DNA from: Wenzhouxiangella sp. | GTDB lineage: Bacteria; Pseudomonadota; Gammaproteobacteria; Xanthomonadales; Wenzhouxiangellaceae | Assembly (NCBI GenBank): GCA_007134485.1 | Contig: SLKT01000162.1 | Span: 1 to 35,074, forward strand | DNA: 35,074 nt | Direction of reading: 5' to 3' | Part shown: positions 1-35,074 of the stretch, one piece after another | How positions within the stretch are numbered: position 1 is the first letter of the stretch | Layout of the letters: every line of letters starts with the position of its first letter | Notes under the pieces: generated by a model | Database searches by the model: none | What the model was told of the DNA's origin: nothing | The model's input: only the letters and a program-made list of their open reading frames with translations | Made by a program: the position numbers and the translations under genes

Positions 1-44
1 GCCTTTTCCGGAAACCGGAACCCGTAAACCGTAAACCGGCTCTT

Positions 45-1427
45 CTACACCACCCGGTAGCATGGCTCATAGGCCGCACCACCCGGCAGCTTCATGCGTT
101 GTTGGGCGACGAAGCGGGTCAGGAGGCCGTCCAGGGACTGCATGATGTCGCGTTCGCCGTGCAGCTCGAACGGGCCGTGTTCGCGGATGGCCTGGACACC
201 CAGCGGCTTGACGTTGCCCGAGACGATGCCGGAAAAGGTCCGGCGCAGGTTGGCGGCCAGTTCGTGGATGGGGAGTTCGCGAGTGATATCCAGGCCGGCC
301 ATGGCTTCATGAGTGGGCACGAACGGTTGCTGAAAAACCGGATCGATCGACAACAGCCAGTTGAAATAAAAGGCGTCATTGACATCCACTCGCCACTGGC
401 GCACCGACGCCACACCTTCAACCATGGTGCGGGCCACCGTAACCGGATCATCGATGATGATGCGGTAACGCGACTGGGCCGCCTCGCCCAGGGTCAGCCC
501 GATGAAGCGGTCAATCTCCTCGAAATAGTCGCGCGCCGAGGCCGGACCGGTAAAGATCAGTGGAAACGGCATGTCGACATTGTCGGGATTGAGCAGTACG
601 CCGAGTAGGTAAAGAATCTCCTCGGCCGTGCCCACCCCGCCCGGAAACACCACGATGCCGTGACCGATGCGCACAAAGGCCTCAAGCCGTTTTTCGATGT
701 CGGGCAGAATCACCAGCTCATTGACGATGGGATTGGGCGACTCGGCCGCGATGATGCCCGGCTCGGACACGCCGATGTAATGACCAGGCAAAGTGCGCTG
801 TTTTGCATGACCGATGGTAGCCCCCTTCATCGGACCCTTCATGGCGCCCGGCCCGCAACCGGTACAAATGTCCAGGCCACGCAGGCCGAGCTGGTAGCCG
901 ACTTCCTTGGTGTAGTCGTATTCCTCGGTGGTGATCGAATGCCCGCCCCAGCACACCACCAGGTTGGGCTCGCGCTGGGCATCCAGCAACTGTGCGTTGC
1001 GCACGATCTCGAAGACCGCGTTGGTCACCCCCTCGGTGTCATCGAGATCGAAATAAGGATTGGGATGGATCTCGGTCTCGAAATACACAATGTCGCGGAC
1101 CACTGCCGAAAGCAGTTCCCGAATACCGCGAATCATGACTTCATCGACAAAGGCGCAGGCCGGGGCATTTTCCAGGTCAATACGCATGCCGCGATTGACC
1201 TGGTGGACCTGGATTCGGAAATCGGCGTAGCGCTTGAGCATTGCCTCGGCATCATCGCCCTGCTCACCCGAAGTCAGCACTGCCAGCGCACACTGCCGCA
1301 GAATCTCGCCGATTTCCTCGGACGCATCCGAAAGCCGTGCCACCTCCTCGCGCGAAAGCATGGTCAGCGCGCCGGCCGGATAGATTCGGGTAGAAAGAGT
1401 TTCAGTCGTGCAATCTTGGTTTTTCAT
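45..1427 (-). CDS. ppnN: PpnN-type nucleotide 5'-monophosphate nucleosidase (LOG family)
   Basis: The 460-residue protein matches the PpnN/YgdH family in length and architecture: an N-terminal extension of about 140 residues, a central LOG (lysine-decarboxylase-like) Rossmann domain, and a C-terminal extension. The LOG signature PGGVGTAEE is visible at about residue 264, preceded by the nucleotide-site segment CGPGAMKGPMKGA at about residue 191. Family enzymes cleave purine and pyrimidine nucleoside monophosphates to free base and ribose 5-phosphate, and in E. coli PpnN is activated by (p)ppGpp. The start is the ATG at 1427; the upstream ribosome-binding site is weak (CCAGGCGCC). It is transcribed away from tRNA-Pro. 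An 804-nt open frame on the opposite strand inside it is a shadow. Function is inferred from family resemblance but is secure. Confidence 0.93.
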   Translation of the reverse strand: MKNQDCTTETLSTRIYPAGALTMLSREEVARLSDASEEIGEILRQCALAVLTSGEQGDDAEAMLKRYADFRIQVHQVNRGMRIDLENAPACAFVDEVMIRGIRELLSAVVRDIVYFETEIHPNPYFDLDDTEGVTNAVFEIVRNAQLLDAQREPNLVVCWGGHSITTEEYDYTKEVGYQLGLRGLDICTGCGPGAMKGPMKGATIGHAKQRTLPGHYIGVSEPGIIAAESPNPIVNELVILPDIEKRLEAFVRIGHGIVVFPGGVGTAEEILYLLGVLLNPDNVDMPFPLIFTGPASARDYFEEIDRFIGLTLGEAAQSRYRIIIDDPVTVARTMVEGVASVRQWRVDVNDAFYFNWLLSIDPVFQQPFVPTHEAMAGLDITRELPIHELAANLRRTFSGIVSGNVKPLGVQAIREHGPFELHGERDIMQSLDGLLTRFVAQQRMKLPGGAAYEPCYRVV

Positions 1428-1514
1428 GGCGCCTGGAAACCGGGAGTGGAAAGTCAGGCATAGGGTAGGCGAAAGTGCACCTTATCTAAAGGACAAATCG
1501 ACTCTCGCCTGCTG

Positions 1515-1543
1515 TTGCCCGAAGCATGTGCGTGGGCTACAAT
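1515..1543 (+). promoter_or_regulatory. sigma70-type promoter of tRNA-Pro
   Basis: A -35 box TTGCCC (1515-1520) and a -10 box TACAAT (1538-1543) are separated by exactly 17 bases. The predicted start near 1550 lies just upstream of the mature tRNA 5' end at 1556, leaving a very short leader. Confidence 0.65.
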
Positions 1544-1555
1544 AGTCGGCTTCGT

Positions 1556-1632
1556 CGGGGTGTAGCTCAGCCTGGTAGAGCACTGTCTTCGGGAGGCAGG
1601 GGCCGGAGGTTCAAATCCTCTCACCCCGACCA
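1556..1632 (+). tRNA. tRNA-Pro (anticodon CGG)
   Basis: A 77-nt cloverleaf folds completely. The acceptor stem is CGGGGTG/CACCCCG, the D arm is GCTC...GAGC, and the anticodon stem CTGTC/GGCAG encloses loop TTCGGGA with anticodon CGG, which reads CCG (Pro). The variable loop is five bases and the T loop is TTCAAAT. Discriminator A is followed by an encoded CCA. It has its own promoter upstream and a strong terminator downstream, so it is a monocistronic tRNA unit. Confidence 0.95.
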
Positions 1633-1641
1633 GGTCAAGAT

Positions 1642-1677
1642 ACAGGCCGGCAGCGGCAGCGCTGCCGGCCTGTTTTT
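1642..1677 (+). terminator. Rho-independent terminator of tRNA-Pro
   Basis: A perfect 14-bp GC-rich stem (1642-1655 with 1660-1673) has a GCAG tetraloop and is followed by a T run (1673-1677). It starts 10 bases after the CCA end of the tRNA. Confidence 0.9.
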
Positions 1678-1702
1678 GCTGGATGCGTGGAGGCACCCCA
1701 TC

Positions 1703-2116
1703 ATGACCCGTCAACCCAAGATCATCATTTCCTCACTTGACGCCGAACGGCTGGACAAACTGCTGGATTCACTCCCGGCCGGCGCCTTTCCCGGCAAGGC
1801 GGAACTGGAAGCCGAGCTCGCGCGTGCCGAGGTTGTCGAGCCGCAAGACATGCCAGCGGACGTGGTTTCGATGAACTCCACGGTTCGATTCCGGGTCGAC
1901 TCCACCCAGGAGACCTTCACGTTAACGCTTGTCTATCCAAAGGACATGGATTCAGGCGCAGGCAAGATCTCCATCCTTGCACCCGTAGGGAGTGCCCTGC
2001 TGGGACTATCCCAGGGTGATGAAATCGAATGGCCCAAGCCCGGTGGCGGCACGCTGAAAGTCCAGATCGAAAAAGTGATCTTTCAGCCGGAACGAGCCGG
2101 GGAACTGCATCGCTGA
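1703..2116 (+). CDS. rnk: Rnk-type nucleoside diphosphate kinase regulator
   Basis: The 137-residue protein matches Rnk. It has a short N-terminal coiled-coil segment (about residues 1-45, EAELARAEVVEP) and a C-terminal FKBP-like GreA/GreB C-terminal domain containing VRFRVDSTQETFTLTLVYP and ISILAPVGSALLGLSQGDEIEW. Rnk proteins bind RNA polymerase near the secondary channel like Gre factors and were named for effects on nucleoside diphosphate kinase levels. The chosen start is the ATG at 1703, with GGAGG at 1689-1693. A longer in-frame extension back to 1526 would run through the tRNA and is rejected. The gene follows the tRNA terminator, so it presumably has its own promoter in a short gap or relies on read-through. 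Confidence 0.9.
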   Translation: MTRQPKIIISSLDAERLDKLLDSLPAGAFPGKAELEAELARAEVVEPQDMPADVVSMNSTVRFRVDSTQETFTLTLVYPKDMDSGAGKISILAPVGSALLGLSQGDEIEWPKPGGGTLKVQIEKVIFQPERAGELHR

Positions 2117-2200
2117 TTTGCAACGAAAAACAACAACTATTATGTAGATCAAATCAAGTGCCTGGCCGGCGACAATCGTCTCGGGTCATAGGGAGCAGAC

Positions 2201-4894
2201 ATGGTGACTGAAACGGGCCATTCATGGCCGGAAGGGCTCGTTCGCTTCCCGACCAAGTCCCGAATATCTCCGACCCTGGTGGGCGGCAAAGCGTTTTCGC
2301 TGATCGAACTCTCTTCCCATGACCTGGGCGTGCCGCCCGGCTGGGTGCTGACCACGGACTACTTTGCCGCCTGGATCCGCCGGATCACAGGCACCGTGCC
2401 ATTCAGGACGCTTAAAGATGCCCCATCGGATCAGCAAGCCCTGTTATGTGAAGACATCAAGGCCAGGGCACGGAGTCTTGAGCTGGACGATCAGCAGGAA
2501 CGCACGTTCGGATTCCTGCTCGACCAGGTGACAGCCCGTGGTCCTGATGCCTTGTTCGCGGTGCGCTCGTCGTCTGTCCAGGAAGACCAGCCCGGCCACT
2601 CCTTTGCCGGTGGTTATCAAACCTGCCTGGGCGTGAAAGCCGAGGGCCTGCTTGAAGCGATTCGTCTTTGCTTTGCCTCACTGTTCGATCATCGCGTGCT
2701 CAGTTACAAGCTCGCCCGGGGGCTGGACCCGCTGGACTGTTCGATGGCGCTGATCATTCAGAAACAAATCGCCAGCGAGACTGCGGGTGTGGCGTTCTCA
2801 ATCAACCCCTTAAGCAATGACTACGATGAGGCGGTGATCGAGGCCAATCCCGGCCTCGGTGAGCCGCTGGTCGCGGGCCTGGTCCGACCCGATCACTGGG
2901 TGATCGACAAACCTTCCGGCAAGATCCTGGAATTCAGGCCGGGGGATCGTCGAGTCTGTCGCCGGCTCGAGGCCGATGGTCGCCAGGTCGACCAGGTCGG
3001 TGAGCCATCCGACACCCCCTGTATCGACCCGCAACAACTGGATGAACTGCTGGTGCGACTGGAGCAGGTCGAGCGGTTATTTGAATGTCCGGTCGACATC
3101 GAGTGGGCAATAGCCGATGACCGGCTGTACCTGCTGCAGGCCCGACCGATCACCGCCTGGGTGCCCCTGGCGCCGTCCCTGGTGACCCCGCCCGGGCAGC
3201 GCCGTCGACTGTACATGGACGCAGGCCTGTCCAGCGGACTGACCATCAATGCACCGATTTCTCCGATGGGTCTTTCGGTGATACGCCAACTGCTGCTGGA
3301 CCTGGGCGAAATGACTTTTGGCCGACTCGATGGCGACCTGCCTGTCGAGGAAGCGCTTGTCCATTTCGACGGTGGACGCATGTACCAGGACCTGTCGAAC
3401 CTGTTCTGGCTGACCAGCCCGAAAAAACTGGCTGCCAACATGGAAGTCAGCGATGCCCGCATGGCGCGCCTGCTCAAGGCCATCGATCGCAAACAGTATC
3501 GGTCGCCGCGACGCCCGCGCTGGGCTCGTTTGCGGATGCTCTTGCGCCTGCCGCTGGCGTTGTGGCGCAGCCGAACCATGCTGTTCAACATGCTGATGCC
3601 GCTGCTGGCCCCGGAACGCATGCATCGATCCCAGCTTGAGCAACTGAAACGCTTGGAAGACAGGCTGCAGGCAGTCCCGGACGAAGGGCTGACTGTAACG
3701 GACACCTGGAGCACTCACGTTCGACCCTGCCTAGATGACCTATTCAATGTCTCGCTGCCCGTGGTGGGCACCGGCGTACTGGCCACGACGCTGTTCAGGC
3801 GACTGGCACGACGCCCGGCAACAGGCGACAAGTCATTAATTGATGACGTCGAACGCGGCTTTGAAGGCAACGTGGTCGTGGAAATGAACCTGGCCCTGGC
3901 CGATCTGGCCCATCTGATCCCCGAAGCACTGCGCGCCCAACCCGAAGAACTTGAAAAACTCCTGGCCGATGCGCCACCGGAATCTTCCTGGATACGCGCC
4001 TGGCGGACATTCATGCAGCGATTCGGCTTTCGCGGTCCCGGCGAAATGGACATTGCCCGCCCACGCTACAGCGATGCACCGCTTGATCTGCTGCGCCAGG
4101 TGATCGGCATGCCCACCGACCGATCAGCTTTCGATCCCCATCAGGCCTGGCAACAAAGATCCCGCCAACGTCGTGAAGCGGTGGAAACCCTGCTTGAACG
4201 CTCCGGCCCGATCCGCCGACGTCTGCTGGGCCGACTGAACCGGGTCATCGAGCGATACGCCGGGCTGAGGGATTCCCCTAAGCAACACCTGCTGATGATC
4301 ATGCAGTCATTGCGTGCCCGCATACTGACCGCCGGTCATGAACTCGAGCAGCGTGGACAACTGGACGACGCCAGGCAGGTTTTCCAGCTTGAACTACAAG
4401 AGTTGATGGAAGCAATTAAGGATCAAGATGCCAGCCTGACAGATCGGATCCAGCAACGCAGCGCCTGGCAGCGCAAACTTGAGGCTGCGGTAATCAACTT
4501 CCCGCCGCTGATTGATTCACGCGGCCGAATACTTCGCCAGCCCACGGATCCCGACAGCGTCGATGGACTGCAGGGTGTTGGACTGTCACCCGGCGTTGCC
4601 CGAGGACGCGCCCGAATCGTGCACTCACCCGAAGTGGCAACACTGGAATCGGGCGATATCCTGATCGCTTACGCCACCGACCCCGGCTGGACTCCGTTGT
4701 TTGCCAATGCCGCTGCGGTCGTGCTGGAAGTGGGCGGCGCCTTGCAACATGGCGCGGTAGTGGCCCGGGAACTCGGCCTACCCTGCGTGGCCGGCATCGA
4801 CGGCGCAACCACCACCTTGCATGATCAATCCATGATCGAGGTGGATGCCGATGCGGGTACGGTCAGGGTGATCGGTGAGCAAGACATCGGTTAG
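2201..4894 (+). CDS. PEP-utilizing enzyme, rifampin phosphotransferase / PEP synthase-like
   Basis: The 897-residue protein has the three-part plan of rifampin phosphotransferases and PEP synthases. An N-terminal ATP-grasp-like PPDK domain spans about residues 15-325 (LVGGKAFSLIELSSHDLGVP, FAVRSSSVQEDQPGHSFAGG, VDIEWAIADDRLYLLQARPI). A long helical middle domain spans about 330-780 and includes RFGFRGPGEMDIARPRYSD, close to the RPH substrate domain. A C-terminal phosphohistidine swivelling domain contains GGALQHGAVVARELGLPCV, with His850 as the likely phospho-carrier. Known RPH enzymes phosphorylate rifampin using ATP; related proteins in non-producers often have unknown substrates. Start ATG 2201 has GGGAG seven bases upstream. 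The family is certain; the substrate is not. Confidence 0.85.
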   Translation: MVTETGHSWPEGLVRFPTKSRISPTLVGGKAFSLIELSSHDLGVPPGWVLTTDYFAAWIRRITGTVPFRTLKDAPSDQQALLCEDIKARARSLELDDQQERTFGFLLDQVTARGPDALFAVRSSSVQEDQPGHSFAGGYQTCLGVKAEGLLEAIRLCFASLFDHRVLSYKLARGLDPLDCSMALIIQKQIASETAGVAFSINPLSNDYDEAVIEANPGLGEPLVAGLVRPDHWVIDKPSGKILEFRPGDRRVCRRLEADGRQVDQVGEPSDTPCIDPQQLDELLVRLEQVERLFECPVDIEWAIADDRLYLLQARPITAWVPLAPSLVTPPGQRRRLYMDAGLSSGLTINAPISPMGLSVIRQLLLDLGEMTFGRLDGDLPVEEALVHFDGGRMYQDLSNLFWLTSPKKLAANMEVSDARMARLLKAIDRKQYRSPRRPRWARLRMLLRLPLALWRSRTMLFNMLMPLLAPERMHRSQLEQLKRLEDRLQAVPDEGLTVTDTWSTHVRPCLDDLFNVSLPVVGTGVLATTLFRRLARRPATGDKSLIDDVERGFEGNVVVEMNLALADLAHLIPEALRAQPEELEKLLADAPPESSWIRAWRTFMQRFGFRGPGEMDIARPRYSDAPLDLLRQVIGMPTDRSAFDPHQAWQQRSRQRREAVETLLERSGPIRRRLLGRLNRVIERYAGLRDSPKQHLLMIMQSLRARILTAGHELEQRGQLDDARQVFQLELQELMEAIKDQDASLTDRIQQRSAWQRKLEAAVINFPPLIDSRGRILRQPTDPDSVDGLQGVGLSPGVARGRARIVHSPEVATLESGDILIAYATDPGWTPLFANAAAVVLEVGGALQHGAVVARELGLPCVAGIDGATTTLHDQSMIEVDADAGTVRVIGEQDIG

Positions 4895-4944
4895 GCACAA
4901 TCATGGCTGCTCAATCACGATGGCGATGGCGGCCGGAATGTTTC

Positions 4945-5586
4945 TTAGCAACCGCCACCGCCGCCTCCACCGCCCGCGCCCCCTCCCGATCCACGACGGG
5001 CGGACTCCTGTAGCCAGAACATCGTGTGAACGGCGATTGCCAGGGCATCGAGACGAACGGGTCGATGCATCCAGATGACGAACTCCTTGAAGACCAGTCC
5101 GCTCGAGGCCTGGTTGACTTCAAGTTCGGCGAGCGTGCCGGTCGCGTCGATCAATTGCCGGTGATAGTTGTGGCCACTTCCGCCGTCCCAGTCACAGCGA
5201 ACGTTATAGCGATGTCCATCCACTTCGAACCCGCCCGTCAGGCGCTTCCAGGTCGCGCTGGTTTCCCGAACCTCGGCGGCCACACCATAGCCGGCCCGCC
5301 AGACCATTCGCCGTCGGGGCATTTTGAAGAATGACCAACCTTCTGCAAATGAGTGGTCATCCGGGCGATCGAACCGCAGGCGACGGGCGGGCAGGCACAA
5401 TTCCATACCAATGTCGGAAAACCAGCCAGTCTTTCGCAATGACGCAAGCGCCTGTTCACCACGCGCGATTCTGAAACCCTTGCCGACCGCACCACTCAGT
5501 GCCGTCATGAATGATGTAGTCGGAGTGAAGTACAGATGTTTTTCGACAAGTTGCTTGTATGGTGACGGAGCGCTCGCTACCTCCAT
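4945..5586 (-). CDS. Uncharacterised protein with poly-glycine C-terminus ending in Cys
   Basis: 213 residues if translation starts at ATG 5586, which has AGGAG seven bases upstream; a TTG fifteen bases further upstream is less likely. I do not recognise the body. It is a soluble-looking mixed alpha/beta protein with many Trp, Arg and His residues, for example YNVRCDWDGGSGHNYHRQL, and no signal peptide or obvious membrane span. The last 15 residues are almost all Gly and end in Cys (GSGGGAGGGGGGGGC). Glycine-rich tails with terminal Cys occur in some uncharacterised bacterial families and may be a modification or anchoring site; that is only a suggestion. The gene lies 49 bases downstream of a membrane-protein gene on the same strand, so the two probably form an operon. 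Confidence 0.7.
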   Translation of the reverse strand: MEVASAPSPYKQLVEKHLYFTPTTSFMTALSGAVGKGFRIARGEQALASLRKTGWFSDIGMELCLPARRLRFDRPDDHSFAEGWSFFKMPRRRMVWRAGYGVAAEVRETSATWKRLTGGFEVDGHRYNVRCDWDGGSGHNYHRQLIDATGTLAELEVNQASSGLVFKEFVIWMHRPVRLDALAIAVHTMFWLQESARRGSGGGAGGGGGGGGC

Positions 5587-5635
5587 GAAGATTCTCCTCA
5601 AGCGATTCCAGGAATTGTCCAGGTATTGCTCTCGT

Positions 5636-6328
5636 TCAATAGCGTTTGTCTTGACCCGATGCTTTCCCCATGACCAGGCCCATTACATCAAGTACAGTCT
5701 GGTCGGTCAACTTCATCACTTTCGGGCGAATTCGATCGAGCAGATGGCTGAAACTCAGGCTGGCTGAGCTCACACCCCACACCAGCAATGGAAAGAATAT
5801 GAACATGGCCACCCAGCCCAGCGCCGATCCGACATAGGTTTCGCTGCCAAACAGCCAGGCGACGAACAGCGAGGCCGAGCAGATACCAGCGGCCAGCCCG
5901 GCGCGAAATATCTTGCGCTTGAGTGATGCGGGCTGCCATGGTCCGAACATCCAGCCACGCAACAGTCCAAGCAGGTAGCCGACAAGCGCGGCAACCAACC
6001 AGGTACCGTAGATCCAGGATTTGAAGTCCTGTTCAGTAAAGGTCAGAGTTTCGGCCTGGTCGCCTTGGCCTTCGGTCGCATCGTCCACCTCGTCCGCATC
6101 GTCCGGACCTACCCAGCGTTCCACCCAGGGCTCGGCGTGCTCGAGCATGCGATCAATGCCGCCCTGAAAATTGATCGCCAGCATGACGACAACCACCAGC
6201 ACAAGCAGCGCCCAGGAAAACACCATCGGAACGAGAGCGAGCCAGCGAAAGTAATCAATCACGAAGCCGATCAGCAATCCCGGCAGACCGGCTTGCGCTT
6301 CGGATTGTTGATACTCGGATGTTCCCAT
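5636..6328 (-). CDS. Uncharacterised four-helix membrane protein
   Basis: About 230 residues from ATG 6328. Four hydrophobic segments are visible: about residues 15-50 (FSWALLVLVVVVMLAINF), 110-130 (WIYGTWLVAALVGYLLGLL), 150-170 (AGLAAGICSASLFVAWLFG) and 175-200 (GWVAMFIFFPLLVWGVSSAS). An acidic loop rich in Asp and Glu lies between the first two (DDADEVDDATEGQGDQAE). No known family was recognised. The frame stays open upstream to about 6547, overlapping the divergent histidine kinase gene, so the true start is uncertain; 6328 lacks a clear ribosome-binding site. It probably shares an operon with the downstream poly-Gly-tail gene. Confidence 0.65.
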   Translation of the reverse strand: MGTSEYQQSEAQAGLPGLLIGFVIDYFRWLALVPMVFSWALLVLVVVVMLAINFQGGIDRMLEHAEPWVERWVGPDDADEVDDATEGQGDQAETLTFTEQDFKSWIYGTWLVAALVGYLLGLLRGWMFGPWQPASLKRKIFRAGLAAGICSASLFVAWLFGSETYVGSALGWVAMFIFFPLLVWGVSSASLSFSHLLDRIRPKVMKLTDQTVLDVMGLVMGKASGQDKRY

Positions 6329-6458
6329 GGAACGGTCGATTTTCGCATACTTGTCGGTCCTGCGCTGCTCGAGCTTGTTCAGGATTTTTCGCGCAGTCTG
6401 TACCGGGCAAAACCGATGCTGATAGACTTGAATCTTGATACTGCTGATTGACAGGTTC

Positions 6459-7739
6459 ATGACCAGCGACAATAGGTCTCGACAAGTGAATTTGCCGGAA
6501 AATTCGGCGGAACTTCTGGCCATGATCAACGAGGCCACGGCGCCCATGACCGGTGGCGATTATTTTCGCAACCTTGCTGCCCACCTGGCCTCCACCCTGA
6601 AAGTTCGCAAGGCGCTGATCACCGAGTGCCTGGATTACCCCGAGAACCATGTCCGCACGTTGGCGTTCTGGGAAGGCGATGAGTTTTCCGAGGATATTTC
6701 CTTTGATCTGGACGGCACACCGTGTCAACACGTCATCGACGACGGCGAGTTCTGTTTTCATCCCGAACACATGAACGAGCGTTTCCCGGAATGGTCGAGT
6801 CACGAAGGCGGCGTGGAAAGCTTCATCGGCATTCCCGTGTTCGCGCCATCGGATGGGCGTCTGGTCGGGCATATCGCGGTCTATGATCCTCGACCCATGG
6901 ATCGAAATCGGGTCGTCGAGTCCATGTTTCGCATCATCGCTGCACGTGCGGGGGGTGAAATCGAGCGCCTTCAGGCCGAAAAGGCCCTGCGTGACAGCGA
7001 GTCGCGCGCCCGCCAGCACTTGAGTCAACTGGCCCATGTCTCGCGTCTGAATGCCATGAGCGAGTTGACTTCTTCGCTGACTCACGAAATCAACCAGCCG
7101 CTGACCGCGGTCCTCAACTACTGCCGTACCAGCGTGAAACTGCTTGATCGCGAAGAGATCGACAAGGACAACCTTCGCGATGGTCTGCAGGCGGCCGTTG
7201 CCAGCGCCGAACGGGTCTCAAGCGTCGTCAAGAAGCTGCGCCAGTATGTGCGCCGTGGGGAAATCCGGTATCGGCCCGTGCCGGCTGATCAGTTGATTGA
7301 TGAATGCAGGGTCCTGCTCGATACCGAGGCCCACCATCATCAGGTCGACCTGAAGCTCGATGTCGAAGAATATCTGCCAACTGTGCGGGTGGACTCGGTA
7401 CTGATCCAGCAGGTCATTCTCAACCTGGTCAAAAACGGTATCGATGCCATTAACGACAGCGACCATTCTGTAAGAGAGCTGCAGATCAGCATTTCCACCG
7501 GGCCTGACAACGAGCTGTTGGTCGAAATCCGAGATTCTGGCAGCGGCGTGGCGGATGAACTACGTAAAAGGTTGTTCGAACCCTTTGAATCCAACCGCAA
7601 GGATGGCATGGGCATTGGACTGGCCCTGTGCAAGTCCATCATCGACAATCATGATGGGCGTCTGTGGCTTGAATCAACGGGCAACGATGGTTCCGTTTTC
7701 AGGTTTTCCCTGCCCGCGATTGAACCCGGCGCTACCTGA
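6459..7739 (+). CDS. Soluble GAF-domain sensor histidine kinase
   Basis: The protein is 426 residues from ATG 6459; a TTG 24 bases upstream is possible. An N-terminal GAF-like sensor domain spans about residues 15-175 (ESFIGIPVFAPSDGRLVGHIAVYD). It is followed by a coiled linker and the H box SSLTHEINQPLTAVLNYCRT at about residue 210. The HATPase domain shows the N box NLVKNGIDAI, the G1 box RDSGSGV and the G2 region GMGIGLALCKSIIDNHDGRLW. The HEINQPL box is that of the FixL/TodS-type (HPK4) kinases, which pair with FixJ-type regulators; one is encoded at 8337-8987. There is no transmembrane segment, so it probably senses a cytoplasmic ligand or redox state. Its last 8 bases overlap the end of the convergent sigma factor gene. 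Confidence 0.9.
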   Translation: MTSDNRSRQVNLPENSAELLAMINEATAPMTGGDYFRNLAAHLASTLKVRKALITECLDYPENHVRTLAFWEGDEFSEDISFDLDGTPCQHVIDDGEFCFHPEHMNERFPEWSSHEGGVESFIGIPVFAPSDGRLVGHIAVYDPRPMDRNRVVESMFRIIAARAGGEIERLQAEKALRDSESRARQHLSQLAHVSRLNAMSELTSSLTHEINQPLTAVLNYCRTSVKLLDREEIDKDNLRDGLQAAVASAERVSSVVKKLRQYVRRGEIRYRPVPADQLIDECRVLLDTEAHHHQVDLKLDVEEYLPTVRVDSVLIQQVILNLVKNGIDAINDSDHSVRELQISISTGPDNELLVEIRDSGSGVADELRKRLFEPFESNRKDGMGIGLALCKSIIDNHDGRLWLESTGNDGSVFRFSLPAIEPGAT

Positions 7740-8244
7740 TCGCTGTCTCGGTCGGTCCTCCCAGGTATTGGGTGAGTTGCTCGCGAGCCCTGAACAGCCT
7801 GGTCATCACGGCGCTCCTGGTCAATCCGAGTTTTCTGGCAATCTGCTTGACCGAGCAGTCGCTGATCACCTGCATGCGGATGGGCTCGCGATATTTTTCA
7901 GGCAAGGTCTTCATGGCTTCGCGGACTTGCCGGGATAGCACCAGCTCGTCCTGGCCGGACTGTTGCTCATCGGAGATCTGAAGGTCATCGGCATCGACCA
8001 GATCCAGTTGCTTGCGCTCGAATCGGCGAGCGTTCTCCCGACGCAAGGTCGTCAACAGCCAGGGTTTGACCGCTTGCTCGTCACGCAGTTTGTCGATACT
8101 GCGCCAGGCGCGCAACATGGTTTCCTGGACAAGGTCCTGGGCAACCTCGCGGTCACGACACAGCCACAGGGCGAAGCGGAACAGGTCATCGGTGTAACCG
8201 GAGACGAGTTGCTCGAAATGAATTTGCTGTGCATTGGCAGACAT
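7732..8244 (-). CDS. ECF-type RNA polymerase sigma factor
   Basis: The 170-residue protein has sigma region 2 (DLFRFALWLCRDREVAQDLVQETMLRAW region, about residues 18-48) and region 4 (about residues 110-165, including CSVKQIARKLGLTRSAVMTR). This two-domain form defines ECF sigma factors. The start is ATG 8244; a TTG two codons upstream has no advantage. No anti-sigma factor with a zinc-binding or membrane domain is encoded beside it. Instead it sits between a histidine kinase (convergent) and a FixJ-type regulator (same strand, 92 bases upstream), which suggests control through the two-component system rather than by a classical anti-sigma. That regulatory link is inference. Confidence 0.88.
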   Translation of the reverse strand: MSANAQQIHFEQLVSGYTDDLFRFALWLCRDREVAQDLVQETMLRAWRSIDKLRDEQAVKPWLLTTLRRENARRFERKQLDLVDADDLQISDEQQSGQDELVLSRQVREAMKTLPEKYREPIRMQVISDCSVKQIARKLGLTRSAVMTRLFRAREQLTQYLGGPTETAIR

Positions 8245-8297
8245 GGTCAAAACTCTTTAGTGCATGTGTTTGGCTTGGTACACAGTATCCATGTCCA

Positions 8298-8335
8298 GCC
8301 ACTGATTGACCATACGTGGAAATACGCAATATTCA
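8298..8335 (-). promoter_or_regulatory. Candidate regulator half-sites upstream of the ECF sigma gene
   Basis: Read on the minus strand, GCGTATTTCCACGTATGG carries two CGTAT elements spaced 11 bases apart, about one helical turn. They lie in the 92-base gap between the response regulator gene and the sigma gene. A NarL/FixJ-type regulator could bind here. No clear sigma70 boxes were found. Confidence 0.25.
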
Positions 8336-8336
8336 G

Positions 8337-8987
8337 CTATAAGAGCCAGTCCCGGTAGCGTTTGGTGGACAGCACCATACGTACCATTTCGGAGCTGTTG
8401 CGCGCATCGAGCTTCTTCAGGACCTTGGCGCGGTGGATCTCGACCGTGCGCACGCTGATATCGAGATCATCAGCCACCAGCTTGTTGAGTTTGCCTTCCA
8501 GAATACCCTCCATGACTTCGCGCTCGCGGGGGGTCAATGCGTCCAGGCGCTCCTCGATGGCCGCATGTTGGCTGTGTTCGCGGAATTCAGCGGCATCGAG
8601 CTCGAGGGCATTGCGAATTTTCTCGATGAGTTGTTCATCGTCGAATGGCTTTTCGAGAAAGTCCAGTGCGCCGGCCTGCACCGCGCGTACGGCAATCTGG
8701 ATATCACCATGACCTGAAATGAAAATCGCGGGCATCGAGATGCCCGCTTCCTTGAGCGTATCGAACAGCTCAAGTCCATTCATTTCGGGCATGCGCACAT
8801 CAAGCAGCAGGCAGCCCCGATCGCTGGGATTCACACGCTCCAGCAGCGCAACCGGAGATTCAAACAGCATGTGATCAAGATCGTGAACCTTGAGCATGTA
8901 AGCGATGGACTCTCGTACGGACTGATCATCATCAACCACGAAAACCCTGGACTCATCGGCTTCTGAAGGTTTCTGATCGATACGCAT
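8337..8987 (-). CDS. FixJ-type response regulator (receiver + LuxR HTH)
   Basis: 216 residues from ATG 8987, the usual length for FixJ-type regulators. The receiver domain (about residues 14-130) shows the acidic pocket VVDDD, phospho-acceptor Asp63 in LLLDVRMPEMNG, and the conserved Lys in DFLEKPFD. The C-terminal LuxR-type helix-turn-helix (about 145-205) has LTPREREVMEGILEGKLNK and VRTVEIHRAKVLKKL. The likely partner is the HPK4-class kinase at 6459-7739. Transcribed in the same direction as the MNIO cassette upstream, but a terminator hairpin separates them. Confidence 0.92.
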   Translation of the reverse strand: MRIDQKPSEADESRVFVVDDDQSVRESIAYMLKVHDLDHMLFESPVALLERVNPSDRGCLLLDVRMPEMNGLELFDTLKEAGISMPAIFISGHGDIQIAVRAVQAGALDFLEKPFDDEQLIEKIRNALELDAAEFREHSQHAAIEERLDALTPREREVMEGILEGKLNKLVADDLDISVRTVEIHRAKVLKKLDARNSSEMVRMVLSTKRYRDWLL

Positions 8988-9011
8988 GTTGACAACTCTC
9001 TTTCTTCTTTC

Positions 9012-9049
9012 AGAAAACACACGGCCTGCCAAGCATCTGGCAGGCCGTG
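9012..9049 (-). terminator. Rho-independent terminator after the DoxX gene
   Basis: An 11-bp perfect GC-rich stem (9020-9030 with 9039-9049) has an 8-base loop. On the minus strand it is followed by TGTTTTCTG. It lies 11 bases after the DoxX gene stop and ends the precursor/MNIO/DoxX transcript before the regulator gene. Confidence 0.8.
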
Positions 9050-9059
9050 GTGGTCCAGA

Positions 9060-9731
9060 TTACTGACGCTGATAAAAAGCGTAACCCGACAGCGCGGCAC
9101 TGGCAATCAGAAGCAACACGCCCCACAGCGGAATCAAGTAGACAGCGACAAGGCCGAAGATGAATGCGGCAATACCGAATGCCAGGAAATCCTGGTTGCG
9201 TTGCTCGGCCAGATCCGAGCGCTGGGTGAACTTCAGCAACAGATAATCCAGGCTGAGCTTGCCACCGCCCATGAACAGCAACGGGGCGATCATCGCCATG
9301 AACAAGAAGGGAATACGGAAATTACCACGAAACTCGCCATCGTCCATCACCCGCGATACGGAATAACCTTCCCAGAGCTGACCCAGGCTATCCCAACTGG
9401 CCGGCCAGTGAACGGCGGCAATGGCCACCACGGCAATCACCAGCAGGGTAAAGGCAAAGAAGCGGGTGAACAACCCAAGCACCAGCGCAACGGCGGCGAG
9501 AATCTCTCCCCAGGTGACCAGGAACCAGTTGGCATTGGCCGACAGCATGCCGAATGGAAAAATGAAATCCTGGTTGGCAAACCAGTTCGGCGCCTCTCTG
9601 CCAGCCTCCAGCTTGCCGACGCCCGCTGTCCAGAATTCATGGGCAAGAAGAAAACGCAATCCTAAGGATGCAACCCAGTCTCCGGCACCTCGCAAGCGCT
9701 CGGTCAGCTTGTCATAAAATTGAAGAAACAT
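9060..9731 (-). CDS. DoxX-family membrane protein of the MNIO cassette
   Basis: 223 residues from ATG 9731, which is preceded by AGGAG at suitable spacing (AGGAGTACCAAC). DoxX features are an N-terminal amphipathic segment, LGLRFLLAHEFWTAGVGKLEAG, and several hydrophobic helices (WGEILAAVALVLGLFTRFFAF, TLLVIAVVAIAAVHWPASW, FLFMAMIAPLLFMGGGKLSLDYLL, FGIAAFIFGLVAVYLIPLWG). DoxX proteins regularly accompany MNIO (DUF692) RiPP genes of the bufferin/HvfA type. A 162-base gap separates it from the MNIO gene and contains a possible FixJ site, so it may also have its own promoter. The exact role of DoxX in such systems is not settled. Confidence 0.85.
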   Translation of the reverse strand: MFLQFYDKLTERLRGAGDWVASLGLRFLLAHEFWTAGVGKLEAGREAPNWFANQDFIFPFGMLSANANWFLVTWGEILAAVALVLGLFTRFFAFTLLVIAVVAIAAVHWPASWDSLGQLWEGYSVSRVMDDGEFRGNFRIPFLFMAMIAPLLFMGGGKLSLDYLLLKFTQRSDLAEQRNQDFLAFGIAAFIFGLVAVYLIPLWGVLLLIASAALSGYAFYQRQ

Positions 9732-9878
9732 GTTGGTACTCCTGTCATCGAAAAAATTTTTGACTTGGACTCCTGATCGATCCCTCATCGGCCAAGCCAG
9801 GCAAGGAATGCTTATCAGGGCTTCGGTTCAAAAGACCGGGGTAGGCAAAGATTGATTGCAGGTACCAACTAAGGAATA

Positions 9879-9886
9879 GTACGTAG
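9879..9886. promoter_or_regulatory. Possible FixJ-type operator (GTACGTAG)
   Basis: GTACGTAG lies in the gap between the MNIO and DoxX genes. It equals the FixJ half-site consensus GTAMGTAG as I remember it from in vitro selection work on rhizobial FixJ. A FixJ-type regulator gene is the next gene but one. An 8-base match is weak evidence by itself. Confidence 0.25.
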
Positions 9887-9893
9887 GACCAAC

Positions 9894-10754
9894 CTACAGG
9901 GCTGCGATTGCCTGCTGGATGGGGGCGGCCTGAAAATGCTTCTGAATCGCCTTGATCTGCTGGACCTCAGCAAGCAGTTCTTCGACTTCCGGAAACCCGA
10001 AGTCCCGTTCAAGCAATGTGGCCACCGGTCCGAAACGCTCGTAGGTCGCTTCGAGGAGTTTCCAGACCTGCGGGTCAACGGCTGCCCCATGGGTATCGAC
10101 AATCAGGTCCTCGGCCTCGTGATGGTGTCCCGCAATATGCAGGTAGGCCACCCTGTCGAGGGGAATCCCATTGAGAAAGTCGTGGGGATCATAGCGGTGG
10201 TTGATACTGTTGACATGCACATTGTTGACATCGAGTAACAACAGGCAGTCCGCCTTTTCCAGCACGGCATTGATGAACTCCAGTTCGGTCATTTCGGTTG
10301 CTGAGGCTGCATAGTAGGAAATGTTTTCCACCGCAATCTGGCGCCCCAGCACATCCTGAACCTGCTGGATTCTCGATGCCACCCAGTCAACCGTTTCGGG
10401 TAGAAACGGGAGCGGCATCAAGTCATAGAGATGACCATGCTCGGAGCAATAGCTCAAATGCTCGGAAAAGACCTGGATCTCGTGCAGGTCAAGAAAACTT
10501 CGCAGATTCTTCAAGTAACCGTCATCGAGCGGTTCCGGCGCACCCAGCGACAGGGATAGCCCATGGCAGGCGAAGGGAAATCTTTCGGTAAAGTGGCGAA
10601 GCTTTCGACCCAGGCTGCCGCCCACATCGATCCAGTTCTCCGGAGCGATCTCCATGAAATCCAGACCGGGAAGGTCGGCACCCTGAAGCGGGCCCAGAAG
10701 GGCCCGCCGCAGGCCGAGTCCAGCACCTTCGATTGGAAAGTCTTGCTGACTCAT
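9894..10754 (-). CDS. MNIO (DUF692) RiPP-modifying iron oxygenase, BufB/HvfB-like
   Basis: 286 residues from ATG 10754, typical of DUF692 TIM-barrel enzymes. Characteristic segments in order are GLGLR, FMEIAPENWID (about residue 35), HGLSLSLG, VFSEHLSYC, AVENISYY (about 150), LLLDVNNVHVNSIN, AYLHIAGHHH, DTHG and LLERDF. The His, Glu, Asp and Asn residues in these segments form the multinuclear iron site in known MNIOs. Such enzymes oxidise Cys residues of precursor peptides; in bufferin/HvfA-type peptides they convert the Cys of EGxCG motifs into heterocycles. The precursor gene ends 19 bases upstream and is full of such motifs. The usual partner protein BufC/HvfC (DUF2063) is not encoded anywhere in this window. 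The ribosome-binding site is weak, so coupling to the precursor gene is likely. The open frame continues upstream antisense-like through the precursor gene but is not coding there. Confidence 0.92.
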   Translation of the reverse strand: MSQQDFPIEGAGLGLRRALLGPLQGADLPGLDFMEIAPENWIDVGGSLGRKLRHFTERFPFACHGLSLSLGAPEPLDDGYLKNLRSFLDLHEIQVFSEHLSYCSEHGHLYDLMPLPFLPETVDWVASRIQQVQDVLGRQIAVENISYYAASATEMTELEFINAVLEKADCLLLLDVNNVHVNSINHRYDPHDFLNGIPLDRVAYLHIAGHHHEAEDLIVDTHGAAVDPQVWKLLEATYERFGPVATLLERDFGFPEVEELLAEVQQIKAIQKHFQAAPIQQAIAAL

Positions 10755-10773
10755 GATGGGAAAATGGTATGAA

Positions 10774-11094
10774 TCAGGCGCCGCAGGTGCCTTCACCGCA
10801 GGCACCTTCACCGCAAGCGCCTTCACCACAGGCACCCTCGCCACAGGCACCTTCTTCACCCTTTTCCTCCTCTTCTTCCTTTTCTTCTTCCTCTTCACCA
10901 CAGGATCCCTCACCACACGACCCCTCTCCACAGGCGCCTTCACCGAAATTCGGCTCATCGGCCATGAAGCCGGAAGACAAGTCCTGGGCCTCGAACATGT
11001 TGACATCGGCCTGATCGCCGGCCACCGCACCCAGGGAGAAGGAAAGTGCCGAAATGGTTCCAATCGTTGAAATCAGTGTCTTCTTGTCAGTCAT
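10774..11094 (-). CDS. Secreted Cys-rich RiPP precursor with eight EGxCG motifs (bufferin/HvfA-like)
   Basis: 106 residues from ATG 11094, with GGAG eight bases upstream. Residues 1-26 form a signal peptide (hydrophobic ISTIGTISALSFSLGAVA, likely cleavage after AVA). A short acidic spacer follows, then EGxCG pentapeptides: three in tandem (residues 52-66: Ala, Ser, Ser variants), a charged linker of Glu and Lys (67-80), and five more in tandem (81-105). All eight Cys residues lie in these motifs. The DNA consists of nearly identical 15-base units. This matches the precursors modified by MNIO enzymes, in which EGxCG Cys residues become heterocycles; bufferins of this type bind copper in the periplasm. 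The next gene on the strand is the MNIO. The split of the motif array by a Glu/Lys linker is unusual to my knowledge. Confidence 0.88.
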   Translation of the reverse strand: MTDKKTLISTIGTISALSFSLGAVAGDQADVNMFEAQDLSSGFMADEPNFGEGACGEGSCGEGSCGEEEEEKEEEEEKGEEGACGEGACGEGACGEGACGEGTCGA

Positions 11095-11345
11095 GACGTT
11101 TACTCCATATTGAACAAATAAATTTGATGTGATCTGACCCAATGTCGGCCAGGGACGGGCTGTCTGTCACCCGCTTACACCACAAGACCGAGAACTGCCG
11201 GGAGATATTGCAAAAGAATTCAACATTCCTCTACGGAAAGCTCTTGCCTGATGGGCCGGTCCAGTCAAATGAGGGCAACAGCCGCCATGTGGAATCCCCC
11301 TGTTGCCTGTCGCACTGAATCAAATCCAAACCAATGGAGACAGGA
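11095..11345. other. Divergent control region between MNIO precursor and AhpD-like genes
   Basis: 251 bases without a gene, expected to hold promoters for both the MNIO cassette and the AhpD-like gene. On the minus strand GAGGAATGTTG followed about 17 bases later by ATCTCC faintly recalls ECF promoters, but not strongly enough to call. No convincing sigma70 promoter was found. Confidence 0.4.
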
Positions 11346-11915
11346 ATGACATCCGAATACAAGATCAGCCAGACCGCACCGAATATCGATGATGCCGGCG
11401 ATGCAGCCCGGCCGTTGCTTGAATCCGCGCAAATGGCCCTGGGTTTTGTGCCCGAGATGTACCGCCACATGGCCAAGGCCTCGGGCATCCTCAGTACCTA
11501 CATGCACGGCTACGAGCAATTCCGCGAGAACTCCGGCCTGAAGCCGGACGAACAGGAAGTGGTTTTTCTGACCATCAGCCGCGAAAACGGCTGTGGCTAC
11601 TGCATGGGCGCCCACAGCATGCTGGCTAACAAGGTGTCCGGTGTGCCCGAAGGCACGCTCAAGGCCCTGCGTGATGGAAGCGAGATCCCCGATGAGCGCC
11701 TGGCCGCCCTGAGTCACTTTACCCGGGTAATGTTTCGGACCCGCGGCATGCCCGTAAAGGATGATGTGGTTGACTTTCTGGATGCCGGTTTCGAGGAAAC
11801 CCATATCCTGCAAATCATTCTCGCCCTGGCTGTCAAGACCCTGAGCAATTACTCCAATCACCTCAATCAGCCCGAACTAGACGAAGCCTTTGCTGGACAC
11901 AAATGGCAGAGTTGA
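11346..11915 (+). CDS. AhpD-like / carboxymuconolactone decarboxylase family protein
   Basis: 189 residues from ATG 11346, supported by GGAG at 11336-11339; an ATG at 11334 has no ribosome-binding site. The AhpD-type redox motif is clear: Cys83-Gly-Tyr-Cys86 with His90 three residues on (ENGCGYCMGAH), preceded by EQEVVFLTIS. Family members are small helical proteins, often disulfide reductases or peroxidase-related. It is divergent from the MNIO precursor gene, with 251 bases between them, and sits in a block of thiol- and metal-related genes. The exact substrate is unknown. Confidence 0.85.
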   Translation: MTSEYKISQTAPNIDDAGDAARPLLESAQMALGFVPEMYRHMAKASGILSTYMHGYEQFRENSGLKPDEQEVVFLTISRENGCGYCMGAHSMLANKVSGVPEGTLKALRDGSEIPDERLAALSHFTRVMFRTRGMPVKDDVVDFLDAGFEETHILQIILALAVKTLSNYSNHLNQPELDEAFAGHKWQS

Positions 11916-11950
11916 ACAAGCAATGACCAGTTGGGCCAGGCTGGAAAAGA

Positions 11951-11977
11951 ACAACGCCCGGACTGGCCGGGCGTTGT
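11951..11977 (-). terminator. Hairpin terminator between convergent genes
   Basis: A perfect 11-bp stem (11951-11961 with 11967-11977) has a 5-base loop. On the minus strand it is followed by TCTTTTCC, so it best serves the cupredoxin-like gene ending at 12007. It may also slow transcription of the AhpD-like gene coming from the other side. Confidence 0.7.
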
Positions 11978-12006
11978 CGAGTGCATTGTTGCCTGGTTCG
12001 GCCGGA

Positions 12007-12381
12007 TCAGTCACTGACACCGACCTCATACCACGGGGTGGGATTGATCGGGCAGCGATAACGGAAACCTTCATCGGTGATTTCGACCCGGCTGGTTCGG
12101 GTCTGGCCCGGTTCGAGTGGAAACATGTCAAGCTGCTCATGGCTTTCAGCGTTCTGAAGCTGCCATCCAACGGTCTTGCCCGCCTTGTTCGTGATCACGA
12201 ACTCGTAGGTTCCCGGCTCCAGTCCGGCCAGGGTTTCCTGAGCGGCGAAATAGCCGTTGTGCTGGTCCAGATGAATGGTGGTGACGCCGTCGACGGTGTC
12301 TGGAGTATCGGCGATTGCGGTCAGGTTCAACGAAAGGACCAGAAGTCCGGCGGCGAGAATGGTCATCAACTTGTGTGTCAT
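12007..12381 (-). CDS. Secreted cupredoxin-like small protein
   Basis: 124 residues from ATG 12381, with AGGAG ten bases upstream. Residues 1-26 are a signal peptide (MTILAAGLLVLSLNLTAIA). The rest looks like a small beta-sandwich of the cupredoxin type found with EfeO proteins (GYFAAQETLAGLEPGTYEFVITNKAG, PLEPGQTRTSRVEI, and C-terminal FRYRCPINPTPWYEV). One Cys lies near the C-terminus, but a complete His/Cys/Met copper site is not obvious, so metal binding is uncertain. It is divergent from an AraC-family gene that may control it. Alternative: an unrelated secreted beta-sandwich protein. Confidence 0.65.
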   Translation of the reverse strand: MTHKLMTILAAGLLVLSLNLTAIADTPDTVDGVTTIHLDQHNGYFAAQETLAGLEPGTYEFVITNKAGKTVGWQLQNAESHEQLDMFPLEPGQTRTSRVEITDEGFRYRCPINPTPWYEVGVSD

Positions 12382-12461
12382 TGCAGTAGTACTCCTTGGT
12401 AGTTGGAATGAAACGGCGGTGATTGCTTCACCGACGCTGCATATTCTGCTAGACTCAGAAC

Positions 12462-12484
12462 GCACTAAATAGCCCAATTAGTGC
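12462..12484. promoter_or_regulatory. Inverted repeat before the AraC-family gene
   Basis: GCACTAA (12462-12468) and TTAGTGC (12478-12484) are perfect inverted repeats with a 9-base spacer, ending 7 bases before the AraC start codon. The position suits an operator for autoregulation or control of the divergent cupredoxin-like gene. Confidence 0.35.
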
Positions 12485-12491
12485 TAGTTTT

Positions 12492-13403
12492 ATGTCTGAT
12501 AATCTTCATAAGGATCTCCTCTCGGATATTCTGACCCAATACCAGTTACGGGCCGAGGTGTATGCCAATCCGTCGGTGTGCGGCAATTGGCGGGTCAATA
12601 CCCGCGGCTCGCACCGGGCCGGGTTTCACATGGTCTGTACCGGCGGCTGCTGGCTGCACCTGTCGGAATCAGATGAACCACGCTGGTTGGGCGCAGGAGA
12701 TATCGTGTTTCTCCCCCATGATGAGTGGCATGTACTGTCACCGCATCGCGAACTCGACGATGACAGCATGAAGCTTGTCAACGACGGAGACGGGCCGGTC
12801 ACAACCCTGACCTGCGGCTCGGTCCGGTTCCATGATCGCGAGGGCGAATCCTTGCTGGGTTCGCTATCCGGGCCGGTGGTCCTGCGCGCGGCCGACAGCA
12901 GCGAGCCAATGGCCCAGCAATCGCTGGCCCACCTGCTTGCCATCGAGGCCGGACAGGAAAGGCCTGGTCGCCAGACGCTGCTCGACCGTCTGGCCGAGGT
13001 AGTTTTCGTGATGGTGCTCCGGCAGATTGTGGAAAAAGGCAACGTCAGTACCGGATTGCTGGCCGGACTGGGCGATCGACACCTGCGCCGGGCATTGCAG
13101 GCGATTCATTCGGACTGGCGGCGTCCCTGGCAACTGGAGGAACTGGCCGAGGTTGCCGGTCTGGCGCGCAGCACGTTCGCCCGCCGTTTCAAACAGGTGG
13201 TCGGGCAGGCGCCCATGCATTACGTTGACGGCTGGCGCATGTGGCATGCCGAGCAATACCTGGCCGGCGGCCGTCACTCGGTCGCGGCCGTGGCCGAAAT
13301 GCTCGACTATGCCAGCGAGGCGGCGTTTCGTCGTGCGTTCAGCCGGGTCCGCGGAATCACAACGGGACGGGTTCGCCGCCAATCGATCACGCAGGACGAT
13401 TGA
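12492..13403 (+). CDS. AraC-family transcriptional regulator with cupin sensor domain
   Basis: 303 residues from ATG 12492. The N-terminal cupin-type sensor domain (about residues 10-180) has GSHRAGFHMVCTGGCWLHL and GAGDIVFLPHDEWHVL. The C-terminal double helix-turn-helix (about 200-295) has WQLEELAEVAGLARSTFARR and HSVAAVAEMLDYASEAAFRR. This resembles the AraC_binding cupin_6 subfamily, often placed beside redox or detoxification genes. It is divergent from the cupredoxin-like gene across 110 bases containing a perfect 7-bp inverted repeat. The inducer is unknown. Confidence 0.9.
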   Translation: MSDNLHKDLLSDILTQYQLRAEVYANPSVCGNWRVNTRGSHRAGFHMVCTGGCWLHLSESDEPRWLGAGDIVFLPHDEWHVLSPHRELDDDSMKLVNDGDGPVTTLTCGSVRFHDREGESLLGSLSGPVVLRAADSSEPMAQQSLAHLLAIEAGQERPGRQTLLDRLAEVVFVMVLRQIVEKGNVSTGLLAGLGDRHLRRALQAIHSDWRRPWQLEELAEVAGLARSTFARRFKQVVGQAPMHYVDGWRMWHAEQYLAGGRHSVAAVAEMLDYASEAAFRRAFSRVRGITTGRVRRQSITQDD

Positions 13404-13431
13404 CCCGCCAAAGCATCTTCAGCGGGTCAAT
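13399..13431. terminator. Hairpin at the end of the AraC-family gene
   Basis: A perfect 10-bp stem (13399-13408 with 13422-13431) overlaps the stop codon. It has no T run on either side, so terminator function is only possible. It lies between convergent genes. Confidence 0.35.
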
Positions 13432-13455
13432 AACGGGGTAAAGTCAAAGGATGGA

Positions 13456-14166
13456 TCAAAGTGATATTGCCCAATCCGGCAGAACGCTTAGCGCCCAGGC
13501 TTCCAGGACCTTGTCAATGCCGGACAGGACCAGCACCGCCAGCAGCAACAGGGTCCAGCCCAGCAATTTCTTACCGAACTCGGCCTGATTGAGCAAGCCC
13601 GGTCGCCATCTCTGAAGGACCCGGCCGGAGGCAAAGGCGGCAAACAGCAGTACGGATGCCGTGCCCAGACCAAAGGTCATCATCACTAAAAAGGCCATGC
13701 CCATATCCTGGCCCAGCGAGGCCAGCGCAATGGCCGCACCCAGCGTCGGGCCGACACAGGGCAGCCAGACCAGGCCGAGCAAGGCGCCGACGCCGAACTG
13801 GCCAACCGCGCTTGAGGCTTCGACACCGCCGGTGTTGAAGCGGGCCGTCAGGCCGGAAAGCTTCAGCGTCAACCAGTTGCCGAATGGCTTGACCAGCAGT
13901 GCTGCAGCAATCAGCAACAGCAAAAATGCGGCAATGTAGCGCAGGAATTCGGGATCGAGCTGCAGGTTGAGCAGCATGAAAGTCAGTACCGTACCGCCGG
14001 CGGCAAAAGACACCGACAAACCCAGCGCCAGAAACCAGGGTCCGGCCCGGCCGCTGGTGGCGGCCGATGACATCACGGCCGGCACCAGCGGCCAGACACA
14101 GGGCGAGAGGATGCTGAGCATCCCCGCCACCCAGGCCAAGGGTATGGCGGAAAGCTCCAGACTCAT
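13456..14166 (-). CDS. CcdA/DsbD-type transmembrane thiol electron carrier
   Basis: 236 residues with about six hydrophobic helices. The two CcdA redox cysteines are in the expected places: Cys23 in LSPCVWPLVPA in the first helix and a second in LPCVGPTLGA at about residue 135. CcdA proteins carry reducing power from cytoplasmic thioredoxin across the membrane to periplasmic thioredoxin-like proteins. The gene overlaps the stop codon of the upstream secreted thioredoxin by ATGA (14163-14166), so the two are translationally coupled partners. Confidence 0.9.
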   Translation of the reverse strand: MSLELSAIPLAWVAGMLSILSPCVWPLVPAVMSSAATSGRAGPWFLALGLSVSFAAGGTVLTFMLLNLQLDPEFLRYIAAFLLLLIAAALLVKPFGNWLTLKLSGLTARFNTGGVEASSAVGQFGVGALLGLVWLPCVGPTLGAAIALASLGQDMGMAFLVMMTFGLGTASVLLFAAFASGRVLQRWRPGLLNQAEFGKKLLGWTLLLLAVLVLSGIDKVLEAWALSVLPDWAISL

Positions 14167-14552
14167 TCGAATTCAGCAGCCCGATTGATGGCATCAAAGA
14201 TCACCTCTTCGCGAGTCTCGGCAACGCTGTACCAGAACTGCTTGTCGCCGTAATACAGGATCAAGGTGGACTGGCGGGGCGCCCTGAGTTTGCGAACAGC
14301 CTGGCGGTCGCTGTCGTAATCAACCGTCAGGATATGCAAATTGATGTCCGGATGTTCAGCCTGGTACTTCTTCAGAATTTCATGTTGGCGGGCGCAGGTC
14401 GGGCACCAGTCGGCGAAAACATCGATCAGAACCAGTTCGCCATCATTTCGAAGTTCGGCGAACCGCTCGTTGGAATAAGGCTCTGCATCCAGCGCCCAGA
14501 CGGCAGAGGAAAGAACAAGCAGGCATGAAAGGACGAGTGGCTTGATATACAT
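14163..14552 (-). CDS. Secreted thioredoxin-fold protein (CPTC active site)
   Basis: 129 residues from ATG 14552, preceded by AGGAGAAATGTC. Residues 1-20 are a signal peptide (YIKPLVLSCLLVLSSAVWA). The thioredoxin fold shows LVLIDVFADWCPTCARQHE with Cys50-Pro-Thr-Cys53, and a cis-Pro region APRQSTLILY. It is predicted to be periplasmic and reduced by the CcdA-like protein encoded by the overlapping downstream gene. Possible roles are protection of periplasmic thiols or copper/cytochrome maturation; the neighbouring MNIO and cupredoxin-like genes fit a metal/thiol theme, but that is inference. Confidence 0.88.
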   Translation of the reverse strand: MYIKPLVLSCLLVLSSAVWALDAEPYSNERFAELRNDGELVLIDVFADWCPTCARQHEILKKYQAEHPDINLHILTVDYDSDRQAVRKLRAPRQSTLILYYGDKQFWYSVAETREEVIFDAINRAAEFE

Positions 14553-14683
14553 GACATTTCTCCTTGAGTATGGATGTCGAACCGATGCCGGTTGCACCGG
14601 AATTCAATGGGCTCATCAAGTAAAGACCGCTCAAGGTCGGGAAGCCTTTCAAAATCCCGTAATTTTCAGACAGGAGAATTTCC

Positions 14684-14746
14684 ATGAAAGCCATCATCGG
14701 ACTGCCCGGTCTCCTACAACCTGACAGAACTCGAAACCGATCATGA
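14684..14746 (+). CDS. 20-codon mini-ORF translationally coupled to DinB gene
   Basis: ATG 14684 has a strong ribosome-binding site (AGGAG six bases upstream) and opens a 20-residue frame, MKAIIGLPGLLQPDRTRNRS. Its stop TGA overlaps the DinB start as ATGA (14743-14746). The DinB ATG itself has no good ribosome-binding site. This looks like a coupling leader peptide for the operon. It could also be the relic of a longer upstream gene. Confidence 0.45.
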   Translation: MKAIIGLPGLLQPDRTRNRS

Positions 14747-15327
14747 ACTCGCTGGCCACACATCAGAAGTCGACTTCAATGGAACCCGAAGAGACGGTCT
14801 ATCTCGACGCCCTTGAGGCCTTGGTTGCCGATCACCGGATACAACTGGCGCGCATCGCCGACCTGCTCGACCGCATGTCGCCGCAACAGTACAGAAGTGA
14901 GCAGGCGCCCAACGCCTCGGTCGGGGCCCATGTGCGCCATGTTCTTGAGCATTACGATCAACTGCTCGATGATGATGAGGGCATGGTCGACTATGACCGG
15001 CGGCCGCGAGAGAAGAGACTTGAATCGTGTCCACGAACGGCTGCGAGCCGGATTCACCTGATCGCAACCGCCTTGACGGAGCTTTCGAATGTTCCAGTCC
15101 GAGTTCGACATCGACCCGAGTTCGGACCCGAGGATTACTTTTTCGACATCGACTCGACCATCGAACGTGAGCTCGCCTTCCTGCTCAGCCACACCATCCA
15201 TCACATGGCGATGATGGCTCAGCGAGCCTGTCAGTCGGGCGTTGAGGCGCCCGCCAGCTTCGGGGTCATGCCCTCGACGCTCCGCTATTGGCAGACATTG
15301 GATACCGAATCATCGAATCGCTCATGA
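14743..15327 (+). CDS. DinB-family protein
   Basis: 194 residues with the DinB/YfiT four-helix bundle pattern. The potential metal-binding histidines are His63/His66/His70 in GAHVRHVLEHYDQLL and the cluster LSHTIHHMAMM at about residue 150. DinB-fold proteins include thiol-dependent S-transferases and the substrate-binding half of ergothioneine enzymes; no catalytic role can be read here. It starts by ATGA overlap with a 20-codon mini-ORF and ends by ATGA overlap with the acyltransferase gene, so it is co-translated with a lipid-synthesis pair. Confidence 0.82.
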   Translation: MNSLATHQKSTSMEPEETVYLDALEALVADHRIQLARIADLLDRMSPQQYRSEQAPNASVGAHVRHVLEHYDQLLDDDEGMVDYDRRPREKRLESCPRTAASRIHLIATALTELSNVPVRVRHRPEFGPEDYFFDIDSTIERELAFLLSHTIHHMAMMAQRACQSGVEAPASFGVMPSTLRYWQTLDTESSNRS

Positions 15328-16247
15328 GCGTTGCGCAACAACAAGACTTGCTGATCGACCAGCCACCGGACAAGGTCAAACCACGCACCCTTGATCTCGA
15401 TGAGATTGTCCGCGAAAAGAGCCCGAGTCTGCATCGGCGCCTGCCCCGACCGGCATTGGATCTGGCCAATCGCCTGTTGTACTGCGATTACATCAATCGA
15501 GAGCTTTATCAATTGCGCTCCCTGCCCTGCCGTGATTTTCCGCGTGCGGCGCTCGATCATCTGGGGGCAGGCTATGAGTGCGATGGACAACAACCGGACA
15601 GCGAACTGTCACGACCCGTTTTTGTCGCCAATCATCCCATCGGCGCGCTGGACGGGCTGGCCATGCTGAGCTGGATGCTGGATCGCTACCGTGAAGTCCG
15701 GGTCCCTGCCAATGATCTGTTGGCGAGATTTCCGCATCTTCGCCCCCTTGTGACCCCGGTCGACAAGTTCAACAACCAGCGAGGCATCGCGAAAATTCTG
15801 CATGAAACCTTTGCCTCGCAGGCGGCGGTCCTGGTGTTTCCCGCGGGACGAACGTCGCGCCCGGCCATTGTCGGTGGGTGCTTGAGCGACTACCCCTGGC
15901 ACAAGATGGCGGTGCGAATGGCAAGAATCCACCAACGACCGTTGATCCCGGTATTCATCAATGGTCGCAACTCACGCCTGTTCTACGCGCTCTATCACCT
16001 GCGGCGCTGGTTCAGAATCCAGACCAACCTGGAAATGTTCCTGCTGGCCAGAGAAATGATGCATCCGGTCACGCGCCGGGTCGGACTTCACTTTGGCCGG
16101 GCGATCCAGCCTGCCGAACTGGAACGGCTGGGCAACAATGACCAGGAGCGAATGCAGTGGATCCGGGCAGCATGCTATCGCCTCGCACCCTCCAGGACGC
16201 CCTTTCCAAGGACATCCACCTCCACACAGGTTCGATGGTCCGAATGA
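15324..16247 (+). CDS. PlsC-like O-acyltransferase (OlsA/GlsA-type candidate)
   Basis: 307 residues from ATG 15324, which overlaps the DinB stop (ATGA); a start at 15288 would be inside DinB and is rejected. It shows glycerophosphate-acyltransferase-like blocks: FVANHPIGALDGLAML at about residue 110, which has NHP-x4-D in place of the classical NHxxxxD, then AAVLVFPAGRTSRP at about 180 and PLIPVFINGRNSRLFY at about 220. Together with the hemolysin-type GNAT acyltransferase encoded next, it resembles the two-enzyme sets that make aminolipids (OlsB/OlsA for ornithine, GlsB/GlsA for glycine lipids). That assignment is inference from pairing. It ends with an ATGA overlap into the GNAT gene. Confidence 0.78.
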   Translation: MSVAQQQDLLIDQPPDKVKPRTLDLDEIVREKSPSLHRRLPRPALDLANRLLYCDYINRELYQLRSLPCRDFPRAALDHLGAGYECDGQQPDSELSRPVFVANHPIGALDGLAMLSWMLDRYREVRVPANDLLARFPHLRPLVTPVDKFNNQRGIAKILHETFASQAAVLVFPAGRTSRPAIVGGCLSDYPWHKMAVRMARIHQRPLIPVFINGRNSRLFYALYHLRRWFRIQTNLEMFLLAREMMHPVTRRVGLHFGRAIQPAELERLGNNDQERMQWIRAACYRLAPSRTPFPRTSTSTQVRWSE

Positions 16248-17152
16248 TTCCCGTTATTGACCCCGTCGATCGCGATCTCCTGCAGGCGGAAATCGAGACG
16301 ATCGAGATCCTGGCCGAATTTCGCGGACTGGAGGTCTATTCCCTACAGGGGGATGACTGCCCGCAAGTCATGCGCGAAATCGGTCGCTTGCGTGAAACCG
16401 GCTTCAGGCAGGTCGGCGCCGGTCGCAATCTTGACTGCGATGTCGACGCCCTGGATTTCGGTCCGAATGCCTATTATCAGCTTGTGGCCTGGGATCCGGA
16501 CGAGCGCGAGATCGTGGCCGTCTATCGCTATCAACTGGGAAGTCGTGCAATATCGGCCGGCGATGGTGTCTTGCGAACCGCCCAATTGTTCGATTATTCC
16601 AAGGCCTTCAATCGCGACATCAAACCCTATTCCATCGAACTGGGTCGCTCGGTTGTCAATGAGCAGGCGCGTCGCCGCGTACTCGGGCTGTTCGCCCTTT
16701 GGATCGGGCTGTACTCGCTGCTGAAAAAACATTCCGATATCAGCTTTTACTTTGGCAATGTCTCGCTCTACGACAGCATGGACGCCACCGCCCGAGCACT
16801 GATCGTGGCATTTCTGGAAACCCACTATTGCCCTGAGCAACCGATGCTCATCGCCCGTGAGGGGTTGCGCTTCGAACCCGGCCATCGATATCTGGCCGAA
16901 GTCCAAGCCATCTCTGCCGCAACGCCCGAGGAACGTACGCGAACCCTGCACCGACTATTGAAACCGCATTCGGAAAAAATCCCACCCATCCTGCAGTCCT
17001 ACATGGGTCTTGGTCTTGACATCTGGTTTGGCCAAACCGCCCATGACCATGACTTTGGCGATGCACTCGAAGTCGGCGTCATCGTGCCCATTGAAACAGT
17101 CCGGAAATCACGCGCCATCGAGCGCTTTTCGCCCCGAGGTAAAACCTTATGA
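16244..17152 (+). CDS. Hemolysin-type GNAT N-acyltransferase (OlsB/GlsB-type candidate)
   Basis: 302 residues from ATG 16244. This start gives an ATGA overlap with the preceding stop, as at the other junctions of the operon; GTG 16157 and ATG 16172 are alternatives in the same frame. Motifs of the OlsB-like GNAT family are LRETGFRQVGAGRNLDCDVD (about residues 45-65), YYQLVAWDPDEREIVAVYRY, and IELGRSVVNEQARR before a helical stretch. Family members transfer acyl chains from acyl-ACP to an amino acid amine. With the PlsC-like protein it would complete an aminolipid pathway; the amino acid used cannot be read from sequence. It ends ATGA-coupled to the DUF3179 gene. Confidence 0.78.
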   Translation: MIPVIDPVDRDLLQAEIETIEILAEFRGLEVYSLQGDDCPQVMREIGRLRETGFRQVGAGRNLDCDVDALDFGPNAYYQLVAWDPDEREIVAVYRYQLGSRAISAGDGVLRTAQLFDYSKAFNRDIKPYSIELGRSVVNEQARRRVLGLFALWIGLYSLLKKHSDISFYFGNVSLYDSMDATARALIVAFLETHYCPEQPMLIAREGLRFEPGHRYLAEVQAISAATPEERTRTLHRLLKPHSEKIPPILQSYMGLGLDIWFGQTAHDHDFGDALEVGVIVPIETVRKSRAIERFSPRGKTL

Positions 17153-18561
17153 ACAACGACCATTACACGAACCCGATTCTTCTTTTTTTTGTAGCCGTAC
17201 TGCCAGTACTGTTCGCAACAGGAGTAAACGCCATGGACAGCGAAGATCTGCATGAGCGAGGAGAGCGTGAAATCGTTCAACTGCACCAGTTTTTCGAGGA
17301 CTGGTACCGAGGACATGAAACAGCGGACTTTGACCGCTTCGATCAGGCTTTATCCGACGGCTTCATGATCATCATGCCCGACGGCCGGGTACTTGACCGA
17401 GACGTCATCGTCGAAGCGGTCCGTGGTCAGCACGACTCCGACAGCCAGGCCGAACTCGAAATTCGCAACGTGCAGCTTCACGAAGTGCATGAGGCCACCG
17501 CCATCTTTACCTACGAAGAGTGGCAAGGCCGCGACGGAGAAACAATGCGTGGACGCCTGAGCAGCGTGGTGTTCGCCCTCGACGACCAGGCGCCCAACGG
17601 CCTGACCTGGCTACATGTCCATGAAACCTGGCTGCCCGAACCTGAAGCAGCCGCCGATCAACCCGAACGACCGCGCAATCCTTTCGACAGCGGCATCCTG
17701 GTCGAAACTTTCGGCTACGGGCCCGACACGCCTTCCCTGGTCGACTACGAAGAGCTTTACCAAGGCTGCCCGGCACGCGACTGCATCCCCTCGATCGATG
17801 ATCCGAAATATGTCAGCGCAAGCGATGCGACCTTTCTCGGTGATGACGAACTGATCATGGGAATCGATATCAACGGCCAGCAGCGTGCCTACCCGGCCCG
17901 CATCATGGATTACCACGAGATCGTCAACGACACCATCGCCGGCCAGCCTGTCGCAGTCACCTGGTGTCCGTTATGCGGGTCCGGCGTGGCCTTCGATCCG
18001 CGCATTGATGGCGAAGTCATCGAATTCGGCGTCTCCGGCGTGCTGCACGACTCCGATCTGGTCATGTACGACCGCAAGACCGATACACTGTGGCAGCAAA
18101 TTACCGGCCAGGGCATTATGGGTCCACGCAAGGGTGAACGCCTCGAGATTCTGCCCATGACGATGACCGACTGGCAAACCTGGCGCCAGGCCCACCCCGA
18201 AACCATGGTGCTGTCCACTGATACCGGTGTCGATCGCGACTATGGTGATTCACGCCGCTACGACGAGTATGAAGAGAGTGAGCGGCTTGCCTTTCCGGTC
18301 TCGAACCGAGATCTGACCATTCATCCGAAATCGGTTGTATTCGGTTTCGAGATCGACGGCCACAAGCTGGCAGTATTCGAAGACAAACTCGATGAACAAC
18401 CCAGCATTGAAACGCCGCTCGGTGACCATGAGTTGACCATCGAGCGGCGTCCGGATGGTTCCGTGAAAGCCATCGATGAACAGGGCAACGCACATCCTTC
18501 CATCCGCCTGTTCTGGTTTGCCTGGTACAACTTCCATCCGGACACAGCCAGGATTGACTGA
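17149..18561 (+). CDS. Secreted NTF2-like / DUF3179 fusion protein
   Basis: 470 residues from ATG 17149, overlapping the GNAT stop (ATGA). An N-terminal signal peptide (about residues 1-28, ILLFFVAVLPVLFATGVNA) is followed by an NTF2/SnoaL-like domain (about 35-160: FFEDWYRGHETADFDRFDQA, DGRVLDRDVIVEAV). The C-terminal two thirds is DUF3179, recognised by AYPARIMDYHEIVNDTIAG, TWCPLCGSGVAFD with its CxxC, LWQQITGQGIMGPRKGERL and HPETMVLSTDTG. DUF3179 proteins are exported and of unknown function; the CxxC suggests metal or redox binding. The fusion with an NTF2-like domain and the coupling to lipid acyltransferase genes are notable. Confidence 0.85.
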   Translation: MNNDHYTNPILLFFVAVLPVLFATGVNAMDSEDLHERGEREIVQLHQFFEDWYRGHETADFDRFDQALSDGFMIIMPDGRVLDRDVIVEAVRGQHDSDSQAELEIRNVQLHEVHEATAIFTYEEWQGRDGETMRGRLSSVVFALDDQAPNGLTWLHVHETWLPEPEAAADQPERPRNPFDSGILVETFGYGPDTPSLVDYEELYQGCPARDCIPSIDDPKYVSASDATFLGDDELIMGIDINGQQRAYPARIMDYHEIVNDTIAGQPVAVTWCPLCGSGVAFDPRIDGEVIEFGVSGVLHDSDLVMYDRKTDTLWQQITGQGIMGPRKGERLEILPMTMTDWQTWRQAHPETMVLSTDTGVDRDYGDSRRYDEYEESERLAFPVSNRDLTIHPKSVVFGFEIDGHKLAVFEDKLDEQPSIETPLGDHELTIERRPDGSVKAIDEQGNAHPSIRLFWFAWYNFHPDTARID

Positions 18562-18596
18562 ACGTATTCATCCCCCATCAAAAAGGGAGGCAACCA

Positions 18597-18998
18597 ATGC
18601 CCGTACAGAAAACCGTGGAATTTTCCCTACTGCTGTTGCGAGTCAGTGTCTTTATCGTCATGGCCATGTGGTCGCTGGACAAACTGCTGGTCCCCGACCA
18701 TGCCGCAGCCGTGTTTGAGAACTTTTACTTCATCACCGGGATCGGGGCCTCAACGCTGCTGGTGATCGGGCTTGCGCAACTGGCCATCGAAGTCGCCTTT
18801 GTGCTCGGCTTGTGGAAGTTCTGGACCTACGGCTTCGTTCTGGTCACCCACGCAATTTCTACCCTGTCATCCTGGAAGCAGTATCTCGATCCATTCAATA
18901 ACATGCTCTTCCTGGCCGCCATTCCGATGCTGGCCGCCTGTATCGCCCTGTTCCTGCTGCGTGACCAGGATCGAATGTTCACCCTCGGCCGGGACTGA
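18597..18998 (+). CDS. DoxX-like small membrane protein
   Basis: 133 residues from ATG 18597, with GGGAGG eight bases upstream. Four hydrophobic helices are visible (LLLLRVSVFIVMAMWSLDKLL, GASTLLVIGLAQLAIEVAFV, TYGFVLVTHAISTLSSW, NMLFLAAIPMLAACIALFLL). The pattern and the short loops resemble DoxX-related proteins. It follows the DUF3179 gene by 35 bases and probably ends the operon starting at 14684. Confidence 0.7.
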   Translation: MPVQKTVEFSLLLLRVSVFIVMAMWSLDKLLVPDHAAAVFENFYFITGIGASTLLVIGLAQLAIEVAFVLGLWKFWTYGFVLVTHAISTLSSWKQYLDPFNNMLFLAAIPMLAACIALFLLRDQDRMFTLGRD

Positions 18999-19267
18999 CA
19001 TCGCCGCCATGGCGCGACCCCCGAGATCCTGAACGGCGCACAGGATCAGGAAGGCTGAACACGGGTACAATGGGCGGGCCCAACGGCAGCCCATTGGGTG
19101 GTAGTCTGGCTCTGGGCATGGATCAGGTCGGTCATCCCCTCCGGGAAGGCTGGAATGTGGCAAGGATCTGTCGTATCGTTACGGATTTCGGCATTCTTCT
19201 CCTCTCAAATCAGTTAGTTAGATGACCCGGGCACAGCTCGATTCACGATGCCTCAGGAACATACGAT
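18999..19267. other. Intergenic region before the Gtr-type set
   Basis: 269 bases with no convincing gene. A weak 6-bp inverted repeat (ATCCTG/CAGGAT, around 19025-19046) lacks a T run. The promoter for the glycosyltransferase operon is presumably here, but no strong boxes were seen. Confidence 0.4.
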
Positions 19268-20242
19268 ATGCGCCTTTCAGTTCTGATTCCGATATTCAAT
19301 GAGCTTGAATTGCTACCCGAGCTTTTTGATCGACTCGATTCGGTACTGGAGAAGCTCGAATTCGAGTATGAGATCATCTGTGTAGATGACGGCTCAAATG
19401 ACAACAGTCTGAAATTTCTGCTGGAACAAGCCAACCGCGATCCGCGGATCAAGGTGGTTTCATTCTCCCGAAACTTTGGGAAGGAAGCCGCACTGACCGC
19501 CGCAATGGACTATGCCAGCGGAGACGCTGTCATTCCACTTGATGCCGACCTGCAACACCCTCCTGAGCTGATCAGCAGGCTTGTCGAGGAATGGCAACAG
19601 GGTCATGATGTGGTTCATGCTCGCAGGGCCAGCCGGGCGGGAGAAAATGCTGTCAAACGCCTTTCTGCTGTTTGTTTTTACAAGATTTTCAACTTGTTGA
19701 GCGAGACCAAGCTCCCCCAGGGCGCAGGAGACTTTTGCTTGCTGAGCCGCAGAGCGGCTGACGTGGTACGACAGCTTCCCGAGAGAGACCGATTCATGAA
19801 GGGGCTGTTTGCCTGGCCGGGTTTCAACAGCACGATGGTCGAATATGAATCCGTCAAGCGTACGGCAGGCTCCAGCAGGTTCAGTTTCTGGACGCTTTGG
19901 AATTTCGCCATTAGTGGCGTGACCTCATTCAGCTCAATACCGATCCGCGTCGGCACCTACATCGGTCTGCTCATCTCTTTCGTTTCAATTCTCTATGGAC
20001 TGTATATCGTGCTGCGAACAGTCATACATGGGATTGATGTTCCAGGGTATGCATCACTGATGGCCGTAATCCTGTTTCTTGGCGGCGTCCAGCTCTTTTT
20101 TCTCGGGATACTGGGTGAGTATCTCGGTCGCATATTCAAGGAAGTCAAGGGGCGACCATGTTATGTAGTTGCACAAGCAACCGGCTTTGATGAAGACATT
20201 GAAAATAGCGATGATCCCCTCGGTGCTCAAGCAAAAGAGTAA
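19268..20242 (+). CDS. GtrB-type family 2 glycosyltransferase (undecaprenyl-phosphate sugar synthase)
   Basis: 324 residues from ATG 19268. A GT-A domain occupies about residues 1-225, with LSVLIPIFNELELLPEL, VDDGSNDNS, FSRNFGKEAALTAAMDYA and the metal-binding LDADLQHPPE. Two C-terminal transmembrane helices follow (YIGLLISFVSILYGLYIVL, LMAVILFLGGVQLFFLGILG), then EYLGRIFKEVKGRPCYV, typical of the DPM1/GtrB/ArnC group. These enzymes load a sugar onto undecaprenyl phosphate at the inner face of the membrane. The next two genes encode a GtrA flippase and a GT-C transferase, completing a Gtr-like pathway. Confidence 0.92.
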   Translation: MRLSVLIPIFNELELLPELFDRLDSVLEKLEFEYEIICVDDGSNDNSLKFLLEQANRDPRIKVVSFSRNFGKEAALTAAMDYASGDAVIPLDADLQHPPELISRLVEEWQQGHDVVHARRASRAGENAVKRLSAVCFYKIFNLLSETKLPQGAGDFCLLSRRAADVVRQLPERDRFMKGLFAWPGFNSTMVEYESVKRTAGSSRFSFWTLWNFAISGVTSFSSIPIRVGTYIGLLISFVSILYGLYIVLRTVIHGIDVPGYASLMAVILFLGGVQLFFLGILGEYLGRIFKEVKGRPCYVVAQATGFDEDIENSDDPLGAQAKE

Positions 20243-20621
20243 CGGCGGCTCGCTGGTCCGGCAGGTTGTGTATTTCGGAATCATTGGTGTGTGTGCCACG
20301 GTTACGCATTATGTCGTGGCCCTGACCTCGCATGAGCTCGTCCACGTACATATTGTGCTGGCTCATTTGCTTGGCTATCTGAGTGCAGTCTCCGTATCCT
20401 ATTTCGGGCATGCCAAACTGACTTTCAGGACACCACCAACTTGGCAATCCATGAGACGATTCGTTCCTGTCTCCCTGGTGAGCTTCGGCCTGAGCGCGGG
20501 TGCTCTGGCCGCGATGGAACATCACTCGACGCTGTCAAGCAGGGTGACCCTGGCATTGGCCATGCTTCTCATCCCCGTGTTCACCTTCATCGCCATCAAG
20601 TTATGGGTTTATCGCAATTGA
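20190..20621 (+). CDS. GtrA-family flippase
   Basis: About 143 residues from ATG 20190; ATG 20211 is equally possible and no clear ribosome-binding site decides. It overlaps the end of the GtrB-like gene by about 50 bases in another frame. Four hydrophobic helices (VYFGIIGVCATVTHYVVALT, LAHLLGYLSAVSVSYFGHA, FVPVSLVSFGLSAGALAAM, LALAMLLIPVFTFIAIKLWV) and the C-terminal KLWVYRN fit GtrA, which is thought to flip undecaprenyl-phosphate-linked sugar. It forms an operon with the adjacent genes. Confidence 0.88.
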   Translation: MKTLKIAMIPSVLKQKSNGGSLVRQVVYFGIIGVCATVTHYVVALTSHELVHVHIVLAHLLGYLSAVSVSYFGHAKLTFRTPPTWQSMRRFVPVSLVSFGLSAGALAAMEHHSTLSSRVTLALAMLLIPVFTFIAIKLWVYRN

Positions 20622-20691
20622 TTGCCGCCTGGTGCCGAGGCCCCGCCAACTATGCCGCCTTGCATCACAAGTCATCCGGACCGATGCCAGC

Positions 20692-22521
20692 ATGATCCCG
20701 GACGTGGCGCTTTCCATTGAAAAGAAATCCCGGCACTCAATTGCCACTCTGGCAGTTGTTTTCATACTCTACATCGTCCAGGCGATCATCTTTTACTATG
20801 CCATGATCGTGGTGGATTCCGGGCGTGACATCGCCAATGCATGGACCATCGCGTCGGCCCAGGGCTTTCCCTTGTACGGACCCGAGATATATGGCACATG
20901 GCACCTGGGACCATTCTGGTTTTACTTCCTGGCATTGCCCCTGGCCCTGGGTGGCTCGCTTGGTACACTCGCGTTATGCGTCGGTTTACTTGCCGCTGCA
21001 AAGGTGCCACTCGCCTACCTGCTTGGCAAGCACTGGTATGGAAGCCATGGTGGACTTCTACTTGCCGCCCTGATATCGATTCCGGGTTGGAGCAGCGTCG
21101 GCTCCATCGCCATCGCGCATACCTCGATCGTCGAAAGCGCGGTACTTCTTGTTATGTTGTTAAGTCTGAGTGTCATGAAAACGCCTTGCCCCAAGCGCAG
21201 CGCGATTCTGATGCTGGCCTTTGCCCTGGCACTGCATGCTCATCCAACTGCCATCGTGATTACACCGTGGGTGGCCGTCGCGCTGGTTTACACCATTCGC
21301 CAGTCGAATGTGGTTACCACTCTGCTACTTTCTGCCGCGGCGTTTTCACTGCCATGGCTACCGCTGTTGATCGCCGAAGCATCGAGTGGCTGGTTAATGT
21401 TGAGTACAAGCGGCGATTATTTCGAAGGCCTTTCACTGGCCGCAATGGCGCCCGGCAACACGTATGCAGTAGCCAAGGGGCTACTCATTGGCTGGGTGCC
21501 ATTTGTCAGCCAGTACATGGTGCCCTGGCTTTCAGATTTTGAAAGCATCATGGTGGCCGGTGCACTGCTGATATTGTGTGCGGCCACTTTGGGTTTGATC
21601 AGATCTGCATGGGGCGGCGAGCGATTAACGCTGGCAATCATCGTCAATCTCGTTGGCGCGCTTTGGTTGTTGAGCGTGCTGAGGCCGGATGCGGTAGCCC
21701 ATATGTACTTCGCCTTGATACCACTGGTGGTCTGTGCCCTGGGGATTGGTCTGACCAGGCTGCTTGCCGGGCGAACGCTTACGGTGGGCTGGATCCTGGT
21801 GGTGTTAAGCATAGTATTGCAGATTGGCGTTCTCATCGAACGCCGCAGTATTGCCGAAAATGGGTCATTGTGGTCTTATCCGGGAGATGCTGCCGCCAAT
21901 ATCAGCCAACCCGTCGAAGACGACGGGGTAGTCCTTTTCTGGTTGGCGGCTGGTGTTCAGGATCAACTGGCAGCCGAGCTTTGCGGATCGAACACAAGCC
22001 TGCATGGCGAACTCGCCAGCGCTTTCTCATGGGGTGCGGGGGTCGCCATCGAGCGAGCATGCAGGGATCACAGGTTCAGGCCACACATGGGGGGAAAACA
22101 GGGTGATCGACGTATCGCGGGCATCCCCAGGGCCCATGCTGAGCATCTCGGCATCGAGGATGGTGAAGTAAAGCATGGATTCACACTGCTCGAACCCCGC
22201 CAGGTGCTTCACCCGGAATTTGGAGAAATGATCGTGGCCAATCCGGAATACCCGGTCGTCTCGTACCGTGAGCGCTTGCGTCGCACAGGCGCCCAATCCA
22301 CGGAAATCAATGCGGCGTGTCAAGCAGGGGAACTGCTGGTTGTCAACAACCTGATGCCAGCCCTGAACCCCATGAGCCTGCAGGTCTCGGACTCCATATC
22401 CTTACAAGAAGCGGCACTGGAGACCCTCGCGTCAAGCTACTTTCGCTGTACCCAGTCAAGCAGCATGCGCATCCGCATTGAAGCTCTTAACCTGGAACAA
22501 GTCGAAATCTTCACCCTGTGA
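20692..22521 (+). CDS. GT-C membrane glycosyltransferase (GtrC-like role)
   Basis: 609 residues from ATG 20692; a GTG at 20632 would add 20 unlikely residues. The first hydrophobic helix (about 15-40) is followed by a loop with an acidic residue in VVDSGRDIANAW, the usual catalytic-Asp position of GT-C enzymes. About ten further hydrophobic segments extend to about residue 385. The last 220 residues are hydrophilic and probably periplasmic. With GtrA and GtrB homologues directly upstream, it likely moves a lipid-linked sugar onto a cell-surface acceptor. The acceptor is unknown. Its 3' end overlaps the convergent transporter gene by 85 bases. Confidence 0.8.
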   Translation: MIPDVALSIEKKSRHSIATLAVVFILYIVQAIIFYYAMIVVDSGRDIANAWTIASAQGFPLYGPEIYGTWHLGPFWFYFLALPLALGGSLGTLALCVGLLAAAKVPLAYLLGKHWYGSHGGLLLAALISIPGWSSVGSIAIAHTSIVESAVLLVMLLSLSVMKTPCPKRSAILMLAFALALHAHPTAIVITPWVAVALVYTIRQSNVVTTLLLSAAAFSLPWLPLLIAEASSGWLMLSTSGDYFEGLSLAAMAPGNTYAVAKGLLIGWVPFVSQYMVPWLSDFESIMVAGALLILCAATLGLIRSAWGGERLTLAIIVNLVGALWLLSVLRPDAVAHMYFALIPLVVCALGIGLTRLLAGRTLTVGWILVVLSIVLQIGVLIERRSIAENGSLWSYPGDAAANISQPVEDDGVVLFWLAAGVQDQLAAELCGSNTSLHGELASAFSWGAGVAIERACRDHRFRPHMGGKQGDRRIAGIPRAHAEHLGIEDGEVKHGFTLLEPRQVLHPEFGEMIVANPEYPVVSYRERLRRTGAQSTEINAACQAGELLVVNNLMPALNPMSLQVSDSISLQEAALETLASSYFRCTQSSSMRIRIEALNLEQVEIFTL

Positions 22522-23378
22522 TCTGGATTTTCAAGAAGAAGACCGGCCTTCCCCGCCCTGCCGCCGGACAACGTGATCATGCCGACCACCAGCAGCCCGA
22601 CGCCGACCACGCACCACCAACCGATTGCACCGCCGGTAGTCGCCAGTGGAACGAACAGCAGAGGCAGGGTGACATACCCCACGTTGTAGTTGGCCGCAAC
22701 GATCGGTGCCCGGCACTCTCGCACATAGGCCCACTGCATCATGCCGAATGCGCCGGCCGCGCCGAGAAAACTCAGTACCAGCAACCCCCACCCCAGCCCG
22801 GTCTGCGGTAGGAACGTGGAACCCTCCAGACCGGACTGGGCCAGCCCCTTGACCAAGGCATCGAGCGCCAGAAAACCGCCTGCGGCCAGTCCGAAAAAGA
22901 CTTCCCTGACCCGGTCCGTGCGGCGCTGGAACCACAGCCCGAGCAGCGGGATCGTCACCAGCCAGACCACGGCCATGCTCATGAACGGTCCGAGGGCAAC
23001 CTGATCCATCGGAATGGCGCCATTAACCAGTTCACCACCGGCGATGATTAGGGTGGCCGCAATGATGATGCCAACACCGGCGAACTGGCGCATGCGCAGC
23101 GTCTCACCCAGGAACGTGCATGAAAACCACAGCAACACGATCAAACCGACCGCGTACATGGACGTGAAAAAAATCGTCGGCGCAAACGGGTTGGCCAGCA
23201 TCACCCAGAACGGGGCGCTGAAATTAAGACCCAGGCCCAGGGCATAGATCATTCGCGCCCGCGGCTGTGGCCGAGTGGCACGCATGCGCTGGATACCGAG
23301 CTTCATCAGCCCCTGCGACAAATGGATGACCGATGAAGCGACCACCCCGATCCCCATGGCGATCAGAGCACCGGTCAT
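22437..23378 (-). CDS. EamA/DMT-type membrane transporter
   Basis: 313 residues from ATG 23378. About ten hydrophobic helices form two similar halves, as in the drug/metabolite transporter superfamily (IAMGIGVVASSVIHLSQGL, APTIFFTSMYAVGLIVLLWF, FAGVGIIIAATLIIAGGEL in the first half; LLVLSFLGAAGAFGMMQWAY, WWCVVGVGLLVVGMITLSGG in the second). The substrate is unknown. It lies 30 bases downstream of the AhpD-like gene on the same strand. The C-terminal 28 residues lie in DNA also used by the opposite-strand glycosyltransferase. Confidence 0.8.
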   Translation of the reverse strand: MTGALIAMGIGVVASSVIHLSQGLMKLGIQRMRATRPQPRARMIYALGLGLNFSAPFWVMLANPFAPTIFFTSMYAVGLIVLLWFSCTFLGETLRMRQFAGVGIIIAATLIIAGGELVNGAIPMDQVALGPFMSMAVVWLVTIPLLGLWFQRRTDRVREVFFGLAAGGFLALDALVKGLAQSGLEGSTFLPQTGLGWGLLVLSFLGAAGAFGMMQWAYVRECRAPIVAANYNVGYVTLPLLFVPLATTGGAIGWWCVVGVGLLVVGMITLSGGRAGKAGLLLENPDHRVKISTCSRLRASMRMRMLLDWVQRK

Positions 23379-23408
23379 GTCAACATCCCCAGGCGCATCG
23401 GCACGCAA

Positions 23409-23960
23409 TCATTCATTTTTCGTACTTACCCCCAGGCCGAGCACGGTGCGATTGGCATAGGCGAAATAAGCGGCAACCTGGTTGATTTCGAGAATCTGCC
23501 CGTCCTCCCAGCCGGCAGCACGCAATTGCTCGATATCATCCGAAGACAGCTCGGTCGGGCTGCGGGTCAAGCGGTTGACATAGTCCAGGGCCAACACCTG
23601 GGCCGGGTCAAAGGCCTCACGCAACTGGCCGCTTTCGATCGCTTCCAGCCATTGACCGGCCCGGGCCTCGTCATTCAGCGCCCGTTTCAGGCCCCGGGTG
23701 TGGTGGGTAACACAGTACTGACAACCATTGATGCGGCTGACCAGGACCCCGATGGCCTCGGCAAAGGCCTTGCCCAGAGTATTATCCGAATGGTGCAATA
23801 CTGAGCGATACAGGGCCATGTGGCCATCCAGGGTATGCGGGCGCTCACCGTGGGCCAGAATGACCTGGTCCAGCCGCGCCGGCGGCGCCCCGAGTTTGCG
23901 ATAACTGGCCGCCAGCGCGTCTTGTGCCTGTTGCGGCAAGGTGATTCGAATCCAGACCAT
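23409..23960 (-). CDS. AhpD-like peroxidase-related protein (second copy family)
   Basis: 183 residues from ATG 23960, preceded by GGAGATCAAAGC; an ATG 21 bases upstream lacks a ribosome-binding site. The AhpD redox motif is Cys80-Gln-Tyr-Cys83 with His87 (INGCQYCVTHH), and C-terminal segments such as LEINQVAAYFAYANRTVLGLG match uncharacterised peroxidase-related proteins of the carboxymuconolactone decarboxylase superfamily. Its first 45 codons and the upstream region are repeated near 28.1 kb. It is probably co-transcribed with the EamA transporter. Confidence 0.87.
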   Translation of the reverse strand: MVWIRITLPQQAQDALAASYRKLGAPPARLDQVILAHGERPHTLDGHMALYRSVLHHSDNTLGKAFAEAIGVLVSRINGCQYCVTHHTRGLKRALNDEARAGQWLEAIESGQLREAFDPAQVLALDYVNRLTRSPTELSSDDIEQLRAAGWEDGQILEINQVAAYFAYANRTVLGLGVSTKNE

Positions 23961-24392
23961 TGCTTTGATCTCCAACTGCATGCAAGCTGTGTGACACTGA
24001 TCCGGTCTGACTAAATCAAGTCAACCAGGAGAAACCGTGATCATCATGTTCATGCCCATACGAGACCGGCTCCAGGCCGATCTGATTGCTTTCACAATCC
24101 TGGCGCTCACAATCCTGGCGCTTCCGGCTGCCGCCGGCGCCGATATCGTTGCAGAAACCTTCGAGCCCTACGCCGACCTGCTGGCTGAGTTCGTGAGCGA
24201 ACACGACCTGCCCGAAGACGGGCTGGTGACTTCGTTCAACTACCGCGCCGCGCTGGAGCATGCCGAAACCTCGGACCGCCTGACCAAGCAGCGTCAGCGG
24301 CTGGCCGAATTCGATCCGGATATGCTGACCGACCGCGACTCGGCCAACGCATTCTGGCTCAATGCCTACAACTTTTTCATGATCGCGCATAT
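23834..24392. repeat. Segmental duplication, copy A
   Basis: This stretch covers the first part of the AhpD-like gene, the divergent promoter region and the start of a DUF547 gene. It aligns with 28055-28602 at high identity (roughly nine bases in ten by eye). The alignment resumes after the inserted element at about 24681-24759, against 28606-28680. Confidence 0.85.
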
Positions 24393-24759
24393 CCCTCATT
24401 AACCCGGCGGGCATGCAGATCACATTCAGGTCTTCAAGCAGAGCCCGAATCAAGGCGTCGCTCGCAGCCAATGGTGATTCCATTGTCAAGAGCGAGAACG
24501 CAGAGTCGGGCTCTGCTTGACGCGCCTAACATTTTGAATTCTAACGACAGGCCGCAGTGTGGCTTTCGGCAGCAAGGCAGCGAAATGCCGCTGTAGCACT
24601 CCTACAGCAAGTTTCGATAAAGCAGTCTGCCGAAAGCCACACTGCGGCTGAATGCGATCTACATGCCCGCCGGGTTAATAATAATCCCAGGCGCGGCGAA
24701 CTGGTCTCCAGCGTGCGCGATTACGGCCACCTGCTCAACCCCTACCGGCTCTTTCGATA
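24037..24759 (+). pseudogene. DUF547 gene, copy A, disrupted and truncated
   Basis: The 5' part (24037-24397) encodes a signal peptide and the start of a DUF547 protein almost identical to the intact copy at 28258, up to FFMIAHI. A palindromic element then inserts at 24398, and its terminal TTAA supplies an early stop. DUF547 coding sequence resumes at about 24681 (RRGELVSSVRDYGHLLNPYR) but ends after about 26 codons at 24759, where IS91-like remnant DNA begins. The start is GTG 24037 with AGGAG upstream, as in the intact copy. The gene lacks the conserved Cys/His core and cannot be functional. Confidence 0.9.
24398..24679. mobile_element. Palindromic miniature element inserted in DUF547 copy A
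   Basis: A 282-bp element without coding capacity. Its ends are 24-bp terminal inverted repeats with one mismatch (24398-24421 and 24656-24679, beginning ATTAACCCGGCGGGCATG). Inside, a perfect 22-bp inverted repeat (24551-24572 with 24627-24648) encloses a small GCTGTAG/CTACAGC hairpin. A further unit has perfect 15-bp arms (24434-24448 with 24506-24520) and a nested CAATGG/CCATTG hairpin. Comparison with the intact DUF547 copy shows the insertion site directly. The same element, without the 15-bp-arm unit, starts at 34955. This is a MITE-like, non-autonomous repeat; no target-site duplication was evident. Confidence 0.85.
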
Positions 24760-24849
24760 GCGAGCCAATGACCGACTGACAGTGTGCCCGCTGCTTGCGA
24801 TCCTGCCGTTTGGTACGACGCAAGCGGCCGAGGGGCAGGCAGTCTGGAC

Positions 24850-25115
24850 ATGGGCTGCGTTGGGTACCAGCGCCACCGACCCGAACAAACACTGCTCTAC
24901 CAGATCGTCGAGCGGCAGCGCAGGCGAGAGCGACCGCACGTCTTGCGCGAAGCGCGAGAAGTAAGGGAGCGAAGCCGTTGCGCGTACAGGCAAGAGCGAC
25001 CGCACGTCTTGCGCAAAGCGCGAGCAGTAAGGGAGCGAAGCCGTCAAGCAGTTGCCCGCCCATGTGCGTCAGGTATTCGATGGCTATCTGCAATGCGGCA
25101 GGCTGGAGCACGGGT
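24850..25115 (+). pseudogene. IS91-family transposase remnant
   Basis: From ATG 24850 the frame encodes YQRHRPEQTLLYQIVERQ, and from 25052 a different frame encodes LPAHVRQVFDGYLQCGRLEH; both are typical of the N-terminal region of IS91-type transposases. Between them a 58-bp tandem repeat has replaced the normal sequence and shifted the frame. Beyond about 25115 only faint similarity remains (LVAF near 25156). The catalytic part is missing. This remnant truncates the DUF547 pseudogene on its left. Confidence 0.7.
24921..25044 (+). repeat. 58-bp direct repeat, two units
   Basis: Units at 24921-24978 and 24987-25044 differ at only three positions and are separated by 8 bases (period 66). Each ends in GGAGCGAAGCCGT; the inverse ACGGCTTCGCTC recurs at about 25136. 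The units interrupt the IS91-like transposase remnant. Confidence 0.85.
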
Positions 25116-25513
25116 CCCTGCGCCTTCACGCGCGACGGCTTCGCTCAGGGGCTTGTTGCCTTCGGCAAATCGGCTTGCATTCCTGAATTACAGCGAACTT
25201 GGATTCAGATCGCGCTTGAGCCGAGCGCGGTCCGGCGGCGCTCGTGCCGGAATGGGCCAATGACGGGAAGTTTGGTGTGCTTCGTCGTTTGATTGGCTTC
25301 GACAGGAAAGAAAGCCCCGCTGTGCGCCGATATCGAGATCAAACGCCGGTCTGCAGCGGATCCGGATACCGCTGGAAATCAGGAAATGGGCCGCTTATAC
25401 TTCCTATACTCCTGCAGGCGGGTCAACGCGTGCCGCGCCAGGGGCGGCGGCAATCTGGCACAACTCCGCGGGTTTTTCGTTGTTCATGAATAGGATCCAA
25501 TGGATAACATGCC
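25116..25513. other. Degenerate region before the beta-helix protein
   Basis: About 400 bases with no recognisable intact gene. Short open frames here have no ribosome-binding sites or family signatures. A promoter-like pair lies at its right end (separate entry). Confidence 0.5.
25373..25401 (+). promoter_or_regulatory. Possible promoter of the beta-helix protein gene
   Basis: TGGAAA (25373-25378) and TATACT (25396-25401) are spaced by 17 bases. A second TATACT lies at 25405-25410. The start codon is about 110 bases downstream. Confidence 0.3.
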
Positions 25514-27799
25514 ATGAATCACGACAAAGAACGAATCCTTCCGGTTGGAATCGCGCTCGCACTGGTCCTGGTTGCCATCCCGGTGATTGCCGACGAACCG
25601 GATACCGCCTGGACCGGACAAACGGACTCCGACTGGTTCGAGGCGGGGAACTGGACCGGGGGCGTGCCCGGAAGCGGAGACCTTGTCCATATCGACACAG
25701 ATATTCCGAATCCGACCGAAATTGAAGACGGGGAAACCGAGGAAATCGGCGATCTGTTTGTCGGCGTCGAAAACCAGGCCGGGCTTTCGATCCTCGACGG
25801 CGGGGTGCTCAACACTACGACTACCCGAAGTGGGCAAGAGGCTCAAAGTTCAGTGAATATCTTCGTGGCCGGCGGGGCAGAATGGTCCAACGACGAACAT
25901 ATCATTCTGGGCACTGACGGTTCGAGCAGTCTCACCGTTGAAGATGGCGGAAAGATTTCAAGCACCTGGGTGCGAATGGCTACTTTTGAAGACAGCACCA
26001 GTTCGGTAACCCTGTCCGGTGAAGATACCGAATGGCTTGCGGGTAATTTCAATGTTGGTAATTCTGGAGAGGGCACGCTGGTAATCGAGGACGGTGCAAG
26101 ACTTAGAAACAATATCGCACGGGTAGGAAGTAACGAATCCGAGGCGCACAGCACGGCAACCATACGCGGGCCTGGCAGTCACTGGGACAAGTGGAGCGTA
26201 CTGATTGTTGGGGAATCGGGTACCGGCACCGTCGAGATTCTGGATGGAGCAACAGTCGACAGCGGGGTCTTCGGCTCTATCGGCCAGGAGCCCGAGGGCG
26301 AAGGCCACGTTGTAATCAGCGGTGCCGGTTCCAAATGGGAAATCTCCGGCACCAGTCCGGTGTTGACCGTCGGGGACGAGGGTTACGGAACCCTGCTCAT
26401 CGAAGACGGTGGGGAACTGGTGCACGGGGATGCTGCCACCATCGGGCTTGAATCCGACGCGGAAGGTTCGGTGACAGTCTCGGGTGCCGAATCAAACTGG
26501 ACCGCGGGTGCTGAATTGATTGTCGGGGACGAGGGTTATGGAACCCTACTCATTGAAGGCGGCGGCACGATGACGCACCAGGCCTTTGTCAACGTAGGCG
26601 GAGAATCCGCCGGGGAAGGTACGGTGACGGTTACCGGTGCCGGCTCGACCTGGAATGCCGGCGGTACGATGAACATCGGGCGTTTCGGAACCGGGAGCGT
26701 TATCGTCGAGGATGGTGGCGAGGTTTATAGCGGAGCGGCTCGAGTGCCCATTGGTGCCGGTGGTAGCGATGGCACGCTGATCGTTCGGGACCCCGGTTCC
26801 CGACTGGAACTGGAAGTAGAGTCATCCAACAACCATCTAACCCTTGCCTGGACCGGCACCAGCGAAATGCTGATCGAAAACGGCGGTCGTGTTGTGAACG
26901 AAGAAGGACGGATCGCCTTTGGTTTGAATACTACTGCCACGGCCACCGTTGATGGCCCGGATTCGGAATGGGTCAATGAAACATCACTTACTCTTCGACG
27001 GGGCGACGCGGTGCTGAATATCCAGAACGGGGCTACCGTAAGCGTGGCCGGCGGCAGCGGCACGGTCGATGTCGGCGAAGTAAGTGAAGCTGAATCGGTG
27101 ATTCACATCGGCAACGGTCAGCTTCCCGGGCTGATCGAGGCCGCCACCATTTTCGGTGGTGACGGCGAAGCCGAACTGGTTTTCGATCACACCTCGGGCA
27201 GCCATTATTTCACCCAGGACGGGACGGCCGGCGGCGAAGAGATCGAACTGGCCGGCTCGCTGGCGCTGCTGCATGCCGGTCCGGGCACCACGATCCTGCC
27301 CGGCGCTCATTCCCATGCCGGACCGTCCCTGGTCACCGGCGGCACGCTTCGAGTGACAGGCGATATGTCCAGCGCGGTGACGGTGGAAAATGGTGGAAAT
27401 CTGTCCGGCGCCGGTAGCACGGGGGCGGTTGAGATCAACGACGGCGGCATGCTGTCACCGGATCCTGTGGCCGGCAGCCTGGAAATTGATTCCGGCCTCA
27501 CCCTTCATGCCGATTCGACCACGACTTTCGGGCTGGCTGAGCCGGGCAGCACGGAAAACAGCCGCGTCGACGTGGACGGTGACCTGGTCCTCGACGGAAC
27601 GCTCGACATTCAGATGATCGAGGGATTCTCCAAAGGCACCTATACGCTGATGACCTATACCGGAGATCTACAGGACGAGGGCCTGACCCTCGGCCAGATA
27701 CACGGCAGCGCCTTTGTCGATACCGACACGCAGGGCGAGGTCAGGCTGGTGGTCGAAGAGGTCCAGTTGCAGATCTTTCACGACCGGTTCGAGGGCTGA
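25514..27799 (+). CDS. Secreted beta-helix repeat protein, autotransporter-passenger-like
   Basis: 761 residues with a signal peptide (about residues 8-26, ILPVGIALALVLVAIPVIA). An early segment, WTGQTDSDWFEAGNWTGGVPG, is typical of autotransporter-associated repeat proteins. From about residue 80 to 560 there are many irregular repeats of about 45 residues with the pattern VGxxGxGTLxIEDGGxL...VTVSGAGSxW, as in right-handed beta-helices. There is no C-terminal beta-barrel, so it is not a classical autotransporter. It ends in FHDRFEG, which resembles the short C-terminal [IF]F-x-D-x-FE tail I recall from many secreted proteins of Lysobacterales relatives. Role unknown; adhesion or surface structure is possible. 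The ribosome-binding site is weak. Confidence 0.8.
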   Translation: MNHDKERILPVGIALALVLVAIPVIADEPDTAWTGQTDSDWFEAGNWTGGVPGSGDLVHIDTDIPNPTEIEDGETEEIGDLFVGVENQAGLSILDGGVLNTTTTRSGQEAQSSVNIFVAGGAEWSNDEHIILGTDGSSSLTVEDGGKISSTWVRMATFEDSTSSVTLSGEDTEWLAGNFNVGNSGEGTLVIEDGARLRNNIARVGSNESEAHSTATIRGPGSHWDKWSVLIVGESGTGTVEILDGATVDSGVFGSIGQEPEGEGHVVISGAGSKWEISGTSPVLTVGDEGYGTLLIEDGGELVHGDAATIGLESDAEGSVTVSGAESNWTAGAELIVGDEGYGTLLIEGGGTMTHQAFVNVGGESAGEGTVTVTGAGSTWNAGGTMNIGRFGTGSVIVEDGGEVYSGAARVPIGAGGSDGTLIVRDPGSRLELEVESSNNHLTLAWTGTSEMLIENGGRVVNEEGRIAFGLNTTATATVDGPDSEWVNETSLTLRRGDAVLNIQNGATVSVAGGSGTVDVGEVSEAESVIHIGNGQLPGLIEAATIFGGDGEAELVFDHTSGSHYFTQDGTAGGEEIELAGSLALLHAGPGTTILPGAHSHAGPSLVTGGTLRVTGDMSSAVTVENGGNLSGAGSTGAVEINDGGMLSPDPVAGSLEIDSGLTLHADSTTTFGLAEPGSTENSRVDVDGDLVLDGTLDIQMIEGFSKGTYTLMTYTGDLQDEGLTLGQIHGSAFVDTDTQGEVRLVVEEVQLQIFHDRFEG

Positions 27800-27802
27800 T
27801 TT

Positions 27803-28182
27803 CCTGCGGGCGCAGACTCCATGGCCCATGGTTCCACCTGTACCTTGCGAGTGCGGTTTTCGACCAGATCGACCACGGTCAGCAGGTGCGGGCCGACGCG
27901 CAGGCTGACCTGACCGTCGGGGATGGACTCGAGCAGTTACATGATCACCCCATTCAGGGTCTTTGCGCCGGTGGCGGGCAGGTCCCAGTTCATCCGGCGG
28001 TTGAGCATTCGAATGGTGGCGCCGGCGTCGACGATCCATGAACCGTCGTCGAGCGTGTGCGGGCGCTCAGCGCGGGCCAGAATGACCTGGTCCAGCCGCG
28101 CCGGCGGGGCGCCGAGTTTGCGATAACTGGCCGCCAGCGCGCCTTGTGCCTGCTGCGGCAATGTAATTCGAATCCAGACCAT
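27803..28182 (-). pseudogene. Chimeric pseudogene: AhpD-like N-terminus fused to CorC/HlyC-type C-terminus
   Basis: From ATG 28182 (same GGAGATCAAAGC ribosome-binding site as the intact AhpD-like gene) the first 45 codons copy that gene up to PHTLD. The frame then continues in unrelated sequence, GSWIVDAGATIRMLNRRM then NWDLPATGAKTLNG, which matches the C-terminal CorC_HlyC domain of CNNM/CorC ion transporters. After an in-frame TAA (27937-27939) the same domain goes on as LLESIPDGQVSLRVGPHLLT and VVDLVENRTRKVQVEPW. So two unrelated gene fragments were joined and then gained a stop. Neither half is functional. Confidence 0.75.
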
Positions 28183-28602
28183 TGCTTTGATCTCCAATTG
28201 CATGCAAGCTGTGTGACATTGATCCGGTCTGTCTAGTCAAACCAACCAGAAGGAACCGTGATCATCATGTTCATGCCCGTACGAGACCGGCTCCAGGCCG
28301 GTCTTATTGCTTTCACGATCCTGGCGCTTCCGGCTGCCGCCGGCGCCGATGTTGTTGAAGAGATTTACCAACCCTACGCCGACCTGCTGGCTGAGTTCGT
28401 GAGCGAACACGACCTGCCCAATGACGGGCTGGTGACTTCGTTCGATTACCGCGCCGCGCTGGAGCATGCCGAAACCTCGGGCCGACTGTCCGAGCAGCGT
28501 CAGCGGCTGGCCGAATTCGATCCGGATGTGCTGACCGACCGCGACTCGGCCAACGCATTCTGGCTCAATGCCTACAACTTCTTCATGATCGCGCATATTC
28601 TG
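28055..28602. repeat. Segmental duplication, copy B
   Basis: Partner of 23834-24392: the AhpD-like gene start, the divergent control region and the start of the DUF547 gene. Here DUF547 is intact and the AhpD-like gene is the broken one, the reverse of copy A. Confidence 0.85.
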
Positions 28603-29127
28603 GAAAATCCCAGGCGTGGCGAGCTGGTTTCCAGCGTGCGCGATTACGGCCACCTGTTCAACCCCTACCGGGTCTTTCGACGTGATCTGTTCGATGTGGG
28701 CGGGCGCAAGCACTCGCTGAGCGAAATCGAGCTCGACATTCTGCTCGGCTCTCAATTCCGCAAACGGGGCTGGAAGGATGCCCGGGTCCATTTCACCGTC
28801 AATTGCGCCTCGGTCGGCTGCCCGCCGCTGCGAGCCGAAATCTTTACCGCTGACAATGTCGAGCACCTCATGGCCGAAAACACGCGCCGGTCACTCAACA
28901 CGCCGCTGCATCTTCGGATTGAAAACGACGTGCTCTACCTGAGCAGCCTGTTTGACTGGTACGAAGACGACTATGTCGAGCACTCCGGTTCGGTGCGTGA
29001 GTTTCTCAACGATTATGCCGACCCCGACCTGCAACCGGCCATCGAAGCCACCGAGCGCATTCGCTACATCGATTACGACTGGGACCTCAATTCGCCGGAG
29101 AACATGCAACCATTGATCGAACAATGA
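28258..29127 (+). CDS. Secreted DUF547 protein (intact copy)
   Basis: 289 residues from GTG 28258, with AAGGA close upstream; ATG 28267 is an alternative. A signal peptide occupies about residues 1-30 (LIAFTILALPAAAGA). The DUF547 domain follows, with DSANAFWLNAYNFFMIAHIL, LGSQFRKRGWKDARVHFTVN, and the conserved CASVGCPPLR containing two Cys. The fold resembles transglutaminase/papain-like proteins, but function is unknown. Its stop overlaps the TonB receptor start (ATGA), so the two are translationally coupled and probably act on the same extracellular substrate. A disrupted near-copy is at 24037-24759. Confidence 0.88.
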   Translation: MIIMFMPVRDRLQAGLIAFTILALPAAAGADVVEEIYQPYADLLAEFVSEHDLPNDGLVTSFDYRAALEHAETSGRLSEQRQRLAEFDPDVLTDRDSANAFWLNAYNFFMIAHILENPRRGELVSSVRDYGHLFNPYRVFRRDLFDVGGRKHSLSEIELDILLGSQFRKRGWKDARVHFTVNCASVGCPPLRAEIFTADNVEHLMAENTRRSLNTPLHLRIENDVLYLSSLFDWYEDDYVEHSGSVREFLNDYADPDLQPAIEATERIRYIDYDWDLNSPENMQPLIEQ

Positions 29128-31568
29128 CAAAGACCGCACCCGTATTCGTGGCAATGTCTCTGGCAATGTCGGTGAACCTCGCCATTGCCGAACAGCCTGT
29201 CGACGAGGAACTGGAAGACCGCATCACGGTCATCGGCTCGCTGGCCCAGGCGCGCACGCTGACCGAGTCGGCCGTGCCGGTCGATGTGTTCAGTGGTGAG
29301 CAGCTTCGCGCTACCGGCGCCGTGGGCAACGAGCTCGGCGAGGCGCTGGCGGTGCTGGCCCCGTCGTTCAACTTTCCACGCCAGTCCAACTCGGTCACCT
29401 CCGACCATGTCCGCTCGGCCCAGTTGCGCGGCATGAATCCGGACCAGGTGCTGGTGCTGGTCAACGGCCAGCGCCGCCATGTCTCGGCGATGGTCAACGA
29501 CAACACCAAGATCGGCCGCGGAACCAATGCCTTTGACTTCAACACCATCCCCTTGAGCGCGGTCAAGCGCGTCGAGATCCTGCGCGACGGGGCCAGCGCC
29601 CAGTATGGTTCAGACGCCATTGCCGGGGTGATCAACATTGTCCTTGACGATTCACCGGCCGGTCTGGTCGCCGGTGCCAGCTACGGCGCCCACCACACCC
29701 GGGTCAGCCCCATCAGTCAGACCGTGACCGACGGCAATACCGCCACCGCCTGGCTCAACCACGGCCATCAAACCCGCCGGGGCGGGTCGGTTCGCTACGG
29801 TATCGAAGCCTCGCGCCGGGGAGCGACCAACCGGGCCGGCTTCGATCAGATCTCGCCGTTCATTCCCCAGACCGAGGACAACCTGGCCTTTCAGGGGCAG
29901 CAAACCCACCGGGTCGGCGACCCCGAGACCGAATCCATTGGCATTTGGATCAATAGCGAACTGGATTTCGAGGGGTTCAGCTTTTTCGGGTTCGGTACGT
30001 TCAGCCATCGGGATACCCGGGGCGCAGCCGTTTTTCGTCATCCCGACACCAACCAGAATGTCCGCGCCATCTTTCCGGACGGATTTCTGCCCGTCACGCG
30101 TGGGGACAATACCGATATTGGCCTGACCGGGGGCATCCGCCACCAGCAGTCGGCCTGGTCCTGGGAACATGCACTCAGCCTCGGACACAATCGCTTTGAA
30201 TTCGGCGTGGCCAACTCGCTCAACCCGTCACTGGGCCCGGACAGTCCAACCCGATTCGACTCCGGCACTTTCGACCTGACCCAGGTCAATGTCAGCAACA
30301 AGGCCAATCGCCGCTTCGATGATCTGGTGGCCGGCCGTCCGCTCCACCTGGCGCTGGGTCTGGACTACCGCTATGATCGCTTCGAGAGCCGTCCCGGCGA
30401 TCCGGCTTCGTTTGCCGCCGGTGACTTCCAATTCGAGCCCGACCTGGCGGAACTGGTCGGCTTTCCGGACATCGGCTCGCAGGGCGCCAAGGGGCTGTCA
30501 CCGGAAGACGCGACCCGCGAAGACCGCCACGTGTTCGCCCTGTTTGCCGAACTGTCAACCGATCTGAGCGAACGCCTGGAAACCTCCCTGGCCGGGCGCT
30601 TCGAACACTACAGTGACTTCGGCAGCACCCTGACCGGCAAGCTGGCCGCGCGCTACCGACTTGACCACGGCCTGTCAGCACGAACCTCGATCTCGAGCAG
30701 CTTCCGGGCGCCATCACTCAGCCAGATCGGCTGGGGACGTCGCGACAATACTTTTTCGGCCGAAGGCGCACGCATCTCCTCGCGCCTGATCCGGACCGGG
30801 TCCGAACTGGCTGATCAATTGGAACTGCCTTCGCTGGATGAAGAGACCTCGATCAACGTCAGCGCCGGTGTGGTCTGGACCAGCGACTTCGGGTTGAATC
30901 TGTCGGTTGATCTGTTCGAAATTCGGGTCGATGATCGCATTACCCAGTCCGAGTTTCTGACCGATCCGGCGCTGATCGACTTCGTTCAGCAATTGCCCGG
31001 CGGTGAAGGGGTGCAATCCATCGGTTTCTTTTCCAACGCCGTTGACACCCGCACCCGCGGCATCGAGGCCGTGCTCGACTACTCCCGTCCGGTGGCCGGT
31101 GGCCTGTGGCGCATTGACAGCGCCTGGACCTGGGCCAGAAGCGATATTCGCGACATTGCCGAACCGCCGGGTCGAATCAGCGAGATCAGCCCGGATCTCA
31201 ACCCGGTGGGGGTTGAGCAGCGCAATACCATCGAAACCGCCACCCCGCGGCATAGCTGGATCACCACCACCGCCTGGCAGGGTCAACGCTGGCGCGGACT
31301 GGTTCGCGGTCGCTACTTCTCCTCGGTGGTGCGCGAGTTCACGTTTGCCCGCCAACGCTTTGGCAGCCAGTGGGCCCTGGATGCCGAGTTGTCCCGCACC
31401 CTGACACCGAGCTGGACGCTGACGGCCGGGGCCAATAACCTGTTTGACCAGTATCCGGACGAATCAGCCAACGCCAACAACTTCTTCGGCAATTTCGCCT
31501 TCGACCCGATCAATCCTATCGGCCTGAACGGACGATTTGTTTACCTGCGATCCGAACTGCGCTTCTAA
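29124..31568 (+). CDS. TonB-dependent outer-membrane receptor
   Basis: 814 residues from ATG 29124 (ATGA overlap with DUF547). The signal peptide is about residues 1-22. The plug domain (about 35-180) shows ITVIGSLAQARTLTESAVPV, LRGMNPDQVLVLVNGQRRH, VKRVEILRDGASAQYGSDAI and AGVINIVLDD. The remainder is a beta-barrel with FNFPRQSN-type strand patterns, and the protein ends in LRSELRF with the C-terminal Phe expected for outer-membrane insertion. The substrate is unknown. The last 48 bases of the gene recur after the borosin methyltransferase gene. Confidence 0.93.
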   Translation: MTKTAPVFVAMSLAMSVNLAIAEQPVDEELEDRITVIGSLAQARTLTESAVPVDVFSGEQLRATGAVGNELGEALAVLAPSFNFPRQSNSVTSDHVRSAQLRGMNPDQVLVLVNGQRRHVSAMVNDNTKIGRGTNAFDFNTIPLSAVKRVEILRDGASAQYGSDAIAGVINIVLDDSPAGLVAGASYGAHHTRVSPISQTVTDGNTATAWLNHGHQTRRGGSVRYGIEASRRGATNRAGFDQISPFIPQTEDNLAFQGQQTHRVGDPETESIGIWINSELDFEGFSFFGFGTFSHRDTRGAAVFRHPDTNQNVRAIFPDGFLPVTRGDNTDIGLTGGIRHQQSAWSWEHALSLGHNRFEFGVANSLNPSLGPDSPTRFDSGTFDLTQVNVSNKANRRFDDLVAGRPLHLALGLDYRYDRFESRPGDPASFAAGDFQFEPDLAELVGFPDIGSQGAKGLSPEDATREDRHVFALFAELSTDLSERLETSLAGRFEHYSDFGSTLTGKLAARYRLDHGLSARTSISSSFRAPSLSQIGWGRRDNTFSAEGARISSRLIRTGSELADQLELPSLDEETSINVSAGVVWTSDFGLNLSVDLFEIRVDDRITQSEFLTDPALIDFVQQLPGGEGVQSIGFFSNAVDTRTRGIEAVLDYSRPVAGGLWRIDSAWTWARSDIRDIAEPPGRISEISPDLNPVGVEQRNTIETATPRHSWITTTAWQGQRWRGLVRGRYFSSVVREFTFARQRFGSQWALDAELSRTLTPSWTLTAGANNLFDQYPDESANANNFFGNFAFDPINPIGLNGRFVYLRSELRF

Positions 31569-31569
31569 A
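31522..31569. repeat. Direct repeat, left copy (3' end of TonB receptor gene)
   Basis: A 22-base identical block (31522-31543), 10 bases absent from the right copy, and a 16-base identical block (31554-31569). Weaker similarity continues to about 31616. Partner of 34514-34551. Confidence 0.85.
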
Positions 31570-31709
31570 ATCGGAAAAATCGGAATCGAAGCCCATCCCG
31601 GAGTCAATCCTTCGCGAGATCCGGATAGACCCCGAATATTTTGTTCCCTGGGCTGGCGCAAACGGCGCCAAGACCGTTAGTATCGTCACTTTGCAACTGG
31701 GAGAAGCTC

Positions 31710-31922
31710 ATGTCGAGATTGGTGGACTTGTTGCGCGATCTGGGGAATGACGCGGATCTTTGCGAGGCATTCAAGGCGGACCCCGATGCGGTGTGTGATC
31801 GCTATGGCCTTGACGACGACCAGAAGGCTGCACTGAAGGCCGGCGATGTGGAAGCCGTGAAGAAGGCTGCGGGACTGCCTACCGTATCGTTGACCAATGG
31901 CATAATCACTTCCTACGATTGA
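31710..31922 (+). CDS. Split-borosin-type RiPP precursor peptide (SonA-like)
   Basis: 70 residues from ATG 31710, with GGGAGAAG upstream. Residues 1-54 form a small helical leader like the borosin binding domain of SonA-type precursors and LigA-type nitrile-hydratase-like leaders: LVDLLRDLGNDADLCEAFKA, DPDAVCDRYGLDDDQKAAL, GDVEAVKKAAG. The C-terminal core, residues 55-70 (GLPTVSLTNGIITSYD), is rich in small and beta-branched residues suited to backbone N-methylation. No protease signal is evident. A borosin-type methyltransferase gene lies 1.8 kb downstream in the same operon. A 27-base gap separates it from the diguanylate cyclase gene. Starts further upstream (31641) lack a ribosome-binding site. 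Confidence 0.85.
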   Translation: MSRLVDLLRDLGNDADLCEAFKADPDAVCDRYGLDDDQKAALKAGDVEAVKKAAGLPTVSLTNGIITSYD

Positions 31923-31949
31923 CTCTTTTGTAGGTCGAACAGACCTGTC

Positions 31950-33698
31950 ATGCGCGTATTTCTCGTGATCGCCGGATTGAGTACCGCGATGTGGGCCGGT
32001 GCAGCCGATCCCGACGAAATCCAGTCGCGGCTCGATGAAATTGCCAGGATCAATGTCACGCAAGCCTGGGAACAATCCCAGGCGATGGCTGAACAACTCG
32101 CCGCCGAAATGGAAGGCGCCTCCGCCGAACAGCGGGCGCAGCTGGATTTGCTGTTCGCCAGAAACCTGGCCCTGGCTGGAAGGTATGCGGACGCCCTGGA
32201 GCTCCTTGACCCTATTCTCGATGCCGATTTGCCGAGCGAGCAACGCCTGCGCGCCTATGAAATGGCGGCCAATTATGCATTGAACAAATTGGACTACGAA
32301 CAGGCATTCACCCTGCTGCGCGACAGCATCACATTGTTGCCGGAAATCGATCGCCCGGCCCCCCAGGCTCGGTTACTGGGCTTGGCCGCCTATTTTCATA
32401 GCGAGGTCGGCGAACAGGAAATGGCGATCGACTATGCGGGTCAGGCTTTGGAATTGGCGCATGACAGTCAGGATGCGCGCGAACAGTGCATAGCCCTGCA
32501 TCGGCTGGCGCTGGCCCAGTTTCGGCTCGAGCGCTTCGCAACTGCCGAAGCAACCCATCGCCTGCAGATAGAGCACTGCGAAGCAGCCGGTGATCCCGTG
32601 CTGTCGGCAGCTGCAAAGAACGGTATTGGCAATGCTTTGCTGCGGCAGGGGCGGATCGATGAAGCCTTGCCATGGATTCGATCCGGATTGCAAAGAAACG
32701 AAGAACATGGATTTCGGGATGGCGTATTGGCCTCAAGACGTTTTTTGGCGCGCGGGCTCAAGGAAATGGGCGAGATCGATCAGGCTGAACAGATACTCAC
32801 GGAACTCATTGCAGCGCTTGAACGCGAGCAATACTGGAGTAATTTGCATGAATGCCTGGTGTTGTTGACGAACATCGCCGATGCGCGCGGTAATCCGGCT
32901 CAGGCGCTGGCCTTTTATCGCGAGGCCGAAGCGGCGCGCTCGAAACATCTGGAGCGCGAGCGAGCCATGCGTCTGGCGTATCTGCGCGTCGAGTTCGATA
33001 CGCGGATCAAGGAACAGGAACTCGCGCTGTTGCGCGAACAGAATCGGGTAATGCAACTGGAAGAGGACGCACGCAGCCAGCAGTCGCTGCTTTACATGGG
33101 CGGTACCGTGAGCCTGGGCATCATCGGCTTGCTACTGTTGCTGCTGCTGTTTCGCACCCAGTCCGAGAGGCGCCGGTTCAGAAAACTGTCGGAATACGAT
33201 GGCCTGACCGGCCTGTACAACCACACCCAGTTTTTCGCCAAGGCCAACGCCGCCTTTGATGAGAGTCGCGAACGCGGCTGCCCATTCACCCTGATCATCG
33301 CCGATATCGACTACTTCAAGAATATCAACGACCATCATGACCATCTGTTTGGTGACCAGGTACTGCGAATCGTGAGCGCCCGATTGCTCGAGGTATTCGG
33401 GAAGGCTGGGGTCGTCGGCCGCATCGGTGGCGAGGAATTCGGGATCGCTCTGCCCGGCAAAACCTGCGACGAGGCCTGTGATCAGATCGAGCTATTCAGG
33501 CGTATCGCCTCGGTGGTGCGGGCAGATGACAATGCGGCAGAGGTGACGCTGAGTTTCGGTGTGGCCCAGATGGATGACCGGGACGCGGGCGATCCCAGCC
33601 TGGAAAAGCTTCGGCGACGAGCCGATCATGCGCTCTACGGTGCGAAGGCCACGGGACGCAACCGGGTTGTCGTGGCATCGGAAAGCCATGTTGAATAA
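31950..33698 (+). CDS. TPR-sensor diguanylate cyclase (GGDEF)
   Basis: 582 residues from ATG 31950. A signal peptide (about residues 1-19) is followed by a helical TPR-like periplasmic region (about 20-340, e.g. RYADALELLDPILDADLPSE and ARGNPAQALAFYREAEAARS). A coiled coil (about 340-375) and one transmembrane helix (about 380-402, LGIIGLLLLLLLF) come next. The cytoplasmic GGDEF domain (about 412-575) has YDGLTGLYNHTQFF, ADIDYFKNINDHHDHLFGDQ and the active-site GGEEF in VGRIGGEEFG; no RxxD inhibitory site is visible. It should make c-di-GMP in response to a periplasmic signal. It lies between the borosin precursor and methyltransferase genes with gaps of 27 and 17 bases. Confidence 0.92.
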   Translation: MRVFLVIAGLSTAMWAGAADPDEIQSRLDEIARINVTQAWEQSQAMAEQLAAEMEGASAEQRAQLDLLFARNLALAGRYADALELLDPILDADLPSEQRLRAYEMAANYALNKLDYEQAFTLLRDSITLLPEIDRPAPQARLLGLAAYFHSEVGEQEMAIDYAGQALELAHDSQDAREQCIALHRLALAQFRLERFATAEATHRLQIEHCEAAGDPVLSAAAKNGIGNALLRQGRIDEALPWIRSGLQRNEEHGFRDGVLASRRFLARGLKEMGEIDQAEQILTELIAALEREQYWSNLHECLVLLTNIADARGNPAQALAFYREAEAARSKHLERERAMRLAYLRVEFDTRIKEQELALLREQNRVMQLEEDARSQQSLLYMGGTVSLGIIGLLLLLLLFRTQSERRRFRKLSEYDGLTGLYNHTQFFAKANAAFDESRERGCPFTLIIADIDYFKNINDHHDHLFGDQVLRIVSARLLEVFGKAGVVGRIGGEEFGIALPGKTCDEACDQIELFRRIASVVRADDNAAEVTLSFGVAQMDDRDAGDPSLEKLRRRADHALYGAKATGRNRVVVASESHVE

Positions 33699-33715
33699 CC
33701 CGTGGAGGCAGGATA

Positions 33716-34519
33716 ATGACCGGCGCCGAATCCGGTAGCGCATCAAAAAAGGGAGAACTGGTGCTGGTCGGCACCGGCATTCAGTACGGTCGCCATATCA
33801 CCCAGCGCGCGATTTCCGAGATCGAGTATGCCGACGTGGTGTTCTGCTTGGCGGATGGCCTTGCCATGTCGCTGGTCGCCAAATTGCGCCCGGACATGAT
33901 CAGCCTGGCCGGCTTTTATGGCGACGGAAAGGACCGCCGCCAGACCTACCGGGAGATGGATGAGGCGATCATGACCGAAGTGCGTGCCGGACACAAGGTC
34001 TGTGCAGTGTTTTACGGTCACCCTGGCGTATTCGCCGACGTGCCGCACGTCACCATGGGCAAGGCGCGCGCCGAAGGCCACCAGGCACGCATGGAGCCGG
34101 GCATTTCGGCCGAGGCCTGTCTTTACGCTGATCTCGGCATCGACCCGGGCAAGCGCGGCGTGCATTCGTTCGAAGCGACCCATTTTCTGATTTACGACCG
34201 CCGGATCGATCCATGCGGCTTGCTGATTCTGTGGCAAGTCGCTCTGTGCGGCGATTTGAGTTGTACACGTTTCGATGCCGTGCCCGAGCGACTTGCGCTG
34301 CTGGTCGAAAAGCTCAAGCGCTGGTACGCGCCCGAAACCGAAGTGATCTTGTACGAGGCTTGCCAGTTGCCGATCGGAACCTTCCGTGCCGACCGCATGC
34401 GCCTGGACGAGTTGCCCACCGCCAGCTACCAGGAATACACCACCCTGGTCATCCCCCCGGCCCGCGAGCTGGCCGAGGACTCGGGAATCCTGAATGCAGT
34501 TCGGGAATTGAACGCCTGA
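33716..34519 (+). CDS. Borosin-type peptide backbone alpha-N-methyltransferase (SonM-like)
   Basis: 267 residues from ATG 33716, with GGAGG upstream. It has the tetrapyrrole-methylase fold of split-borosin enzymes: GELVLVGTGIQYGRHITQRA, then a motor region GFYGDGKDRRQTYREM with Arg74 and Tyr78 four residues apart, as for Arg72/Tyr76 of the fungal borosin enzyme OphMA. Tyr100 in VFYGHPGVF matches OphMA Tyr98. The SAM-site segment EPGISAEACLYADLGIDP is clear. The enzyme should N-methylate backbone amides in the core of the 70-aa precursor encoded at 31710. There is no fused core peptide, so this is a split system. The final codon and stop lie in a copy of TonB-receptor 3' DNA. Confidence 0.9.
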   Translation: MTGAESGSASKKGELVLVGTGIQYGRHITQRAISEIEYADVVFCLADGLAMSLVAKLRPDMISLAGFYGDGKDRRQTYREMDEAIMTEVRAGHKVCAVFYGHPGVFADVPHVTMGKARAEGHQARMEPGISAEACLYADLGIDPGKRGVHSFEATHFLIYDRRIDPCGLLILWQVALCGDLSCTRFDAVPERLALLVEKLKRWYAPETEVILYEACQLPIGTFRADRMRLDELPTASYQEYTTLVIPPARELAEDSGILNAVRELNA

Positions 34520-34551
34520 ACGGACGATTTGTTTAGAACTGCGCTTCTAAA
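34514..34551. repeat. Direct repeat, right copy
   Basis: Repeats 31522-31543 (22 bases identical) and 31554-31569 (16 bases identical), lacking the 10 bases between them. It contains the stop codon of the methyltransferase gene. Weaker similarity continues to about 34590. Confidence 0.85.
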
Positions 34552-34576
34552 TTCGGAATCGGGATCGATCCCAAAT

Positions 34577-34945
34577 TCAATCGTTTGCGGCAATCGCAGC
34601 CCGCAATCGCACCGATTGCCGATCGCCGGCCAGGTCGATTCCGTCACCCCGCCATTCGATACCCAGCTGATCCATGGCCCATTCCAGATCTGGCTCGGCG
34701 GGCGCATCGATCATGCGCTCATGCTCGTCTCGCCAGATTCGGGTTCCACCCAGCCGGTCCAGCCGCTCAATCAGTTGCCTGGCATTCCAGGAGCGGTTCA
34801 TGTCGCGACAGCATCGGCCAAACGCCGCCAGCGTGGAATCGACCGACTGTTCACCATCCGAAGCCTCACACAAACGCATATCGACCCGCAGAAAGTAGGA
34901 CGCACCGGTCCAGTGAATACGGCGAAAGGCTTGCTCACGCCACAT
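34577..34945 (-). CDS. Hypothetical protein, possibly 5'-truncated
   Basis: 122 residues from ATG 34945. The codon usage looks genuine, with a GC-rich third position and regular amino-acid composition. Segments such as RDMNRSWNARQLIERLDRLG and RIWRDEHERMIDAPAEP do not match a family I know. There is no signal peptide. The palindromic element begins only 10 bases upstream of the ATG, and the frame remains open into it, so the original start may have been lost to the insertion. The gene is convergent with the borosin operon. An open frame on the opposite strand is judged a shadow. Confidence 0.5.
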   Translation of the reverse strand: MWREQAFRRIHWTGASYFLRVDMRLCEASDGEQSVDSTLAAFGRCCRDMNRSWNARQLIERLDRLGGTRIWRDEHERMIDAPAEPDLEWAMDQLGIEWRGDGIDLAGDRQSVRLRAAIAAND

Positions 34946-34954
34946 TCTCGGGCT

Positions 34955-35074
34955 ATTAACCCGGCAGGTATGTAGATCGCATTCAGCCGCAGTGTGGCTT
35001 TCGGCAGCAAGGCAGCGAAACGCCGCTGTAGCACTCCTACAGCAAGTTTCGATAACGCAGTCTGCCGAAAGCCA
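34955..35074. mobile_element. Palindromic miniature element, second copy, cut by the window end
   Basis: It begins with the same terminal sequence as the element at 24398 (ATTAACCCGGC, 34955 onwards). The 22-base arm at 34986-35007, the GCTGTAG/CTACAGC hairpin, and the start of the returning arm (35062-35074) follow. Here the terminal repeat joins the 22-base arm directly, without the extra hairpin unit present in the first copy. Confidence 0.85.

Follow-up and report, generated by a model that had tools for sequence, protein, structure and literature searches.

A TPR/GGDEF diguanylate cyclase as regular third partner in a type IV-like split-borosin operon of Wenzhouxiangella sp. and in related loci

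The stretch of DNA analysed here (35,074 nucleotides; hereafter the window) is one whole contig of a 3.35 Mb Wenzhouxiangella genome and carries a type IV-like split-borosin operon with a diguanylate cyclase as a regular third partner. Three genes on the forward strand encode a SonA-like precursor, a TPR/transmembrane/GGDEF protein and a SonM-like methyltransferase, and we hold the assignment of these parts to be close to certain. The trio presents the characters of type IV split borosins, namely a methyltransferase with the catalytic Arg/Tyr/Tyr set and a separate precursor with a borosin-binding (BBD) leader and a C-terminal core. The GGDEF partnership recurs in about a hundred related clusters, including the classic one of Shewanella, which suggests that the peptides act as signals.

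The precursor (31710..31922, 70 aa, MSRLVDLL...SLTNGIITSYD) was recognised from its open reading frame, Pfam and the PDB sequence of SonA. Its BBD/LigA-like leader (residues 1-55, 31710..31874) aligned with residues 1-55 of SonA (7ltc_B) at an E-value of 5.6e-8, and the match to the LigA/BBD-type Pfam profile lay at 27.4 bits, narrowly over the cut-off of 25.3. The predicted core LTNGIITSYD (residues 61-70, 31890..31919) follows from the precursor alignment and the position of the core in SonA (PMC8429565). The second protein (31950..33698, 582 aa) matched the Pfam families GGDEF (E 4e-33) and TPR_12 (E 1e-12), and its AlphaFold model had a mean pLDDT of 92.8. An N-terminal hydrophobic signal segment (MRVFLVIAGLSTAMWAGAA, 31950..32006), modelled as a helix over residues 2-16, precedes TPR hairpins over residues 21-312 (32010..32885), a domain delimited by the model, its fold matches and an invariant cysteine pair (Cys180, 32487-32489; Cys210, 32577-32579). 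A single long helix (residues 316-415, 32895..33194) with a transmembrane stretch at about residues 378-400 leads into the GGDEF domain (residues 415-572, 33192..33665; Pfam and family alignment), which has a GGDEF fold in the model and contains the A-site GGEEF at residues 493-497 (33426-33440). Given the signal segment and the transmembrane helix, the TPR domain is predicted to be periplasmic. The third protein is an alpha-N-methyltransferase (33716..34519, 267 aa; Pfam, PDB SonM and alignment) that matched SonM with an E-value of 2.9e-70 and OphMA-type enzymes with an E-value of about 1e-43. Its residues R74 (33935), Y78 (33947) and Y100 (34013) align with R67, Y71 and Y93 of SonM; in an alignment of 24 sequences these three and W173 were invariant, and F106 and E153, which align with F99 and E146 of SonM, nearly so.

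The genes are separated by 27 bases (precursor to cyclase) and 17 bases (cyclase to methyltransferase), a spacing from which we infer a single transcript. A scan for sigma-70 promoters and terminators gave a signal no better than shuffled sequence, and neither an exporter nor a leader peptidase was found among the genes of the operon. The preliminary description of this DNA thus read the anatomy correctly: a 70-aa SonA-like precursor, the order secretion signal, TPR, transmembrane helix and GGEEF in the middle protein, a SonM-like enzyme with catalytic Arg74, Tyr78 and Tyr100, and both gap lengths are borne out by the open reading frames, profile matches, structural model and alignments.

How general the partnership is was judged from borosin methyltransferase loci of three sources: relatives within the order (46 of 101 genomes with a methyltransferase), an even draw of the phylum (15 of 398 genomes) and contigs of named genomes (80 loci, obtained with an alignment-based scan after a single-sequence scan with the window methyltransferase gave no match); 18 loci of the genus Shewanella were added to these. 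After removal of duplicates, 128 distinct loci with full flanks were left; they were picked as relatives of the window methyltransferase, so that the counts speak for these and not for all borosins, and related loci among them are not independent. A GGDEF gene on the same strand was present in 125 of the 128, all except L195, L196 and L198, and was of the TPR type in 117. A BBD-type precursor was matched by the profile in 115 loci, and precursor and GGDEF gene occurred together in 113. The preliminary description had regarded a c-di-GMP synthase placed between the precursor and methyltransferase of a split borosin as without known precedent. That view does not hold, since these loci regularly include the GGDEF gene, which directly follows sonA in the type locus and is already named in a figure legend of 2024 (PMC11395268). 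The same description had named the lack of such a gene in all homologous loci as evidence that would speak against its own reading; the loci show the opposite, and its prediction thus passes this check strongly.

The cyclase gene might simply be co-transcribed with the peptide genes and have no functional tie to them, the more so as GGDEF genes abound in these genomes (21-49 in each genome counted, 35 per 3.35 Mb in that of the window). At the latter density, a gene would be expected to have one within 5 kb in about 12% of cases, against the 125 of 128 observed. Such hitch-hiking also fits poorly with the three gene orders, the gene fusions, the two separate trios in one genome and the exclusive co-occurrence in Shewanella described below, and we strongly disfavour it as highly improbable.

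The loci show the gene order of the window, precursor-GGDEF-methyltransferase, alongside methyltransferase-precursor-GGDEF and GGDEF-x-precursor-methyltransferase. In both main orders the precursor lies directly upstream of the cyclase, with a median distance of 121 nt between the precursor stop and the point at which the TPR match begins (125 pairs). The position of the methyltransferase varies: it stands before the cyclase, after it or fused to its end. In L164 and L175, precursor-GGDEF pairs are repeated around a single methyltransferase. The differing orders and the fusions indicate repeated retention of the partnership in spite of the kinship among loci. Genomes G003 and G011, relatives within the genus of the window, carry the same locus as W. 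sediminis (L121) and Wenzhouxiangella sp. 15190 (L124). The loci designated group C have a different GGDEF protein, lacking both the TPR region and the cysteine pair. As separate observations, L167 and L171 hold arrays of several borosin precursors beside one methyltransferase and cyclase, and a second borosin type occurs in the family (L094-L102): it has a methyltransferase, a precursor whose core reads, for example, MNFIIF or LQFIII, and, upstream across a gap of about 1.6 kb, a GGDEF protein of a different kind without TPR.

The partnership extends to the locus from which SonM and SonA were described. One Shewanella genome (G545) encodes a SonM 100% identical to the PDB sequence and is inferred to be S. 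oneidensis MR-1; its gene order is SonM, SonA and TPR/TM/GGDEF, the cyclase starting right after sonA. With SonM and SonA being SO1478 and SO1479 (PMC8429565), the adjoining cyclase would be SO_1480. All 18 Shewanella loci fetched contain the cyclase, and a full-length member of the cyclase family was found in 4 of 4 Shewanella genomes with the methyltransferase and in 0 of 10 without it. Separately, loci of the methyltransferase-precursor-GGDEF order (L075, L089, L146, L148, L157, L158, L184, L191, L213-L215) carry a gene for a shewasin-like, pepsin-family protease (DTGSS) just upstream of the methyltransferase, a candidate leader peptidase; no such gene lies beside the window trio. A search of the window's genome for the shewasin/pepsin family returned no match, and nor did its controls.

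The genome of the window holds a second complete precursor-cyclase-methyltransferase operon (contig C20, L005, G000:C20:6000-18000, 3921-6700, minus strand). The methyltransferases of the two trios are 57% identical and the cyclases about 36%, and the second precursor reads MSSLAQ...NGVIEWHE. A third cyclase of the family in this genome has no peptide genes nearby. The window trio is flanked by a direct repeat: the left copy (31522..31616, forward strand) covers the 3' end of a TonB-dependent receptor gene and its downstream edge, and the right copy (34514..34589, forward strand), with a 10-nt deletion, begins inside the methyltransferase gene, at its last Ala codon. The local score of the repeat was 96, compared with at most 40 for random pieces of the window. 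In one relative (G027, L247 4019-4423) the site is empty, and the receptor directly adjoins the convergent gene found beyond the trio in the window. From the repeat and this empty site, the trio apparently came in as one block of about 3 kb, and the sequence suggests that it moved or was inserted as such. The TonB-dependent receptor (29124..31568, forward strand, Pfam) lies upstream of the trio and outside the module; it was ruled out as a cluster member, as no homologue stands beside the other trios fetched and the gene is the insertion site. Further upstream of this receptor gene and a DUF547 gene, positions 25514-27799 encode a repetitive 761-aa protein that carries a secretion signal and, judged by eye, resembles an autotransporter.

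Within the cyclase family, the A-site (GGEEF or GGDEF) is intact in 122 of 125 paired cyclases. The window protein keeps GGEEF as well as the D, N, K and R residues that are invariant across the domain (metal and GTP residues), and its sequence thereby has the hallmarks of active diguanylate cyclases. A hydrophobic helix precedes the GGDEF domain in 124 of the 125 and a hydrophobic N-terminus is present in 118. The RxxD I-site was rejected as a constant of the family, being at its canonical place in just 53 of 125 and absent from the window cyclase. The TPR region is very divergent overall, and yet every one of the 124 paired cyclases aligned retains C180 and C210. In the AlphaFold model the two residues lie at facing ends of the TPR hairpin 176-192/196-213, an arrangement consistent with a disulfide in the oxidising periplasm. 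The modelled TPR fold resembles that of Rap with its pheromone (E 4e-11; superposition with Z 25.9, 4.8 A over 317 residues). It also resembles APPBP2 with a degron (Z 30.4), and LGN-peptide complexes superpose on it; APPBP2, APC/C and LGN match the domain as well as Rap does. Binding of peptides and proteins is a generic property of TPR folds; likeness of a model to peptide-binding superhelices is by itself no proof of function. Partial Mantel tests gave r 0.33 for leader against TPR divergence; the methyltransferase correlates equally with the TPR region, which evolves faster than the GGDEF domain and whose divergence correlates with everything compared, so that these tests single out no ligand-receptor pair.

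Because the pairing of precursor and cyclase is constant, the sensor predicted to be periplasmic and its fold of the peptide-binding kind, we favour an interpretation in which the cell makes the N-methylated peptide as its own signal and detects it with the periplasmic TPR domain, which would in turn control c-di-GMP synthesis. Drawing on gene context, fold and conservation, it is the best explanation at hand, and we advance it tentatively, granting it somewhat less than an even chance. It agrees with the preliminary description, which had proposed a tie to c-di-GMP signalling or detection of the peptide by this domain. Counting against it are the orphan cyclases treated below, the lack of genes for an exporter or leader peptidase in the operon, and the group C loci with their different GGDEF protein. 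By analogy with SonA and SonM, the helical leader of the precursor would dock on the methyltransferase and the backbone amides of the core would be methylated around N63-I66. The core would then be cut off, and a short, lipophilic, N-methylated peptide would leave the cytoplasm. This peptide, the cell's own or that of its neighbours, may bind in the periplasm to the TPR superhelix of the protein encoded alongside, as the constant gene pairing, the Rap-like fold and the invariant cysteine pair would suggest. The domain anatomy and the intact A-site point to a last step in which binding would be relayed through the single transmembrane helix to a GGDEF dimer, changing c-di-GMP synthesis.

The core peptides have a group-specific consensus. 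Precursors of the order precursor-GGDEF-methyltransferase share TN(S/G)T(I/V)xA(Y/H)(D/E), with I or V at residue 66 in 27 of 27 (I66 in the window); the fused group carries ATNHxIxAYD, and other groups carry other cores. Over the whole precursor-GGDEF-methyltransferase set, mean identity is 0.27 for the tail and 0.41 for the leader. Conservation of the core sequence across genera would suit a dedicated target or receptor, unlike a hypervariable antimicrobial. It also weighs against a different role for the cyclase, in which the peptide acts on the envelope or is metal-related, and the TPR-GGDEF protein serves to sense the envelope or to switch on self-protection, responding to the effect of the peptide and not to the peptide; the conserved motif does not suggest a diversifying toxin. 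In favour of this role, the invariant cysteine pair could enable the periplasmic domain to sense redox state or metals, and the TPR/GGDEF family includes orphan cyclases that carry the pair (L104, L217-L231), those of Wenzhouxiangella with neither precursor nor methyltransferase within about 3 kb. The orphans imply that the cyclase can do without peptide genes and may sense something else. As they carry the same pair, the pair marks the cyclase family and was rejected as a borosin-specific mark. A further point for the envelope role is that TonB-dependent receptor genes occur close to the window trio and also in S. oneidensis, where SO_1482 stands a few locus tags beyond sonMA; the absence of a receptor beside the other trios fetched and the insertion scar that separates it from the trio in the window make it a chance neighbour. 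We consider such an envelope sensor distinctly unlikely.

In 26 loci (L054, L058, L106-L113, L115-L118, L120, L122-L123, L125-L126, L128-L129, L132-L133, L135, L140 and L145) the TPR/TM/GGDEF protein and the borosin methyltransferase form one open reading frame. These fusions constitute one clade with a support of 1.0 and occur in Luteimonas, Thermomonas, Pseudoxanthomonas, Dokdonella and Rubrivivax, among others. In these proteins the methyltransferase extends the cyclase at its cytoplasmic end, so that the two domains share one side of the membrane. The cyclase could accordingly serve production of the peptide, as a membrane platform and local source of c-di-GMP that recruits or gates the methyltransferase, with maturation taking place at the membrane in response to a signal that the TPR domain picks up in the envelope. 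RcbA/RcbB lends this some plausibility as a diguanylate cyclase switched by its own TPR domain and a partner, albeit one whose TPR domain the abstract does not call periplasmic (PMC12282931). SonM, however, methylates SonA without the cyclase, both in heterologous expression and in vitro (PMC8429565), the fusion is limited to one lineage, and the methyltransferase has no known c-di-GMP-binding site. A link through production is unlikely on balance; it stays the chief rival of the signalling interpretation because the fusions fit it equally well.

Part of the link between borosins and GGDEF proteins is already in print. The Fig. 1 legend of PMC11395268 (2024) lists GGDEF among borosin architectures, naming neither the type nor whether the element is fused or adjacent, and what is meant there is probably the GGDEF-methyltransferase fusion seen here; in a limited literature search it was the only source to mention the two together. 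New are the constant adjacency of precursor and cyclase, the two invariant cysteines of the periplasmic TPR domain (124/124), the likeness of its fold to peptide-binding receptors such as Rap with pheromone, the co-occurrence of methyltransferase and cyclase in Shewanella and the insertion scar suggesting movement of the trio as a unit. According to the SonM paper of 2021 (PMC8429565), no type IV split borosin had yet been tied to a final natural product, and our limited search found no report on the function of this group. It is conceivable, if doubtful, that gammaproteobacterial split borosins at large are membrane-crossing N-methylated pheromones read by a dedicated periplasmic TPR-cyclase receptor; type IV would then have the function that it has long lacked, and c-di-GMP its first direct link to a RiPP signal.

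Among known systems, RcbA/RcbB of Vibrio vulnificus (PMC12282931) resembles the window in that a TPR domain is joined to GGDEF and the cyclase is controlled through a partner. It differs in that the partner is a TPR protein rather than a RiPP, in its polar localisation and in the lack of borosin genes. The RRNPP receptors (Rap, NprR and PlcR) share the TPR superhelix and a peptide gene adjoining the receptor gene. They are cytoplasmic regulators of Gram-positive bacteria, whereas the TPR domain of the window is predicted to be periplasmic and to drive a cyclase; the analogy is one of working principle, and the likeness seen is one of fold. The closest counterpart is SonM/SonA of S. oneidensis MR-1 (PMC8429565), likewise with a separate methyltransferase, a precursor of about 70 aa with a helical BBD leader and a TPR/TM/GGDEF gene directly after sonA. 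The catalytic positions R67 and Y71 of SonM are common to both enzymes, and the residues with clamp and lock roles in SonM (F99, W166 and E146; PMC8429565) correspond to F106, W173 and E153. The two systems differ in gene order, methyltransferase-precursor-GGDEF in Shewanella and precursor-GGDEF-methyltransferase in the window, and in the core, YLVISHGNGD in SonA and LTNGIITSYD here. With a receptor-like cyclase next to the crystallised SonM/SonA pair in S. oneidensis, a function from peptide to c-di-GMP becomes testable with existing reagents, the two invariant cysteines offering specific residues for this and the fusions of GGDEF protein and methyltransferase specific constructs.
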